A program made the translations under genes and the position numbers. The notes under the pieces are model-generated. The model had not been told where the DNA came from, ran no database searches, and saw only the letters and a list, made by a program, of their open reading frames with translations. Below, in pieces: positions 1-64,000 of a stretch of 64,000 nucleotides of DNA. The DNA comes from Gemmatimonadaceae bacterium. GTDB lineage: Bacteria; Gemmatimonadota; Gemmatimonadetes; Gemmatimonadales; Gemmatimonadaceae. Within the stretch, counting starts at the first letter, position 1. Each line of letters opens with the position of its first letter. The DNA is taken from positions 62,001 to 126,000 of the forward strand of contig JADZAN010000033.1 of the NCBI GenBank assembly GCA_020852815.1. The letters are read 5' to 3'.

Positions 1-1
1 G

Positions 2-2299
2 ATCGGGGCGATGGTCGTGCTCGGCGTCATCCTCCGCTTCCTGCAGGAGTCGCGGGCCACAGCGGCGGCGGCGCGCCTGCGGGCGATGATTCGCGTGACG
101 ACCACGGTGGTGCGCGATGCGCGGGACGTCCAGGTCCCGCTGCGCGACGTGGTGCCTGGTGACGTGGTGCGGCTGGCGGCCGGGGCGATGGTCCCCGCCG
201 ACCTGCGCCTGATCGAGGCCAAGGATCTGTACGTGAACCAGTCGCCGCTCACCGGCGAGTCGCTGCCGAGTGAGAAGTCGGAGGAAGGGGACGCGCGCGG
301 CGGCGTGGTGGCGCACGAGCGGCGTTCGCTCTGTTTTCTGGGGACGAGCGTGCAGAGCGGGTCGGCGTTAGGCGTGGTGATCGCGACCGGACGCGAGACT
401 GCCTTCGGGAAGGTGGTGACGTCGGTCGCCGGCCCCGAGCCGCCAACGGCCTTCGATGTCGGCGTCGACCGCTTCACGTGGGTGATGATTCGCCTCCTCC
501 TCGTGATGGTCCCGCTGGTCTTTGTCATCAACGGGGTCACGAAGCACGACTGGCGCGAGGCCTTCTTCTTCGCGCTGGCCGTGGCGGTGGGGCTCACGCC
601 GGAGATGCTCCCGGCGATCATCTCGGTCTCGCTGTCGCGCGGGGCCATGGCGATGTCGCGCCACAAGGTGATCGTGAAGCACCTGGACGCGATGCAGAAC
701 TTCGGGGCGATGGACGTCCTCTGCACCGACAAGACGGGGACGCTGACGATGGACCGGGTCGTCCTCGAGCGGCACTGCGACGTGGATGGCATGGAGAGCG
801 AGCGCGTGCTGGCCCACGCCTACCTCATCGCGGAGTTCCAGACGGGGCTGCGCAACGTCCTCGACGAGGCGATCCTGGCCCACCGCGGCCAGCACCCCGA
901 CATGGCGCCTGACGAGTGGCGCAAGGTGGATGAGATCCCCTTCGACTTCACGCGCCGGGTGATGTCGGTGGTCGTCGAGGGGCGCGACGGGGGGCGTCGC
1001 CTGGTGGCCAAGGGGGCCCCCGAAGCGATGCTGGCGCGCTGCACGCACGTGGAGCGCGGAGGGGTCGCGGTGCCGATTGCGCCTGACGGCGAAGCGGTGG
1101 CGCGCGCGCAGTACGATGCCCTCTCCAACGATGGCTTTCGCGTCCTGGCGGTCGCCGCGCGCGACGTCGACGTGCGGGCCGAGTACACCCGGGACGACGA
1201 GCAGGGGCTCACGCTCATCGGTTACACGGGCTTCCTCGACCCGCCCAAGGAGTCGGCGGCGCCGGCCATCGCCGCGCTGCAGGCGAGCGGCGTGACCGTG
1301 AAGATCCTCACCGGCGACAACGCGCTGGTGAGCCGCACCGTCTGCGCCAACGTCGGGCTGGCGACCGGCGACATCCTCACCGGTCCCGACATCGAGGCGA
1401 TGGACGACGTGCAGCTGGGTCGGGCGCTGCAGCGCTCGCAGCTCTGCGCGCGCCTCGCTCCCCTACAGAAGGAACGCATCATTGGCGTCCTCAAGGGGGC
1501 GGGGCACACGGTCGGTTTCCTGGGCGACGGGATCAACGACGCCCCCGCGTTGCGTGCGGCCGACGTCGGGATCTCCGTCGACGATGCGGTCGACATCGCC
1601 AAGGAGTCGGCCGACATCATCCTGCTGGAGAAGTCGCTCCTCGTCCTGCACGAGGGCGTTCGCGAGGGGAGGCGCACCTTCTCCAACATCCTCAAGTACG
1701 TGCGGATGGGGGCCAGCTCCAACTTCGGCAACATGCTCAGCGTGCTGGGAGCGAGCGCGCTCCTCCCCTTCGTCCCCATGGCTCCCATCCAGATCCTGAC
1801 CAACAACCTCCTCTACGACTTCTCGCAGGTCACGATCCCCTCCGACAACGTCGATCCGGAGGAGGTGGCGCGCCCTACGCCGTGGGCGATCGATCGCATC
1901 ACGCGCTTCATCCTCCTCGTGGGTCCCATCAGCTCACTCTTCGACTACATCACGTATGCCGTGATGTGGTTCGTCTTTGGCGCGCGGACGCCGGCGCACG
2001 CGGCGCTCTTCCAGACGGGATGGTTCGTCGAGTCGCTGATGTCGCAGACGCTCATCATCCACGTCATACGCACCAACCGCCTCCCCTTCGTGCGGAGCCG
2101 CGCCAGCCAGCCGTTGCTCCTGACGACACTCCTCGTGATGGCGATCGGTGCCTGGCTTCCCTATTCCCCCTTTGCCGCCGCACTCGGCTTCGTCCCGCTC
2201 CCGCCGCGCTTCTGGGGGATCCTGGCGCTGATCCTCCTGGCGTATCTCTCGGTGGCATGGGGGATCAAGCGCGCCCTGCACGCGCGAGGCGTCGTGTAA
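2..2299 (+). CDS. mgtA: Magnesium-translocating P-type ATPase, 5' end cut by window edge
   Basis: This is an inner-membrane P-type ATPase that would import Mg2+ with ATP hydrolysis. The reading frame is open from base 2, so the N-terminus lies outside the window; residue numbers here count from the ATG at 11. Seen: an actuator-domain TGES near residue 82, the phosphorylation motif DKTGTLT with the acceptor Asp at 240, the nucleotide-binding KGAPE, and the hinge motif GDGINDAPAL starting at 505. The segment VGLTPEMLP before the phosphorylation site is characteristic of the MgtA/MgtB branch rather than of Ca2+ or heavy-metal pumps. Hydrophobic helices cluster at about 165-200 and over the last 200 residues, as expected. 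It converges with the minus-strand gene ending at 2327. Family assignment is firm; substrate is by family knowledge. Confidence 0.93.
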   Translation: MGAMVVLGVILRFLQESRATAAAARLRAMIRVTTTVVRDARDVQVPLRDVVPGDVVRLAAGAMVPADLRLIEAKDLYVNQSPLTGESLPSEKSEEGDARGGVVAHERRSLCFLGTSVQSGSALGVVIATGRETAFGKVVTSVAGPEPPTAFDVGVDRFTWVMIRLLLVMVPLVFVINGVTKHDWREAFFFALAVAVGLTPEMLPAIISVSLSRGAMAMSRHKVIVKHLDAMQNFGAMDVLCTDKTGTLTMDRVVLERHCDVDGMESERVLAHAYLIAEFQTGLRNVLDEAILAHRGQHPDMAPDEWRKVDEIPFDFTRRVMSVVVEGRDGGRRLVAKGAPEAMLARCTHVERGGVAVPIAPDGEAVARAQYDALSNDGFRVLAVAARDVDVRAEYTRDDEQGLTLIGYTGFLDPPKESAAPAIAALQASGVTVKILTGDNALVSRTVCANVGLATGDILTGPDIEAMDDVQLGRALQRSQLCARLAPLQKERIIGVLKGAGHTVGFLGDGINDAPALRAADVGISVDDAVDIAKESADIILLEKSLLVLHEGVREGRRTFSNILKYVRMGASSNFGNMLSVLGASALLPFVPMAPIQILTNNLLYDFSQVTIPSDNVDPEEVARPTPWAIDRITRFILLVGPISSLFDYITYAVMWFVFGARTPAHAALFQTGWFVESLMSQTLIIHVIRTNRLPFVRSRASQPLLLTTLLVMAIGAWLPYSPFAAALGFVPLPPRFWGILALILLAYLSVAWGIKRALHARGVV

Positions 2300-2326
2300 G
2301 ACGGCCCCGCCAGGGCGCGCGCCCCG

Positions 2327-3379
2327 TCACTGCACAATCGGCGACAGTCGGGCGCTGCTCGAAACCCCCCAGCGCACGTTCGCGAAGACCACGACACGAT
2401 CTGGCGCCGCGGCATCGGCGTATGCGCTCCCGAACCCCGTCGAGATCCACAAGCCCTCGCGCGCGGCGAATTCGACCCCCGCCGACCAGGTCCCCGCCGC
2501 ATTGTCGATTGGCGAGGTGGCGCGTGTGCTGCGCCACTGCCACGCATTCTGGTAGAAACCGTTGAATCGCTGCGACCCCACCAGCATCTTGGCGCCTATC
2601 GTTGCGGCGCTGTAGGTGGAGTCCTTCGTGCGCCCCCGCACGTAGTCGCCCGCACCGTGCGCCAGCAGTTGCCCCCACCCCTGCACCCCGTGCGCGTACG
2701 AGAACCAGGCGCGCCCCCCCGTGCCGCGCGACCGGGAGATCACCGACTCGTCGAAGCGCACACCGTAGGCGGCGGCAATGATGAAGGCGCTGGAGTTCCA
2801 GCGGGGAGCCGGATACGACTCGACAAAGTCGCGGATGCAGCCGTTCATCCCGGCCGTGTCGGCTTGCTCGCCGGGTGTGGTCGGGGCGAAGCTCGCCGCG
2901 CACTGCAACAAGGCACGCCCCGCCTGCGCGCTGAAGTCGGCCGTGCGCAGGTAGTCACGGTCGTCGAACAGCGTGGCGCGCATCCCCACCGAGAGGTCGG
3001 TCGCGGCCGTGTCGCCGGCGGTGCGTTGCGTGGCGAGACTGAAGCGCAGGTTCGCCTTGAGGAAGCCGGGCGTGGTGCGATAGCTCGATAGGCTCAGGTG
3101 CGGCGAGACGAACAGGAAGGGGGCAATCTCGAGCGCGACGCCCTGCCTGACGCGCCCCATGCCGTCGATCCCGCTGATCAGCGCGCTCGCGAGATCCTGC
3201 ATCGTTCCCGGGCGGCTGATGGGGAGCGTGGTGTTGTCGAGAAAAGCGCCGGCCGGGATGTCGGGAACGGCAAAGATGTTCGATGCGCGTGTGGGGCCGC
3301 CCTGCGCGCCGGCCAGGGCCAGCGGCGTGGCGAGGCTCGCGGCGGCGAGGAGTCGGAAGATGAAGGCGGGCGGTCGCAT
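2327..3379 (-). CDS. Secreted protein, probable outer-membrane beta-barrel, function unknown
   Basis: A 350-residue protein that I do not recognise. The start at 3379 is chosen because it is followed by a signal peptide (MRPPAFIFRLLAAASLATPLALAGAQ) and because its ATG shares one base with the stop of the upstream gene (TGATG), implying translational coupling; upstream in-frame codons lie inside the neighbouring genes. The mature part is rich in Gly, Ser, Thr and aromatic residues in alternating patterns. It ends in a run of apparent beta strands (RVVVFANVRWGV), compatible with an outer-membrane barrel. It is the last gene of a three-gene overlapping operon (4025 to 2327). No enzymatic motif is visible. 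Secretion is well supported; the barrel is inference. Confidence 0.8.
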   Translation of the reverse strand: MRPPAFIFRLLAAASLATPLALAGAQGGPTRASNIFAVPDIPAGAFLDNTTLPISRPGTMQDLASALISGIDGMGRVRQGVALEIAPFLFVSPHLSLSSYRTTPGFLKANLRFSLATQRTAGDTAATDLSVGMRATLFDDRDYLRTADFSAQAGRALLQCAASFAPTTPGEQADTAGMNGCIRDFVESYPAPRWNSSAFIIAAAYGVRFDESVISRSRGTGGRAWFSYAHGVQGWGQLLAHGAGDYVRGRTKDSTYSAATIGAKMLVGSQRFNGFYQNAWQWRSTRATSPIDNAAGTWSAGVEFAAREGLWISTGFGSAYADAAAPDRVVVFANVRWGVSSSARLSPIVQ

Positions 3380-3750
3380 CAGACGAGCACCACTTCGACG
3401 GTTGTGGGCATCGAAAACTCCCCCCCGCTTCCGGTCGTGCCGGTCTCCTCCCACGTGGTTGCGCTCAGCGACGTCCCCGATTCGCGCACCGACAGCTGCA
3501 CCTGCCACTCGGCGTTAGGGTGACCGACAACGGCGAGCCAGTACGAGAACGTCGTCCCCTTGGGGACTGGCGGGAGGATCACCCAACGATCGGCCACGTC
3601 ATCGTCGGTGAGCTCGGGGCCGAAGAGAATCCACGCCTCGCCCGGGCGCTGGATCCAGAACTTGTAGAGCACCTTGATGGGCGTAAGCTCGCGAAGGCTG
3701 AACTCGACGGCGCCAGTGCCGCCGATGGGGATGGTGGCGGGGGCCTTCAT
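3379..3750 (-). CDS. Small hypothetical protein, middle gene of overlapping operon
   Basis: A 123-residue protein without a signal peptide or membrane segment. It looks all-beta: many short hydrophobic and aromatic strands separated by Gly/Pro turns, with conserved-looking tryptophans (KFWIQRPGEAWILFG, DRWVILPP). The ATG at 3750 overlaps the stop of the upstream lysine-rich gene by four bases (ATGA), and its own stop overlaps the start of the downstream gene by one base. All three are therefore probably made from one mRNA by coupled translation. I do not recognise the family and propose no function. Coding status is supported by the nested overlaps and by amino-acid composition. Confidence 0.72.
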   Translation of the reverse strand: MKAPATIPIGGTGAVEFSLRELTPIKVLYKFWIQRPGEAWILFGPELTDDDVADRWVILPPVPKGTTFSYWLAVVGHPNAEWQVQLSVRESGTSLSATTWEETGTTGSGGEFSMPTTVEVVLV

Positions 3751-4025
3751 GCGCGTGGTCTCCGGTAAGTCGAGGGGGTGCCGGTTGGCATCGCGGGAGC
3801 CGCCTGCTTGAGCCGCTCGATGGCGTCGTGCGTGGCGGGGGTTGGGAGCGCGGGGCTGCTCGCGATGAGCCGGTCGATGGTGCGCTTGGTGACGGTCGGA
3901 CGCTTCAATGCCTTTCCCTTCACCTTCGCCTTGGACTTCACGGCCACCTTCGCTTTCCCCCTCGATTTCGCCTTCGCCTTCACCTTCGCTTTCGCCGTGC
4001 GCTGACCCTTGCGGCTGGCTGGCAT
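3747..4025 (-). CDS. Lysine/alanine-rich protein with histone-H1-like basic tail
   Basis: A 92-residue protein, first gene of the overlapping operon running to 2327. Residues 10-40 are a strongly basic, low-complexity tail of alternating Lys and Ala/Val (KAKVKAKAKSRGKAK). It resembles the C-terminal tails of histone H1-like and AlgP-like bacterial DNA-binding proteins. The rest (about 41-92) is a short, possibly helical segment (TIDRLIASSPALPTPATHDAIERLKQA). A purine-rich GGGAGAC lies about seven bases before the ATG. Nucleic-acid or polyanion binding is plausible from charge alone but is not shown. The pairing of such a tail with a secreted probable barrel protein is unusual. Confidence 0.7.
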   Translation of the reverse strand: MPASRKGQRTAKAKVKAKAKSRGKAKVAVKSKAKVKGKALKRPTVTKRTIDRLIASSPALPTPATHDAIERLKQAAPAMPTGTPSTYRRPRA

Positions 4026-4245
4026 CGTCTGTCTCCCGGTCGGGCGCCGCGTGCGACACCCGCTCTCTCTCGTTTGGTGGTGCGCGTGCCGGATACCGTC
4101 GCGAGCGCTGCAAGATCGGGGCGCGCATCACAGCGGGCTGAGGCGTGCACTGCGCCAAGTCGCATCACCGCGGCGGCCCCATGCATGGCGCAACGTCGGC
4201 GCGCGTCGTAGTCTTCGCGCGCCCCGCTCAACGAGGAGGAGCACG

Positions 4246-5529
4246 GTGCAGTGGCGCGCTGGATGGCTCTGGATGCTGGTCATGGGCACGAGCGGCGTGG
4301 TGGGCGCCTCGCGTGTGACTGACGCTCGCGCAGTCGGCGCGAACGCGAATCGCGCGCACGCTGATCGAGCGCGTGCACATCGCGCACACGCTGCACCGGC
4401 GCGCACCGTGAGCGGCGTCGTCTTCGACGATGTGAACGGCAACGGGCGACGCGACGCGGGTGAGCGCGGACTCGCCGGCGTGGTCGTCTCAGACCAGGAC
4501 TCCGTCGTGCTCACGGATGCCGACGGGAGCTACCGCCTGACGAGTGACTTCCGCACGCGCGTTGCCTTCGTGAGCGTCCCCGCGGCGTATCGCGCGCGCG
4601 ACCGCTTCTGGGTCGCCATCGACGCTGCCACCACGACGGCCGACTTCGCCCTGCGGCGCACGCCGAGTGCGAGGCGCCTCACGCTGCTGCACGCGTCGGA
4701 CACGCACATCGCGCCGGCGTCGGTGCCACGCATGGAGCGGCTGCGCGCCCTCATCGACTCCCTTCGCCCGGATCTGGTCCTCGTCACCGGTGACCTGGTG
4801 CGCGACGCGCTGCGCGTGGGCGAGGCAGAGGCGCGCGGCTACTACGAACTCTTCCAGCAGCAGGCCGCGCGCATTGCCCCGCCGCTCTTCACCGTCCCCG
4901 GCAACCACGAGAACTTCGGCATCGAACGCGACCGCTCGAACGTCGCGGCCAACCATCCGCTGTACGGTCGCACGATGTACCGCCACTATCGCGGCCCAGA
5001 CTACTACTCATTCAATGCCGGCGGCATCCACTTCGTCGCCCTCAACACGGTCGACATCGACGACACGCGCTACTACGGCCACGTCGACTCGTTGCAGCTG
5101 GCGTGGCTGGAACGCGACCTCGCCGCCGTCCCCGCCGCCACCCCGGTCGTGACCTTCAACCACATCCCCTTCTTCACGGCGGTGGAGACGATCAACGGAC
5201 TGCAGGAGTCGCCCCCCGCCCCCAGCGTGATCGTGGTGAACGGGAAAGGCTCCTTCCGCCACGCCGTCTCCAACGCCCGCGACGTCATCACCCGCATCGC
5301 CCCGCATCCGTATCCGCTCGCCCTCGCCGGCCACATGCACACGCGCGAATCGCTGCGCTACGCCGGCCTCGCCACCCGCTTCGACCACGCCGCCGCCATC
5401 GTCGCCCCCAGCGGCACCCCCCCGCTCACCTTCCCCAGCGGCATCACGCTCTACTCGATCACCAACGCGACTATCAGCGAAGGCCGTTTCATCCCCCTGG
5501 GCCTCGACCCCACCCCACCGCCACACTGA
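4246..5529 (+). CDS. Secreted metallophosphoesterase with N-terminal SdrD-B/MetallophosN-like domain
   Basis: A calcineurin-like phosphoesterase of 427 residues, predicted extracytoplasmic. The GTG start at 4246 is chosen because AGGAGG lies six bases upstream and the following residues form a signal peptide ending near TDARA. A short Arg/Ala/His-rich linker follows. Next is a domain with the typical VFDDVNGNGRRDAGE start of Ca-binding SdrD-B or MetallophosN modules. The phosphoesterase core follows with all metal-binding motifs in order: SDTH, GDLVRD, GNHE, NHIPF and GHMH. The substrate cannot be read from the sequence; such proteins cleave phosphomono- or diesters. The gene has no obvious operon partner. 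Confidence 0.88.
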   Translation: MQWRAGWLWMLVMGTSGVVGASRVTDARAVGANANRAHADRARAHRAHAAPARTVSGVVFDDVNGNGRRDAGERGLAGVVVSDQDSVVLTDADGSYRLTSDFRTRVAFVSVPAAYRARDRFWVAIDAATTTADFALRRTPSARRLTLLHASDTHIAPASVPRMERLRALIDSLRPDLVLVTGDLVRDALRVGEAEARGYYELFQQQAARIAPPLFTVPGNHENFGIERDRSNVAANHPLYGRTMYRHYRGPDYYSFNAGGIHFVALNTVDIDDTRYYGHVDSLQLAWLERDLAAVPAATPVVTFNHIPFFTAVETINGLQESPPAPSVIVVNGKGSFRHAVSNARDVITRIAPHPYPLALAGHMHTRESLRYAGLATRFDHAAAIVAPSGTPPLTFPSGITLYSITNATISEGRFIPLGLDPTPPPH

Positions 5530-5620
5530 CCGCTCCCGGCGGCGCGCGAGCGCGCCGCCACCCCCGTCTCCCCCCAGCCTTCGCTGGGGCAAGCTTTCTC
5601 CCGTCTCCCGTCCGCCCTTC

Positions 5621-6319
5621 ATGCCCTCCCCCCGCCGCCACTTCCTCACGCAGCTCGGCGCCGCCTCCCTCGCCGGCATCGCCTCCCCCACGCACCTCCA
5701 CGCACTCACCGCCCCCGCGCCGTCCCCCCGCTACGGCCAACCCGACCAGCACCCGCTCCCGATCTCCGAGACGTGGGACATGAGCTGGACGGCGCGCGTG
5801 AACGGGAAGTACCGCGCCGTCTTCGACTCACCGGAAATCGGGGAGGGTGGGGCGCTCGTTCGCGCCGTGGCCTGGTGCGACATGTACAAGGAGGTCTACG
5901 GCAGCGATCGCAGCGAGATGTCGCCCGTCGTCGTCATTCGCCACGCGGCGATCGACCTCATCATGACCGACGCCTACTGGGCAGCCTACGACGTGGGGAA
6001 GGAGAACAAGCTCCGCAACGAACAAGGGAAGAAGTGGGCGACGCACAACCCGCTGAGCGCCGAGTCGAAACCGAATGAGGAGAAGGCGCGCAAGTACACG
6101 CTGCAGTCGTTCCTCGCCAGCGGAGGGATCGTGCTCGGTTGCGGCTGGGCCTTCCGCTTCGCCGCATCGCGCATTGCCCGGCGCGAGAAGATCGAGGCGG
6201 CGGAGGCGCGAAAGAAGGCACTCGCGCTGATGATTCCCGGCGTAATCCTGCAGCCAAACGGGATTTTCGCCTGCCTGCGAGCGCAGGAGGCGGGGTGCCA
6301 CTACGTGCTGGCTTCGTAG
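5621..6319 (+). CDS. Twin-arginine signal protein of unknown function
   Basis: A 232-residue protein beginning with a Tat-type signal (PRRHFLTQLGAASLAGIAS: twin Arg followed by Phe-Leu), so it is likely exported folded. The body contains KAVAWC-like and GGIVLGCGWAFRFAASRIARR segments and a C-terminal LRAQEAGCHYVLAS. The two cysteine-containing hydrophobic strands give it a loose resemblance to DsrE-like small alpha/beta proteins, but I cannot establish this. No cofactor motif is visible. It stands alone between a metallophosphoesterase and an S9 peptidase. Coding is well supported by the signal and by residue composition; function is unknown. Confidence 0.78.
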   Translation: MPSPRRHFLTQLGAASLAGIASPTHLHALTAPAPSPRYGQPDQHPLPISETWDMSWTARVNGKYRAVFDSPEIGEGGALVRAVAWCDMYKEVYGSDRSEMSPVVVIRHAAIDLIMTDAYWAAYDVGKENKLRNEQGKKWATHNPLSAESKPNEEKARKYTLQSFLASGGIVLGCGWAFRFAASRIARREKIEAAEARKKALALMIPGVILQPNGIFACLRAQEAGCHYVLAS

Positions 6320-6404
6320 GAGAATGGATCCACAGCCATCGACGGCATGCCCCGGCGCACGCCGCGGCGACGGGGGACAGGAGTGCGAGATGAACGACAA
6401 CTGA

Positions 6405-6425
6405 CTGAACTGAACTGAACTGAAC
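6405..6425. repeat. Pentanucleotide tandem repeat (CTGAA)4
   Basis: Four perfect CTGAA units in the 265-bp gap between the Tat protein and the S9 peptidase. The tract lies about 160 bases upstream of the peptidase start, so a change in unit number would alter promoter or leader spacing rather than a reading frame. No other structure is clear in this gap. Confidence 0.85.
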
Positions 6426-6584
6426 ACGTTTTCAGGGACCACGATTTCGCTGCGCAGTGCGTTTGTACTTGCGTTGGGGGAGTTGGGACCGAGATTGGGT
6501 TCCGAGACCACACTCGACGCGCCCGTCACATACGCGGGGCGATCGAGCGCGGCGCTCCCCCCCCGCCATCTGGAGACGTTGCGC

Positions 6585-7772
6585 ATGAATCCGCATCGTG
6601 CTGCGCTGCTGCCGCGCGGCGCCCGCACCGTGACCGCTGCTCCCCCCGCCCTCGCCGCGCTGCGCGCCGCAGCGCTGGCCACGACGCTCCTCGCGCTGGT
6701 GGCGCTCCCCGCGCTCGCACAGCAGAGCGGCGCGCGCGGCACCGGCGCACGGCGCCCCGCCCCCACCACGCGCGCCGAGTCGCTCTACGTGAGCGCCGAC
6801 CCCGCCGATCACTCCACGCGCGACTGGGCCGAGGACATCAAGAACCGCGAAGCGATCGACAGCACCTACGCGGCGCGCAGCGCCGGCATCATGGACTTCA
6901 AGAAGGTCACCTATCGCTCGCCGGTGGGTGACATGGACATCCCGGCCTTCCTCTTCCAGCCGCTCAACAAGCGCGGCGCCAAGGGACATGCGGCGATGAT
7001 CTGGGTGCACGGCGGCGTGCACTCCTCGTGGGGGGCGACGATGTTCCCCTTCGTGAAGGAGGCGGTGGAGCGCGGCTACGTCGTCATTGCCCCCGACTAT
7101 CGCGGCAGCACCGGCTACGGCGAAAAGCACTACCGTGCCATCGACTACGGCGCCAAGGAAGTCGACGACGTCTTCGGTGCCTACGACTATCTCAAGACGC
7201 TGCCGCACGTCGACGCGGAGCGCGTGGGCGTGATGGGATGGAGCCACGGCGGCTTCATCACCGCGCACCTCCTGTTCCGCGGCGAGACGCCGCTCAAGGC
7301 CGGCGCCGCGATCGTCCCCGTCACCAACCTCGTCTTCCGCCTGGGCTACAAGGGGCCGCGCTACCAGCGCGACTTCTCTACGCAGGAAGGGCTGCGCGGC
7401 CTCCCGCACGAGCGTCAGGACGAGTACATCAAGCGTTCGCCGCTCTACTCGGTGGAGAAGCTGCAACGCCCGATCCTCGTCCACGTCGCAACGAACGACG
7501 AGGACGTGAACTACGTCGAGGACCAGCAGCTGGTGTGGAAGCTGCGCGCGCTCAAGCCGGACCTCGCCGAGACGAAGGTCTACGTCGATCCCGCGCCGTG
7601 GGGTTCGTCGGTGGGGCACGCGTTCAGCCGCCGCGTCGACTCGAAGACCCTCGAGCGCGTCGACTCGCCCGAGCAGATCGACTCGTGGAACCGCACGTGG
7701 ACCTTCTTCGAGTGGAACCTGCGGCCGTACCTCGATCTCTCGAAGCCGCAGCCGCCGCTCCGCACGCGCTAG
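6585..7772 (+). CDS. Secreted S9 family (prolyl oligopeptidase-type) serine peptidase
   Basis: A 395-residue alpha/beta hydrolase, exported to the periplasm. The ATG at 6585 is preceded by TGGAGA and followed by a long signal peptide (Ala/Leu-rich core ending ALPALAQQ). The in-frame ATG further upstream would put an implausible leader before this signal. The catalytic triad is visible: nucleophile Ser220 in GWSHGG, an Asp in NDEDVN near residue 306, and His345 in GHAF. The segment APDYRGSTGYG is the typical S9 strand-loop before the nucleophile. There is no N-terminal beta-propeller, so the catalytic domain stands almost alone. It may hydrolyse short peptides or esters. It sits just upstream of a SusC/SusD pair but is separated from it by a hairpin. 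Confidence 0.88.
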   Translation: MNPHRAALLPRGARTVTAAPPALAALRAAALATTLLALVALPALAQQSGARGTGARRPAPTTRAESLYVSADPADHSTRDWAEDIKNREAIDSTYAARSAGIMDFKKVTYRSPVGDMDIPAFLFQPLNKRGAKGHAAMIWVHGGVHSSWGATMFPFVKEAVERGYVVIAPDYRGSTGYGEKHYRAIDYGAKEVDDVFGAYDYLKTLPHVDAERVGVMGWSHGGFITAHLLFRGETPLKAGAAIVPVTNLVFRLGYKGPRYQRDFSTQEGLRGLPHERQDEYIKRSPLYSVEKLQRPILVHVATNDEDVNYVEDQQLVWKLRALKPDLAETKVYVDPAPWGSSVGHAFSRRVDSKTLERVDSPEQIDSWNRTWTFFEWNLRPYLDLSKPQPPLRTR

Positions 7773-7790
7773 CTACCGTTCGTCGCCGGC

Positions 7791-7847
7791 GGGATATCGC
7801 GCGGCACCATCGCACCGTGGTGCGCGACATCCCGCCGTTAGTCTTTC
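7791..7847 (+). terminator. Stem-loop terminator after S9 peptidase
   Basis: A long imperfect hairpin: CGGGATATCGCGCGGCACCA at 7791-7810 pairs with its near-complement ending at 7835. A two-base bulge and one mismatch interrupt the stem. A T-containing stretch (GTTAGTCTTT) follows. It lies 20 bases past the peptidase stop and before the SusC gene. The sequence supports termination; strength is unknown. Confidence 0.6.
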
Positions 7848-7929
7848 CCGATGGTTGTTCGCCACGATTGCCGTATCCGTCCCTTTCGTCCCTCCTGTCC
7901 CCCCACACGCCGCACGCTGGAGGCGCTGC

Positions 7930-10900
7930 ATGTCCAGGGAAGTCCGTCATTCACGAGCCCGGCCGGTCCTGATCGCCGGCCTCACGCTCGCCGTCACGCT
8001 CGCCCTCGCATCGCCGCTGGCGACGCTCGCCGCGCAGGCCACCGGATCGGTGCGCGGTCGCGTGCTGGTCGAGGGGGCCAACCGCCCACTTCCGCAGGCG
8101 CAGGTCGGCGTCGTGGGATTGCAGCTGGGCGCCCAGACCAACGAGAACGGTGAGTACCGCCTCAACAACGTCCCCGCCGGGCCGCGCACGATTCGCGTGG
8201 TGCGCCTGGGCTTTGCCCCCACGTCGGCGCAGGTGACGATCGTGGCCGGCGAGACGGCAACGCTCGACTTCACGATTCGCGAGGCGCCGGTCGCGCTGGA
8301 GCAGGTGGTGGTGACGGCGACGGGTGACGTGCGCCGCAAGGAGATCACCAACTCGATGGCGACGATCTCCGCCGAGCAGATCCAGAACGCACCGGTCGCC
8401 AACGCACAGCAGCTGCTGTCGGCGCAGACGCCGGGGGTGACGGTGTTGGCAAACTCCGGGCAGCCGGGGGCGGGCGGGCAGATCCGCCTGCGCGGGAACA
8501 ACTCCATCTCGCAGGCCAACAACCCCATCATCTACATCGACGGCGTCCGCATCTACAGCGGCAACTCGCTCACCGTCCCCAACGCGCGCCAGACCATCAA
8601 TCCCTTCAACGACATCCGCTCCGAGGACATCGAGCGCGTGGAGGTGGTGAAGGGGGCGGCGGCGACGACGCTCTACGGGACCGAGGCGTCGGGCGGGGTG
8701 ATCCAGATCTTCACCAAGCGTGGACGCAGCGGCAGGCCGCAGTGGTCGCTCGACCTCGGCGCCGGGACCAACGATCTCGATTACCTCGACATCAAGGGCG
8801 ACCCCACCGCGGTCTACCTGAAGAACTGCCGCGGCTCCGAGCTGTACGGGATCGACATCGTCCCCACGAGCGCGACGTTCGGGCAGAACCAGCCGTTCGT
8901 CGACGCCACGTGTCCGTCGAGCGGAAAGTGGGTACGCACCGGCGCCGTGCAGAAGGCGTCGCTCTCGGTGGGCGGCGGGACCGAGCTGACGCAGTACTTC
9001 CTGGCCGGCAACCTCTCCAATGAGGAAGGGGCGCTCCCGACCAACGAGTACACCACCGGCGGCTTCCGCGGAAACTTCTCGTTCCGCCCCATCGCCAAGC
9101 TCGAACTGTCGCTCAACTCGTCGTACCAGCGCGGCGACCAGGACTGGGTGGCCGACGGCAACCTGGCCAACGGATTCCTGCTGAACGTGGCGCGCGGCAC
9201 GGCTGGCAACTATCGCGGCTCGGGGTGCCCCACGGGGACCGCGATCTGCATGAACAACAACGCGGCGCTCACCATCGGGACCAAGACGAAGACGGATCAC
9301 TACATCTCCGGCTTCACGATGAACTACTCGCCGGTGACGGCGTGGACCAATCGTCTTTCGGTGGGCTTCGACTACAACAACATCGAGAACCGCTCCATCA
9401 TCCCGTTCGGTCACCTGCGCAATGCGGTGGGGCAGATCTCGCAGTCGGCGTTCATCCGCCAGTTCCTCTCGATCGACTACGCCTCCACGTACAAGCTCGA
9501 CTTCGGGAGCAACTTCACCACGTCGACGTCGCTGGGGGGGCAACTCTTCCAGGACAACCTGAACACGACGTCGGTGACGGGCGATGAGTTCTCGGGGCCG
9601 GGCGACCCGGTCCTCACCAGCGCGGCGCGCCGCACGATCGGCAGCGACACGCGCCGCCGCGTGGTGAACGCGGGGCTCTTCTTCCAGGAGCAGGTGGGGT
9701 GGAAGGACCGCGCCTTCCTCACGTTAGGCATGCGCGTCGACGGCAACAGCGCCTTCGGGAAGGACTTCGGGCTGCAGTACTATCCCAAGGTCGGCGTGTC
9801 GTACGTCCTCTCCGACCACGACTTCTGGCCGAAGGACATCATCGAGACGTTCAAGCTGCGCAGCGCCATTGGCGAGTCCGGAAAAGCGCCGGGCGCCTTC
9901 GACGCCGTGCGCACCTGGGACCCCATCGCCGGCGACGAGGCCAAACCGGGCTTCTCGCCCAACCAGCTGGGCAACCCGAATCTCGGCCCCGAGCGCACGC
10001 GCGAGACCGAGTTCGGCCTCGAGGCGAGCGCCTTCGCCGGGCGCTTCTCGCTCGACGCGACGTACTTCGACACGCGCACCTTCGACGCCCTCATCCAGGT
10101 GCGTTACCCGCCCAGCCAGGGCTTCCTCAACCGTCAGCTGGAAAACGTCGGCGAGGTGCATAACCAGGGGCTCGAGATCAAGCTCGACGCCGGGATCCTG
10201 CGCCGCGCCAACTTCGACTGGCGTGCCCGCATGAACCTCACGAACCTCAAGAGCGAAGCCGTCGATCTCGGTGGCGAGCCACTCATTGCCGTCGGCGGGT
10301 CGTTCACCGAGGTGCGCACGGGCTATCCGGTCACCTCGCTCTTTGCCCGCAAGATCCTCAACGCCGACAAGCTCGAGGCGCCGGTTCGTTCGGACACCAA
10401 CGTCTACATCGGCCCCACGTGGCCCACGAACATTCTCGGCTTCGGCACCACGCTCACCCTGTTCGACAAGCTCACGATCGACGGGCTCGGCGAGTTCCAG
10501 AAGGGGGGCTACAACATCAACTACGTCGGCTACCAGGGCGCCATTCGCGGCAACTGGCACCCGTGCTACGTCGACCAGCGCAAGATCATCGACGCCGCCA
10601 AGGGGAACGCCGCGGCGCTCTCCAACGTCACGGCGCTCAACCGCACGCGCTGCGGCTACAACTCCACGCTCAACCTGGCCGATGCCTGGATCGAGCCGAT
10701 GGACTTCTTCCGCCTGCGCTACGTGACCGTCAGCTATCGCGTCCCGGCCAAGTGGATTCCGGGGTCGCGCGGCGGCACGCTCTCGCTCGCCGGGCGCAAC
10801 CTCTTCCTCAAGACCGACTACTCGGGGCTCGATCCCGAGTCGTCGGACCAGGCCGACAGCCAGGTGGGGCGTCGCGAATACTACGTCCTGCCGCAGCTGC

Positions 10901-10935
10901 GCTCGTTCTCGCTCTCCTTCCGCACCAACTGGTAA
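7930..10935 (+). CDS. SusC/RagA-family TonB-dependent outer-membrane receptor (pair 1)
   Basis: A 1001-residue outer-membrane transporter that would work with TonB/ExbBD and the adjacent SusD lipoprotein to import oligomeric nutrients. The ATG at 7930 has GGAGG six to ten bases upstream and a signal peptide ending near LAAQA. An N-terminal carboxypeptidase-regulatory-like domain (about 35-115) is followed by the plug. The plug holds the SusC hallmark motifs LRGNNSI, NNPIIYIDGVRI and LYGTEASGGVIQIFTKRG. A 22-strand barrel then runs to a C-terminal aromatic-rich strand (LRSFSLSFRTNW). Its stop is 22 bases before the SusD start, so the two are co-transcribed. Substrate is unknown; the downstream haloperoxidase-like and CocE-type genes may relate to it. 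Confidence 0.95.
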   Translation: MSREVRHSRARPVLIAGLTLAVTLALASPLATLAAQATGSVRGRVLVEGANRPLPQAQVGVVGLQLGAQTNENGEYRLNNVPAGPRTIRVVRLGFAPTSAQVTIVAGETATLDFTIREAPVALEQVVVTATGDVRRKEITNSMATISAEQIQNAPVANAQQLLSAQTPGVTVLANSGQPGAGGQIRLRGNNSISQANNPIIYIDGVRIYSGNSLTVPNARQTINPFNDIRSEDIERVEVVKGAAATTLYGTEASGGVIQIFTKRGRSGRPQWSLDLGAGTNDLDYLDIKGDPTAVYLKNCRGSELYGIDIVPTSATFGQNQPFVDATCPSSGKWVRTGAVQKASLSVGGGTELTQYFLAGNLSNEEGALPTNEYTTGGFRGNFSFRPIAKLELSLNSSYQRGDQDWVADGNLANGFLLNVARGTAGNYRGSGCPTGTAICMNNNAALTIGTKTKTDHYISGFTMNYSPVTAWTNRLSVGFDYNNIENRSIIPFGHLRNAVGQISQSAFIRQFLSIDYASTYKLDFGSNFTTSTSLGGQLFQDNLNTTSVTGDEFSGPGDPVLTSAARRTIGSDTRRRVVNAGLFFQEQVGWKDRAFLTLGMRVDGNSAFGKDFGLQYYPKVGVSYVLSDHDFWPKDIIETFKLRSAIGESGKAPGAFDAVRTWDPIAGDEAKPGFSPNQLGNPNLGPERTRETEFGLEASAFAGRFSLDATYFDTRTFDALIQVRYPPSQGFLNRQLENVGEVHNQGLEIKLDAGILRRANFDWRARMNLTNLKSEAVDLGGEPLIAVGGSFTEVRTGYPVTSLFARKILNADKLEAPVRSDTNVYIGPTWPTNILGFGTTLTLFDKLTIDGLGEFQKGGYNINYVGYQGAIRGNWHPCYVDQRKIIDAAKGNAAALSNVTALNRTRCGYNSTLNLADAWIEPMDFFRLRYVTVSYRVPAKWIPGSRGGTLSLAGRNLFLKTDYSGLDPESSDQADSQVGRREYYVLPQLRSFSLSFRTNW

Positions 10936-10957
10936 CCCCAACCGAGGATCACACACG

Positions 10958-12211
10958 ATGCGTCTGATTCAGATCGTGCGACGCGCCTCGGCGACCGTCG
11001 CAATCACGTCGCTGGCGGCGACCGCCGGCTGCAACTTCTTCGACGTCTCCAACCCGGGCCCCATCGCCGACAGCAACCTCGACGTCGCCAGCGCGATGAC
11101 GGGGCTCGTGACCGGGATGGCGTTCGACCTCTCGCGCGCCATGGACGGCGTGTCGCAGGGGGCGGCCATCATGTCCGATGACCTGTACCACTCGGGCTCC
11201 TATGGCCCGGGCGAAGGGCTCTGGAACCGCGGGATCATCCGCCCGGAAGACGTGAATGGCGCGTGGGGGTCGATGCACCGCGCGCGCTGGGTGGCCGAGA
11301 GCGGGATCACGCGCATGAAGACGGTGCTCGGGACCGCCTTCGACACGTCGCCGCTGGCGGCCCGCGCCAACATCTACGCCGGGCTCTCCAACCGCTTGTT
11401 AGGCGAGATGGTGTGCACCTCGGTCATCGACGGCGGCGCCGCTGGTGACTACAAGGTCCACTTCCAGCGCTCCGACGCGCAGTTCACCGAGGCCATCCGC
11501 ATTGCCAGCTCGCTCACCGGCGCCATCAAGGACTCGCTCCTGCGCGTGGCGTACGGCGGACGCGCCTCGGTGCGCGCGTGGCAGGGGAACTGGGCGGCCG
11601 CGGTGACCGACGCGCAGAACGTCCCCACCACGTTCGTCTTCGTGGCGCCGTTCTCCACCAACACCACGGCGGAGAACAACAACCTGGCGTTCGAGACGAC
11701 GACGCGTTCGGAGTACACGGTGTTCAGCACGCAGTGGGCCACCACGCGCGACCCGCGCGTGCCGTGGGACACGGTGCGCACCACCGCCGGCGCGCTCGCC
11801 GTGGGCCAGGACGGACGCACGACCTTCTTCCGGCAGCGGAAGTACCAGAACCTCGCCGCCGACATCCCGCTCGTGAAGGGAACGGAGATGCTCCTCCTGC
11901 GCGCCGAGGCGGCGTTGCGCAACAACGACGTGTCCGGTGCCATGACGCTCATCAACCAGGTGCGCACCTTCTACAGCACGTCGACCATCCCGCTTCCGGC
12001 GTTGAGCGCCACCACGCTCGACCAGGCGTGGCCCATCCTGCAGAAGGAGCGCGCCGCAACGCTCTGGCTCGAGGCGCGCCGCTTCTGGGACCTCCGCCGC
12101 TGGAACGCGGAGACCGGACCGGCGAAGAACAACTTCCTCAACACGCGCGACAAGTGCATCCCGGTCTCGCAGAACGAGGTGCAATCGAACCCGAACTTCC
12201 GCGGCCAGTAG
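10958..12211 (+). CDS. SusD/RagB-family outer-membrane lipoprotein (pair 1)
   Basis: A 417-residue surface lipoprotein that caps the SusC barrel encoded immediately upstream and binds its ligand. The signal peptide ends in a lipobox-like ATAGC; the mature protein starts CNFFDVSNPGP, the usual SusD start. The helical TPR-like region and the C-terminal SusD signature are seen: LLLRAEAALRNND, then KERAATLWLEARRFWDLRRWN, then IPVSQNEVQSNPNF at the end. Length is slightly short for the family (usually 450-600). It shares an operon with the SusC gene and probably with the following lipoprotein genes. Confidence 0.93.
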   Translation: MRLIQIVRRASATVAITSLAATAGCNFFDVSNPGPIADSNLDVASAMTGLVTGMAFDLSRAMDGVSQGAAIMSDDLYHSGSYGPGEGLWNRGIIRPEDVNGAWGSMHRARWVAESGITRMKTVLGTAFDTSPLAARANIYAGLSNRLLGEMVCTSVIDGGAAGDYKVHFQRSDAQFTEAIRIASSLTGAIKDSLLRVAYGGRASVRAWQGNWAAAVTDAQNVPTTFVFVAPFSTNTTAENNNLAFETTTRSEYTVFSTQWATTRDPRVPWDTVRTTAGALAVGQDGRTTFFRQRKYQNLAADIPLVKGTEMLLLRAEAALRNNDVSGAMTLINQVRTFYSTSTIPLPALSATTLDQAWPILQKERAATLWLEARRFWDLRRWNAETGPAKNNFLNTRDKCIPVSQNEVQSNPNFRGQ

Positions 12212-12316
12212 CACCGCGCCGCGGGCGAATTCACCGAGATGGACGTGAGCCGTAGCGGGACCAGCAGCACGCAGTACTGCTCCACGGGAACGCTCGACCG
12301 GGGCGACGCATCGACG

Positions 12317-12805
12317 ATGCGCCGCCCCCGGTCGCGTTCCGTTCGTACGACCGCGGCGTTGCTCGCCGCGTTGCAGCTGAGCACGGCGTGCTACACGTAC
12401 ACGCCGCCGAAGGTGGCGCCGCTCGCGGGGGCCGTGGTCGCCTTCGACCTCACCGATGAAGGGCGCCTCGCGCACGCCAAGGCGCTGGGCCCGGGAATCC
12501 TGCACGTCACGGGGATGCTCGCGCGCGCCGAGGGCGACCAGCTCGTGGTGGATGTGAGCGAGGTGACCCCGATTCGCGGGCGCGAGCTCCCCGTGAGCGG
12601 GGTGCGCATCAGCGTTGCGCCTGGCGACCGCACCGACCTGCGCATGCGCACCCTCTCGAAGAAACGCACCGCCTGGGTGATCGGGACGGCGCTCGCGGTT
12701 GTGGTCACCTTTCTCGTCACCAAGGGCTTCAAGGCCGGGCAGACGCCGGGCGAGGGGCCGGATGGCGGCGGCCCCGATCAATACCGCGGGAGCGGAGGCG
12801 AATGA
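12317..12805 (+). CDS. Small putative lipoprotein with C-terminal membrane segment
   Basis: A 162-residue protein that I do not recognise. The ATG at 12317 is preferred because it gives a signal peptide ending in the lipobox LSTAC; an earlier in-frame ATG at 12239 would add a hydrophilic leader before it. The mature part is a short beta-rich domain (VVAFDLTDEGRLAH, LVVDVSEVTPIRGRELPV). A hydrophobic stretch (AWVIGTALAVVVTFLVTKGF) follows, then a Gly-rich tail. The stop overlaps the start of the next lipoprotein gene by four bases (ATGA), so it belongs to the SusCD-haloperoxidase cluster. The combination of lipid anchor and C-terminal helix is odd. Confidence 0.72.
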   Translation: MRRPRSRSVRTTAALLAALQLSTACYTYTPPKVAPLAGAVVAFDLTDEGRLAHAKALGPGILHVTGMLARAEGDQLVVDVSEVTPIRGRELPVSGVRISVAPGDRTDLRMRTLSKKRTAWVIGTALAVVVTFLVTKGFKAGQTPGEGPDGGGPDQYRGSGGE

Positions 12806-13827
12806 TGCCGCACCTCCACCGACTGAAGCGCACGATCGCGTTAGGGGCAATGGTGTCGCTCGCCGCCTGCGGCGGCGGGTCTGATGCCATCGCCCCCGGG
12901 GGGGCGACCCCCAGGTTGCAACTGACGGTGAACAACCTCGTCCCGCTCGACGCCGTCACGCAGGGGAGCTATGCCGCCTGGGCGCTGGACGGGGGAGGGA
13001 ACGCCACGGCGCTCGGCACCCTCGCCGTCACGGGGAGCACCGGGACGCTCGAGGTCGCGCTCCCCTCGCCAGAGCCGGCCTCGCTCCTCGTCACCGTGCA
13101 GACGTTGCGCGACGCCACCACCGCGCCGTCGCCGCGTCGCCTCATGAAGGGTGATTGGCGCGGCGGTCGCGCCACGCTCACCCTCGAGAATGCCATCACC
13201 CTCGGCAACCTCCCGCTCAAGCAGGTGCCGGGACAGTTCACGATGTTCAGCCCCAGCGACAACTACCTCCACGGCTACCCGTCGTTCGAGGAGTGCGGTG
13301 TCTGGCTGTTCAACATGGCGCCGAGACAAACGCCGCAAAACGACCAGTGGGTACGCCTCTCGCCGCTCATCGACGGCTGGATCTATGAAGGGTGGATGGT
13401 GCGCGACTACGGCGCGCCGGACGCCATCTGGCTCTCCTACGGCAAGTTCCTCCCCGATGCCTCGGGGGCCATCACCACGCGCGACGACACGGGGTGGGGC
13501 CCGTTCTCGGGCGTGACGGACTTCGCCACCGCCGGCGAGGAGGAGTTTCCCGGCGACGACTGGTTCTCCAACCCGTTAGGCTTCCCCTTCCCGTCGGTCC
13601 TGACCCTCCCGCTCGACCTGCGCGAGAAGAACCAGTCCGGCGTGTCGCGCTGGACGCACGTGATCAGCATCGAGCCCAAGTCCGACCAGGGCGAGGCGGT
13701 GGGGAGCGAGCGCCCCTTCGCGATTCGCCCGTACCGCGACGGCTTTGGCGATGCGGCCCCCGGCATCCCTCGCACCATCACCTTCCACACCGACGGCGTC
13801 CCCACGGGCGCTGCGGTGCGGCAATAG
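12802..13827 (+). CDS. Hypothetical lipoprotein, probable beta-sandwich
   Basis: A 341-residue lipoprotein with signal peptide and lipobox SLAAC followed by a Gly/Ser linker (CGGGSDAIAPGG). The N-terminal part to about 100 looks like an Ig or carbohydrate-binding-type sandwich (LQLTVNNLVPL, YAAWALDGGGNATALGTL). The rest contains several Trp/Tyr-rich loops (WLFNMAPRQTPQNDQWVRLSPLIDGWIYEGWMV) that may bind a ligand. Its start overlaps the previous stop and its stop is 15 bases before the haloperoxidase-like gene. It probably belongs to the same uptake operon. The family is not recognised and no catalytic motif is evident. Confidence 0.78.
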   Translation: MMPHLHRLKRTIALGAMVSLAACGGGSDAIAPGGATPRLQLTVNNLVPLDAVTQGSYAAWALDGGGNATALGTLAVTGSTGTLEVALPSPEPASLLVTVQTLRDATTAPSPRRLMKGDWRGGRATLTLENAITLGNLPLKQVPGQFTMFSPSDNYLHGYPSFEECGVWLFNMAPRQTPQNDQWVRLSPLIDGWIYEGWMVRDYGAPDAIWLSYGKFLPDASGAITTRDDTGWGPFSGVTDFATAGEEEFPGDDWFSNPLGFPFPSVLTLPLDLREKNQSGVSRWTHVISIEPKSDQGEAVGSERPFAIRPYRDGFGDAAPGIPRTITFHTDGVPTGAAVRQ

Positions 13828-13842
13828 CAGGGAGAATCGGCC

Positions 13843-15273
13843 ATGACACGACTCGACCGCTCCTCGCGCCTCGCCGCCACCGCGTTGCTGCTGACGGTGG
13901 CAGCCTGCGCGGAGCCGAGCACGGCCCCGCCCCGCCCGGTGGAGTCGGCCGCGGCGACCTGGCAGACCTGGACGCTCGCCAACGCCAGCGACCTGCGCCC
14001 CGCCGCCCCGGCCGCCGAAGGGTCCGCACAGCTGCAACAGGAACTCGACGCCATCGTCGCGGCGCAGGCCGCGGCCAGCGCGCCGGCCGATTCCATCATC
14101 CGCCTCTACGACGGCGACCCCACCAGCCTGTGGACGCGCACCGCGGTCGACCTCCTCGGCTTCTACTGGACCATCCTCCCCGACGTGCGCATCGCCACGC
14201 CGGCACGCTCGGCGCGCCTCATGGCGCTCCTGCACGTGGCGATGTACGACGCGGTGGTCGCCACCTGGGACGCCAAGTGGGCCTACAAGCGGCGCTCGCC
14301 CACCGAGGCCAGCAACCGCGTGCGCGCCCGCGTGAACGCCAGCGGGATTCCGTCGTTCCCGAGCGAACATGCCGCCGTCGCGGCGGCCGCCTACGAAGTG
14401 CTGGCCGCCGACGCGCTTCCCGGCGACACGGCACGGCTGCGTGCGCAGATGCTCGCCGTGGGGCCGGCGCGCATCGCCGCGGGGGCGGCCTACCCCAGCG
14501 ACGTTGCAGCCGGCTACGCGTTAGGCGCGGCGGTGGCAAAGCGCGTGCTGCAGCGCGCCGCCCAGGACGGTTCCGACGAGGAGTGGGACGGCGCCACGCC
14601 GACTGGTGCGTACGTCTGGCAGCCGACACCGGCGCGCCGCGTGAAGGTGCCGTTCGATGCCACCGCCGGTTCGTGGCGCACGTGGGTGATCGCCAGCGGA
14701 AGCGCCTTTCGCCCGGCCCCACCGCCGGCGCCTGGGAGCGCACGCTGGAACGCATCGCTCGACGAGCTGCGGAAGTTGGCGGCTGGTGCGCGCACCGTGA
14801 ACCAGATGGATCGCGCGCGCTACTGGGCCACCGACGCCCCCACCGCACGCTGGGACCTCTTCATCGAGGACGAACTCACGCAGCGCCGCTGGTCCATCCC
14901 GCGCTCGGCGCGGGCCCGTGTGTGGGCCAGCATTGCCATGTACGACGCCTTCGTCGCCTGCTGGGACGCCAAGTTCCACTACTGGCTCGCGCGCCCCATC
15001 ACGGTCGACCCGTCGATGAACACGATCTTCTCCACGCCGCCGTTCCCGTCGTATCCCTCGGGGCACTCCACCATCTCCAACGCGGTTGCCGTCGTGCTCC
15101 GCGACATCTTTCCCGACCGGGCCGTGCGCTGGGACAGCCTGGCGTTCGAGGCCTCCAACTCGCGAGTGTGGGCAGGGGTGCACTACCGGTTCGACATCGA
15201 GAATGGGGACTCGCTCGGGACCATCGTGGGGAAGGCCGTGGTCGCGCGGATGCGCGCCGACGGCGTGCGGTAG
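13843..15273 (+). CDS. Vanadium-dependent haloperoxidase/PAP2-superfamily lipoprotein with internal duplication
   Basis: A 476-residue lipoprotein (lipobox TVAAC) of the vanadium haloperoxidase/PAP2 fold, which binds vanadate or phosphate and performs halide oxidation or phosphate-ester hydrolysis. The C-terminal half has the complete signature: Lys377-x6-ArgPro, PSYPSGH with His408, and SRVWAGVHYRFD with catalytic His447. The N-terminal half repeats the same layout (AMYDAVVATWDAKWAY, PSFPSEH, ARIAAGAAYPSD). There the position of the catalytic His is Ala216, the SGH glycine is Glu and the RP pair is lost, so this copy is probably structural. It follows two lipoproteins and SusCD in one apparent operon. 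Whether it is a peroxidase or a phosphatase cannot be decided from the sequence. Confidence 0.88.
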   Translation: MTRLDRSSRLAATALLLTVAACAEPSTAPPRPVESAAATWQTWTLANASDLRPAAPAAEGSAQLQQELDAIVAAQAAASAPADSIIRLYDGDPTSLWTRTAVDLLGFYWTILPDVRIATPARSARLMALLHVAMYDAVVATWDAKWAYKRRSPTEASNRVRARVNASGIPSFPSEHAAVAAAAYEVLAADALPGDTARLRAQMLAVGPARIAAGAAYPSDVAAGYALGAAVAKRVLQRAAQDGSDEEWDGATPTGAYVWQPTPARRVKVPFDATAGSWRTWVIASGSAFRPAPPPAPGSARWNASLDELRKLAAGARTVNQMDRARYWATDAPTARWDLFIEDELTQRRWSIPRSARARVWASIAMYDAFVACWDAKFHYWLARPITVDPSMNTIFSTPPFPSYPSGHSTISNAVAVVLRDIFPDRAVRWDSLAFEASNSRVWAGVHYRFDIENGDSLGTIVGKAVVARMRADGVR

Positions 15274-15299
15274 GCCCGCCATCACTTGTAGCGCTCGTT

Positions 15300-17231
15300 A
15301 TGCAAAGTCCTCGGTTCCGACTCGTTGCGCCGCTCCTGGCTGCGCCGCTGCTCGCCGCCCTCATCGCACCCGCCGTGTCGGGGGCGCTCGCCGCGCAGCC
15401 CCCAGGCACCGCCTGGACCGCCGACCAGGTGAAGGCGGCCTACGCCAAGCGCGAGGTGAAGATCCAGGTGCGCGACGGGATCGCGCTCTTCACGTCGATC
15501 TACGTCCCGCGCGACAGCTCGCGGCGCTACCCGGTGCTGATGTCGCGCACCCCGTACTCGGTGGCGCCCTATGGCGCCGAGGCGTATCGCCCGGGGCTGG
15601 GGCCGTCGTCGAATCCTCGTTATGCAGCCGACGGCTACATCTTCGTCTATCAGGACGTGCGCGGGCGCCACTTCAGCGAAGGCGTCTTTCGCGACATGAC
15701 GCCGGCGCTGGACAAGCATGACACACCCAACGACGTCGACGAGGCGACCGACACGTACGACACCATCGAGTGGCTGCTGAAGAACCTTCCCACCAACGGG
15801 AAGGTCGGGATCTACGGGACGTCCTACCCGGGGTTCTACGCCTCGGCGAGCTGCCTGTCGCGGCACCCCGCGCTCGTCGCCTGCTCGCCGCAGGCGCCGA
15901 TGACCGACATCTGGATGGGCGACGACAACTTTCACGGCGGCGCCTTCCTCCTCCCGCACAACTTCGGCTTCTACACCTTTTTCGGGCGCGGCCCGCGCAC
16001 CGAGCCGGGTTACGACAAGCGCTACCCCTTCGACATGGGGACGCGCGATGCCTACAAGTTCTACCTGGAGATGGGCTCCGTCGCCGACGGGGCGCGCAAG
16101 TACATGCAGCCGGCGGGGACGGCGGCGATGTTCGACAGCATCCTCCTGCACCCGGCGTACGACGACTACTGGAAGGCGCGCAACCTGCGCCCGCACCTCA
16201 AGGACGTGAAGGCGGCGGTGCTCACCGTCGGCGGCTTCTACGACACCGAGGACCTGCACGGGCCGTGGTGGGTGTACGAGTCCATCGCGAAGCAGTCGCC
16301 GGCGACCCGGAACCGCCTCGTGGTGGGGCCGTGGTCGCACGGCGGATGGAGTCGCGGCGACGGCAACGTGTTAGGCAACCTGCGCTGGCGATACAAGACG
16401 GGCCCGTTCTATCGCGACACGGTCGAGTATCCGTTCTTCGCGCATTACCTGGCCGGTGCCGCCGATCCCGGGCTCCCCGGCGTCCTGGTCTATCGCACCG
16501 GTGGCGAGCGGTGGGACCGCTACGACACATGGCCCGCGCCTAACGCCAAGCCCGTCGCGCTCTACCTCCATTCCAACGGGACGCTCGCCTTCACCCCGCC
16601 AGCGCCCGGCGCCAGCTTCGACGAGTACGTGAGCGATCCGGCGCGCCCAGTCCCCGTCGTCGATCGCATCGAGCCGCAGGGGATGCCGCGCGACTACATC
16701 ACTGCCGACCAGCGGCATGCGTCGCGCCGCCCCGACGTCCTCACCTACCAGACCAGCGTCCTCACCGAGGATGTCACCCTCACCGGGCCGGTGTCACCCG
16801 TGCTGCACGTGAGCACCAGCGGGACCGACGCCGACTTCATCGTCAAGCTCATCGACGTCTTCCCCGACAGCGCCGACAACTGGGCCGACGACAACAGCGG
16901 CTTCACCGTAGGCGGCTATCAGCAGTTGGTGCGCGGAGAGCCGATCCGGATGCGGTATCGCCGCTCGTGGGAGAAACCGTCGCCCATGGTGGCCAACCGG
17001 CCCGACTCGGTGCGCTTCGAGATGCCGTCGGTGCATCACACCTTCCGCAAGGGGCACCGCATCATGGTACAGGTGCAAAGCTCGTGGTTCCCGCACATCG
17101 ATCGCAACCCGCAGAAGTTCGTCCCCAACATCTTCGAGGCGAAGCCGGGCGATTTCGTGAAGGCCACGATGCGCGTCTATCACGACGCGCGCCGCCCCAC
17201 ACGGCTCGAGCTGCGGCGGCTGGATCCGTAG
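15300..17231 (+). CDS. Secreted CocE/NonD family (S15, X-Pro dipeptidyl-peptidase-like) hydrolase
   Basis: A 643-residue exported alpha/beta hydrolase acting on esters, amides or proline-containing peptides. The reading frame is open far upstream, but that part is a shadow of the haloperoxidase and lipoprotein genes. The ATG at 15300 gives a clear signal peptide (Ala/Leu-rich, ending GALAAQPPG) right after the previous stop. The catalytic triad is visible: Ser175 in GTSYPG, Asp315 in GGFYDTED, and His347 in GPWSHGGW. The C-terminal third is the jelly-roll domain of this family (VHHTFRKGHRIMVQVQSSWFPHIDRNP). It is the last plus-strand gene of the cluster starting at 7930. Confidence 0.92.
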   Translation: MQSPRFRLVAPLLAAPLLAALIAPAVSGALAAQPPGTAWTADQVKAAYAKREVKIQVRDGIALFTSIYVPRDSSRRYPVLMSRTPYSVAPYGAEAYRPGLGPSSNPRYAADGYIFVYQDVRGRHFSEGVFRDMTPALDKHDTPNDVDEATDTYDTIEWLLKNLPTNGKVGIYGTSYPGFYASASCLSRHPALVACSPQAPMTDIWMGDDNFHGGAFLLPHNFGFYTFFGRGPRTEPGYDKRYPFDMGTRDAYKFYLEMGSVADGARKYMQPAGTAAMFDSILLHPAYDDYWKARNLRPHLKDVKAAVLTVGGFYDTEDLHGPWWVYESIAKQSPATRNRLVVGPWSHGGWSRGDGNVLGNLRWRYKTGPFYRDTVEYPFFAHYLAGAADPGLPGVLVYRTGGERWDRYDTWPAPNAKPVALYLHSNGTLAFTPPAPGASFDEYVSDPARPVPVVDRIEPQGMPRDYITADQRHASRRPDVLTYQTSVLTEDVTLTGPVSPVLHVSTSGTDADFIVKLIDVFPDSADNWADDNSGFTVGGYQQLVRGEPIRMRYRRSWEKPSPMVANRPDSVRFEMPSVHHTFRKGHRIMVQVQSSWFPHIDRNPQKFVPNIFEAKPGDFVKATMRVYHDARRPTRLELRRLDP

Positions 17232-17244
17232 GGCGCGCGTACGC

Positions 17245-18459
17245 CTACGCCTGTGCCGCCGCCCCCAGCTCCTCCCCCCTGATCCTCCGCTCCATCACCA
17301 CGAACAACAGCAGGCACGCCGCCGAGATCCCGAACTCCACCAGCAACATCCCGTTGGTCGCGAACTGGTCGTGCGCCCACCCGTCCACGCGCAGCATGGC
17401 CAGCCCGAACATCGTGTTCATGGCGAAGAACACGTTGATCTTGGTTGCCGCCGCGCGCTCGCCGATCACGCTCAGCACCATCCCGGTCAGCGTCGTGGAG
17501 CAGAGCCCCAGGGCGAAGGTGTAGGTGAGCGTCGACGCGGCGTAGCCGATGGTGTTGCGCGGCGAGACGAGCAGGAGCAACGCGGCAAGGGCCGAGATGG
17601 TGCACGCCACCGCGTACGCGCGCGCACTCGGCAGGCGCGAGGCCAGCACGCCGCCCGTCATGCACCCCGTCACGATCGCGATCCCGCCGCCTATCCCCAG
17701 TACGAACGAGACGACGTCGGCCGAGGCGTTCCACTCCGGGCCCAGCGAGCCAAAGAGGAACTGCGCCGATCCCGTCCCGATGGGGAGGACCGCCAGGAGC
17801 AACCCGATGCGCCCGGCGCGGCTGCGCAGCACGGCGCGCAGTTCCCGCCACGCGTCGGCGGCGCGGGCGCCCACGCGCGTCCCGCGCGCCAGCCCCACCG
17901 GCTCCTCCAGCCCGCCCAACGCCAGCGAGCACGCCACGAGGATGAGCGCCAGCACCGCACCGGCCATCCACGGCTCCGCCAGGTGCTTCGTCAGCCACAA
18001 CCCGAGCCCACCTCCCGCCGTCTGCCCGAACTGGTTCCCGCTCTGAAACCACCCGCTCGCCTTGCCACGTCCGCCGGGCCCCGCGTTATGCGCCATGAGC
18101 CCCTCCGTCGCGAAGGCCACGAAGGTCGCGGCAAAGTTGCCGGTGAGCACCAGCAGCGAGAGCAGCGCAACCGTCGACTCACGCATCGGCGTCGCCGTGA
18201 TCCCGATGATCACGGCCGACATCACCGCGATGGCGATGCGATACCACGCCTTGCGCGACAGCGAGTAGTCGGCGAGCGGAGCCCAGATGAACTTGAACGC
18301 ATGGGCGAAGAACGCCGAGCCCACCATCGCGGCGGCCGCCGAGACGGGGAGGCCGGCACGGGCCGACAGGTACCCCAGCGCCACGCTGGGATACCCGATC
18401 ATCAGCCCCATGGGGAAGTACAGCGCCGCGTACCGCCAGGGGTGCGGGACACGCACCAT
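17245..18459 (-). CDS. MFS transporter, AmpG/PAT-like
   Basis: A 404-residue inner-membrane protein with about twelve hydrophobic segments. The early motif HAFKFIWAPLADYS corresponds to the FLWAPLVDR-type segment of AmpG and related muropeptide or acetyl-CoA transporters. A GRGKASGWFQSGNQFGQTAGGGLG stretch follows helix 4, also typical of that group. Its ATG comes one base after the stop of the upstream VPS10/BNR gene, so both are made from one transcript. AmpG imports anhydro-muropeptides, which would fit the other cell-wall and peptide scavenging genes here. The substrate remains inference. Confidence 0.85.
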   Translation of the reverse strand: MVRVPHPWRYAALYFPMGLMIGYPSVALGYLSARAGLPVSAAAAMVGSAFFAHAFKFIWAPLADYSLSRKAWYRIAIAVMSAVIIGITATPMRESTVALLSLLVLTGNFAATFVAFATEGLMAHNAGPGGRGKASGWFQSGNQFGQTAGGGLGLWLTKHLAEPWMAGAVLALILVACSLALGGLEEPVGLARGTRVGARAADAWRELRAVLRSRAGRIGLLLAVLPIGTGSAQFLFGSLGPEWNASADVVSFVLGIGGGIAIVTGCMTGGVLASRLPSARAYAVACTISALAALLLLVSPRNTIGYAASTLTYTFALGLCSTTLTGMVLSVIGERAAATKINVFFAMNTMFGLAMLRVDGWAHDQFATNGMLLVEFGISAACLLLFVVMERRIRGEELGAAAQA

Positions 18460-18460
18460 G

Positions 18461-21400
18461 CTAGCGAGTGCCTAACGCCTTGGCTCTCGCCTGCACCCCC
18501 TTCCAGCGCGCCATCGCCGCGACATACTGCTCGCGCGCCCGGGCACACGCCGCCACCTGCGCAGCCGTCGGCTGCACTTCTGCCGCCTGCAGCGCCATCC
18601 CCGCCGACTGCAACGCGTTGCTCACCGCTTCGAGCGACGGCGTCGCCGTCTGCGCCCCGCGCCGGCGGAAGCCACCGGGCATGGTGCGCCGCAGCCCGGT
18701 GGGCGCCAGCGACTCCAGTTCGCCCTTGAGCGCCTCACCCTCGGCGCCGCCCACCGACGCGAGTGTGGCGGCGAGCGCCTTGGCCTCGTTGAACGCACGG
18801 TGTGCTGCCACGGCGCCCTCGTACATCTCCACGCTCAGCGCATTGAGCTGCGCCAGCGCCGCCGGCGCGATCCTGACGCGCGGGTCGAGCTTGACCTCGA
18901 TGGGTTGTGCGGTCGACTTCCCTTCCACCGTCAGCCGCACCATGTAGCGCCCCGCCGGCACCCACGGCACGTTGTAGTTTGGATACGTGCGACCCGGCAC
19001 CGCCCCCGTGGCCTCTTCATCGCCGGCGGGGATCAGGTCCTGCGGAGAGACGGGGTCGAAGCGCAGGTCCCAGCTGAAGCGGTGCATGCCTGCCTTGGTG
19101 GAGATGATGTACTGCGGCGCCGGCCAGTACAGCGGAAGCCCGCAGTAGGCCGCCGTCGGGTTCTTCTGGCAGACCTTGTCGTACGCCGCCATGTCCTTGC
19201 CCGGGTCGGGATCGAAGACCGGCTCCGTGCTGGAATACGAGCGCACGACACTTCCCTTGGCGTCGAGGATCTCGAGCTTCACCTCGCCGCTGGCGTCGCG
19301 CGGGAGATAGTAGTCGATGAGCGCACCCGGCGGCGGGTTCTGTCCCGCGGGGAGTTCCGGGGGCCACGGCGTGGGCTCGTTGGTGGCAAAGCGCACGCGC
19401 ACCGCCGTTCCCGGCTTGAAGAGATAGGCGTTGCCTGACGAGAGCGCCTGCCGCGCCGCCGCCGCCTGGCGCAGCGGCGTCACGTTGTCGAGGATCCAGA
19501 AGCCGCGACCGTGTGTCCCGGCGATGAGGTCGGCGCAGTGACAGGTGGAGTCGTCCTTCACCTGCAGGTCGCGCACCGAGATGGCCGGCATCCCGTTCCT
19601 CAGCGACTGCCAGTGATCGCCGTCGTCGAACGAGACCCACACCTGCAGGTCGGTTGCGGCGTAGAGGAGCCCCTTCTGCCGCGGATCCTCGCGAATGGAG
19701 TTGGCCACGGCGCCGCCGGCAATCCCGGTGTTGATCTCCGTCCACGTCTTTCCGCCGTCGTGCGTGCGGTAGAAGTGCGGGTTTATGTCGTCCAGGCGCA
19801 GCGTATTGGCCGCGGCGTAGGCGGTGAGGTTGTCGAAGTGCCCTGCCTCGATGTTGAAGATGCGGGTCCAGGCCTTCATGACTGGCGGCGTCACGTTGCG
19901 CCATGTGCCTCCGCCGTCTGTCGTGACCTGGATGTGCCCGTCATCGGTCCCGGCCCAAATGATCGACAGCGAGCGTGGCGACGGCGATAGTGCGGTGATG
20001 CTCCCCCACGCTCCCGGCTTCACCGTGGCGGCGTACTTCCCGGCGCTGGCCGGGACGTCGAACGTCTGCCGCGTGAGGTCGGGGGAGATGCGCGTCCACG
20101 TGTGCGCCTTGTCGGTGCTCTTCCACACCACGTTCGACGCGTAGTACAGCGTGTGGTTGTCCACCGGCGAGAAGTGCAGCGGCATGGTGCGCACGTTGCG
20201 GTTCATCGCCCCGCCGCCGGGTAGTGACCCCGAGACGTCGGGCCCCACCTGCTGCGTCTGTCGCGTGCGGCGGTCAAAGCGCGACACGCCGGAGCGCTGG
20301 CTCCCGAAGACCACGTCCGGGTCCTTGGGGTCGGGGGCCGCCATCCCGTACTCCTGGATGTTCACCGGGTGCCAGTCGTGGAAGGTGATGCGCCCGTCGT
20401 CGGAGCGGCTCTGCACGCACGCCGACCCCGAGTCCTGCTGCCCGCTGCAGACGCGATACGGGAAGGCAAAATCGGTGGTGACGTGATACATCGCCGCGGT
20501 GTTCTGGTTGTACCAGTTGCTCCAGGACTTTCCGCGGTTGGCGGAGACGACGGCTCCCTGGTCGGCCACCGCCACGATGATCTTCGGGTCGTTGGGGTTG
20601 ATCCAGATGCGCTGGTAGTCGTCGCCGCCAGGTGCACCGCGCACCGCCGACCAGGTGAGCCCCCCGTCCTCGGTGCGCCACATGACGGTGCTCGCGGTGT
20701 AGACGACATCCGGGTTCTTCCCGTCGATCACCACCGTGGGGAGGTCGCCGCCGCCGATGCGCCCCAGCGGGCGCATGTCCTGCCGCGCGTCGGGGCGCTC
20801 GTTATGCTCGCCCTTGATGGCCTGGAACCAGTGTGCTCCGCCGTCCACCGACTTGTAGAAGCCGATGGGCCCAGTCCCCGGGGCAATGGTCGCGTACAGG
20901 ATGCTCGAGTTGGTCGGCGCCACGGCGAGGTTCGCCTGCAGGATCGATGGGAGTCCCTGCGAGAGCTGCGTCCACGTCGTGCCGCCATCGGTCGACTTGA
21001 AGATCCCCATCCCCGTGTCGCCGAACCCCTGTCCCTCGATGAAGCTCTGCTGCTGCTGCCACAGCGTTGCGTAGACAACGTTCGGGTTGCCGGGGTCGAG
21101 GATGACCTCGTTGGCGCTCGTGTACTCATCCTTGTAGAGCACCTTCTCGAACGTCTCACCGCCGTCGCTCGACCGGAAGACGCCGCGTTCCGCGTTGGGG
21201 GCGTAGGGATGCCCGAGCACGGCGACAAAGAGGCGGTTCTCGTTCGACGGGTCGACGGCGATTGCCGCGATCATCTGGCTTTGCCGCAGCCCGAGATGCT
21301 TCCACGTCTTGCCGCCGTCGGTCGACTTGTACATCCCGTCGCCGATGGCCAGGTCCGGTCGGATGATCCCGGCTCCGCTCCCCACGTAGATGACGTTCGG

Positions 21401-21715
21401 GTTGCTCGCCGCCACGCCGATGGCCCCGATGGAGCCGGTGGGTTGGTCGTCGAAGATGGGGACCCAGTTGGCGCCGTAGTCGGTCGAGCGCCAGACGCCG
21501 CCGTTGTCGAAGCCGGCGTAGAAGACGTTCGGCTGTGAGGGGACGCCGGCCACGGCGCGCGCGCGCCCGGCGCGTGTGGGACCAATGTCGCGCCAGCGCA
21601 TCTCGGAGAACGAGAGCTCCTGGGCGAGGGCACGCGAGGCGGGAAGGGCGGTGGCGGCGAGGGCGATGGCGCCGACGATAACGAGGGCGGCGGGGCGGCG
21701 AGTAGTGCGACGCAT
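18461..21715 (-). CDS. Secreted VPS10/sortilin-type BNR-repeat protein
   Basis: A 1084-residue exported protein, probably a ten-bladed propeller. The ATG at 21715 is chosen because a signal peptide follows (AALVIVGAIALAATALPASRALAQ); the upstream ATG adds a hydrophilic leader. Repeated Asp-box/BNR motifs are seen (STDYGANW, STDGGKTW, SSDGGETF, STDGGTTW, SVDGGAHW, TEDGGLTW, THDGGKTW). From about residue 760 a second domain carries the SAGNAYLF-type segment and DYYLPRDASGEVKLEILDAKG, usual in this family. Such proteins are often annotated as glycosyl hydrolases, but no catalytic proof exists. It is the first gene of an operon with the MFS transporter. Confidence 0.9.
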   Translation of the reverse strand: MRRTTRRPAALVIVGAIALAATALPASRALAQELSFSEMRWRDIGPTRAGRARAVAGVPSQPNVFYAGFDNGGVWRSTDYGANWVPIFDDQPTGSIGAIGVAASNPNVIYVGSGAGIIRPDLAIGDGMYKSTDGGKTWKHLGLRQSQMIAAIAVDPSNENRLFVAVLGHPYAPNAERGVFRSSDGGETFEKVLYKDEYTSANEVILDPGNPNVVYATLWQQQQSFIEGQGFGDTGMGIFKSTDGGTTWTQLSQGLPSILQANLAVAPTNSSILYATIAPGTGPIGFYKSVDGGAHWFQAIKGEHNERPDARQDMRPLGRIGGGDLPTVVIDGKNPDVVYTASTVMWRTEDGGLTWSAVRGAPGGDDYQRIWINPNDPKIIVAVADQGAVVSANRGKSWSNWYNQNTAAMYHVTTDFAFPYRVCSGQQDSGSACVQSRSDDGRITFHDWHPVNIQEYGMAAPDPKDPDVVFGSQRSGVSRFDRRTRQTQQVGPDVSGSLPGGGAMNRNVRTMPLHFSPVDNHTLYYASNVVWKSTDKAHTWTRISPDLTRQTFDVPASAGKYAATVKPGAWGSITALSPSPRSLSIIWAGTDDGHIQVTTDGGGTWRNVTPPVMKAWTRIFNIEAGHFDNLTAYAAANTLRLDDINPHFYRTHDGGKTWTEINTGIAGGAVANSIREDPRQKGLLYAATDLQVWVSFDDGDHWQSLRNGMPAISVRDLQVKDDSTCHCADLIAGTHGRGFWILDNVTPLRQAAAARQALSSGNAYLFKPGTAVRVRFATNEPTPWPPELPAGQNPPPGALIDYYLPRDASGEVKLEILDAKGSVVRSYSSTEPVFDPDPGKDMAAYDKVCQKNPTAAYCGLPLYWPAPQYIISTKAGMHRFSWDLRFDPVSPQDLIPAGDEEATGAVPGRTYPNYNVPWVPAGRYMVRLTVEGKSTAQPIEVKLDPRVRIAPAALAQLNALSVEMYEGAVAAHRAFNEAKALAATLASVGGAEGEALKGELESLAPTGLRRTMPGGFRRRGAQTATPSLEAVSNALQSAGMALQAAEVQPTAAQVAACARAREQYVAAMARWKGVQARAKALGTR

Positions 21716-21821
21716 GGTGGGGAAGGGCAAAGTGAGCCCCGAACATGCAGCGGCGCGTCCCCGCGCGACAGGATGGATCTCCCGACAGCCGCCGCCGCGC
21801 ACCGGGAAACGCTGCAGGCGG

Positions 21822-21858
21822 CGAATGGCCGCGCCCCCCGTGGGAGCGCGGCCATTCG
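21822..21858. terminator. 13-bp perfect hairpin after gene 21908-22318
   Basis: CGAATGGCCGCGC at 21822-21834 pairs perfectly with 21846-21858, leaving an 11-base loop. It lies about 50 bases beyond the stop of the minus-strand small secreted protein and before the VPS10 gene. No T-tract follows on either strand, so it may be an attenuator or a Rho-independent terminator of atypical form. A GCCTAAC motif follows directly. Confidence 0.6.
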
Positions 21859-21907
21859 GCCTAACGATCGTTGCCCCTGGCGCGGTGTGGCCGGCGATAC
21901 GCGCCGG

Positions 21908-22318
21908 CTACTCGCACTTGCGCGCGCGGAGCGTCCCCTCGGCGTCGCCCACGGCCCAGCGTCCGGAGGTGAGCTTCCCCTCGGTCCCGGTGGCCTGCCG
22001 TTCCAGGACGAGCGTGAGCACGCCGTGCGCCGTCTCGCCCTGGAGGACGAGGTCGTTCTCGATCACCGAGACGTCGAGCGGACGTTCCGTCGCCTCGCCG
22101 TGCACGCGGGCGCGCGCCACGAGCGTCCCGGCCGAGTCGGAGACGGTGACCTTGACCGGCACCGCCAACGCGTAGCGCGGGGCACCGAACTGGTACGTGG
22201 CCACGACGCGCTGCGAACGGTTTGTCTTCACGAGTCCGTGTTGCGCGTGCGCGGTGGACGCCGAGAGGACAACCGCGGCGCTGGCGGCGGCGAGGGCGAG
22301 AAGGATGCGTCGGGTCAT
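21908..22318 (-). CDS. Small secreted hypothetical protein
   Basis: A 136-residue exported protein of unknown function. The ATG at 22318 is preceded by AGGAG at a good distance and followed by a clean signal peptide (RRILLALAAASAAVVLSASTAHAQ). The mature domain is about 110 residues and looks like a beta sandwich: VVATYQFGAPRYALAVPVKVTVSDSAG, then VARARVHGEATERPLDVSVIENDLVLQGE. It ends with a single Cys (RKCE). No catalytic motif is visible. It is separated by a hairpin from the VPS10/MFS operon, so it is probably transcribed alone. Confidence 0.78.
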   Translation of the reverse strand: MTRRILLALAAASAAVVLSASTAHAQHGLVKTNRSQRVVATYQFGAPRYALAVPVKVTVSDSAGTLVARARVHGEATERPLDVSVIENDLVLQGETAHGVLTLVLERQATGTEGKLTSGRWAVGDAEGTLRARKCE

Positions 22319-22785
22319 GGAAGTGCTCCTGCGATGTATGTGAAAGACGAGGGGAGTCGTGTATCGTCCTGGGCCTGCCGTCCCGCCGGATTTCAGGGCC
22401 CCGAGGGGCACGCCTGCAGGCGAACATTTGCCGAGCGGTGCGCCACGTGACGCACCGCCCGCATGTCAGCCTAGAGAGCAAATGCGCCTTTGGCAAGTTG
22501 TCATGGCAGATGCGTGCCTGACGAGTGCACCACGTCACGATTCGTGCGCCAGCTGTGAACCTTGTCAATGAATCGCACCGCCACAGTAAAGGGATGGGTC
22601 AATCGTCCCACCCCGCCGCCCACACCAGGAGATGCGCGCTCGCGCCCCGAATCGCGACACACGGGCCACCTCACCCCCTTTCGCCACCCCCGACGCGGGC
22701 GCAATGTCAGGCGGACGGACGGACGGACGGACGGACGACCGACCGACCGACCGCCACCACGACCAACGACAGCCAGCCGCGTCCA
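22319..22785. other. 467-bp divergent intergenic region with tetranucleotide tract
   Basis: Lies between the minus-strand small secreted protein and the plus-strand protein starting near 22786. It should hold promoters for both. Two in-frame upstream ATGs for the plus-strand gene (22525 and 22594) fall here. The only clear structure is the tetranucleotide tract at 22713-22752. Confidence 0.6.
22713..22752. repeat. Tetranucleotide tract (GGAC)6(GACC)4
   Basis: Forty bases of perfect four-base units, six GGAC then four GACC, ending 33 bases before the favoured GTG start of the next gene. The frame of that gene stays open through the tract, as far back as 22525. A gain or loss of one unit would shift any translation that starts upstream, as in classical phase-variable loci. 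Confidence 0.9.
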
Positions 22786-23853
22786 GTGTCGAAGCACGGA
22801 TGGTTCCTCGTGGCCAGCATGCTCGCGCTCGTCAGCGCGACAGTCGCGCCGCGCCCGGCGCAGGCGCCGGTGGTGATTCGCGTCCTGTCCGACGCCGACG
22901 ATTCCCCGCTCGCCAACGCCGAGGTGATCGATCTCCGCACGGGGCACCGGGCCCTCACGCGCGAGAACGGCGAGGCGCGCGTCTACCTCCCCGACGAGGG
23001 GAGCGTCACGGTGCGCGTACGGCAGCTGGGCTTTGCCTTCGCGGACCTGCAGCTGCAACACGCGTCACTCCCCGGCGGCGGCGCGGCGCCGGTCGTCGTG
23101 CGCCTCACGCGCATTCCGTTCGCCCTCCCGCCCGTCAGCACCACCACGGCGCGCGACTGCCCCGCCGTCGCGGACTCGGCGCGACCACTCGCCCTCTGGG
23201 CGCTGTCGCAGCTCCGCGAAGGGGCCGAGCGCTATGAGACGTTCCGCAAGTCATACCCCTTCGAGGTCGACATCGAGCGCCGAACCGTCAGGCGCAACCG
23301 TGCGGCCAACACGCAAAGCGACCAGCGGCACCGTGAACGCGGACGATCCGAGGAGTGGGGCGACCCCTACCTTCCCGGACAGGTGGTCCAGCTCCACACG
23401 ATCGGCTTCTCGGTCCCCATCCTCTTTCTCTCCACGCTCGGCGATCCCACCTTCTGGGACCACCACTGCGTCACGACGGCGAGCGTCGTGGGGCGCCAAG
23501 GAGCGCGCCGCGTCCGCCTCAGCTTCGCGCCCAGCCCGGCGGCCAGGGGCTCCGACTGGGCCGGCGACGCCCTCATGGATTCGTCCACCTCGCTGCTGCA
23601 GCGCGTGGAGTTCTCCCTCTTCATCCGCCAGGACGACGGCCCACGTCGCCTCGAGGGCTTCACCTCGTTCCTGTCGCCCACGTCGCTCATCGCCGTCCCG
23701 GAGAGCACGCTGGCCTACTGGTGGCGCACCGCTCCCGGCGCGGGCGACGAGTGGGGGCTCCCCGACGTGGTGCAGCTGGTACGGACGGAGGCCATCAAGT
23801 ACCGCAAGGCGACGCCCCCCATCTCCACCCCCACCCCCGTGCCGCGGCGCTGA
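22786..23853 (+). CDS. Secreted protein with carboxypeptidase-regulatory-like domain
   Basis: About 355 residues if started at the GTG 22786, which directly precedes a signal peptide (HGWFLVASMLALVSATVAPRPAQA). The ribosome-binding site there is poor. Earlier in-frame ATGs at 22594 or 22525 would place a long hydrophilic leader, partly encoded by the tetranucleotide tract, in front of the signal. Residues about 27-105 match a carboxypeptidase-regulatory/TonB-receptor-type beta sandwich (VIRVLSDADDSPLANAEVID, ARVYLPDEGSVTVRVRQLGF). The C-terminal 220 residues are unrecognised. Secretion is clear; function is unknown; the true start is unsettled. Confidence 0.78.
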   Translation: MSKHGWFLVASMLALVSATVAPRPAQAPVVIRVLSDADDSPLANAEVIDLRTGHRALTRENGEARVYLPDEGSVTVRVRQLGFAFADLQLQHASLPGGGAAPVVVRLTRIPFALPPVSTTTARDCPAVADSARPLALWALSQLREGAERYETFRKSYPFEVDIERRTVRRNRAANTQSDQRHRERGRSEEWGDPYLPGQVVQLHTIGFSVPILFLSTLGDPTFWDHHCVTTASVVGRQGARRVRLSFAPSPAARGSDWAGDALMDSSTSLLQRVEFSLFIRQDDGPRRLEGFTSFLSPTSLIAVPESTLAYWWRTAPGAGDEWGLPDVVQLVRTEAIKYRKATPPISTPTPVPRR

Positions 23854-23864
23854 GGCGCCCAGGC

Positions 23865-24557
23865 TCAGCGATCGCCGGTGCCGTCCACGGCGCGCGAACG
23901 ATCGCGCTGACGCCGCAGCCATTGCAGCTGCTGACCCAGCGACAACCCCTCGAGCGGCACCAGCACCGTGCGCCCCTCCAGCTGCAAGTAGTCGAGCAGA
24001 TACTCGCGCGACCGCGCATTGGCCAGCAGGAGGATGCGCTCCACCCCCGTCAGGCGCGGCGCGAGCTGCTCGATCACCAGCGCGGTCCAGGTCCGTCGCG
24101 CCGCCGTGTCCTTGCGGCCAATCACCGACGTCACTGGCGTGATGACCGCATCCGGCTCGACCACGCCATGCCCCGCCGAGAGCAGGAGCCACCGCCCCGC
24201 CTCACGATTGGCGTAGGTGCACAGCTCACGGAAGAGTGGCGAGGTGAAGTGATCGCGGGCACGTGACGGGTGGGAGAGGGCCGGCCCGGTGCATGAGACG
24301 AGCGCCAACGTCCTCGGGTCGCCCCGGCCGTTGGGTGGCCCGACGGGTGCAGGTGCAGCTGCAGGCGCGGTAGCAAGGGCAGGTGCAGGCGCAGGTGCAG
24401 CCGCCGGTGCAGGCGGGTGGGCGTCGTGGGCGTCTTTGGCGCTGGGCGACGATGCGCGCGGGAGTGAGTCGTTATGCAAGATGCGGTGGACTGGGGGGGG
24501 GTCCGTCAGGCGCACGCAAGTTGCCCTCACCCCCCACCGGTTGTACAGGTCACACAT
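23865..24557 (-). CDS. DUF6884-like protein with Ala/Pro linker
   Basis: About 230 residues. The C-terminal 150 residues resemble the DUF6884 family: LALVSCTGPALSH, DHFTSPLFRELCTYA, LLLSAGHGVVEPDAVITP and LLLANARSREYLLDYL. Members are small cytoplasmic alpha/beta proteins often found near mobile or defence genes; their biochemical role is not known to me. The start at 24557 has GAGGG upstream and gives MCDLYNRWGVRATCVRLTD. A low-complexity Ala/Pro linker (encoded by GGTGCAGGCGCA-type repeats, about 24345-24415) joins it to the domain. Whether the N-terminal 60 residues are truly translated is uncertain. It converges with the previous gene. Confidence 0.68.
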   Translation of the reverse strand: MCDLYNRWGVRATCVRLTDPPPVHRILHNDSLPRASSPSAKDAHDAHPPAPAAAPAPAPALATAPAAAPAPVGPPNGRGDPRTLALVSCTGPALSHPSRARDHFTSPLFRELCTYANREAGRWLLLSAGHGVVEPDAVITPVTSVIGRKDTAARRTWTALVIEQLAPRLTGVERILLLANARSREYLLDYLQLEGRTVLVPLEGLSLGQQLQWLRRQRDRSRAVDGTGDR

Positions 24558-24709
24558 CACGACGCCCTCGTGAGGCAGTCGGCGCAACGGCCTATCGCGC
24601 TTGCCGTGGCGATTGTGCCTGTGCGCCGTTGCGCGCTACACTTGCAGGCAGGCCGCGCTCACTCGGTGCGCGGCAGATCAGGTCGGTCACTGCGTCGGAG
24701 GACCCTCTC

Positions 24710-25213
24710 ATGTTCAACACGATCGACTCCTTCCTGGCATCCTGGCACCACGAAAGCGACGACACACAGCGCGTGCTCGATGGCCTCACCGATGCCTCGC
24801 TCGCCACGTCGGCCGCCGCCGACGGCCGCACCATCGGACGCCTGGCGTGGCACATTGCGCAGACAATACCGGAGATGATGTCGAGGACCGGGCTCCACCT
24901 GTCGGGCGTCGGTGAACACGAACCGGTCCCGGCCAGTGCCGCCGCCATCGCCGCCGGTTATCGCGCCGTCGCCGCCTCGCTCGCCGAGCAGCTGCGCGCC
25001 ACGTGGACCGACGCCACGCTGCAACAGAAGGACATGATGTACGGAGAGGAATGGACGCGCGCCCACACGCTCGCGGCGCTCGTCATGCACCAGGCGCATC
25101 ACCGCGGCCAACTCACCATCCTGATGCGCATCGCCGGCCTGCGGGTCCCGGGGATCTACGGCCCCGCGCGCGAGGACTGGTCACAAATGGGCATGGCCCC
25201 CCCACCCGTCTGA
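24710..25213 (+). CDS. DinB-family protein
   Basis: A 167-residue four-helix-bundle protein of the DinB/YfiT superfamily. GGAGGA lies seven bases before the ATG at 24710; the open frame upstream of it is non-coding. The three metal-ligand histidines are at expected places: WHIAQTI early in the second helix and the pair in MHQAHHRGQL. Family members bind a divalent metal and include thiol-dependent transferases and hydrolases, but the substrate cannot be deduced. Divergently transcribed from the DUF6884-like gene; followed by a strong hairpin. Confidence 0.88.
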   Translation: MFNTIDSFLASWHHESDDTQRVLDGLTDASLATSAAADGRTIGRLAWHIAQTIPEMMSRTGLHLSGVGEHEPVPASAAAIAAGYRAVAASLAEQLRATWTDATLQQKDMMYGEEWTRAHTLAALVMHQAHHRGQLTILMRIAGLRVPGIYGPAREDWSQMGMAPPPV

Positions 25214-25236
25214 CGTGGCAGAAAGTTCCGCCTCTC

Positions 25237-25264
25237 GCCAACGGCGCCTAACGGCGCCGTTGGC
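25237..25264. terminator. Perfect 12-bp hairpin between convergent genes
   Basis: GCCAACGGCGCC pairs perfectly with GGCGCCGTTGGC around a TAAC loop. It sits 24 bases past the DinB stop and 29 bases past the stop of the facing amidohydrolase, so it could terminate both. There is no T-tract. The loop and its flank contain GCCTAAC, the over-represented heptamer of this window. Confidence 0.7.
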
Positions 25265-25292
25265 ATTCCCGTCCCCCGCCCGCACTTCCCCC

Positions 25293-26957
25293 TCACGGCA
25301 GGACCTTCCTCGCCCCTGCCATTCGAACTCGCTCCGCCCCCACATACCCCTCCACCTCGCGTAACAGCGCCTGCGCGTCGAACACCTCGCCGTCCTTGAT
25401 GGTCCACGCCACGCCGCCGCTCTTCCACTGCTGGTCGCGGGGCACGAGTCCGTATACGCCGTAGCCGCGACCGTACATCACCTTGAAGTTCTCGATCGGG
25501 TTCCCGTTGATCACGGCAAGGTCGGCGGCGCATCCCACGCGGATCCCGCACACCCGCTCCATGCCTAACGCCTTGGTGGCGTTGGTCGTCGCGACGCGGA
25601 TCACGTCGATGGGATGAAGCCCCGCTTCCTGCAACAGTTCCAGCTCGCGAATGAGGGCGATCCCGCCGATCCCCGGTTCGTCGCTCCCCGCGGTGAGCAG
25701 CCCGCCGCGAGCGTGGAACTCCTTGATCCACTTCATCCAGATCCCGAAGTTGCGCTTCCAGTTGATCTCGTCGGCGGTGGACCACTCGCGCTTGAAGGCG
25801 CCATGGATGGTCGAGTCCGGGCCCGCCGCGACCTCGCTGGGGTGCACCAGCGTCTCGCGCACTGGCATCCCCAACTTGCGCCACACGTCGCGGTTGTCCT
25901 CGTACGTCGCCATGGTCGGGTCCCAATTGGTCCCGTTCCTGATCATCTGGTCGATGACCTTGGACAAGCGCTCCGGTTCCTTGTCGGCCTCCGCCCACAG
26001 GTTGCCGGCAAATCGAAAGCGGTCGAGCTCATCCCAGTAGTTGTAGTCGGCGGGGAAGTTCTGCGACCCCTTCAGCGCCGCGTCGGGGATCCCATACCAG
26101 TGCTCGATCGAACGCACGCCAGCGTTGGAGGCGACGAGGGCATCGGTTTCCGACACCTTGAGGTCGACCATCGTGTACATCCCCAGCTTCTTCCCTTCGT
26201 CGGCGGCGGCCTCCATCACGTCGGGGTAGTGCCCCGGGCTCTTGGAGATCTTGATGCAGTCGGCGCCTAACGCCTTGAACTCGCGCACCATCGCGCGCGC
26301 CTTCTCCGGCGTGTTGCCGACGTCCCACCTCCGCAGCGGGAGCGGCCAGCGCTGGCAGAGCACCAGGCGCGGCGCGATGAGCGAGTGCGCCGCGCTCTGG
26401 TCACGTTGCGCCACCATCAGCTTGAGCCCGGCTCCCGTCCCCGCGTCGCGCACGGTGGTAATGCCGTGGCCCAGGTACAGGCGATACGCATAGTCCAGCC
26501 CGCGCGCCCCCATCTCCGACCTGGGCGGCGGGAGGTGCGCGTGCATCTCGACCAGCCCGGGAATCACGTACTTCCCCTTGGCATCGATCACCACGTCACC
26601 CGTGGGGCGCTGGTAGTCCGCGCCGTTCCCCGCCGTGTTCACCGCGTCCTGCAGGACGACGTCGGTGATGATCCCGTTCTCGATGATGATGTCGACCGGC
26701 CCCTCGGGCGGCATTCCGCGGTTGGTCCCCGGCGAGCCGCGCCCGCTGACGATCGTCGCGTTGCGAATGACCAGTCGATTGGCGCGCACACCCCGCGTGG
26801 TGCCCAGGGCGAGCGTTGTCGGTCCATTGTTGGGGACGACAATGTTCTCGCGCGACTGTGCGCTCGCCAGCACCGGCGCGACCAGCGCCTCCGTCGCGCC
26901 CACAGCAGCGATCAACAGCCACGACGACGTTCGGGAGGAAACGAGCCAGCTGGACAT
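25293..26957 (-). CDS. Secreted metal-dependent amidohydrolase
   Basis: A 554-residue TIM-barrel amidohydrolase of the imidazolonepropionase/prolidase-like branch, exported (signal peptide at about 10-34, ending VLASAQ). Metal-binding HxH is His139-Ala-His141 in VEMHAHLP. A candidate bridging Lys lies in CIKISKSPG, and the late catalytic Asp in GSDEPGIGG. The N- and C-terminal segments (LVIRNATIVSGRG; ADLAVINGNPIENFKVMYGRG) form the usual beta-sandwich. Such enzymes cleave dipeptides or cyclic amides. The gene is alone on its strand and diverges from a SusC/SusD pair, which may share its nutrient theme. Confidence 0.9.
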   Translation of the reverse strand: MSSWLVSSRTSSWLLIAAVGATEALVAPVLASAQSRENIVVPNNGPTTLALGTTRGVRANRLVIRNATIVSGRGSPGTNRGMPPEGPVDIIIENGIITDVVLQDAVNTAGNGADYQRPTGDVVIDAKGKYVIPGLVEMHAHLPPPRSEMGARGLDYAYRLYLGHGITTVRDAGTGAGLKLMVAQRDQSAAHSLIAPRLVLCQRWPLPLRRWDVGNTPEKARAMVREFKALGADCIKISKSPGHYPDVMEAAADEGKKLGMYTMVDLKVSETDALVASNAGVRSIEHWYGIPDAALKGSQNFPADYNYWDELDRFRFAGNLWAEADKEPERLSKVIDQMIRNGTNWDPTMATYEDNRDVWRKLGMPVRETLVHPSEVAAGPDSTIHGAFKREWSTADEINWKRNFGIWMKWIKEFHARGGLLTAGSDEPGIGGIALIRELELLQEAGLHPIDVIRVATTNATKALGMERVCGIRVGCAADLAVINGNPIENFKVMYGRGYGVYGLVPRDQQWKSGGVAWTIKDGEVFDAQALLREVEGYVGAERVRMAGARKVLP

Positions 26958-27386
26958 GAAGAGCGACGGTGAGAGGTGCGAGGGGCGACACGCATACGCC
27001 CCACCATCCTACGCCTCCCGATGACGAGACGTAAGCATCATCGCCTTCCCATGTACCTCCGCCCCCCCCCGTGCGTCCCCCGCGTTGAAGGCTTTTCATC
27101 ATCACGAACGACGCAGCACGCACGGGCGGTACGGTTACAGCGCTCGCACGACCCAATCCCTCCTTACGCGACGCCCGCGCCGTGCGTTGGGAACCCACCC
27201 ATCCGGGCGGTCGCTTCATGGAGAAAACGTTTGCGGTCGTCCCGCGATCCTTGCGGGGATTCGCACCCGCCCGCATAGTCCCCGCGCTTCCGGGCCATCC
27301 CTGCCATGCGTCGTTAGGGCGAGGCGACGGCGATCGGAGGCCGGCCGCGCGGCCGACCATATCATACCTCACCTCCAAGAGGTGTC
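26958..27386. other. 429-bp divergent intergenic region
   Basis: Contains no convincing gene. It should hold promoters for the amidohydrolase (minus) and the second SusC gene (plus). At 27084-27096 it holds GTTGAAGGCTTTT, an exact inverted copy of the AAAAGCCTTCAAC core repeated at 31.8-32.0 kb. AGAGGTG precedes the SusC ATG. Confidence 0.6.
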
Positions 27387-30300
27387 ATGTCGCCACACTC
27401 GTCATCCCTCGGTCCAACGTCCATCACACGCCGCCGTGTCGCCGCGCTGGCGGCGGTCGCCATGGCGACGCTACTCGGCGCATCCGAAGGCGTCGCCCAG
27501 GGCAGCACCGGTACCGTCGCCGGTGTGGTCGCCGATTCCGCCACCAAGGCACCGCTCAGCGGCGTCGAGGTCATCGTCTCCGGTGAAGGGGCCGCAGGCA
27601 CGCGGAGCACCCGCACCGCCGTCAACGGACGCTACTCCATCACCGGCGTCCCCGCGGGGCAGGTCATGGTCAGCGTGCGCCTGGTGGGCTACGCCCCGCG
27701 CGCATTGCGCCTGACGGTGCGCACCGGCGAGACCGCCACCGCCGATTTCGCCCTCCCGGCCCAGACCGCCCGCCTCGACCAAGTGGTCATCACCGGTACC
27801 GGCGGCGTGGCACAGCGGCGCGCGGTGGGCAACGTCATCGAGTCGATCGATGCCAAGGAGGTGATGGCGAACGCGGCGCCGCGCTCCGTGCAGGACCTCA
27901 TCGGCGCGCGCACCCCGGGACTCATCGTCCTCCCCGCGGCGGGCCAGGTCGGCGTCGGCGCCCAGCTCCGCGTGCGAGGCGTCGGGTCGCTCTCGCTCAC
28001 CAACGACCCCATCATCTACATAGATGGCGTGCGCATGGATGCCTCGCCCGCGCGCGGCCCCGTGCAACGCGGAGGCGGCGGCGCCTCGCGCCTCAACGAC
28101 ATCAACCCCGAGGACATCCAGTCCATCGAGGTCATCAAGGGGCCGGCCGCCTCCACGCTCTACGGCACCGAGGCCTCGAACGGCGTCATCCAGATCATCA
28201 CGAAGCGCGGTCGCACCGGGAAGCCGCAGTTCAACTTCACGACGCGACAAGGCGCCAACTGGCTCCAGAATCCCGAGGGACGTGCCGGGCTCCTCTACGG
28301 ACGCGACCCCACGTCGCAGCAGATCATCTCGTTCAACCTCTATCGCAACGAGATCGAGAACGGCAAGGGCCCGATCTTCACCACCGGCCGGAACCAGGGC
28401 TACAACGCCTCGCTTGCCGGCGGTACCGACGCCAATCGCTACTTCATTGCCGCCGGGTGGGATCACGATGTGGGCGTCGTCCCGTGGAACTGGGACAAGA
28501 AGTTCAGCGCCCGCGCCAACCTCGACGTTCTCGCCAGCAACAACTTCCGCCTGCAGGGGAGCATTGGCCACATCCGTGACCGCGTGCGCCTTGCGCAGCA
28601 GGCCATCGACATCGACCCGTTTTCGCAGCTGCGCTGGGGGACGCCGCTCACCAAGAGCACGGGGAAGCGCGGCTTCCTGAACTCGCCGCCCGAGGAGTGG
28701 TCGACCGCCGAGGCACATGCCGACAACGATCGCACCACCATGAGCCTCACCAGCGAGTACTCGCCGATGAGCTGGTTCTCCAACCGCCTCGTTGTCGGCC
28801 TCGACGTGGGATCGGAGAACAACTGGACGCTCTATCGCCGCCAACCGTTAGGCTCGCTCGACTTCCTCGGGCAGAACGGACTCGGCGCCAAGAACGCCGC
28901 GCGCACCTCGCGCTCGTTCCTCACGCTCGACTATGCCGGCAACGTGAAGTGGGGCTTTGGTGAGAACCTGCGCCTGACGTCGTCGGTCGGGCTGCAGGCG
29001 TACCGCCAGGAGATCAGCACCATCGGCGCGACGGCCAATACCTTCCCGGCCATTCCCATCACGACCATCACCGGCGGCGCCACGCGCGCCGGCACCGAGG
29101 ACTACCTCGCCAATGCAACTGTGGGGATGTTCCTCCAGCAGCAGGTGGCGTGGAACAACCGCGTCTTCGTCACCGCCGCCATCCGTGGCGACGACAACAG
29201 CGCCTTCGGCGAGGAGTTCTCGGCGGCGTATTATCCCAAGCTCTCGGCCTCGTGGGTCATCAGCGAAGAGCCGTGGTTCAAGCTCCCCTTCCTGGGTGAG
29301 ACCCGCATTCGTGGCGCGTTAGGCGCCGCCGGGACGCAGCCAGGGACGTTCGACGCTCCGCGGCTGTACGACCCGAGCGTTGGCTACCAGAACAACCCGG
29401 GGCTCATCCCCGGTTCGTATGGCAACCCGCAGCTCAAGCCCGAGCGCAGCCAGGAGCTGGAGCTGGGCTTCGAGACGACGCTGCTCAAGGGGCGCGCCGA
29501 CATCTCCTATACGCACTACAACCGCAACATCACCGACGCCATCGTCAACGTCCCGATCCCGCCCTCGGTGGGCTTCCCCGGCTCACAGGTGGTCAATATC
29601 GGGAAGGTAAAGGGGTGGGGGCAGGAGCTTGCGGTGAACGTGCGCCTCATCGAGCGCAGCCGAGTGCAGTGGGAAGTGGGGACGCAGCTCGCCACGAACG
29701 GCAACCGCATCGAGGACATGGGTGGAACGCAGTTCCTCACCGTTGGCGGCGGCGGCCAGGCACAGAACCGCGTGGGCTACGGCATCGCCGACTTCTTCAT
29801 GTACAAGCTCCGCAAGGCAACGATCGACGCCAACGGCAACGTGACGTCATCCACCTGCGATGGTGGGCGGGGGACGGGAGGCGTGGATCGCGGCGGCCCC
29901 GACACGCCGTGCTCGTCGGCCCCGCGCGTGTTCTGGGGACATTCGCAGCCCACGTGGCAGGTGGGGCTCAATACCTCGGTGGGGCTGTGGCAGAAGTTCC
30001 GTCTCTACGCCCGCGTCGACGGCAACGGCGGCCACATCCAGTCCAACACGGAAGTGCGTGCGTTGCACAACCAGGGTTCGACGCTCGCCGTCATCCAGCG
30101 CAACGACCCGTTCCTCCAGGTCTATCGCGCCATCGAGGCCGACGCCCCGGGGACGTATCGCGCCGGCTTCTTGCGGCTGCGCGAGGTGTCCGGCAGCTAC
30201 AACCTGCCGCGGTCGCTCATGGGGCGCCTTGGCGTCTCCAGCGGGACACTCACCGTGGCCGGGCGCAACCTGATGATGTTGTGGACGCAGCAGGACGGCT

Positions 30301-30455
30301 GGTCGACGTCGCGCGATGGCCTGATCCACATCGGCATCGCCAACCAGGTCACGTGGGATCCCGAGATCCGCGCCGTCGGGCAGCTCTCCAACGGCTTCCA
30401 GACGATCATGCCGCCCACGGCCTCGTTCGTGACCACGCTGCGCCTCACCTTCTGA
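27387..30455 (+). CDS. SusC/RagA-family TonB-dependent receptor (pair 2)
   Basis: A 1022-residue outer-membrane nutrient transporter. AGAGGTG precedes the ATG, and the signal peptide (VAALAAVAMATLLGASEGVAQ) follows a short basic start. Carboxypeptidase-regulatory domain about 35-120; plug with LRVRGVGSLSLTNDPIIYID and the SusC motif LYGTEASNGVIQIITKRG; then the barrel, ending in SFVTTLRLTF. Only 14 bases separate it from the SusD gene. Neighbouring amidohydrolases on both sides suggest peptide- or amide-containing ligands, but this is inference. Confidence 0.95.
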   Translation: MSPHSSSLGPTSITRRRVAALAAVAMATLLGASEGVAQGSTGTVAGVVADSATKAPLSGVEVIVSGEGAAGTRSTRTAVNGRYSITGVPAGQVMVSVRLVGYAPRALRLTVRTGETATADFALPAQTARLDQVVITGTGGVAQRRAVGNVIESIDAKEVMANAAPRSVQDLIGARTPGLIVLPAAGQVGVGAQLRVRGVGSLSLTNDPIIYIDGVRMDASPARGPVQRGGGGASRLNDINPEDIQSIEVIKGPAASTLYGTEASNGVIQIITKRGRTGKPQFNFTTRQGANWLQNPEGRAGLLYGRDPTSQQIISFNLYRNEIENGKGPIFTTGRNQGYNASLAGGTDANRYFIAAGWDHDVGVVPWNWDKKFSARANLDVLASNNFRLQGSIGHIRDRVRLAQQAIDIDPFSQLRWGTPLTKSTGKRGFLNSPPEEWSTAEAHADNDRTTMSLTSEYSPMSWFSNRLVVGLDVGSENNWTLYRRQPLGSLDFLGQNGLGAKNAARTSRSFLTLDYAGNVKWGFGENLRLTSSVGLQAYRQEISTIGATANTFPAIPITTITGGATRAGTEDYLANATVGMFLQQQVAWNNRVFVTAAIRGDDNSAFGEEFSAAYYPKLSASWVISEEPWFKLPFLGETRIRGALGAAGTQPGTFDAPRLYDPSVGYQNNPGLIPGSYGNPQLKPERSQELELGFETTLLKGRADISYTHYNRNITDAIVNVPIPPSVGFPGSQVVNIGKVKGWGQELAVNVRLIERSRVQWEVGTQLATNGNRIEDMGGTQFLTVGGGGQAQNRVGYGIADFFMYKLRKATIDANGNVTSSTCDGGRGTGGVDRGGPDTPCSSAPRVFWGHSQPTWQVGLNTSVGLWQKFRLYARVDGNGGHIQSNTEVRALHNQGSTLAVIQRNDPFLQVYRAIEADAPGTYRAGFLRLREVSGSYNLPRSLMGRLGVSSGTLTVAGRNLMMLWTQQDGWSTSRDGLIHIGIANQVTWDPEIRAVGQLSNGFQTIMPPTASFVTTLRLTF

Positions 30456-30469
30456 TTCCGGAGTCCGCC

Positions 30470-31759
30470 ATGCGAATGCACCCGATGAACGTTCGCGACC
30501 GGCGCGCCGTGAGCCGCCGCCGGATCGCCACCATGCTCGTAGCCCTCCTGCCGGCCAGCACGGCGGCTTGTGACAAACTCCTGAGTGTCGACAATCCCGG
30601 TCGCGTCCCCGACGCGGCGCTGGGCGACCCGGCGCTCATCCCCGCCCTCGAGGCGGCGTCGCTGCAGAGCTTCCAGTGCGCCTTCGGGCAGTGGGTGTCC
30701 ACCGCCGGGATGCTCTCCGGCGAGTACTGGTCGGCCAACGGCTTCGTCGACAACCATCCGTGGGAGTGGCGCGGCGTGCAGGAGATCAAGAACGCGCCCG
30801 GTGCCTGCGCCGGCGCGCGCGGGACGACCGCGATGGGCTACTACACGCCCATGCAGCAGGCGCGCTTCCAGCTCGACGACACCTACGCGCGCGTGAGCGC
30901 CTTCAGCGATGCGCAGGTCGCCGGCCGCGCGAAGATCCAGGCGGAGATGCTCGCCTACGCGGGCTACACCTACACGATCCTCGGCGAGACGATGTGCGAG
31001 ATGGCCGTCGCCAACGGCCCGAAGATGACTAAAGCCGAGGTGCTTGCCATCGCCGAGAAGCGCTTCACGGATGCCATCGCGGCGGCAACGACGGCCAACG
31101 ATGCTTCGTTGCGCAACATGGCCTACGTGGGGCGTGCGCGCGTGCGCCTCGACCTCAACAACCTGAGTGGCGCGGCCTCCGACGCCACGCAGGTCCCGGC
31201 GGGTTTCGTGCGCAACGCCGAGTACTCCGAGACGACGCCGGCGCGCGAGAACCGCCTGTACAATCTCTCGGTGCGCAACGACTTCGTGTCGGTGACGCCT
31301 GCCTATCGAGGCCTCACGGTGGAGAATGGCGCCGCCGATCCGCGCGTGAAGGTCAACAACATGAACCGCATCGGCCCGGACAACAACACGGCCATCTGGC
31401 AGCAGCAGAAGTTCATCGGAAGCGGCGCGGTGTCGCTCCCGATTGCCAGTTACGCCGAGGCACAGCTGATCCTCGCCGAGGCGACGACCGGTCAGGCGCA
31501 GCTCGACGCGATCAACCGGGTGCGCGCCCTGAGCAACACACCGGCGCTGGTCCCGGCGCCGGGCGCCGACATGAACGCCATCGTCCTGGAGGAGCGCCGT
31601 CGCCAGCTGTTCAGCGAGGGGCACCGCTACGTCGACATGCTGCGCAAGGGGCTCCCCTTCCAGTCCGGTGTGAACCGCAAGGGGCAGACCTACAGCACGC
31701 TCACCTGCGTCCCGCTGCCTAACGTGGAGACCCAGAACAACCCCAACTTCAAGAGCTGA
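30470..31759 (+). CDS. SusD/RagB-family outer-membrane lipoprotein (pair 2)
   Basis: A 429-residue lipoprotein partner of the preceding SusC. The ATG at 30470 has GGAG upstream. The signal peptide ends in lipobox STAAC and the mature start CDKLLSVDNPGRVPD is typical. The RagB-type C-terminus is seen: ASYAEAQLILAEATTGQAQ, then VLEERRRQLFSEGHRYVDMLRKG, then LPNVETQNNPNF. Transcribed with SusC; the region after its stop is filled with interspersed repeats, which probably mark the transcript end. Confidence 0.93.
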   Translation: MRMHPMNVRDRRAVSRRRIATMLVALLPASTAACDKLLSVDNPGRVPDAALGDPALIPALEAASLQSFQCAFGQWVSTAGMLSGEYWSANGFVDNHPWEWRGVQEIKNAPGACAGARGTTAMGYYTPMQQARFQLDDTYARVSAFSDAQVAGRAKIQAEMLAYAGYTYTILGETMCEMAVANGPKMTKAEVLAIAEKRFTDAIAAATTANDASLRNMAYVGRARVRLDLNNLSGAASDATQVPAGFVRNAEYSETTPARENRLYNLSVRNDFVSVTPAYRGLTVENGAADPRVKVNNMNRIGPDNNTAIWQQQKFIGSGAVSLPIASYAEAQLILAEATTGQAQLDAINRVRALSNTPALVPAPGADMNAIVLEERRRQLFSEGHRYVDMLRKGLPFQSGVNRKGQTYSTLTCVPLPNVETQNNPNFKS

Positions 31760-32300
31760 CGTTTGCGTGTCGTTCCTGGCTTCGTGCATCTCCGGGTTGA
31801 AGGTCAGAAGCCTTCAACAAGGTCAACAGCCTTCAAGAAGGTCAGAAGCCTTCAACAAGGTCAACAGCCTTCAAACAAGGTCAAAAGCCTTCAACACGGA
31901 GGACGCACGGAGGAACGGAGGTGCACGGAGGAGATCCTTGGGCCTTCGGCGTTTGCGTGCGAGGGATCTGGTGCTGGGAGGGTGGGAGAAGGTCAGAAGC
32001 CTTCAACAAGGTCAAAAGCCTTCAACACGGAGGACACACGGAGGAACGGAGGTACACGGAGAAGAACGCTCTTCATGTTTCTGCCCGAGCGCTAACGCGC
32101 AATGGACTCAGACATGTCCTGATTGAAGTCCTCCGTGGACCTCCGTTCCTCCGTGCGTCCTCCGTGCTCAAAGGTCTTGATCTCCGCCCCCCCCGCGCGT
32201 GTTCAAATTGATCTCCGTTCCTCAATGAACCCGGCCGCCATTCCGCGCCACGCTCGCCTGAGGTAATGTCTGGGCTCTCGCCCCGGACCAGGATCGCCAC
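31760..32300. repeat. Composite interspersed repeat region (541 bp, no gene)
   Basis: Two units are mixed here. Unit A, an 18-20-base AAGGTCAGAAGCCTTCAAC-like sequence, occurs five or six times at 31800-31895 and twice at 31989-32027. Unit B, starting TTCAACACGGAGGAC and followed by further ACGGAGG blocks, occurs directly at about 31890-31930 and 32021-32063, with an inverted copy at about 32126-32170. Unit B pairs with its inverted copy to form a long hairpin. The open frames here encode only repeat-derived peptides. The same family recurs at 42076-42194 and, as a core fragment, at 27084. Confidence 0.85.
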
Positions 32301-35300
32301 ATGCGCCCGCTCGTTCGTGTCGTCGCGCTTGTCGTCGCTGTAGCGACGAATGCCATCGTCGCCGTAGCGACGAATGCCATCGTCGCCGTAGCGACGAATG
32401 CCATCGTCGCCTCCCAAGCCCACGCCCAGCAACCCCCCGCCTGGGACGTCACGCAGCCGCGCGGCGCCACGCGTGAGATCGACTTCATCACGAGCGAGGG
32501 GACGTGGATGTCGGTCGACGTCTCGCCGGATGGGAGCTGGCTCGTCTTCGATCTCCTGGGGCACATCTACCGCGTGCCGACGAGCGGCGGGGAAGCGGTC
32601 GCGCTGACGCAATCGAGCGGGATTGCCATCAATGCCCACCCGCGCATCTCGCCCGACGGCTCGACGATCGCGTTCATCAGCGACCGCAGGGGCCAGAACA
32701 ACCTGTGGGTGATGAATGCCGACGGCTCCAACCCGCGCGCCGTCTTCACCGAGCTGTACGTGCGCGCTTCCACGCCGGCGTGGACGCCGGACGGGCAGTA
32801 CATCGTCGTCCAGCGCAACCAGCTGCCTAACGGCGGCGCCCCGGGGAGCGGCGGGATCTGGATGTACCACAAGGACGGGGGGAGCGGCGTCGAGCTCCTC
32901 GCGGGGAGCAGGCAGCCCGCGTCGTGGCCCTCGCTGTCGCGCGACGGGAAGTACCTCTACTTCCAGGTTCTCAACCAGGGGTCGTCGCTCGCCGGCTACT
33001 CCGGGCGCAACGACTTCCTGGCCGGCGCGGTGCAGGTGCGCCGCATGGAGATCCGCACCGGCGACATCTCCGCCGTGTCGTACGGCGAGCAGCAGCAGCA
33101 GGTGCAAGCCTCGTCAGGCGGGATGGGGGCCCCCGAAGTCTCGCCGGACGGCAAGTGGCTCGCTTTCGTCCGCCGCATCCCCGACGGGACGATCACCTGG
33201 AAGGGACACAGCTTCGGCCCACGCTCGGCGCTCTGGCTTCGCAACCTCGAGACGGGGAGCGAGCGCATGATCATGGATCCCGTCGAGCAGGACATCTTCG
33301 AGGGGATCAAGGTCCTGCGCAACTTCCCGGGCTACGCCTGGAGCCGCGACGGGGCGTCGATCTATCTCACGCAGGGCGGGAAGCTCCGCAAGCTCGATGT
33401 CGCCAGCAGCAACGTGACGACCATCCCGTTCACGGCGCGTGTCAAGCGCACCATCTCGCAGCTTGCCAACTTCCAGGTGCGCGATACCGCGGCGTCCTTC
33501 TCGAGTCGCTTCACGCGCTGGCAGAGCGCCTCACCCGATGGCAAGCGCCTCGCCTTCCAGGCCGTGGGGCGCATCTGGGTGATGGAGCTCCCCAACGGCG
33601 CCCCCAAGCGTGTCACGCCGGACTCCTTCACCCCGTTCGAGTACGCCCCCGCCTGGTCGCCGGACGGCGAGTGGCTCGCCTTCACCTCCTGGGACGACAC
33701 CGTGAGTGCGCACCTGTGGAAGGTGCGTGCGGCTGGCGGGGCGCCCGAGCGCCTCACGCGCGACGCCGGCGAGTACATCCATCCGTCGTGGAGCCGCGAC
33801 GGGAAGGAGATCGTCCTTGCCCGCGGCGCCGGCGAGTCGCGCCACGGGCGCGGTGTGGTCTGGAACCAGTTCTGGGACGTGGTGCGCGTGAGCAGCGCCG
33901 GCGTTGCGGCTGGCGGTGGTGAGGCGCGGTTCGTCGTGCGCGTCACCAACGCCCCCGACGCCAACGCCGGCTCATCCTTCAACTCCATCCGCAACCAGAT
34001 CGTCCGCCCAGCCTATGGCCCCGACGGGCGCATCTTCTACCTGCACCTCACCAATACCGACCCCACCACCTCGAGCACGCTGTACTCGGTGCGCCCGGAC
34101 GGGAGCGACCGGCGCGCGCACGTCGCCTTCCCGTTCGCCGACGAGGCCACGGTTTCACCTGACGGGAAGTGGCTCGCCTTCCAGGAGAGCGACAACGTCT
34201 GGGTCACACCCTTCCCGATCGAGGGGAGCGGCGGCGCCCCGGTCCGCGTCGATCGCAATCGCCCGAAACTCCCCGCCACGCGCCTCACCAGCACCGGCGG
34301 CCTCTTCCCCACGTGGCGCAACGCCACCACGCTCGACTACGGGAGCGCCGACACCTTCTTCTCGTACTCCGTCAGCAGCAAGCGCTCCGACACCACGCGT
34401 ATTGCCCTCACCGTCCCGCGCGACATCCCCAACGGGACGGTCGCCTTCACCAACGCCCGCCTCGTCACGCTCAACAAGCGCGCCGTCGTCAACGGGACGC
34501 TCGTCGTGACGGGAAACCGGATCGTCTGCGTCGGCGCCTGCCGCATCCCCGCCGGTGCGCGTACCATCAACGCCAGCGGCAAGACGATCATCCCCGGCTT
34601 CATCGACGTCCACGCCCACAACTACCGCGAACATCGCGGCATCATCCCGCAGCACAACTACGAAGGGGCGATCTTCCTCAGCTACGGGATCACGACCACG
34701 ATGGACCCCTCCATGTGGTCGCAGAACCTCTTTCCCACCGCCGAGCTGGTCGACGCGGGATTGCTCGTGGGTTCACGCGTCTACACCACCGGCGACCCGC
34801 TCTATGCCGGCGACGGCTCGCGCCAGGAGGACTTCTCGTCATATGAGCGCGCCGAGTGGGGAATCGCCAAGCTCAAGTCGTGGGGCGCCGTGAGCCTCAA
34901 GCAGTACCAGCAGCCGCGCCGTGACCAGCGCCAGTGGGTGATGGAAGCCGCCCGCAAGCTGCAAATCCAGGTCACCTCGGAGAATGGCGACCTGGAATAC
35001 ACGTTAGGCATGATCATGGACGGGCACACCGGCTTCGAGCACCCGCTCTCGTACACGCCGCTGTACTCGGACGTGACCACCTTCTTCGGCAAGGCGCAGG
35101 CGACCTATTCCCCCACCTTCATGGTCGGCGGCCCCGGCCCGTGGAACGAGGAGTACTGGTACCAGGAGACCGAGGCGTGGAAGGACGCCAAGACGCGACG
35201 CTTCCTCCCCTGGGTGCAATACATCCCACAAACGCGCCGCGTCATGAAGCGCCCCCTCACCGACTACTCGTTCGCCTGGATCGCCCAGGGACTGGCCGAC

Positions 35301-35690
35301 ATGATTGCGGCTGGCGGCTACGGCGCCATCGGCGCGCACGGACAGCACAACGGCCTGGGCTCCCACTGGGAGGTCTGGATGGCCGCCGCCGCGAACGGCA
35401 ACATGGGGGCGCTCGAGATCGCTTCGCTCCACGGCGCCCGCTTCATTGGCCAGGAGCGCGAACTAGGCTCGCTCGAGGTCGGCAAGCTCGCCGACTTCAT
35501 GATCCTGAACCGCGACCCGCTGCAGGACATCCGCGCCACCACCGACATCCAGTATGTAGTCAAGAACGGCGTCGTGTACGACGACGACACCCTCGACGAA
35601 GTCTGGCCGCGCCGCCGCCCCTATGGCCCCCTCTATTGGTTGCAGCCGGACATGCTGAGGAGCGGTCCCATTCCCCTGGACCGCAAGTAG
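32301..35690 (+). CDS. Secreted TolB-propeller/amidohydrolase fusion
   Basis: A 1129-residue exported protein combining two modules. After the signal peptide, residues about 45-730 carry repeated PD40/TolB-like blades (VSPDGSWLVFD, ISPDGSTIAFISDRRG, VSPDGKWLAFVRR, WSPDGEWLAFTS). The C-terminal 400 residues are an amidohydrolase: beta-sandwich start FTNARLVTLNK, metal site His771-Ala-His773 in GFIDVHAHNY, and the ending GKLADFMILNRDPLQDI. Such fusions are common secreted peptidase/amidase-like proteins. The signal peptide is unusual: VAVATNAI occurs three times in tandem, encoded by a 24-bp DNA repeat. Monocistronic by context. Confidence 0.92.
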   Translation: MRPLVRVVALVVAVATNAIVAVATNAIVAVATNAIVASQAHAQQPPAWDVTQPRGATREIDFITSEGTWMSVDVSPDGSWLVFDLLGHIYRVPTSGGEAVALTQSSGIAINAHPRISPDGSTIAFISDRRGQNNLWVMNADGSNPRAVFTELYVRASTPAWTPDGQYIVVQRNQLPNGGAPGSGGIWMYHKDGGSGVELLAGSRQPASWPSLSRDGKYLYFQVLNQGSSLAGYSGRNDFLAGAVQVRRMEIRTGDISAVSYGEQQQQVQASSGGMGAPEVSPDGKWLAFVRRIPDGTITWKGHSFGPRSALWLRNLETGSERMIMDPVEQDIFEGIKVLRNFPGYAWSRDGASIYLTQGGKLRKLDVASSNVTTIPFTARVKRTISQLANFQVRDTAASFSSRFTRWQSASPDGKRLAFQAVGRIWVMELPNGAPKRVTPDSFTPFEYAPAWSPDGEWLAFTSWDDTVSAHLWKVRAAGGAPERLTRDAGEYIHPSWSRDGKEIVLARGAGESRHGRGVVWNQFWDVVRVSSAGVAAGGGEARFVVRVTNAPDANAGSSFNSIRNQIVRPAYGPDGRIFYLHLTNTDPTTSSTLYSVRPDGSDRRAHVAFPFADEATVSPDGKWLAFQESDNVWVTPFPIEGSGGAPVRVDRNRPKLPATRLTSTGGLFPTWRNATTLDYGSADTFFSYSVSSKRSDTTRIALTVPRDIPNGTVAFTNARLVTLNKRAVVNGTLVVTGNRIVCVGACRIPAGARTINASGKTIIPGFIDVHAHNYREHRGIIPQHNYEGAIFLSYGITTTMDPSMWSQNLFPTAELVDAGLLVGSRVYTTGDPLYAGDGSRQEDFSSYERAEWGIAKLKSWGAVSLKQYQQPRRDQRQWVMEAARKLQIQVTSENGDLEYTLGMIMDGHTGFEHPLSYTPLYSDVTTFFGKAQATYSPTFMVGGPGPWNEEYWYQETEAWKDAKTRRFLPWVQYIPQTRRVMKRPLTDYSFAWIAQGLADMIAAGGYGAIGAHGQHNGLGSHWEVWMAAAANGNMGALEIASLHGARFIGQERELGSLEVGKLADFMILNRDPLQDIRATTDIQYVVKNGVVYDDDTLDEVWPRRRPYGPLYWLQPDMLRSGPIPLDRK
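32334..32405 (+). repeat. In-frame 24-bp x 3 tandem repeat inside a signal peptide
   Basis: Three consecutive 24-base units (32334, 32358, 32382) differing at one base encode VAVATNAI three times, residues 12-35 of the TolB-amidohydrolase. Each unit also contains a small hairpin (GTCGC-N4-GCGAC). Unit changes keep the frame but lengthen or shorten the hydrophobic core. Confidence 0.93.
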
Positions 35691-35836
35691 CCGACTTCAT
35701 TTCACGGGTACTGCGCTGCCGCTCCCGCGCGGAAACGCGGTAAGCCGCTGGCCAGAGTGGACGCCGCCGCTGCCGCGCATAGATTCGGCTCCCGAGGGCC
35801 CTCGCCGATCGGGAGTTGGGACGTCAACAGGGAGCC

Positions 35837-38800
35837 ATGGTGCGCAACGGGTGGAGGGTGAGGGAATCAGTGGCACTCCTGCTGTTGTCGTGCGCCGGCG
35901 CCAGGCTCCCGGCACAGCAGCGGCTCCCCGCCGAGGGAGGCGAGACGGTCTCCCTCGGCCAGCCGGGGCATTGGCTGTGGACTTTTGGGGTATCGACGGG
36001 AGTCGGCACGCGCGATCGCAATGGATCCGGACTGCTCGAGGCGCGCGCCGGCGTCTATCACGAGTTGTTCAACCCCGTGCTTGGTGCTGGCGGGCTCCAG
36101 CTCGAGGGGTACGACGGCGCCTACGATACCAAGCACAACGCCGGCATCCGGCTCCGCTTCGCCTCCCCCGTGTCGGGGATCGCGCTGGGCGCCGACTACA
36201 ACATCACCACTAATCAGTGGCGCCCGATCTTCACGTACGCGCACCCCATCCGTCGCGGCGGGCTCGCGCGTGACGGGAGCGTGGCGCGTATCGACATCCT
36301 CACTGGCCCCTCGCGCTCGCTGATGATCGGAGTGGAGAAGCCGGTCTTCCGGCGCATTCCACTGGGCGCCAACCGCCCGCGGCGCGATCGCGTGCGCCTC
36401 AAGGCGCGTCGTCCACCCGACGCCCCACTCGCCACGCCGTCGCCCAAGCTCGAGGCGCAACTCGCCATCGCGCGCGACGCCGCCCTCGCCGTCGGGCGCC
36501 TCACCGTGCCGTGGCTCGACCACCGCGGCAGTGGCGGCAAGGCGAGTGAACGTGGCGTCCTGGCCCGGCTCGACTCCCTCAAGCGCTTCATCGCCAGCGA
36601 CAGCAGCGCCAGCGGACGCACCGTGGACAGCGAATCGCGACGCCTGCACGCCGCCATCGATCGTGCCTTCACGCTCGCGCTCACGCCGGTCGACGCCGCC
36701 AGCACCAACGTGACGCCGCTGGGGCGGCGCGCGGGCGAGCAGGCGCGCGCCCTGATGCTGCGCGAGGTGCTCCTCCCGTACGACCGCCTGCTGGGGCAGA
36801 TCAAGGAAGACGACACCACTCGCCAGTTTGCCGTCCTGGCGCGCGGCAACTTCCTGCGCTGGCTCCTGGCCGAGGCGCGCGTGTCGCGAGAGCTGGCGGA
36901 AGCGGCGCTCTCCGTCTTCACGACCTACCTCGAGCTTGCCGACGCGGTGCGCGCCGCAGCGCACCACGACTGGCGCGAGTCGCGCTTTGTCTGGCTGCCG
37001 TTGCAGCTGGCGCTGTTTCCGGAGCAGTACGACAGCCAGCTGGAGCTCGACGCCCTCGTGGCCGAGGCGACGGGTGAGCAGTTCACCGACGGTAACGCCG
37101 CATCCTGGGTGATCAACGAGCAGTTCCAGTACCAGCTCAATCGTACCATTCGCGAGGCCGAGGACTACCACGTCCTCCTCACGCACGACTTCCGCGGCTT
37201 TGACCGGAGGGGTGACCCGGATGAGATGGCGTACGGGCATGTGCTGCGCTCGTACCTCGCGGCGTTGACGGCGCGCGTGAAGGCGTACGACAGCACGGGG
37301 CGCTTCCCGGTGTACATGATCCTCATCGACGAGTGGTTCTACGACGTGAACCGCGCGCGACTCTGGATGGACCTGCTGGAGGACCCACTGCGACACGAGG
37401 TGCACCTGCCGCGCCGCTTCACTTCGTGGGAAGACTCCCTGCGTGCCGCGCAGGACGCGCTGCGCGCCGCGGTGCGCGAGTCGGCGCTCCTCACCGCGCA
37501 GCGACGGCAGTATGGCGAGGGGTGGCTGCACAAGCTGGTGAAGGTCCACGTCAACGTCACCAACTCCGCTGACCCGAGCTACTGGAGCTGGCGCGTCGCC
37601 ACCAACTTCCCGATGCCGGACGCGTGGATGCGCGACCACCGCAAGATCGTCCTCTACGACATCACGGAGGAGGATCCCTACAGGGGTGAGGCGATGTTCA
37701 CGGGGGCCGGCGTGGGCGAGCACTACGCGAACCTCTCCTGGGAGGATCGTTCGCTCCTCGTGCGCGGGCCGGCGGTCCTCGGCCTCAAGGCGGCCGCGCG
37801 CGAGATCCTCCTCAAGCAGGGGATCGCCGCCGATCGCATCGCGGCCGTGCTGCAACCGCGCCCCCGAGCCGCCGACTACGACCGCCGCGTTGCGGACTTC
37901 GCCAGCCGCAACGCGCGCCCGATCCGGGCCATGCAGCTGCAGAACGGCACCGGCTTCGACACCAAGTACGTCAACGTCGCCAAAGCCGTCCTGTACACCC
38001 TCATGCCCGCGGAGTCGGTCATCAAGATCCCCGATTCGCTGTGGAGCAGCGCGTTCTGGGGGTCGGCGTTGGTGGGATGCGCATTGCGCGGCGTGCGTGT
38101 CCTCGTCATCGCCCCGGCGCTCGCCAGCGCGCCGGCCCCGGCCTTCGGTTCGATGGTGCGGGCGCGCGAGCTGGTGTGGCGCCTGACGAGTGCCGCTCGC
38201 GTCCTCGCCCCCGAGATCGCCGCCACCGACGGCCTCCTCAAGGTCGGGATCTTCTCGTCCACCGCCCGCGTGACCGACGTGGCGGGGAAGGTGAAGGCGG
38301 TGAACGAGTCCATCGCGCGCTACCCGTGGCTGCACGAGCTCTTTGGCTTTCCCCCGGACGTCGTGCTGGAGGCTGCGGCCAGCGGGGGGGAAGGGAACGG
38401 GCACCCGGCCATCGCCGACACCACCCGCGACTTCGAGAGCAACGGCTACGCACTGCTGCACCTCAAGGCCAACTTCTTCGCCTCGCGCGAGGCGTGGAGT
38501 TTCATGTCGCACCCGGAGTGGTCGACGCTGATGTCGGAGTTCGCCCAGCTCCGACTGGCCCAGGTGCAACGTCGAGCGTCGGCCGTCAGTTCGTTCGAAC
38601 AGATCCCCGAGGCGTTGAGCGATGTGGGCGGCGACGTCCTGCAGCGCTGGTTCGAGTCGCTCTCGCCGGGCGATCGCGAGAAGCTCGTCTTCTTCACCAT
38701 CGTCGGCTCGGCCAACCAGAACGATCGATCGCTCACGCTCGACGGCGAGGATGCCCTCATCATGTCCCGCTGGCCGAGCGTCATCGCCTATCTCGACCTC

Positions 38801-38917
38801 ATCACCCTGGTGGGGCAGAGCCGCTGGATCGAGGACCCCGCCGAGATCGAGCGCTACCTCCCGATGCAGGGAAGCGTGAAGCGCGTGCTCTCCCACTGGT
38901 TCAAGCTCGCCTTCTAG
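35837..38917 (+). CDS. Phospholipase-D-like protein with N-terminal barrel-like region
   Basis: A 1026-residue exported protein. AGGGAG precedes the ATG at 35837 and a signal peptide follows (VALLLLSCAGARLPAQ). Residues about 40-180 are Gly/aromatic-rich and strand-like. The C-terminal half is a PLD domain pair. The first catalytic motif is intact (His601-x-Lys603-x4-Asp608 in DHRKIVLYD), followed by FTGAGVGEHY and the usual SLLVRGPAV. The second has His875-x-Lys877 but Ala882 where Asp is expected, followed later by VGSANQNDRS. Probably hydrolyses phosphodiesters at the cell surface, if active. The substrate is unknown. There is a very long antisense open frame, which I regard as a shadow. 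Confidence 0.82.
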   Translation: MVRNGWRVRESVALLLLSCAGARLPAQQRLPAEGGETVSLGQPGHWLWTFGVSTGVGTRDRNGSGLLEARAGVYHELFNPVLGAGGLQLEGYDGAYDTKHNAGIRLRFASPVSGIALGADYNITTNQWRPIFTYAHPIRRGGLARDGSVARIDILTGPSRSLMIGVEKPVFRRIPLGANRPRRDRVRLKARRPPDAPLATPSPKLEAQLAIARDAALAVGRLTVPWLDHRGSGGKASERGVLARLDSLKRFIASDSSASGRTVDSESRRLHAAIDRAFTLALTPVDAASTNVTPLGRRAGEQARALMLREVLLPYDRLLGQIKEDDTTRQFAVLARGNFLRWLLAEARVSRELAEAALSVFTTYLELADAVRAAAHHDWRESRFVWLPLQLALFPEQYDSQLELDALVAEATGEQFTDGNAASWVINEQFQYQLNRTIREAEDYHVLLTHDFRGFDRRGDPDEMAYGHVLRSYLAALTARVKAYDSTGRFPVYMILIDEWFYDVNRARLWMDLLEDPLRHEVHLPRRFTSWEDSLRAAQDALRAAVRESALLTAQRRQYGEGWLHKLVKVHVNVTNSADPSYWSWRVATNFPMPDAWMRDHRKIVLYDITEEDPYRGEAMFTGAGVGEHYANLSWEDRSLLVRGPAVLGLKAAAREILLKQGIAADRIAAVLQPRPRAADYDRRVADFASRNARPIRAMQLQNGTGFDTKYVNVAKAVLYTLMPAESVIKIPDSLWSSAFWGSALVGCALRGVRVLVIAPALASAPAPAFGSMVRARELVWRLTSAARVLAPEIAATDGLLKVGIFSSTARVTDVAGKVKAVNESIARYPWLHELFGFPPDVVLEAAASGGEGNGHPAIADTTRDFESNGYALLHLKANFFASREAWSFMSHPEWSTLMSEFAQLRLAQVQRRASAVSSFEQIPEALSDVGGDVLQRWFESLSPGDREKLVFFTIVGSANQNDRSLTLDGEDALIMSRWPSVIAYLDLITLVGQSRWIEDPAEIERYLPMQGSVKRVLSHWFKLAF

Positions 38918-39042
38918 GGACCGCGTGCGCTGCCGGGCGAGGTGCCGGCGAGTCGCGCCCCCCCGTCCCGCGCGGTATGCTGGGGCGCGGGCGGTGGCCC
39001 GCGAATCCCCCTCACGTGATCCTGCCGCGGAGCGCCCTCGTC

Positions 39043-39999
39043 ATGCACTGGTTCACCCGCCTCCTCCTCGCCGGCGTCATTGGTGTGATCGCCGCCCCGA
39101 AAGCGCCGGCGCAGGTTCGCCAACCCGGCACCACCTGGAGCGACGAACAGCTCCGCAAAGCTGTGGCGCCCGTGCGCGCCGGCCGCCGCCTAACGCCGAA
39201 GACGTGGCCAAACGGCGCGCGCGTCGCCGTCAGCATCACCTTCGACGACGACAACGAGTCGTATCTCCTCGCCTCCGGCGACACCTCGCCCACGACCCTC
39301 TCCGCCGGCGACTTCGGCGCGCAGTCTGGGCTCCCGCGCATCCTGCGACTCCTGGACAAGTACCAGATCCCTTCGACCTTCTTCATCCCCGCGGTGAGCG
39401 CCATGCTCCACCCGGAGATGATCCCGGCAATCATGAGATCGGGGCGACACGAGATTGGCGTTCACGGGTGGATCCACGAGTATCCGCCAGCGTTAGGCAG
39501 CGCCGAGGAGGAGGAGCGCCTTCTCAACAAGGCCATCGACTACCTCACCGCGCAAACCGGGAAGCGCCCCGTGGGCTATCGCGCCCCGGCCTGGGCCTTC
39601 TCTCCCCACACGCTCTCGCTGGTGCGCAAGGCGGGCTTCCTCTACGAAAGCTCGCTGCAGGCGATGGATGAACCGTATGAAGTGGTCGCCGACGGCCAAC
39701 CCACGGGGCTCGTCGAACTCGGCATCGACTGGACGCTCACCGAGACCCCCTACCTCGGCGCCCGCGGCACCATGCCCGATCCGGAGCAGGTCTTCAAGCT
39801 CTTCCGCAAGGAGTTCGACGGAGCATACGCCGAGCGGACGATGTTCGTGCTGACGTTGCACCCGCACGTGACCGGCCATCGCGCGCCGATGCAGGAGCTG
39901 GAGAAGCTGATCGCCTACATCAAGGCGAAGCCTGGCGTCTGGTTCGCGACGACTGAGGAGATCGCGCGCTATGTGAAGGCGCAGGCGGGGATGCCCTAG
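39043..39999 (+). CDS. Secreted polysaccharide deacetylase (NodB-type)
   Basis: A 318-residue exported carbohydrate esterase 4 protein that would remove N-acetyl groups from peptidoglycan or chitin-like polymers, or act on small amides as PuuE-like members do. The ATG at 39043 is followed by a signal peptide (LLLAGVIGVIAAPKAPAQ); the open frame upstream overlaps the PLD gene and is not coding. Seen: the metal/catalytic FDDD at 67-70, the histidine motif GVHGWIHEYP, and GYRAPAWAFS. The ending LTLHPHVTGHRAPMQELE resembles the PuuE/allantoinase-like subgroup. Its stop overlaps a decayed Uma2 start on the other strand. Confidence 0.9.
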   Translation: MHWFTRLLLAGVIGVIAAPKAPAQVRQPGTTWSDEQLRKAVAPVRAGRRLTPKTWPNGARVAVSITFDDDNESYLLASGDTSPTTLSAGDFGAQSGLPRILRLLDKYQIPSTFFIPAVSAMLHPEMIPAIMRSGRHEIGVHGWIHEYPPALGSAEEEERLLNKAIDYLTAQTGKRPVGYRAPAWAFSPHTLSLVRKAGFLYESSLQAMDEPYEVVADGQPTGLVELGIDWTLTETPYLGARGTMPDPEQVFKLFRKEFDGAYAERTMFVLTLHPHVTGHRAPMQELEKLIAYIKAKPGVWFATTEEIARYVKAQAGMP

Positions 40000-40037
40000 T
40001 CGATCATTTCGGGCAGTAGCGGTACACGCGCAGGCAC
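39996..40037 (-). pseudogene. Thirteen-codon remnant of an Uma2-family gene
   Basis: A GTG start lies exactly six bases after the -10 element of the third leaderless promoter copy, in the same position as the starts of the two intact Uma2 genes. It reads VPARVPLLPEMID then stops. The beginning resembles the intact starts MPAPLFLPTDP and MPAPSPILPD. The rest of the gene is missing and the sequence merges into the 3' end of the deacetylase gene. Interpretation as a deletion remnant is inference from position and short similarity. Confidence 0.55.
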
Positions 40038-40080
40038 GGCCATAGCGTACGCTCGGCGCAGTTAGGGAGGCAAGGGGACA
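40038..40080 (-). promoter_or_regulatory. Orphan copy of the Uma2-type leaderless promoter
   Basis: On the minus strand: -35 TTGCCT (40068-40073), the 18-base spacer CCCTAACTGCGCCGAGCG, and -10 TACGCT (40044-40049). The spacer is identical to those at 53.97 and 54.69 kb. It now drives only a 13-codon remnant. The flanking CATGTCCCC upstream of -35 is also shared. Confidence 0.7.
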
Positions 40081-40278
40081 TGCACAAGACTGCGTTCACC
40101 CAGCAGCCTCCCTCTCATCCTTCTTCACACGCAGCGTACCACCTTGACGACAGTTGGGAAGGCGCTCGAAGCGCCGTCGCATCCTGCGCCCATCCCCGCT
40201 CCCACACCCCCAAGCCACCCTCCCGTCATCCCGTATCGCGCGTACATTCTGCCCGTCCCTCACCCACCCACTCCCGCA

Positions 40279-42024
40279 ATGTCCGCCCTCCTGCCCCGCC
40301 TTTCGTCCCTGCGCACAGTCGGCGCCGCCGCATTGGTCGCGTTCGCCGCCGTCGTCGGCTGTGCCCCGCGCGCCACCATCGTCCCCGATGCGGGATCGAG
40401 TCGCGCGTCGAACTACGACGTCGTCATCGAGAACGGTCGCATCATCGATGGCACCGGCGCCGCCTGGTACTACGGCGACATCGCCTTTACCGGCGACCGC
40501 ATCGCCGCCATGGGGCCGCGCGGCGCTTTCAGGTCGGCCCGCGCCACCCAGCGCGTCGATGCCACCGGCCTGGTCGTCTCCCCCGGCTTCATCGACATCC
40601 AGGCGCATTCCATTCACCACTACATGACGGGCGATGGCAAGGCGATCTCCATGGTCACGCAGGGGATCACCACCGCCATCCACGGCGAGGGCGCCTCGTT
40701 AGGCCCGATGAACGACAAGACGCTCGCCGCCGAGGGCGACACCGCCGCTCGCCGCGTCCTGTCGCAGTTCACCGGCGCGCACGGCTTCTCCAAGTGGCTG
40801 GAGTACATGGTGGGGCGCGGCACGGCGCAGAACGTCGGCTCCTTCCTGGGCGATGGGACGGTGCGCGTCTATGCCAAGGGGGAGGAAGCCGGCCCGCTCA
40901 CCGCCGCCGAGCGCGAGACGATGAAGACGATGGTGCGCGAGGCGATGGAAGACGGCGCCTTCGGCCTCGCCAGTGCCCTCATCTACCCGCCTAACACATA
41001 CGCCTCCACCGAGGAACTCATCGAGGCGTCGAAGGCCATGGCGCCGTACGGGGGCGTCTACATCACCCACATGCGCAGCGAGGGAGACAAGTTCCTCGAG
41101 GCGATCGACGAGGCGCTGCGCATCGGGCGCGAGGGTGGGGTCGCGGTCGAGATCTACCACCTCAAGGCCAGCGGCCCGCGCAACTGGCCCAAGATGCCGC
41201 TCGCCATCGCCAAGATCGACTCGGCGCGCCTGGCCGGGCAGGACGTGCAGGCCGACATGTACCTCTATCCGGCCGGCGGCAACTCCTTCGCGGCGTGCAT
41301 CCCGCCAAAGTACGCCGCGGGGGGGCGCCTGCTCGAGAACCTGCAGAACCCGTCGCTGCGCGCCACGATCATCCAGGAGCTGCACGCCGACGACGCCGGC
41401 TACGAGAACCTGTGCCAGGTCGCGACGCCCGCCAACGTGATGGTCGTCGGCTTCACGAAGCCCGAATACAAGCAGTTCGAGGGGAAGCGCCTGAGCGAGA
41501 TTGCCCAGGCGTTAGGCAAGGACTGGGCAGAGGTCATCATCGACCTCAACGTTGCCGAGAAGGCGCAACTGGGCGAGATCCTCTTCCTGATGAGCGAGGA
41601 CAACATCCGCCTGCAGCTCCGCCAGCCGTGGATCAAGTTCGGCACCGATGCCGGAAGCGAAGACCCTGCCACCGCGCGCGGCATGACGCACCCGCGCACC
41701 TACGGCAACTTCCCGCGCCTCTTTGGGCGCTACGTGCGTGAGCAGAAGGTGATCCCGCTCGAGGACGCGGTGCGCAAGGCCAGCTCTGCCGTCGCCACGC
41801 GCCTCAACATCACCGATCGCGGCGTCCTCAAGTCGGGGCTCAAGGCCGACGTCATCGTCTTCGATCCCAACACCATCACCGACAACGCCACCTTCGAGAA
41901 GCCGCACCAGCTCTCGACCGGCATCCGCGACATGTTCGTCAACGGCGTCGCCGTCCTCCGCAACGGCCAGCACACTGGCGCCAAGCCTGGGGTCGTGGTG
42001 CGTGGGCCTGGGTATCGGCGGTAG
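40279..42024 (+). CDS. D-aminoacylase-like amidohydrolase lipoprotein
   Basis: A 581-residue lipoprotein of the N-acyl-D-amino-acid deacylase branch. The ATG at 40279 gives a signal peptide with lipobox VVGC. The amidohydrolase core starts YDVVIENGRIIDGTG, and the metal-site segment reads GFIDIQAHSIHHY. There the first His of the usual HxH appears as Gln and the second is present. GVYITHMRSEGDK, HLKASGPRNW and GTDAGSEDP follow in family order, and the C-terminal LKADVIVFDPNTI closes the sandwich. It would release D-amino acids or act on N-acyl dipeptides outside the cytoplasm. The Gln replacement may be a subfamily trait. Confidence 0.86.
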   Translation: MSALLPRLSSLRTVGAAALVAFAAVVGCAPRATIVPDAGSSRASNYDVVIENGRIIDGTGAAWYYGDIAFTGDRIAAMGPRGAFRSARATQRVDATGLVVSPGFIDIQAHSIHHYMTGDGKAISMVTQGITTAIHGEGASLGPMNDKTLAAEGDTAARRVLSQFTGAHGFSKWLEYMVGRGTAQNVGSFLGDGTVRVYAKGEEAGPLTAAERETMKTMVREAMEDGAFGLASALIYPPNTYASTEELIEASKAMAPYGGVYITHMRSEGDKFLEAIDEALRIGREGGVAVEIYHLKASGPRNWPKMPLAIAKIDSARLAGQDVQADMYLYPAGGNSFAACIPPKYAAGGRLLENLQNPSLRATIIQELHADDAGYENLCQVATPANVMVVGFTKPEYKQFEGKRLSEIAQALGKDWAEVIIDLNVAEKAQLGEILFLMSEDNIRLQLRQPWIKFGTDAGSEDPATARGMTHPRTYGNFPRLFGRYVREQKVIPLEDAVRKASSAVATRLNITDRGVLKSGLKADVIVFDPNTITDNATFEKPHQLSTGIRDMFVNGVAVLRNGQHTGAKPGVVVRGPGYRR

Positions 42025-42075
42025 CGTTGGCCTGCGAGGCTTGGAGGGGCGGGCGGTTCGAGTGTGGGAAGTGCT

Positions 42076-42194
42076 TTCAACACGGAGGACACACGGAGGC
42101 ACGGAGGTACACGGAGAACTGCTTTGAACTTGTTGAACAACGAGAACGTTCTTCTCCGTGGTCCTCCGTGCCTCCGTGTGTCCTCCGTGTTCAA
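42076..42194. repeat. 43-bp inverted repeat of the ACGGAGG family
   Basis: Left arm 42076-42118 and right arm 42152-42194 are near-perfect reverse complements (about four mismatches), separated by 33 bases. The arms are built from CACGGAGGACACACGGAGG blocks and end beside CTTT/AAGGCTTTT, the same sequence family as at 31.8-32.2 kb. The transcript would fold into a long hairpin. Confidence 0.9.
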
Positions 42195-42255
42195 GGCTTT
42201 TAGGCTCTTCCAGCACTCGCGCCGACACACCCTCCAGCCTCGCCCCCAGACAAGA

Positions 42256-42293
42256 AAGAACCCCGGCCTCCATCGAGACCGGGGTTCTTGTTT
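42256..42293. terminator. Bidirectional Rho-independent terminator
   Basis: AAGAACCCCGG (42256-42266) pairs perfectly with CCGGGGTTCTT (42279-42289) around a 12-base loop. GTTT follows on the plus strand and TTCTTTCTTG on the minus strand. It lies between the convergent D-aminoacylase-like gene and the DUF4397 gene. Confidence 0.85.
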
Positions 42294-42314
42294 CGAGCCT
42301 GACGCACGAGAACG

Positions 42315-43085
42315 CTAGCGATTCGCCGTGTTGTCCAGGAACGGCCGGTTGGTCGCCGTGGTCGACGTGATCGTGATGTCGCCGCGCGCGCTGATGGTGT
42401 ACACGCGCCCGGCGTTGAACGAGATCGCCGTGCGCGTGATCGCGTTTGTCGAGCTGCCCGCGTAGCGCGTGCTCAGGTCGTACGAGCCGCCCGGGATGGA
42501 GACGAATGCCCCGCCCGCCTTGTACGCGACCGGTCCCCCGATGGCCGTCTCGACCGCCGTCGTCGAACTCTTGACGTACAGCGTCATCGGGTTGGCATTC
42601 GAGATCGCGTTCACGAACCGCACGTACGCCACGTTGTAGTCGATCGTCGCCGGATAGTCATCCTGGACGATGAACCCTTCCACCGACTTGTTGGTCGTGC
42701 TGTAGAACCCGCTCAGGTACAGCGAGTACGACTTTCCGTCGGCAATCGTCCCGTTGATCGTCGCGACCGCGAGATCCTTGTCGACGGTGGCGGCAATCTT
42801 TCCGGCAAAGGCGTACTGCCCGGGGGCGATGGCGGCGTAGAAGCCGCCCGAGCCCACGCTTCCGTAGGCCACGCCCGTCGTTGCCTCCGTCCCGCTCGTC
42901 GAGGTGATTGCCGTCATCTTCGTGGTGTTGGCGTAGAAGTTCACGCCGGGAGCGTTCACCCCGAAGTTGAAGAACTTGATGCGCCCTGTCTCCAGCGGCC
43001 CGGTGATGTCCTGCAATGCATTCTTGTCGCAGGACGCAACCACCACGGCAGCGAGCAGCGCCACGACAGCCTTGTAGAGTCTCAT
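42315..43085 (-). CDS. DUF4397-domain lipoprotein
   Basis: A 256-residue lipoprotein (lipobox VVASC) with two copies of a DUF4397-like beta sandwich: RIKFFNFGVNAPGVNFYANTT near the start and YVRFVNAISNANPMTLYVKS in the second half. The pattern of a strand followed by Asn-Ala and a 'folded Tyr-Ala-Asn' strand is typical of the family, whose role is surface binding or structure. Its ATG is six bases after the SusD stop, so it is the third gene of the SusC-SusD operon and may be an additional surface ligand-binding protein, as with SusE/F-type accessories. Confidence 0.85.
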   Translation of the reverse strand: MRLYKAVVALLAAVVVASCDKNALQDITGPLETGRIKFFNFGVNAPGVNFYANTTKMTAITSTSGTEATTGVAYGSVGSGGFYAAIAPGQYAFAGKIAATVDKDLAVATINGTIADGKSYSLYLSGFYSTTNKSVEGFIVQDDYPATIDYNVAYVRFVNAISNANPMTLYVKSSTTAVETAIGGPVAYKAGGAFVSIPGGSYDLSTRYAGSSTNAITRTAISFNAGRVYTISARGDITITSTTATNRPFLDNTANR

Positions 43086-43091
43086 GGTGGG

Positions 43092-44675
43092 TTACGGTTC
43101 GATGATCCAGAGCGGCTTGGTGTGGAAGTCCAGCGCGAGCCCGCCAATCGTCTCGAGCGCCGCGCGGTTCCACACATACTCGGAGTTGTAACGCGCACGG
43201 ATGCGCTGCACGATCTTCCCGCCATTGTCGGGATAGAGGTTGGTCGGCGGCGTGAAGCCCGGGAAGACCTGGATCCCGCTCGCCGGGTCGATGTCCGTGT
43301 AGTGGTAACGGCGCAGGTCCATCCAGATCTCGTTATGCCCCCACCCCCACTGCGCGATGTATTTCTGCGACATGATGTGCGTCAACGTCAGCGCGCTCGC
43401 CGCCGCCGGGACGATCACGTTCATGTACGCCGTCTTCTCCGCCGAGGTGATCTGCGTCGGCGTCTGCCCGTTGTCGCTGTTGCGCGCATTCACCCAGTCG
43501 AAGTGCGCCGACACCGCGTTGCGATACGCCGTGAGCGCCGTCGCCTTGTCCCCCGACCGATAGGCCGCCTCGGCCTTGATGAATTGCAGCTGGGCGTACG
43601 TCATCACCGCCAGCTTGGCCTTGTCGTCGAAGATGTAGCGCCCCGGCGACTGCAGCCCGCCCGTCCCCACGTAGCCGTGGAAGTTGTTCGGCTGCTGCGC
43701 CGCCGTGAGCGCGCCAAAACCGATCACGTTGACGTCCAGTCCGCGATACTGCCCGTCGGGTGACGGAGCCAGCATGCGCGACATGCGCGGGTCCACCGTG
43801 CCGCCGGTGTACGTCCCGTTCATCAGGTTCACGATGAACTGCGTCTGCCGGTAGCCCGTGGTGTTCGTCTGGATGTTGCCGCGCGTGCGTCCCCAGAAGT
43901 TGATGTCGTCGTTCTGCGTCCCGGGGTACGTCAGCAGCGGCTCGTCCGCGTTGCTCGCCAGCGACTTGTCGACGTTGGAGATCACCTCGGCCGGCTTGTA
44001 GCTGGACTTGTTGGAAAAGTGGTTGAGCGCCAGCGCCTTCATCCCGTACGCGAGTTTGGTCCACTTGGCACGGTCGCCATTGTAGATCTTGTCGGTGCGC
44101 GCGAGAAACGCCTGGTCCACCGCCCCATCGCTCTTCCCCAACAGCTCGATCGCCTTGTCGAGCAGGCGCAGGATCTCCGAGTAGGCATACTCCTGCGTGT
44201 CGTAGTTGAAGGTGAACTTCGACTGGTCGATCGCTTCCTTGATGATGATCTCGCCGTGGAGGTCGGTGAGTACCTGCCACCCCCACGCCTTGAGCACGTA
44301 GCCCACGCCCAGCAGGTCCCACCGCTGCTCGGCCTCGGCCTTGTTCATCATGTCCACCAGGTTCTGCCCAAACGTCCAGTACACGTCGCGCCATTGCTGC
44401 GCGCCGTTGTCGCTGGCGGGGTCGTACCCCATGCGGTCCCACGTGCTCAGCGAGGTGACGCCCGAGGCCAGCGTCCACTCCTGCGCGTAGCGTCCCACGA
44501 AGCGCCCGTCGTACTGCGGCGACGTCGTCATCCAGTGCAGCATCGGCGCCAGGTACAGGTTGGCCGACACCGTCTGCGGGGCATTGGGGTTGTCGTTGAC
44601 GTCCAGGAAATCCTTGCAGCTCGCCGACGCGAGCACCAACGCGGCGAGCGTCCCGATGCGAAGTGTTTTCATCAT
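43092..44675 (-). CDS. SusD/RagB-family lipoprotein (pair 3)
   Basis: A 527-residue SusD-like lipoprotein. The ATG at 44675 shares its A with the SusC stop (TAATG), giving coupled translation; a second ATG follows directly. Lipobox SASC; mature start CKDFLDVNDNPNAPQ. The body follows the SusD-like_2 pattern: YVLKAWGWQVLTDLHGEI, AKWTKLAYGMKALALNHFSN, AQLQFIKAEAAYRSGD. The end is HNEIWMDLRRYHYTDID and a basic-hydrophobic tail. It works with the receptor encoded just upstream. Confidence 0.93.
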   Translation of the reverse strand: MMKTLRIGTLAALVLASASCKDFLDVNDNPNAPQTVSANLYLAPMLHWMTTSPQYDGRFVGRYAQEWTLASGVTSLSTWDRMGYDPASDNGAQQWRDVYWTFGQNLVDMMNKAEAEQRWDLLGVGYVLKAWGWQVLTDLHGEIIIKEAIDQSKFTFNYDTQEYAYSEILRLLDKAIELLGKSDGAVDQAFLARTDKIYNGDRAKWTKLAYGMKALALNHFSNKSSYKPAEVISNVDKSLASNADEPLLTYPGTQNDDINFWGRTRGNIQTNTTGYRQTQFIVNLMNGTYTGGTVDPRMSRMLAPSPDGQYRGLDVNVIGFGALTAAQQPNNFHGYVGTGGLQSPGRYIFDDKAKLAVMTYAQLQFIKAEAAYRSGDKATALTAYRNAVSAHFDWVNARNSDNGQTPTQITSAEKTAYMNVIVPAAASALTLTHIMSQKYIAQWGWGHNEIWMDLRRYHYTDIDPASGIQVFPGFTPPTNLYPDNGGKIVQRIRARYNSEYVWNRAALETIGGLALDFHTKPLWIIEP

Positions 44676-47600
44676 TAGAACGCCACCTTGAAGCCGAAGG
44701 TGTAGCCACGCGGCATTGGGAAGTTGCCGAAGTCGATACCGGCGGCCCCGGAGCCGCCCACCGCGGCGCTGTTCCCGTTCACGATCGGGTCTAGTCCTGA
44801 ATAGTTGGTGATGAGGAAGAGGTCCGTCCCCGTGAGGAAGACGCTGGCATCGCGCGTGTTGAGCCACCCGCGCGGGAGCTGGTACTTGAGCGTCACGTCA
44901 CGCAGCCGCAGCCAGTTGATGTCCTTCTCGATGAACAGCTCGTCGGAGATCAGCGTGTAGTAGGTCGTCTGCACCGACGGGATGATGACGATGTTGTTCC
45001 TCGTCGGCGTTGCACTGTTCTCCTTCCCGTCACGCAGCACACCGGCAATCACCCGCGGCTGCTCGCGGTCCAACGTCCGCGTGCTGAGCCCGCGGACCGT
45101 GAGTTCCCGCTCGGTGGCGTTGAACACGTCGCCGCCCTTGCGGATGTCGAGCAGGAAGTTGAGCGACCAGTTCCGATGCCGGAACGTGTTGGTGAGGCCG
45201 ATGGTGAAGTCGGGTTGGCGATCGTAGCCCGCATCGATGAACGTCGTCGACCGCAGCGGCAGACCGGTCGTCGGGTCGATCAGGAGATCGCCCTGCTTGT
45301 TGCGCAGGTAGAAGAGCCCAGTCAGCGACCGCGTCGAGAGCCCCGGTGCCGTCCCGTTGCGCACGTTGCCGTAGAGCCACGTGTCCGACACGTACGACTC
45401 CGGCAGCGCGTTGGGGAGCGCCAGCACCTTTCCCCACGAGTGATCGAAGTTGGCCTGCACGTCCCAGGCGAGCGTCCGGTTCTCGATCGGCGTGCCGCGC
45501 AGCGTCACTTCCCATCCTTCGTTGCGCGTGACGGCCCCGTTCAGGTTGAACAGGATGAACCCCGTGGCGTACGAACCGCGGATGTCGTTGACGATCTGGT
45601 CCTTGGTCTGCTTGCGATACCACGTGACGTCGAGGCCCAGCCGGTCCTGGAAGAAGCCCAGCTCCGTCCCGAACTCGTATGAGCGCGCAAACTCCGGCTT
45701 GAGCCCCAGGTTCGGCCCCGTGAAGCCATAGCCATACCCGCCGTACGACGTCGTCTTGTACTCCAGCGACGGGCGATACGCGTACGGCCTCGCGTCCTTC
45801 CCCACCTCGGCGTAGCCGCCCCGCAGGCGCCCCGTCAGGTACTTCTTGAGCGCCGGGAAGGCGTCGGTGAAGACAAACGATCCCGAGATGGAGGGATACA
45901 TGAACGAGTTGCGCTCCGCCGGGATGGTCGACGTCCAGTCGTTGCGCAGCGTTCCGGTGACGTACAGGTAGTCGTTGAGGTTGAGCGTCGCGCTCCCGAA
46001 CAGCGACACCAGGCGCCGCTGCGCGATGGTGGTGCGGTTGGTGCGGATATTGGTGTTGTTGATCGAGACGAAGTTCGGGTCGAGGAAGTCCTGCCCCTTG
46101 AGCGCCGCCGTCGTCGACTTGAAGTCCGACACCTGGTTCCCCACCAGCCCGTTGATCGAGAGCCCCTTCCACAGGTGGTGCGGCTCGAAGTTCACCAGGG
46201 TCTGCGCCGTGAGGTTGCGCACCACGTCGTTGGCATCGTCCAGCACGCCGTTGTAATTGGCGCCGTACACACTCTCGGGGTGGCGCAGGATCTCGTTCTC
46301 GTTGGTGTAGCCGTCCATGCCGATGTTCGACTTCACGTTCACCCAGCTCCACGGCGTGACGATGAAGCCAAGGTTCGTGACCAGGCGGGTGTTCTTCGCG
46401 TTGATCCGGTTCTTCTCGACGTTGAAGTACGGATTGTCGACTTCCGCCGAGGCGGACGCCGTCGTCAGGCGGCGACGGTTCCCCGAGGGCGTGAGCCAGT
46501 CCTTCGCGTTGTCGGTCTGCGGCCACAGCAACAGGCCGATGAGCGGGCCGTTGTCACCCTTGTACGCCTGGTTGTTGTCGGCCAGCGCGAACTGCATCGA
46601 CAGGTCGGCGCGCAGCCAGCGGTTCACCTGCGCCTGCGAGGCGGCGGTCAGGTTGAGGCGCGAGTAGTCGGAGTTGGGCACCACCCCTTCCTGCTTGTCC
46701 CCCGACATCGCCAGTCGGTAGTTGATGCGGTTATCCTGCGCCGCGCCGTTGAACGAGAGGTTGTGGCGTTGCGTGATGGCGGTGCGGAAGAAGCCGTCGA
46801 TGTTGTTGTAGAACGTCGTGCCCGGCGCGTACGGTGCGCCGAAGTACGAGAAACCGCCGTTGCTCGTGAGCCCATACACGCGTTGCAGCTCCGGCGTGTT
46901 GCGCGTCCCCTCGAACTTGAACGACGAGGAGTACTCGAGGCCGCCGCCGGTGCGCCCGCGCTTCGTCGTGATGACGATCGCGCCGTTGGCCGCGTCGATC
47001 CCGTACAGCGCGCTCGCTTCCGGCCCCTTGAGTACCGTCAGCGACTCGATGTCGTCCGGGTTGAGGTCGGCCGCGCGGTTGGTGAAGTCGACGCCGCGAT
47101 TGGCGAACGCCGTCAGCGACCCCGGCGCATCCGAGGCCAGCACGCCGGTGTTCATCGTCTTGTTGTCCAGCGGCAAGCCGTCGACGATCATCAGCGGCTG
47201 GTTGCTCGACGAGATCGACGAGACGCCGCGGATGGTGATCGACGACGAGGCGCCCGGCACCCCCGACGACGAGGTGACCTCGACGCCGGCCACGCGCCCC
47301 TGAAGCGCGTTCACGAAGTTCTGGCGCTGCGACTCGGAGATCGCCGTCCCGTCGACGGCTTGCTGCGAGGTGCCGAGGGTGCGCACCTGCGCCGTCTGGC
47401 CAAGCGCGGTCACGACCATGGCGTCGAGCTGCGTCGCCACACGGCGCAGTTGCACGTTGATCGTGTTGTCGTCCGAGACGGTGCGCTCTTCGGGGGCGTT
47501 GCCAATCAGGCGAAAGACGAGGACCTGCCCTGCCGAGACGCGGATCGAATACGTCCCGTCGACGCGGGTCATCGTCCCCTGGGTCGTCCCCTTGATGACA

Positions 47601-47779
47601 ACGGAGACCGAACCCATGGGTTCGCCTTGTTCACTGGTCACCCGGCCGGTGACCGTCCTGGGCTGCGTGGCGGTGGCTTGGGCGAACGCGCGAGCCGGTA
47701 CCGTCACCGCCCCGACCCCGAGCGGCACCAGCCATAACGCCGGCGCGGCCACGAGGGTCAGGAGTGCTCGTGTTCTCAT
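44675..47779 (-). CDS. SusC/RagA-family TonB-dependent receptor (pair 3)
   Basis: A 1034-residue outer-membrane transporter. The start at 47779 gives MRTRALLTLVAAPALW and a signal peptide ending FAQA; an earlier ATG at 47863 would give an unlikely leader. Carboxypeptidase-regulatory domain (VTGRVTSEQGEPMGSVSVVIKG), plug with ITIRGVSSISSSNQPLMIVDG and the motif ALYGIDAANGAIVITTKRG, then the barrel ending YTFGFKVAF. First gene of the operon with SusD and DUF4397 genes. Here the usual LYGTEAS motif is LYGIDAA, as in another SusC subgroup, so it likely has a different ligand from pairs 1 and 2. Confidence 0.94.
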   Translation of the reverse strand: MRTRALLTLVAAPALWLVPLGVGAVTVPARAFAQATATQPRTVTGRVTSEQGEPMGSVSVVIKGTTQGTMTRVDGTYSIRVSAGQVLVFRLIGNAPEERTVSDDNTINVQLRRVATQLDAMVVTALGQTAQVRTLGTSQQAVDGTAISESQRQNFVNALQGRVAGVEVTSSSGVPGASSSITIRGVSSISSSNQPLMIVDGLPLDNKTMNTGVLASDAPGSLTAFANRGVDFTNRAADLNPDDIESLTVLKGPEASALYGIDAANGAIVITTKRGRTGGGLEYSSSFKFEGTRNTPELQRVYGLTSNGGFSYFGAPYAPGTTFYNNIDGFFRTAITQRHNLSFNGAAQDNRINYRLAMSGDKQEGVVPNSDYSRLNLTAASQAQVNRWLRADLSMQFALADNNQAYKGDNGPLIGLLLWPQTDNAKDWLTPSGNRRRLTTASASAEVDNPYFNVEKNRINAKNTRLVTNLGFIVTPWSWVNVKSNIGMDGYTNENEILRHPESVYGANYNGVLDDANDVVRNLTAQTLVNFEPHHLWKGLSINGLVGNQVSDFKSTTAALKGQDFLDPNFVSINNTNIRTNRTTIAQRRLVSLFGSATLNLNDYLYVTGTLRNDWTSTIPAERNSFMYPSISGSFVFTDAFPALKKYLTGRLRGGYAEVGKDARPYAYRPSLEYKTTSYGGYGYGFTGPNLGLKPEFARSYEFGTELGFFQDRLGLDVTWYRKQTKDQIVNDIRGSYATGFILFNLNGAVTRNEGWEVTLRGTPIENRTLAWDVQANFDHSWGKVLALPNALPESYVSDTWLYGNVRNGTAPGLSTRSLTGLFYLRNKQGDLLIDPTTGLPLRSTTFIDAGYDRQPDFTIGLTNTFRHRNWSLNFLLDIRKGGDVFNATERELTVRGLSTRTLDREQPRVIAGVLRDGKENSATPTRNNIVIIPSVQTTYYTLISDELFIEKDINWLRLRDVTLKYQLPRGWLNTRDASVFLTGTDLFLITNYSGLDPIVNGNSAAVGGSGAAGIDFGNFPMPRGYTFGFKVAF

Positions 47780-48165
47780 GGGAAATGCACGAAGGATTTG
47801 GGGATCGACAGGAATTGCGCGGACACGGGGGTGGTGTGCATGCACAAGGGTGTTGGGGGTCATGCCGGCCCCCGCGTGATGACTGGGGGGTTCCATCGCC
47901 CCGAGACGCTCGCGTTAGGCCGGCCCACCGGACCAGATCGTTGGATTCGCGAAATGGTACGGGCTGAGGGCGCTGCAACATTCACGAGGAGAGGGGACAG
48001 CGTCAACGAGAAAAGTGTTGTCGCTGCGCAGGAATTCCCTCTTGACATGTCGCGCATTCACCTGGCCGCGCATCTCGCCCCCCCCAAGACCGGCGTGCGA
48101 CTGTTGCCCTAACGCAACAAGACCGGCAAGACCGGCCGGCCAGGGCGCACCCGGCGCCGCCCGCG
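47780..48165. other. 386-bp intergenic region upstream of SusC pair 3
   Basis: No gene is convincing. It contains the likely SusC promoter, a GTTAGGC at 47914 and a small inverted repeat GTTGC-CCTAAC-GCAAC near 48103. An AGACCGGCAAGACCGGCCGG stretch just past the end of the lytic transglycosylase gene may contribute to termination. Confidence 0.5.
47977..48006 (-). promoter_or_regulatory. Possible sigma70-type promoter for the SusC operon
   Basis: On the minus strand TTGACG (48001-48006), an 18-base spacer and AATGTT (47977-47982) lie about 200 bases before the SusC start. The -10 match is moderate. It is proposed on sequence only and would give a long leader. Confidence 0.35.
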
Positions 48166-48804
48166 CTACTTTCGCTTGAGGCCGCGCACGGTCGCCGAGT
48201 CGGTCATCAGCTGCCCGCGATCGTCCAGTTGCCCGTGGTACTGCGCGATGCGGCGCACGTACCCCAGCGTCTCCTCGTGACGCCAGCGCTTCACGTTGGG
48301 AGCCACCGTCTCGATGTTGTTCCAGCGCCTGGGGTCCAGCTTCGACTCGCGCGCCAGCACCTGCGCGTTCAGCAGTGTGCGGCGCCCAGCGTTGTAGCTC
48401 CCCAGGACGAACGCCCGCGCGTCCGTCAGCACCGAGTCTCCTTCCCAGCGCAGCCAGAGCTCACGATCGTAGGCGATCCCGGCGGCGATGTTCATCTCCG
48501 GGTTGTCGATCGTGTGCAGCTCCGGGTTGCGCGAGCTCACCTGCCTGAACGTCGCCGGCATGAGCTGCATGACCCCGCGCGCCCCCACCCAGCTCTTCGC
48601 CTTCGGGTCCAGGTTGCTCTCCGCCATCCCCTGCGCCTTGAACAGCCGCCAGTCGAAGGCGGGGCCGAAGTAGCGCTTGCTGTACTTCTGGAAGGTGTCG
48701 TCGAAGCGGTCCTCGGCGCGGCGCGGCTGCGCCCCCGCGCTCGCCGCCAGCTGCATGAGCAGCAGCCACCCTCCCCGCAGCGCCAAGCGCCGGGCGCGCC
48801 CCAT
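48166..48804 (-). CDS. Secreted lytic transglycosylase (SLT domain)
   Basis: A 212-residue exported murein lytic transglycosylase of the Slt/MltC/MltF-type fold, cleaving the MurNAc-GlcNAc bond. The signal peptide is short (ALRGGWLLLMQLAASAGAQ). Catalytic Glu62 lies in AQGMAESNLDP. The goose-lysozyme motifs GARGVMQLMPAT, AAGIAYDREL and LGSYNAGRRT follow in order, and YVRRIAQYHG near the C-terminus closes the domain. It starts three bases after the stop of the DUF350 gene, so it is likely the last gene of the MerR/VIT-VWA/DUF350 operon. Confidence 0.93.
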   Translation of the reverse strand: MGRARRLALRGGWLLLMQLAASAGAQPRRAEDRFDDTFQKYSKRYFGPAFDWRLFKAQGMAESNLDPKAKSWVGARGVMQLMPATFRQVSSRNPELHTIDNPEMNIAAGIAYDRELWLRWEGDSVLTDARAFVLGSYNAGRRTLLNAQVLARESKLDPRRWNNIETVAPNVKRWRHEETLGYVRRIAQYHGQLDDRGQLMTDSATVRGLKRK

Positions 48805-48807
48805 GGC

Positions 48808-49011
48808 CTAGTTGAGCGCTCCCCCGATGACGATTGCCACCGAGACGAAGATCGCCGCGACGAAGAGCCCCACCGCCACGTTCCCCCGCCTCAGCTCCTC
48901 CTGGAAATCGACCTTCGGCGTGAGGATGTCGATCACCCGGTAGGCCACGAACATCATCACCACACCAAGCGCGGCGTACAGGAAGTTGAGCCCGACAATG
49001 GACCACTGCAT
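48808..49011 (-). CDS. DUF350 (UPF0719) small membrane protein
   Basis: A 67-residue inner-membrane protein with two hydrophobic helices (IVGLNFLYAALGVVMMFVAYRVIDIL and NVAVGLFVAAIFVSVAIVIGGAL) joined by TPKVDFQEELRRG. This is the single-repeat form of the DUF350 family. Members have an unknown role and often sit near envelope or stress genes. The ATG at 49011 begins just before the first helix; the longer open frame upstream has no membrane or homology support. Three bases separate it from the lytic transglycosylase gene. Confidence 0.82.
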   Translation of the reverse strand: MQWSIVGLNFLYAALGVVMMFVAYRVIDILTPKVDFQEELRRGNVAVGLFVAAIFVSVAIVIGGALN

Positions 49012-49108
49012 GGCAGGAGGGAGGAGGGGAGCCGGCGGGGAGAACGGCGGGAGCGGCAGGTCGACTACCTGCAACATGCGCCCGCCGTGTGCGCCGGCAA
49101 GGGGTTGC

Positions 49109-51457
49109 TCAGCAATCCACCCCCCACTCCCGAAGGCGCGCCCGGCACACCCTGTCCACCTCACCCTGCACCCTCGCGCTCCCCGCGTCCCCCGCCTGGA
49201 GCAACCGTGCGCGCTGCATGAACGCGTCAACGCTCTGCTGCGCGATGGCGGTGAGCTGCCGCAGCACGACCACGCGCAGGAGCCCCGCCAGCAGCACCGT
49301 GGCGGCATCGCTTTCGGACGCGAAGTCTGCCACCGTCAGCTGCACGAAACGATCGAACGTCCACTCCTCCCCCTCCCCATCCACCACTTCCCGGACCAGG
49401 GCCGCGACGTTGGCCGGCTCCAGCCGCGAGGGATCGGCGTTGAGGAGTGCCTCGAGTCGATCCGATAGATCCTGTAGTTTCTGCGTTCGCACATCGCCCG
49501 GTTCACCCCGGTCCAGGCTCTTCCTCATCGGGGAGGGAACATCGGGAACGATCGGCGCCTGCGCCATTGCGGCCGACGGCATCATCACGTACTCCCGTCG
49601 GGACGACAAACGCTGACGCACGCTCCCCATCCCACCCCACCCCGCGGCCATCGTCTGCGGGACCTTCCGCAGCGCTGGCATCTCACGCGCCTGCTCTGCT
49701 GCCATACGCTCGGCGATCACCAGCCAGTTCGTGTACGCCGACGCCAGCTGGTAACGCAGGGCCAGCGCCCGCGCCTGGGCCGGCGCGAGGAATGGTAGGC
49801 GCTGCACCGCCGCGATGCGGGCAACCGTGGAGTACGTCGCCCGGGATGCCACGGCAGCCGCATGAGGCACCGCGCCGTCAGCCGCACCGCTGTCCACCCG
49901 CTCCACCGACGCACCATCGCCAGCCGCCAGCCGCAATACCTGGCGAAACGTCTCGCCGTTCTCCGACGATACCTCGAGCACCACCTCCACCTCCGGCACG
50001 CGCCGGACAAGACGCGCGCACGATACCAGCGTGTCTCCCTCGAACACCGCCCCGAACGACGCCGGCGCCACGTCCGTTGCCCCCTCCGGCCAGATCACCC
50101 GCACCGACGTGGCGCGCGGCGCACGCATCCGCTCGAAATGCCGCACGATGCGCTCTTGCATCCCCTCGTTTGGCGACACCAGTTCCGACGCGCCACCGGT
50201 CGCCTGGGCGAGCTGGCGCACGAAGGCCTCCGTCACCGCGCTCCCCACCCCAACCGTGAAGTGCCGGTGCCCCGACTGGCGGGCGCGCTCCACCACCATC
50301 TCCCATCCCCCCACCTGCCCGTCGGTGATGAGGAAGACCTCGCCGCGCTCCGTCGTCTGGAGGAGTCGGTGCGCCTCGCCCAGCGCCTGGGCGATCTCCG
50401 TCCCACCCATGTCCGCATCGAGCGACGTGCAGAAAGCCACGGCGTGCTCCAGCAGTGCCGGCGTACACGGCGCCAGGCGATCGCGCAGCCGCTTGGTGTG
50501 CGAGCCGAAGGCGACGATCCCCAGCTGGTCGTGCGGTTGCAGCTGCGTGACAATCGAGCGCAGCGCGTGCGAGGCCTGCGCCATCGCGTCACCCGCCATC
50601 GATCCCGAGCAGTCCACGACGAGCACCAACGACAACGGCGGCACCTGCTGCAGCCCGCCAAACTCCGGCTGGAACGAGGCAATCGCCGCCGTCACGTCGC
50701 CGTCGTCACCTGCAAGCACCACGCTCCTGTTCGCGTGCGGCGCGCGCAGCTCGATCACCATGTCGCGGTCCATCGACGCACGCTCGGCGCGCAGCGAAAG
50801 CACCAACGACTCCTCCGTGCGCCCCTGCACCAGCGCGTGCGACGGACAGGTGAACTGCCCGCGCGTGAGCGTCCCCGTCACCGTGAGCGAGAAGGAGAAG
50901 CGGTTCTCCACCACCAGCGACTGCTCCGGCTGCTGGTGTGGCATGAGCGGCGACGCCCCGTAGCGCGGCGCGATGGTGGTGGGGAAGTGCAGCCGCAGCC
51001 GGTTCCCCGACCAGCGCAGCAGGAGCGCATAGCGCACCGTGATGCGCGCCACCTCGCCAGGAAGGAGGTTTCCGACATTCATCGTGTAGAGCCCGGGCTC
51101 CGCCTGCTCCAGCATCACCGCCCCATCACCACCGGCCACCGCTGCCTCGTATTCACGCTCCGCCGTCGCCTTCTCCACCACCACGCCCGACAGCTCGCGC
51201 GCGCCTAACGTGACGTGCACGTCGAGCAGCACCGCATCCAGCGGGAGCGGGAAGGTGTACACCGCCTCGATGGCGCGCGACTCGGCGTTGCGATAGACCT
51301 GCGTCGTGCGCACCTCACATAGCTGGTCGTGCAGCGTTGCCTGCAGCTCCACGTCCTCGAGCGCCACGCGCTCGCCCTGCGACCCGCTGAAGACGCCGGC
51401 GCGCACGCGCTCCAGCATCGGTACTCCCACTACGCCCGCTCCACCCATCGTCGTCAT
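49109..51457 (-). CDS. VIT domain plus von Willebrand factor A domain protein
   Basis: A 782-residue protein with inter-alpha-trypsin-inhibitor architecture. The VIT domain spans about 15-145 (VELQATLHDQLCEVRTTQVYRN, AVYTFPLPLDAVLLDV, NVGNLLPGEVARITVRY). The VWA domain spans about 275-440 with a full MIDAS: Asp282 in VVDCSGSMAG, the Thr in MGGTEIAQAL and the Asp in LITDGQVGG. A beta region and a helical C-terminus follow. There is no signal peptide, so it may be cytoplasmic and mediate metal-dependent protein contacts. It starts three bases after the MerR gene's stop and is surely co-regulated with it. Confidence 0.92.
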   Translation of the reverse strand: MTTMGGAGVVGVPMLERVRAGVFSGSQGERVALEDVELQATLHDQLCEVRTTQVYRNAESRAIEAVYTFPLPLDAVLLDVHVTLGARELSGVVVEKATAEREYEAAVAGGDGAVMLEQAEPGLYTMNVGNLLPGEVARITVRYALLLRWSGNRLRLHFPTTIAPRYGASPLMPHQQPEQSLVVENRFSFSLTVTGTLTRGQFTCPSHALVQGRTEESLVLSLRAERASMDRDMVIELRAPHANRSVVLAGDDGDVTAAIASFQPEFGGLQQVPPLSLVLVVDCSGSMAGDAMAQASHALRSIVTQLQPHDQLGIVAFGSHTKRLRDRLAPCTPALLEHAVAFCTSLDADMGGTEIAQALGEAHRLLQTTERGEVFLITDGQVGGWEMVVERARQSGHRHFTVGVGSAVTEAFVRQLAQATGGASELVSPNEGMQERIVRHFERMRAPRATSVRVIWPEGATDVAPASFGAVFEGDTLVSCARLVRRVPEVEVVLEVSSENGETFRQVLRLAAGDGASVERVDSGAADGAVPHAAAVASRATYSTVARIAAVQRLPFLAPAQARALALRYQLASAYTNWLVIAERMAAEQAREMPALRKVPQTMAAGWGGMGSVRQRLSSRREYVMMPSAAMAQAPIVPDVPSPMRKSLDRGEPGDVRTQKLQDLSDRLEALLNADPSRLEPANVAALVREVVDGEGEEWTFDRFVQLTVADFASESDAATVLLAGLLRVVVLRQLTAIAQQSVDAFMQRARLLQAGDAGSARVQGEVDRVCRARLREWGVDC

Positions 51458-51460
51458 CGG

Positions 51461-52006
51461 TCAGTCCTCCATCGAGTGATTCGTTCCTGGCATCGCCGCC
51501 GTCGCTGCCGCCGTTGACGTCGCGTTCGCGTCGTTCGTGCGCTGCACGGCGGCGTAGGCGCTGGCGACCGCGCGGAAGAAGACGCGCACCTGCTCCGGCG
51601 AGAGCCCCGCCTTCCCGGCTTCGAGCACCACCTCCACCCCATCCGCCACCACCAGGTGCGACCAGAGCTCCACCGTCCCCGGGCGCCGTGGCGTGGGGGG
51701 AAGCGGGCGGTCGTCGAGTGCCGCGGTGCGTCGGTCGCCGCCCAGTTGGCCCTGGCGCAGGAGATCGCCAATGCGCTCCAGCGAGAGACCGGCGAGCTGC
51801 CACTTCCTGATATGGAGGAGTTGCTCCAGGTGGCGGGGGGTGTAGTAGGCCCCCTTTCCCGCGCCCAGCGGGCGGTCGACCAAGCCGAGCTGGATGTAGT
51901 AGCGCACCGTCCGCGCAGGGATTTCGGCACGCTCGGCGAGGTCGTCGAGGGAGTAGCTCTGGGCGTCGCGCCCAGCGTCGCGGTGCACGGATTCGGCGTC
52001 GTTCAT
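51461..52006 (-). CDS. MerR-family transcriptional regulator
   Basis: A 181-residue regulator. The winged helix-turn-helix is at about 17-85: YSLDDLAERAEIPARTVRYYIQLGLVDRPLG, then YTPRHLEQLLHIRKWQLAGLSLERI. The C-terminal half lacks the Cys pairs of metal sensors and may sense through protein contact or the downstream VIT-VWA protein. It is the first gene of the operon with VIT-VWA. A cluster of four GACAGT/ACTGTC half-sites immediately upstream of its start (52007-52046) is the probable autoregulatory operator. Confidence 0.9.
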   Translation of the reverse strand: MNDAESVHRDAGRDAQSYSLDDLAERAEIPARTVRYYIQLGLVDRPLGAGKGAYYTPRHLEQLLHIRKWQLAGLSLERIGDLLRQGQLGGDRRTAALDDRPLPPTPRRPGTVELWSHLVVADGVEVVLEAGKAGLSPEQVRVFFRAVASAYAAVQRTNDANATSTAAATAAMPGTNHSMED

Positions 52007-52046
52007 GACAGTGATATACGACAGTCAAACTGTCGTGTCAACTGTC
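52007..52046. promoter_or_regulatory. Four-half-site operator, probably bound by the adjacent MerR regulator
   Basis: GACAGT at 52007 and 52020 faces ACTGTC at 52029 and 52041. The inner pair forms ACGACAGT-CAA-ACTGTCGT (52018-52036), a perfect 8-bp dyad with a three-base centre. The array lies directly before the MerR ATG. Its symmetric doubling suggests two dimers or a nested operator. Confidence 0.8.
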
Positions 52047-52059
52047 GTGATAGGGCGGA

Positions 52060-52132
52060 GAATGGACGAAGATCGTTGTCTTAGTCCACTTTACGAAATA
52101 AAATGGACTAAGAGCAGACTGTTGGTCCATTT
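52060..52132. promoter_or_regulatory. TGGAC/GTCCA repeat operator upstream of the Fic gene
   Basis: CTTAGTCCA at 52080-52088 and TGGACTAAG at 52104-52112 form a perfect 9-bp inverted repeat with a 15-base AT-rich spacer. Further half-sites AATGGAC (about 52061) and GGTCCATTTT (about 52123) flank it. It sits 17-90 bases upstream of the Fic start and is AT-rich, as expected of a promoter. The Fic protein's own C-terminal helix-turn-helix is the obvious candidate ligand. Confidence 0.72.
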
Positions 52133-52148
52133 TCGTCAGGAGAATGCC

Positions 52149-53354
52149 GTGCCGGGAACATGGCGAAGGGCGATGTGGCCATCCGATCCGGCGCTCGATG
52201 CGGCGCCGAGATACCGGCGCGCGTGCGAGTTCGACGCCTTTGTTCCGGATCGCATCGCTGCGCTCGACGTTCGGCTCTCCGCCGATGTCGCGGGGCTCGT
52301 CTCCGACGCGGAGCAGTCGATCCAGTCGCTCAATCGAGTCGACGCGGGTGTCCTGGCGCCGCTGGCACGTCTCCTCCTCCGTACCGAATCCATCGCATCC
52401 TCCAAGGTGGAGGGGATGCAGATGGGCGTGGGGGACCTCGCCCGCGCGGAAGTGCGCGCCGAAGCGGGGGAGAGGACGAGCGCCACCGCGCTGGAGATCA
52501 TCGACAACATCAACATGATGGAAATGGCGGTCGGCGAAGCTGCCGACGGCCGCACCGTCGGTCGCGCCGAACTGGAGGCGATCCATGCACGCCTGATGGC
52601 CAGGACCCCCAACCGCGCGATTGCAGGACGCGTTCGAGACGTCCAGAACTGGATTGGCGGCAACGACTACAATCCTTGCGGCGCCGACTTCGTCCCGCCG
52701 CCACCCGAAGAGGTCCCGTCGCTCCTCGATGACCTCTGCAACGCCATCAACGACGCCGTCCTCCCGCCGCTGGTGCAGGCCGCGCTCGTCCATGCGCAGT
52801 TCGAGACGATTCATCCGTTTGCCGACGGCAGTGGGCGCGCGGGTCGCGCCCTCATTCACGTCGTCCTGAAGCGCCGCGGGCTGGCCCCGCGTTTCATTCC
52901 CCCCATTAGCGTCGTCCTCGCCGCCTCGCGCTCGCGCTACATCGACGCGCTCACCGCCTACCGTGGCGATGACGTGGAGCGGTGGATCGAGCACTTCGCC
53001 GCCGCCGCCGCTCGCTCGGCGCGCCTCGCCGTCGCGTACGTCGATGCCGTTCGCCGACTGCAGGCGGAGTGGCGCGACCGGCTGGCGCAGGCCGGGCCGC
53101 CCCCGCGCGCCGGTGCCGCCGTGTGGGCGCTGATCGATGCGCTCCCGGCGCACCCCGTCATCACCGGGCCGGTCGCGACGACGGCGACCGGATTGGTCAA
53201 GACCGCCGTCTATCGCGCCATCGATCAACTGATCGCGGCCGGCGTGTTGCGCCCGTTAGGCACCGCCAGGCGCCACCGCGCGTGGGAAGCGGCGGGACTT
53301 CTCCAACTCATGGAAGGGCTGGAAGCCGGCGAGATGCCCGACGCGTCGTCGTAG
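52149..53354 (+). CDS. Fic-family protein with GSGR variant motif and C-terminal helix-turn-helix
   Basis: A 401-residue Fic-domain protein, probably an AMP-transferase-type enzyme. The GTG at 52149 is chosen: AGGAGA lies five bases upstream, and earlier in-frame codons fall inside the two operators. An inhibitory-helix motif SSKVEG (Ser84-x3-Glu88-Gly89) precedes the Fic core, a class II arrangement. The core reads HPFADGSGRAGR from His222, so the usual Asn of GNGR is Ser. The C-terminus contains a winged helix (ATGLVKTAVYRAIDQLIAAGVLRPLG). It converges with an Uma2 gene two bases away. Autoregulation is likely. Confidence 0.9.
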   Translation: MPGTWRRAMWPSDPALDAAPRYRRACEFDAFVPDRIAALDVRLSADVAGLVSDAEQSIQSLNRVDAGVLAPLARLLLRTESIASSKVEGMQMGVGDLARAEVRAEAGERTSATALEIIDNINMMEMAVGEAADGRTVGRAELEAIHARLMARTPNRAIAGRVRDVQNWIGGNDYNPCGADFVPPPPEEVPSLLDDLCNAINDAVLPPLVQAALVHAQFETIHPFADGSGRAGRALIHVVLKRRGLAPRFIPPISVVLAASRSRYIDALTAYRGDDVERWIEHFAAAAARSARLAVAYVDAVRRLQAEWRDRLAQAGPPPRAGAAVWALIDALPAHPVITGPVATTATGLVKTAVYRAIDQLIAAGVLRPLGTARRHRAWEAAGLLQLMEGLEAGEMPDASS

Positions 53355-53356
53355 CC

Positions 53357-53953
53357 TCAGTTCGCCGCCGTCTCCTCCCCGTGCACCCGCCGGAAATAGG
53401 CGACGAGGTCGATCACCAGCGGCTCCTCGTCAGGCATCGGCGACCAGGCCAGCGACTCCGCGAGGACGTCCGGTATCTCCGTCCCCGGGCACCAGCGCTC
53501 GATCACGCGATGCTCGGTGTCGACGATCCAGTACTCCTCGACCCCTTCGCGCTGATACAGGCGCCGCTTCACGTGCCGGTCGGCGCGCAGAGACGTTGGG
53601 GAGAGCACCTCGACGGCGAGCACGAGGCGCCGAACATCGCTGAACTCCCGCGGAGGCGCACCATCCGCTCGACGCGGCGTGACGAACACGTCGGGCTCCA
53701 CCACCGTCGTGCGGGAGAAAGGCACCTCCGCGGGTGCGATCATGCAGTGCAGCGCGTGTCGATGCGCATACTCGCGGAGCAACACGTACAATTCTCCCAC
53801 CGCGCCCTGGTGCCGCCACGACGGTGCCGGTGTCACCAGCAGCTCTCCGTCGACGACTTCGTAGCGGTTCCCGTCGTCGGGAAGCGCGTGCAGCTGCTCC
53901 GCCGTCCAGTCGCGGCGACTGCGATCGGGGAGAATCGGTGAGGGCGCGGGCAT
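53357..53953 (-). CDS. Uma2-family protein (PD-(D/E)XK fold), copy 1
   Basis: A 198-residue member of the Uma2 (DUF820) family, a putative restriction-endonuclease-like fold widespread in large free-living genomes. The catalytic core is seen: VEPDVFVTP (Asp), LVLAVEVLSPTS (Glu), the following VKRRLYQREGVEEYWIVD with its conserved Lys and Tyr. It starts MPAPSPILPDRSRRDW, like copy 2. A strong promoter ends six bases before the ATG and no ribosome-binding site is possible, so the mRNA is probably leaderless. Its nuclease target is unknown. Confidence 0.88.
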   Translation of the reverse strand: MPAPSPILPDRSRRDWTAEQLHALPDDGNRYEVVDGELLVTPAPSWRHQGAVGELYVLLREYAHRHALHCMIAPAEVPFSRTTVVEPDVFVTPRRADGAPPREFSDVRRLVLAVEVLSPTSLRADRHVKRRLYQREGVEEYWIVDTEHRVIERWCPGTEIPDVLAESLAWSPMPDEEPLVIDLVAYFRRVHGEETAAN

Positions 53954-53959
53954 CCCTAT

Positions 53960-53989
53960 AGCTTACGCTCGGCGCAGTTAGGGTGACAA
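53960..53989 (-). promoter_or_regulatory. Leaderless promoter of Uma2 copy 1
   Basis: On the minus strand TTGTCA (53984-53989), spacer CCCTAACTGCGCCGAGCG (18 bases) and TAAGCT (53960-53965), then exactly six bases to the ATG. The geometry places the transcription start at or beside the start codon. The spacer is identical in all three copies in the window. Confidence 0.8.
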
Positions 53990-54079
53990 GGGGCCATGCC
54001 CCATCATGCACGCGATCGCCGGCGCAGACGTTACCGATATCGCGCGCTCGGTGACGCAATCGTGCGCCATCGAGGTGAG

Positions 54080-54673
54080 TCAACCTTTCGCGAGCTCCTC
54101 GCCGTGGACGCGCCGGAAGTAGGAGGGAAGGTCGATCACGAGTGGATCTGCGCTACCGCGAGGCGCCCACGACAGCGTGTCGACGACGACCTCGGGCTCC
54201 TCGTCGTCAGGACGCCAACGCTCCACGAGTCGCGCCTCTGGTTCGACGATCCAGTACTCCGCGACCCGTTCGGATTGGTAGAGCCGGCGCTTGACGTACC
54301 GATCGACGCGCACACTCGAGGGCGACAAGACCTCCACGACGAGTACGAGCCGGCCCACGTCCTCGAACCGCTGCGCCAGCTTCCCGTGCAGTAGCGGCAG
54401 CACGAACAGGTCGGGTTCGACGACGCGGCGTGGCGAGAAGGTCACATCCGCGGGCGCGATCACACACTCGCTGTCGTGTTGCGCCGCATACGGCTTCAAC
54501 AGTACGCCCAGTTCCAAGGCGGCACGTTGGTGCATCAACGCGGGCGCCGGCGTCACCAGCAGCTCTCCGTCGATGACTTCGTAGCGCTTCCCGTCGGCGG
54601 GAAGCGCATTGCGCTCCTCCACCGTCCAGTCGTGGCGGGAAGGGTCCGTAGGTAGGAACAGGGGCGCGGGCAT
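54080..54673 (-). CDS. Uma2-family protein (PD-(D/E)XK fold), copy 2
   Basis: A 197-residue paralogue of the adjacent copy. The ATG at 54673 is chosen over the in-frame ATG at 54679. It lies six bases from the -10 element, exactly as in copy 1, and makes the two N-termini align (MPAPLFLPTDPSRHDW). Core motifs: VEPDLFVLP, LVLVVEVLSPSS, VKRRLYQSERVAEYWIVE. Here the usual Gly before the EYWIV block is replaced by an RVA sequence. The two copies are similar throughout but clearly diverged, so the duplication is not recent, unlike the near-identical promoters. Confidence 0.88.
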   Translation of the reverse strand: MPAPLFLPTDPSRHDWTVEERNALPADGKRYEVIDGELLVTPAPALMHQRAALELGVLLKPYAAQHDSECVIAPADVTFSPRRVVEPDLFVLPLLHGKLAQRFEDVGRLVLVVEVLSPSSVRVDRYVKRRLYQSERVAEYWIVEPEARLVERWRPDDEEPEVVVDTLSWAPRGSADPLVIDLPSYFRRVHGEELAKG

Positions 54674-54679
54674 GCCCAT

Positions 54680-54709
54680 AGCTTACGCTCGGCGCAGTTA
54701 GGGGTGCAA
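54680..54709 (-). promoter_or_regulatory. Leaderless promoter of Uma2 copy 2
   Basis: TTGCAC (54704-54709), the same 18-base spacer, and TAAGCT (54680-54685) on the minus strand, six bases before the preferred ATG. Sequence upstream of -35 (CATGTCCCC and a CGGTAACG block further out) is also shared with copy 1. Confidence 0.8.
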
Positions 54710-54808
54710 GGGGACATGACCGAAACAGGCAAGCCCGCTCGCGTGCGGCGTTACCGTATTCGCGCGCATGGTGCCATTCGGTTGCGCCTCCTGCCCTCAC
54801 TCCCGCCC

Positions 54809-56059
54809 TCATCCGCCGAGCACATCCGAACGTGGCCAGCGCCACCCGGGATCCATGCGCGGGCAGCCTTCGCCCGGGCGCGACACCACCGTGGTGAACG
54901 ACCCCGGGCCGCCGCCAAAGCGCAGGTCGTACATCGTCACCACTCCGTCGGCTGTGCGTTCCCACACCGGGACGCGCATGAACTCCAGCGCTGCCGCCAG
55001 CTCGCACCGCTCGCGCGCCAGCGTGCGCAACTCGGCGGCGGGCGCGCTCCAGGTGCGTCCCCAGCGAATCGCCGGCGTATCGCGTCGCGCGGCGGCGTGG
55101 GACCCATCCGGATCGCCGCGACCGCCGTTGCCGCATTGCGCCGCCGAGCGAAGCGATGGCAGTGGTGCGACTGTGGCGAGGCTCGCCGTGTAGCTGACGG
55201 AATCGCTGGTGACGACGATCGCCGAGAGGCAGAGCGGGTTCCCGGGCGCCGGCGAGAGCACCACGTCCTTCAGTGTCACGCCCACCTCGCGCGTCATCGC
55301 CCGCCTGCCTAACGCCGAGGTGGAGAAGAACGTCACCTCCAGCGCCATCCATCCCGCGATCGCCACCGTCGCGAGGCGTGGCCGAGGGACGCGCCAGCTC
55401 ACCAGCGTCCACACCAGCGCCCCCACCGTCAGCACCAACGCCACCGTGCGTCCGACTTCGCCCACGCGCCACGCCGCGACCAGTATCGTCAGCAGCAACG
55501 CAACGCTGAGCAGCCGCCCGGCCATGCCGCGCGCAATGAACGCCAGCGGCGCCAGCGCCACGATCCAGAGCCACGGTTCGACGATGAAGACCGCGTCGCC
55601 GTAGATCCAGCGTGCATCGAACGGCCACCACGGATGCACGCCGTAGCTGTTGGTGTAGTCGAGCGCGATGTGCGAGAGCGAGGCGACGAGCGAGAGGGCG
55701 AGCAGCGTGCGCGCCTTCACTGAATCGCGCAGTTCGCGCCGCGCCGCCAGCGCCAACCCCCACGCCACCAGCGCGGCGATGACGGTGAAGAGCACCGTGT
55801 GCGTGTGCCCGCGGTGGTGCAGGAGGTAGCCCAGGTTGCCCATTCCTGAGCGTGACCCGGAGTAGGCAAGGTCTGCGTCCGGGAGTTCGGCGAGGACGAC
55901 GGCGAGGAGGTAGGCGGTGCGTCGGAAGGAGGGCGGGGGGGTGGAGGTGGCGACGGGTTCGGCGTCGTTGGTTGAGGAGGCGCGCGTTGCGCGGGCCACG
56001 TGCTGGCAGGCGGCTTCGGCGAGGAGGGCGCCGGCGAGGGCGTGGGTGATGTTGTCCAT
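54809..56059 (-). CDS. YdjM/DUF457-type membrane-bound metal-dependent hydrolase
   Basis: A 416-residue inner-membrane protein of the YdjM-like (DUF457) family. The N-terminus MDNITHALAGALLAEAA and the motifs LAELPDADL and LLHHRGHTHT (three clustered His) are characteristic, as is LSHIALDYTNSYGVHPWWPF. About six hydrophobic segments span residues 45-260. The C-terminal 150 residues are hydrophilic and unlike short family members, so this is a long version. The putative metal site is family inference; physiological substrate is unknown. It diverges from the RHH/PIN module. Confidence 0.87.
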   Translation of the reverse strand: MDNITHALAGALLAEAACQHVARATRASSTNDAEPVATSTPPPSFRRTAYLLAVVLAELPDADLAYSGSRSGMGNLGYLLHHRGHTHTVLFTVIAALVAWGLALAARRELRDSVKARTLLALSLVASLSHIALDYTNSYGVHPWWPFDARWIYGDAVFIVEPWLWIVALAPLAFIARGMAGRLLSVALLLTILVAAWRVGEVGRTVALVLTVGALVWTLVSWRVPRPRLATVAIAGWMALEVTFFSTSALGRRAMTREVGVTLKDVVLSPAPGNPLCLSAIVVTSDSVSYTASLATVAPLPSLRSAAQCGNGGRGDPDGSHAAARRDTPAIRWGRTWSAPAAELRTLARERCELAAALEFMRVPVWERTADGVVTMYDLRFGGGPGSFTTVVSRPGEGCPRMDPGWRWPRSDVLGG

Positions 56060-56147
56060 GGAGGGGAGAACGGGTGAGGCGGGGGCGGGTGTTCAGCGTG
56101 GAAGCCCGCGACGTCCTCGCACGTCGCGGCCACCGCCTGGAAGTTGC

Positions 56148-56176
56148 CTCATCACGATGAGTAAGATACCCTCATC
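56148..56176. promoter_or_regulatory. CTCATC palindrome, candidate antitoxin operator
   Basis: CTCATC-AC-GATGAG (56148-56161) is a perfect 6-bp dyad, with another CTCATC at 56171. It overlaps a -10-like TAAGAT (56162-56167) just before the RHH antitoxin gene. RHH antitoxins normally bind such short palindromes and repress their own operon. Confidence 0.65.
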
Positions 56177-56179
56177 TGG

Positions 56180-56443
56180 ATGACAACGCGCCTCCAGGTC
56201 CTCCTCGAAGACGACGAGTTGGCCGAGATCCGCCGATTCGCGAAGCTGCATCGCATGACGGTCGCCGAGTGGGTGCGGCAGGCGCTGCGTCGCGCGCGTC
56301 GCGATGAGTCCGCGGTCGATCCTAGGCGGAAGCTCGCGGCTGTGCGAGAGGCAAGCCGAGGGGAGTATCCCACGGGCGATATCCAGCAGATGCTCACGGA
56401 GATCAAGGGCGGGTACCTCGTCGATCCTCCGGAGTCCCGGTAG
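56180..56443 (+). CDS. Ribbon-helix-helix antitoxin (VapB-like)
   Basis: An 87-residue protein. Residues 1-45 match a ribbon-helix-helix DNA-binding domain (TRLQVLLEDDELAEIRRFAKLHRMTVAEWVRQALRRAR). The C-terminal acidic/aromatic tail (QQMLTEIKGGYLVDPPESR) is typical for toxin neutralisation. It is followed by the PIN toxin gene after five bases, the standard type II toxin-antitoxin order, and preceded by a palindrome suited to autorepression. Confidence 0.88.
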   Translation: MTTRLQVLLEDDELAEIRRFAKLHRMTVAEWVRQALRRARRDESAVDPRRKLAAVREASRGEYPTGDIQQMLTEIKGGYLVDPPESR

Positions 56444-56448
56444 CGCTC

Positions 56449-56847
56449 GTGGTCTTCATCGACTCGAACATTCCGATGTACCCCGTCGGCGCGCCACATC
56501 CCAACAAGGACCGCGCACGACGTCTCCTCGAGGGTCACATTCGATTGGGAGACCGGCTCGTCACGGACACCGAGGTGCTCCAGGAGATTCTGCAGCGCTA
56601 CGTGGCGATCAACCGTCGTGACGCGATCCAACCGGCTTTCGACGCGCTCCTCAATGTTGTCGATCACGTGTATCCCGTCGAAGTCGCGGACGTCGAGCGA
56701 GCGAAGGGACTCGTGCTTGGCGTGACGCCACTTTCGGCGCGAGATGCCGTGCACCTCGCGGTCATGCAGCGACACGGGATCGATCGCATCCTCACGTTTG
56801 ACGCGGGCTTCGACCAGGTGGCGTGGGTCGAGCGTGTGGGCCGCTAG
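56449..56847 (+). CDS. PIN-domain ribonuclease toxin (VapC-like)
   Basis: A 132-residue PIN-domain protein, probable Mg2+-dependent ribonuclease. It starts at a GTG (VFIDSNIPMY). The acidic active-site residues are in place: Asp5 in FIDSN, Glu42 or Glu46 in TEVLQEILQRY, Asp99 in LSARDAVH and Asp118 in TFDAGFD. The TDTEVLQEIL pattern matches the group that pairs with RHH antitoxins. Together with the preceding gene it makes a complete VapBC-type module with no sign of decay. Confidence 0.92.
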   Translation: MVFIDSNIPMYPVGAPHPNKDRARRLLEGHIRLGDRLVTDTEVLQEILQRYVAINRRDAIQPAFDALLNVVDHVYPVEVADVERAKGLVLGVTPLSARDAVHLAVMQRHGIDRILTFDAGFDQVAWVERVGR

Positions 56848-56909
56848 CGTTCGGGTCGAAGTCGTGTCGAGCTTCCACGTGGAGGACGAATGAATAGGGG
56901 ACCCGAGGC

Positions 56910-57500
56910 ATGACCCGCCCGCCGCGTCGTAACTCGCGCCGTCAGCTGCGCCGCCACCTGCGCCCTGTCACGCCCGCTCCGGACGTGTACGAAGTGCTCA
57001 ATCTCCTCGCCGAGTACCGCGGAACACCGGAGGCGCAGCACCTGTTGCACATCATCGCCGAGCCGTTCTGGTCGAACGGGTCGTGGCGCGAACTGGACCC
57101 GCTGCTGCGCATGATCCAGGCGATGGCTGACGCAGGGCTGTTTTCCGCCGAGGAGCGGTTTTTCCTCGTTGGGCACCTCAGTGACGCGGTCGTCCCCTCG
57201 CGGGCCCGCGAGGACCCGCGCTTTCCCGAGGTTGAGCGCGAGATGCAGCAGGTGCGCGAAGAGCACGACCTCGCGGAGGGTGAGGACTGGTACCTGCCCG
57301 AGGCGCCGGAGGCCTATCGCAGGTTGAACGACGAATGGTGCCGGATAACCGATCAAGAAATGGCGAAGTGGTTTCGCGAGTTGGGGGAGTATGAGATTGC
57401 GTGGCTGTTAGTCGGCAACCAGGAGGAGTTCGAAGCGAGGTGGGATGTGGGGAGGCGCGAGCTTTTCGGGATCGACGACGACCACCCGGAAGGAGCGTAG
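56910..57500 (+). CDS. Hypothetical acidic protein
   Basis: A 196-residue protein that I do not recognise. A very basic N-terminus (PPRRNSRRQLRRHLRP) is followed by a mainly helical acidic body: VYEVLNLLAEYRGTPEAQHLLHII, then PLLRMIQAMADAGLFSAEERFF, then EMQQVREEHDLAEG. It lacks a signal or membrane segment. A GAGGC lies just before the ATG. It sits between the toxin-antitoxin pair and the truncated DUF4391 gene. It may be a passenger of the defence region. Confidence 0.68.
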   Translation: MTRPPRRNSRRQLRRHLRPVTPAPDVYEVLNLLAEYRGTPEAQHLLHIIAEPFWSNGSWRELDPLLRMIQAMADAGLFSAEERFFLVGHLSDAVVPSRAREDPRFPEVEREMQQVREEHDLAEGEDWYLPEAPEAYRRLNDEWCRITDQEMAKWFRELGEYEIAWLLVGNQEEFEARWDVGRRELFGIDDDHPEGA

Positions 57501-57520
57501 CGGCCAGGGGGGGCAAGCGT

Positions 57521-58069
57521 GTGGGATGCACGGGCTCGTCGTTCACGCGCATTCTGCGCTTCCTGGCCTACGTTTGCCTGGGGGGCGACGACGGCATCGT
57601 GCGGTCCGACAGCTTCGTCGTGTCGCGCCCGGATGCGCGCGAAGCTGAGCTTGGAACTGCTGTCGCGCTTGGAGGAAGCGCGCGCGAACTCACAAGATCC
57701 GCGCTGGACGGCGCCGTTGAACCGGCGACGCTGCACCTCCCGCCAGCGTTGGTGGAGCGCGACTTTGTGTCGAGCCTTGGGCTCGCGCTGGAAGGCGCGC
57801 ACGACCTGTGGGCGCTCTACGACGGATGGATCGCCCGCGCGCAGGCGCTGGCGGCGGCGCGCGTCACCGGGCGATTCGTGTTGCTCGGCGACGCGGAGCG
57901 GCGGCAGGCGAGGCGCGAGGCGATGGCGCGCTACGCGGCGGTACGGCAGGAGTTGGAAGCGTTGCGGCTGGCGGCAGGGCGCGAACGACAGCTCAACAAA
58001 CGAGTGGAACTGAACCTGACCATCCAGCGCCTCGAGCAGGAATTGGCGGGGTTGCTGGAACGGCTCTGA
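57521..58069 (+). CDS. DUF4391 protein of a type III R-M operon, N-terminally truncated
   Basis: About 182 residues from the GTG at 57521 (AGGGGG upstream); the frame is open back to 57401 but that overlaps the previous gene. The C-terminal half matches DUF4391: HDLWALYDGWIARAQALAAARVTGRF followed by the terminal coiled coil with RQLNKRVELNLTIQRLEQEL. DUF4391 proteins regularly precede type III mod genes and are about 230-260 residues. Here the N-terminal third or more is missing or replaced by unrelated residues (MGCTGSSFTRILRFLAYVCLGG). It may be a partial or non-functional gene, or frameshifted. Its stop is 14 bases before mod. Confidence 0.65.
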   Translation: MGCTGSSFTRILRFLAYVCLGGDDGIVRSDSFVVSRPDAREAELGTAVALGGSARELTRSALDGAVEPATLHLPPALVERDFVSSLGLALEGAHDLWALYDGWIARAQALAAARVTGRFVLLGDAERRQARREAMARYAAVRQELEALRLAAGRERQLNKRVELNLTIQRLEQELAGLLERL

Positions 58070-58083
58070 ATAGCGAGGTGGGG

Positions 58084-59976
58084 ATGGAGAAGTTGCAGCT
58101 GGGCGCCGCGGACACGAAGAGTGCCGACGTGGTGACGGCCAACATGGCGGCGCTCAGGGCGCTGTACCCCGAGGCGTTCGTCGAGGGAAAGATCGACTTC
58201 GACGTGCTGCGGCACCTCCTGGGCGGCGCCGTGGACGAGCGCGAGGAGAAGTACGGGCTCAACTGGCACGGCAAGCGCCGCGCGCGGCAGCTCGCGCTCA
58301 CCCCCAGCACGGGAACGCTTCGCCCGGCGCCGGGAGAGAGCGTCGATTGGGAGACGACGCAGAACCTGATGATCGAGGGCGACAACCTCGAGGTGCTCAA
58401 GCTCCTGCAGAAGAGCTACTCGGGGAAGGTGAAGCTCATCTACATCGACCCGCCATACAACACGGGGAAGGACTTCGTGTACCCGGATGATTTTCGGGAC
58501 AACATCCGGAACTATCTGGAGTTGACGGGGCAGGTGGAGGGAGGAAAGAAGATCACGTCCAATCCGGAGTCGTCGGGAAGGTTCCACACGGATTGGTTGA
58601 ACATGATGTATCCGCGGTTGAAGCTGGCGAGGGCGCTGCTGGCGGAGGATGGTGCCTTGTTCGCTTCGATCGACGATGAGGAGTTCCCACATCTTCGAGC
58701 GGTGATGGATGCCGTCTTTGGTGAAGAAAACTTCGTCGGCGCATTTGTCTGGGAGAAGCGAACTACTCGCGAGAATCGAAGAGTTCTTTCGGTCAATCAC
58801 GACTACTTGCTGTGTTATGCCCGCGAGCTATCGCTCTTCGAACAGACGCGCGGCCTACTTCCACGTACCATCGAGAGTGAGGAGCGCTTCGACAATCCTG
58901 ACCAAGATCCCCGTGGCGCATGGCAGTCAGTTTCGATAAACGCCCAAGCCGGGCCCGGTCGTCGCAAGGAGCAGTTCTTCACGATCGTCACTCCATCGGG
59001 ACGAAGAGTTGATCCGCCGAGCGGGCGTTGCTGGATCTTCACCGAAGATCGCTTCCACGAGCTCGTCGCCGATCGACGAATCTGGTTCGGCGAGGACGGC
59101 AACAATGTGCCAAGGCTAAAGGTCTTTCGAAGCGAATCGAACGATGGAGTTGTTCCGCACACGCTGTGGAAAGCGGACGAAGTCGGAACGACAGACTCTG
59201 CCAAGAAGGCACTGAAGGACCTCTTCGACGGCATCGAGGTGTTCGACACCCCGAAACCCATTGGACTGCTTGAACGAATCCTTGCGATTGGCGCAACGGG
59301 ATCGCCGAACGATGTGGTCTTGGACTTCTTCGCTGGCGCTGGCCCTGTAGGCGAAGCCGTCCTCTATGCAAACGCACGCGACGGCGGTAGACGGAAGTAC
59401 CTTTTGGTGCAGCTTCCCGAGCCGCTTCCCGACGATTCTCCTGGTAGGTCGCTCGGGCTTGAGAACCTCGCGCAGGTGGTGATCGAACGCCTCCGCCGCG
59501 CCGCCAAGAAGATCCGCGACGAGAACCCCCTATTCGCTGGCGACTTGGGCTTCCGCGTCTTCAAGCTCGACTCCAGCAACATCCGCGCATGGGAGCCCAG
59601 GCGCGACGACCTCGAACAGACGCTCCTCGAATCGCAGGAGCACATCAAGCCGGGGCGCGGCGAGCAGGATGTGCTCTACGAACTCCTGCTCAAGCTCGGG
59701 CTCGAACTCACGGTCCCCATCCAAACGCGCACCATCGCGGGCAAGTCGGTGCACAGCGTGGGGGGCGGCGTCCTCATGGTCTGCCTGTCGGAGTCGGTCG
59801 CCGCGGACGAGGTGGAAGCGCTCGCTGAAGGAATCGTGGCGTGGCACAAGGAGCTGCAGCCGGCGGGGGAGGTGAACCTCGTCTTCCGCGACAGCGCCTT
59901 TGCCAACGACGTGGCCAAGACCAACCTCACGGCGATTCTCCAGCAGCAGGGGCTGGGGAATGTGAAGAGCGTGTAG
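58084..59976 (+). CDS. mod: Type III restriction-modification DNA methyltransferase (Mod), beta-class m6A
   Basis: A 630-residue adenine-N6 DNA methyltransferase that also recognises the target for the restriction subunit. GAGGTG lies just before the ATG. Motif order is beta-class: DPPYNTGKDF (DPPY at 122-125) comes before the S-adenosylmethionine site FFAGAGPVGE (near 416-420). Between them lies the target-recognition region, which is clearly less GC-rich (about 58.70-59.46 kb) than its surroundings. The C-terminal part has typical EPLPDDSPGRSLGLENLAQVV. It forms an operon with DUF4391, RhuM and res genes. Confidence 0.94.
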   Translation: MEKLQLGAADTKSADVVTANMAALRALYPEAFVEGKIDFDVLRHLLGGAVDEREEKYGLNWHGKRRARQLALTPSTGTLRPAPGESVDWETTQNLMIEGDNLEVLKLLQKSYSGKVKLIYIDPPYNTGKDFVYPDDFRDNIRNYLELTGQVEGGKKITSNPESSGRFHTDWLNMMYPRLKLARALLAEDGALFASIDDEEFPHLRAVMDAVFGEENFVGAFVWEKRTTRENRRVLSVNHDYLLCYARELSLFEQTRGLLPRTIESEERFDNPDQDPRGAWQSVSINAQAGPGRRKEQFFTIVTPSGRRVDPPSGRCWIFTEDRFHELVADRRIWFGEDGNNVPRLKVFRSESNDGVVPHTLWKADEVGTTDSAKKALKDLFDGIEVFDTPKPIGLLERILAIGATGSPNDVVLDFFAGAGPVGEAVLYANARDGGRRKYLLVQLPEPLPDDSPGRSLGLENLAQVVIERLRRAAKKIRDENPLFAGDLGFRVFKLDSSNIRAWEPRRDDLEQTLLESQEHIKPGRGEQDVLYELLLKLGLELTVPIQTRTIAGKSVHSVGGGVLMVCLSESVAADEVEALAEGIVAWHKELQPAGEVNLVFRDSAFANDVAKTNLTAILQQQGLGNVKSV

Positions 59977-59988
59977 GAGGGGCACCTC

Positions 59989-61050
59989 ATGACAGGCATC
60001 CCTCCCTCGGACGAAAGCGCGTCGCCGTCACGACTCATCCTGTTTCAGGGCGAGGATCGCGTCACCCGCATCCAGGTTCGCCTGGAGGGGGGGACGGTGT
60101 GGCTCACCCAGGCCCAGCTCGCCGAGCTGTATCAGACGTCGCTGCAGAACGTAAGTGCCCATCTGCAGGATATTTATGCGTCTGGGGAGCTGGTTGAAGG
60201 AGCAACTATCAAGGATTACTTGATAGTTCGAACCGAGGGCGCACGTCAGGTTCGACGCTCCATCCAGCACTACAACCTGGATGCCATTCTCGCGGTCGGG
60301 TACCGCGTCCGCAGCCATCGAGGCGTTCAGTTCCGCCAATGGGCAACGGCACAGCTCCGCGAGTTCGTCGTCAAGGGCTTCGTGCTCGACGACGAACGGC
60401 TCAAGGCCCCGCCCGGCGATGCGGACGAGGACTACTTCGCCCAGCTCCTCGATCGCATTCGGGACATCCGCTCGTCGGAGCGGCTGTTCTATCGCAAGGT
60501 GCTCGACATCTACGCCACCAGCGTCGACTACGACCCTTCCGCCGAGTCGTCACAGCGATTCTTCGCCACGGTGCAGAACAAGATGCACTGGGCGGCGCAC
60601 GGACACACGGCAGCCGAAGTGATCCACGAGCGGGCAGACGCCAGCAAACCGCACATGGGGCTAAGCCACGTGCCGCGAGGAGCGCGAGTGCGGAAGCAGG
60701 ATGTGAGCGTCGCCAAGAACTACCTGCAGCCCGACGAGCTGGAGGCGCTCAACCGGATCGTGAACGCCTACCTGGAGTTCGCCGAGCTGCAGGCGCGAGG
60801 ACGACGGTTGATGTACATGCAGGACTGGATCGCCAAGCTCGATGACTTCCTGCGGCTGTCGGATCGCGACATCCTGACCCACGCGGGAACCGTTTCGCAT
60901 GAGATGGCACAGCTCAAGGCCGAGACCGAGTACGACGCATATCGTGCACGAACCGACGCTGAGCCGCGTGCCGTGGACGGCGACTTCGAAGAGGCGGTGA
61001 AACGACTGCCCAGGCAGCGGCGCCGCCCCTCCGACCCCGGGGGCGAGTGA
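59989..61050 (+). CDS. RhuM-family protein
   Basis: A 353-residue protein of the RhuM family, first named from a Salmonella pathogenicity island. It begins with the usual beta-strand and helix-turn-helix-like region: VRLEGGTVWLTQAQLAELYQTSLQNVSAHL. SIQHYNLDAILAVGYRVRSHRGVQFRQWA follows, and the rest of the helical core is present. A highly charged C-terminal tail differs. It starts 12 bases after mod and stops four bases before res, so it is embedded in the type III operon. RhuM genes in this position are seen in other R-M loci; biochemical role is unknown. Confidence 0.9.
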   Translation: MTGIPPSDESASPSRLILFQGEDRVTRIQVRLEGGTVWLTQAQLAELYQTSLQNVSAHLQDIYASGELVEGATIKDYLIVRTEGARQVRRSIQHYNLDAILAVGYRVRSHRGVQFRQWATAQLREFVVKGFVLDDERLKAPPGDADEDYFAQLLDRIRDIRSSERLFYRKVLDIYATSVDYDPSAESSQRFFATVQNKMHWAAHGHTAAEVIHERADASKPHMGLSHVPRGARVRKQDVSVAKNYLQPDELEALNRIVNAYLEFAELQARGRRLMYMQDWIAKLDDFLRLSDRDILTHAGTVSHEMAQLKAETEYDAYRARTDAEPRAVDGDFEEAVKRLPRQRRRPSDPGGE

Positions 61051-61054
61051 GACC

Positions 61055-64000
61055 ATGAAGCTCCACTTCGAACCCGATCTCGACTACCAGCGCAACGCCA
61101 TCGACGCGGTGACCGGGCTCTTTCGCGGCCAGGAGATCGCCCCGCTCGAGTTCACGGTGTCCGGCCGCCCCACCGCCGAGCAGATCGGCATTGCCGGCAT
61201 GGTCGAGAATGAGCTGGGGATCGGTAACCGCCTCTCGCTGCTCGACGACGAGCTACACGCGAATCTCAAGGCCATTCAGCTGCGCAACGGCCTGCGTCCG
61301 TCCGAACGGCTCGACTCCGGCGACTTCACCGTCGAGATGGAGACCGGGACCGGGAAGACCTACGTCTACCTGCGCACCATCTTCGAGCTTCATCGTCTGT
61401 ACGGCTTCACCAAGTTCGTGATCGTCGTCCCCTCGGTCGCCATCAAGGAAGGGGTCTACAAGACCATCCAGATCACCGAAGCGCACTTCCGCGCGCTCTA
61501 TGCCAACACTCCGTTCGAGTACTTCGTCTACGACTCGGCAAAGCTCGGGCAGGTTCGCAACTTCGCCACGAGCGCGAAGGTGCAGCTGATGGTGGTGACC
61601 GTCGGCGCCATCAACAAGAAGGACGTCAACAACCTTTACAAGGAGAGTGAGAAGGTTGGCGGGGAGAAGCCCATTGAACTGATCAAGGCCACGCGCCCCA
61701 TCATCATCGTCGACGAACCGCAGAGTGTCGACGGTGGTTTACAAGGAAGCGGGAAAGCGGCGCTGGACGCGATGAACGCGCTGTGCACGCTTCGCTATTC
61801 AGCCACGCACGTCGACAAGCACCACATGGTGTATCGGCTGGATGCGGTCGACGCCTACGAACGAAGGCTGGTCAAGCAGATCGAGGTGGCCGCGGCGGAG
61901 GTGGCCGGAGGCTTCAACAAGCCGTACCTGCGCTTCATCAGCGCCAGCTCAAAGAAGGGGGGCGTGAGCGCACGGGTCGAGCTCGATCTTCAGCAGGGTG
62001 GAAAGGTGGTTCGCAAGGAGATCGCTGTCTTCGATGGCGACGATCTGGAACAGGTGACCGGGCGCGAGCTGTATCGCGACCATCGCATTGGCGAGATCCG
62101 GGCCGGCGGGGGGAACGCGACGCTCGAAGTGCGACTTCCCGGCGACGAGCGCTGGCTTGCGCCTGGCGAAGCGATCGCCGATGTCGATCCCGACGCCGTG
62201 CAGCGGCAGATGATCCGCCGCACCATCAAGGAGCACCTGCAGAAAGAACTGAGGCTTGCGCCGCTCGGCATCAAGGTCCTCTCGCTCTTCTTCATCGACA
62301 AGGTCGACAACTACCGTCAGTACGACCATGACGGGACCGCGGTGAAGGGGAAGTACGCCCGCATGTTCGAGGAGGAGTATCGAGCGCTGGCCAAGGATCC
62401 GAGCTTCTCGTCACTGTTCAAGGAAGTCGACGTCACGTCAGCCGCGGCCGAGGTACACGAGGGCTACTTCTCCATCGATCGCAAGAAGGTCGGGGGGAAG
62501 CAGGTCGATGTGCTCAAGGACACCAGGGGCGACTCGAAGGCCGACGACGACACGTACAACCTCATCATGCGGGACAAGGAGAAGCTCCTGAGCTTCAATA
62601 CGAAGCTCAAGTTCATCTTCTCTCACTCAGCGCTACGTGAAGGGTGGGACAACCCGAACGTCTTCCAGATCTGCACGCTCCGCGATATCGGCACTGAGCA
62701 AGAACGCCGGCAGTCCATCGGGCGTGGCCTCCGGCTGTGTGTGAACCAGAACGGCGAGCGTGTGCGCGGCTTCGAGGTCAACACGCTGACCGTCATCGCC
62801 AATGAGCCGTTCGAGGAGTTCGCTGACAACCTGCAAAAGGAGATCGAGGCGGATACCGGAATTCGCTTCGGTATTCTCGAGGATCACCAGTTCGCGCTCG
62901 TCGAGGTTGTCGACGCAGACGGCAACGCGTCGCGTCTCGGGCTCGACCAGTCCAGGGTGCTCTGGGAGCACTTCAAGACGGCGGGACTCATTGACGCCAA
63001 GGGGCGCGTGCAGGACGCGATGCGGACGGCGCTGCTCGAAGGGAAGGTGACGGTACCGTCTGCGTTCACCGACCAGCTCCCGCAGATCCGCGACGTGTTG
63101 CGGAAGGTGGCGGGGCGACTCCAGGTCAAGAACGCTGACGAACGCGTCACCATTCGCCCGCGACAGGGAATTGTCGACGGCGACGAGTTCCGCGCGCTCT
63201 GGGATCGCATCAAGCACAAGACCACCTATCGCGTTCACTTCGACAACGAGTCGCTCATCGAGCAGTGCGTAAAGGCGCTGCGTGACGCTCCTCCCGTCAC
63301 GCGTACGCGCATGGTCTTTCGCAAGGGTGAGGTGCAGATCGGCCGCGGCGGTGTGGTGGCCACCGAGAAATCGTCGTCCGGTCCCATCGCGATAGACGAA
63401 CGGGACATCGAACTCCCCGATGTCATCACCGATCTGCAGGACCGTACCCAGCTCACGCGCCGCTCCATCGTACGCATCCTGCGCGAGAGTGGTCGTCTGG
63501 CGGACTTTCGGCGCAATCCGCAGGAGTTCATCGAGTTTGCGGCCGAAGCCATCAACAAGTGCAAGCGACTGGCGCTGGTGGACGGGATCAAGTACCAGCG
63601 CATTGGCGACCAGGAGTTCTACGCGCAGGAACTGTTTCAGCAGGAAGAGCTGACGGGGTACCTCAAGCAGTCGCTGGAGACCAGGAAGTCGGTCTACGAG
63701 CGCGTCGTCTACGACTCGGCCGGCGTGGAGCGCGCGTTCGCGGAGGCGATGGAGCAGAACGAGGCCGTGAAGGTGTACGCGAAGCTGCCGGGCTGGTTTA
63801 GGGTGCCGACGCCGTTAGGCAGTTATAACCCGGATTGGGCGGTGGTGGTGCAGCGGGAGGGAGAGGCGGAGCGGTTGTACTTCGTGGTGGAGACCAAGGG
63901 GAGCTTGTTCGCGCAGGATCTGCGGGTGTTGGAGGGGGCGAAGATTGAGTGCGGGAGGAGGCACTTCGAGGCGTTGGCGGTGATGGAGGGCGCGGTACGA
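61055..64000 (+). CDS. res: Type III restriction endonuclease subunit (Res), runs off window end
   Basis: At least 982 residues; the frame is open to the last base with no stop. A superfamily 2 helicase with Walker A ETGTGKTY (about residues 96-103), DEPQ at 220-223 in place of DEAD/H, the motif III-like YSATHVDK, REGWDNPN and the arginine-finger motif QSIGRGLRL. The nuclease domain comes near the end: Asp927 in YNPDWAVVV and Glu946/Lys948 in VVETKG, a PD-(D/E)XK site. The ATG at 61055 follows the RhuM stop by four bases. It cleaves DNA with two oppositely oriented unmethylated sites, with Mod as partner. Confidence 0.94.
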   Translation, partial: MKLHFEPDLDYQRNAIDAVTGLFRGQEIAPLEFTVSGRPTAEQIGIAGMVENELGIGNRLSLLDDELHANLKAIQLRNGLRPSERLDSGDFTVEMETGTGKTYVYLRTIFELHRLYGFTKFVIVVPSVAIKEGVYKTIQITEAHFRALYANTPFEYFVYDSAKLGQVRNFATSAKVQLMVVTVGAINKKDVNNLYKESEKVGGEKPIELIKATRPIIIVDEPQSVDGGLQGSGKAALDAMNALCTLRYSATHVDKHHMVYRLDAVDAYERRLVKQIEVAAAEVAGGFNKPYLRFISASSKKGGVSARVELDLQQGGKVVRKEIAVFDGDDLEQVTGRELYRDHRIGEIRAGGGNATLEVRLPGDERWLAPGEAIADVDPDAVQRQMIRRTIKEHLQKELRLAPLGIKVLSLFFIDKVDNYRQYDHDGTAVKGKYARMFEEEYRALAKDPSFSSLFKEVDVTSAAAEVHEGYFSIDRKKVGGKQVDVLKDTRGDSKADDDTYNLIMRDKEKLLSFNTKLKFIFSHSALREGWDNPNVFQICTLRDIGTEQERRQSIGRGLRLCVNQNGERVRGFEVNTLTVIANEPFEEFADNLQKEIEADTGIRFGILEDHQFALVEVVDADGNASRLGLDQSRVLWEHFKTAGLIDAKGRVQDAMRTALLEGKVTVPSAFTDQLPQIRDVLRKVAGRLQVKNADERVTIRPRQGIVDGDEFRALWDRIKHKTTYRVHFDNESLIEQCVKALRDAPPVTRTRMVFRKGEVQIGRGGVVATEKSSSGPIAIDERDIELPDVITDLQDRTQLTRRSIVRILRESGRLADFRRNPQEFIEFAAEAINKCKRLALVDGIKYQRIGDQEFYAQELFQQEELTGYLKQSLETRKSVYERVVYDSAGVERAFAEAMEQNEAVKVYAKLPGWFRVPTPLGSYNPDWAVVVQREGEAERLYFVVETKGSLFAQDLRVLEGAKIECGRRHFEALAVMEGAVR

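Follow-up and report, generated by a model that had tools for sequence, protein, structure and literature searches.

A conserved promoter-like block fused to the start codons of Uma2 genes in Gemmatimonadales

Leaderless genes with a TANNNT hexamer about 12 bp before the start codon are established (Zheng et al., 2011, PMC3160421; for Deinococcus-Thermus, PMC12340547); a limited literature search returned no paper on leaderless genes in Gemmatimonas. Uma2 (COG4636) proteins are putative PD-(D/E)XK nucleases (Feder and Bujnicki, 2005, PMC551604; Makarova et al., 2009, PMC2701414). The passages of the 2005 paper that deal with the family propose selfish elements, name no association from which their control could be understood and find in the gene neighbourhood no hint to the regulation of their activity (PMC551604), and the corresponding passages of the 2009 paper suggest that they may be solo toxins within cassettes of paralogues (PMC2701414). 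A third kind of system, in the passages cited here, is the autoregulated toxin-antitoxin promoter, for example that of MazE6, which acts on an 18-bp operator (PMC9477884), or that of AbiEi (PMC7319586).

The window, which is the whole stretch of 64,000 nucleotides analysed here (C33:62001-126000, from a 5.38 Mb assembly), contains two Uma2 genes in tandem on the minus strand, with ATGs at 53953 and 54673. They score 95.0 and 89.9 bits against the curated PF05685 cut-off of 27 bits, are annotated by family as putative nucleases, and encode proteins with 59% identity. Their neighbours are another Uma2 gene, a gene for a YdjM-type membrane protein and, on the opposite strand, one with a Fic domain; an adjoining antitoxin gene, as in type II toxin-antitoxin systems, is not present. 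The features are the following.

53357..53953, minus strand: Uma2 copy 1, 198 aa, PF05685 (Pfam E 4.9e-27)
53954..53959, minus strand: copy 1 discriminator, ATAGGG (predicted transcription start 53953)
53960..53965, minus strand: copy 1 -10 element, TAAGCT (A-11 97% and T-7 99% in relatives)
53966..53983, minus strand: copy 1 spacer, 18 bases, CCCTAACTGCGCCGAGCG (CCGAG at 53968-53972)
53984..53989, minus strand: copy 1 -35 element, TTGTCA (TTG exactly at -36 in 75/82 related Uma2 matches)
54029..54035, minus strand: possible copy 1 upstream box, GGTAACG at -82 (weak evidence; words of relatives peak near -85)
54080..54673, minus strand: Uma2 copy 2, 197 aa, PF05685, starting at the second ATG (Pfam E 1.7e-25)
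54674..54679, minus strand: copy 2 discriminator, ATGGGC, containing the upstream in-frame ATG (predicted transcription start 54673)
54680..54685, minus strand: copy 2 -10 element, TAAGCT (sequence and alignment of relatives)
54686..54703, minus strand: copy 2 spacer, 18 bases, same as copy 1 (CCGAG at 54688-54692)
54704..54709, minus strand: copy 2 -35 element, TTGCAC (sequence and TTG of relatives at -36)
54749..54755, minus strand: possible copy 2 upstream box, GGTAACG at -82 (weak evidence; words of relatives peak near -85)
39996..40073, minus strand: third, orphan promoter block (core 40044-40065, one mismatch) leading into a Uma2-like stub of 15 codons closed by TAG

Copy 1 reads TTGTCA-CCCTAACTGCGCCGAGCG-TAAGCT-ATAGGG-ATG and copy 2 TTGCAC-CCCTAACTGCGCCGAGCG-TAAGCT-ATGGGC-ATG. 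The first-pass annotation had described an identical 18-base spacer and a TAAGCT six bases before the ATG in both copies, which is correct, TAAGCT and six further bases standing directly 5' of each ATG; of the -35 element that it had assigned to both, TTG is common and the rest of the hexamer differs. A GGAGG-like Shine-Dalgarno site 5-9 nt before the ATG is found in neither copy. The 22-mer CTAACTGCGCCGAGCGTAAGCT occurs in the assembly in two exact copies and one with one mismatch, and these are its only matches at up to 3 mismatches; its reversed control had 0 matches in the genome, and 100 shuffles of the window gave 0 matches to the core. Copy 2 has two in-frame ATGs, at 54679 and 54673. 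The move of its start to the latter is favoured by the predicted transcription start and by the alignment of 73 relatives, although the upstream ATG is also conserved in relatives.

Some other readings of the block were rejected. RNA folding over it was no better than that of shuffles (z 0.42 and 1.10), which speaks against a structured 5' leader. An integron attC or other recombination site, suggested by CTAAC/GTTAGG words, is disfavoured by the single register of the block on the ATG. A scan with the sigma-70 consensus, which is that of E. coli, gave no match here, as expected because the promoter is GC-rich.

Throughout the order, TTGC...(G)CCGAG...NANNNT-ATGGGC-ATG precedes Uma2 genes in constant register with the start codon, the best relatives listed having 40-63% protein identity; relatives of copy 1 are present in 80/99 related genomes. 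In a position-weight scan in which each sequence was left out in turn and the ATG was not used, the best match in 76 of 82 cases lay directly on an ATG in frame (a few genes being seen twice, in two loci), and TTG stood naturally at exactly -36 in 75 of the 82. The 73 unique promoters with TTG at -36 align gap-free on the ATG; since they were chosen for TTG and ATG, these columns appear invariant by construction. They have TG at -43/-42, C-33 (88%), CCGAG (62/73), A-11 (97%), T-7 (99%), a discriminator with ATGG at -6..-3 (A-6 93%, T-5 and G-4 97%) and a pyrimidine at -1 (96%). Upstream of about -48 there is little conservation except for weak boxes near -85 and -105; words of the GATGACG/GGTRAC type peak near -85. 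The exact 18-base spacer is a special feature of this genus only, the order-wide parts being TTGC, CCGAG, NANNNT and ATGG[GC]Y. The suggestion that a regulator reads the spacer is nevertheless plausible, since CCGAG is conserved within it.

The register of CCGAG is not constant (-24, -22, -19, -17 and others). It follows the Uma2 protein tree with 23 changes versus 48.4 after shuffling, a clustering that is inflated by near copies. In a further clade of Uma2 genes of the order the CCGAG block is mostly absent and the promoters are different, and Uma2 genes in other orders of the class (L259-L288) have a different conserved start block, CGGAG[GC]TATGATGTGTCCACCATG. The type of promoter therefore goes with the gene lineage. 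Some genes with the other-order start block CGGAGGTATGATGTGTCCACCATG have TTGAC-N6-TTGAC upstream, the two words being 11 bp apart. Two other Uma2 genes of the genome (L013, L015) show a second CGCCGAGCGTTAGGCTCC word, roughly 50-60 nt 5' of the promoter that abuts the start, which is perhaps a relic of the standard block.

The block is specific for Uma2. When 200 genomes of the phylum were scanned with the strict core pattern TTGC-N21-A-N3-TATGG-N-Y-ATG, it was present in 60/115 genomes of the order versus 3/85 other genomes of the phylum (totals tallied by hand from the table), and the control pattern had 2 matches in all; 20 listed genomes of the same family that lack Uma2 had 0 matches. 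Sixty-nine of the 72 matches checked lie directly before a same-strand Uma2 gene, 68 of them in frame from that ATG. The remaining three comprise one that leads into a 22-residue stub and two that precede unrelated genes and have a spacer without CCGAG. The expectation that the cassette sits at Uma2 starts has thus been borne out by the genome search, and a random repeat is rejected on these counts. One exact match in an Oscillospiraceae MAG is followed by no Uma2-like start and is taken as chance.

TAAGCT at -12..-7 in both copies has the TANNNT form of the -10 element of leaderless genes. It should be noted that this form is not peculiar to Uma2. In a genome background of 1.17 Mb with 840 genes, predicted by a simple gene caller of our own rather than taken from annotation, TANNNT peaks before candidate ATGs at -12 (15 cases) and -13 (11 cases) versus a background of 3.25, which indicates that leaderless starts are a real minority class in this genome; a Shine-Dalgarno peak is also seen. 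The 15 starts with the hexamer at -12 read TAnnTT, have TTG at -36 in 0, ATGG in 0 and CCGAG/CTCGG in 2 cases. The Uma2 promoters are therefore a distinct set. The leaderless mRNA proposed in the first-pass annotation is well predicted by A-11, T-7, the exact 6-nt spacing, the pyrimidine at -1 and A at +1, and stands as a prediction. A separate observation concerns GCCTAACG, which looks like a genome-wide signal word: in the roughly 1.96 Mb covered (window, L022-L078 and L109-L148) it occurs 732 times on both strands, or once per 2.7 kb, versus 78-84 times in the same 1.96 Mb for the words GCCTATCG and GCCAAACG of the same composition.

We consider it rather probable that the block is a Uma2-specific core promoter with a leaderless start, the spacer and discriminator of which are held by selection, probably via a trans-acting factor. 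Each Uma2 gene of the order would be its own transcription unit, with a small sigma-70-like promoter core (TTGC, about 18 bases, NANNNT) fused to the start codon and inherited together with the gene. Because of this fusion RNA polymerase would start at the A of the ATG and generate a leaderless mRNA. CCGAG, the ATGG[GC]Y discriminator and, to a lesser degree, the box near -82 are conserved even though protein identity has fallen to about 45-60%, and would be kept by selection, most likely because a trans-acting factor dedicated to Uma2 binds over the promoter and keeps the predicted nuclease at a low level. The sequences themselves establish conservation, register and specificity, and from them we infer the start at the ATG, a factor on the spacer, and repression. 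Since the block occurs almost exclusively at Uma2 genes, it is simpler to suppose a factor linked to Uma2 than a host regulator of general scope, which is an argument rather than a test. The candidate is Uma2 itself or a dedicated protein, autoregulation being one option; an untidy point is that the variable register of CCGAG counts against a simple operator. Going further, one may imagine that Uma2 genes are selfish units travelling as gene plus start-abutting promoter, and that the Uma2 protein recognizes the CCGAG/ATGGGCATG block, each copy repressing itself and its relatives and thus limiting a nuclease that has no antitoxin. We offer this only tentatively and think it rather unlikely.

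That the block is instead a translation signal we regard as unlikely. The true start would then be the ATG at -6, which is in frame and conserved, with GAG/GAGG some 8 nt further upstream serving as a weak Shine-Dalgarno site, and the mRNA would have a normal leader. Indeed, this ATG and GAG word could form a weak ribosome-binding arrangement, some members read CCGAGGAGG-N7-ATG, and the Uma2 module of other orders, GGAGG-TATGAT-GTG, has a good Shine-Dalgarno spacing. However, most members have CCGAGCG or similar rather than GGAGG, at -6 copy 1 reads ATA and two further Uma2 genes from the same assembly read CGGCAC and CTACGC, and TTG at exactly -36, A-11 and T-7 are left unexplained. No better are the prospects of a specialized sigma factor that would read the whole block without a separate regulator and have the Uma2 genes as its regulon. 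The constraint from -43 to -1 does exceed that of a usual sigma-70 promoter, and the leaderless TAnnTT promoters elsewhere in the genome look different from the block, but A-11, T-7 and TTG resemble the housekeeping pattern, it would be unusual for a sigma factor to serve a single sporadic gene family across many genera, and the register of CCGAG varies.

The Uma2-specific promoter held by selection agrees with the comparison of the two window copies. Positions -30..-7 (spacer plus hexamer) are identical at 24/24, versus 33/66 (50%) at fourfold-degenerate sites and 46% in the flank -120..-49. The promoters are therefore more conserved than silent sites and, as noted earlier, than the proteins. 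Selection or gene conversion had been offered as causes. Selection is favoured over conversion alone, since species and genera with strongly diverged proteins still share the block; for example, 22/24 block positions are identical in a same-genus species with 40-42% identity at fourfold sites, which conversion within one genome cannot explain. That the identity in the window reflects only recent duplication or conversion, with an unconstrained spacer, is very improbable: the genes are in tandem, and other genomes hold tandem Uma2 copies with identical 39-mers, but the window pair has diverged at fourfold sites and flanks (46-50%), the block is common to other species and genera, as the cross-genus alignment already showed, and conversion would in each lineage have to be confined to some 24-26 bases, which is unlikely. 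On this reading the window copies would be an old tandem duplication in which the block was retained under constraint; the multiple near-identical tandem copies in some genomes suggest that local homogenization or recent duplication also occurs. In a same-genus genome (G002, L018) the block recurs, together with a shortened Uma2 gene, downstream of a YdjM-type-like gene which, by eye, resembles the gene preceding copy 2; this matching place makes it probable that the site goes back to the ancestor of the genus.

Uma2 has been called selfish-like since 2005, without a known partner, target or control. A conserved putative switch of ~45 bases fused to the gene starts is a first handle on the control of these scattered genes. 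Being order-wide and almost only at Uma2, it can serve as a specific DNA bait for finding controllers or binding partners, and it is a reliable means of setting Uma2 start codons.

In the limited set of literature searched no description of this block was found, and an order-wide, family-specific, start-abutting promoter for a putative selfish nuclease family appears to be undescribed, although leaderless genes themselves are known. The window genes are members of COG4636 and, like those in the passages cited above (PMC551604; PMC2701414), the family here is sporadic and multicopy, with tandem pairs and no fixed neighbour genes reported; those passages, unlike the present analysis, give no Uma2 promoter or cis-element. 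As in the MazE6 and AbiEi systems, at least as far as the cited passages describe them, a potentially harmful gene has a promoter that could be covered by a bound protein, but no antitoxin gene lies beside the window Uma2 genes and the Uma2 block is known as sequence. As in known TANNNT leaderless genes, the -10 hexamer ends 6 nt before the ATG, and the same peak is found genome-wide here. In contrast to the general -10 signal (PMC3160421; PMC12340547), however, Uma2 genes add across the order a fixed TTGC, the spacer word CCGAG and the ATGG discriminator.
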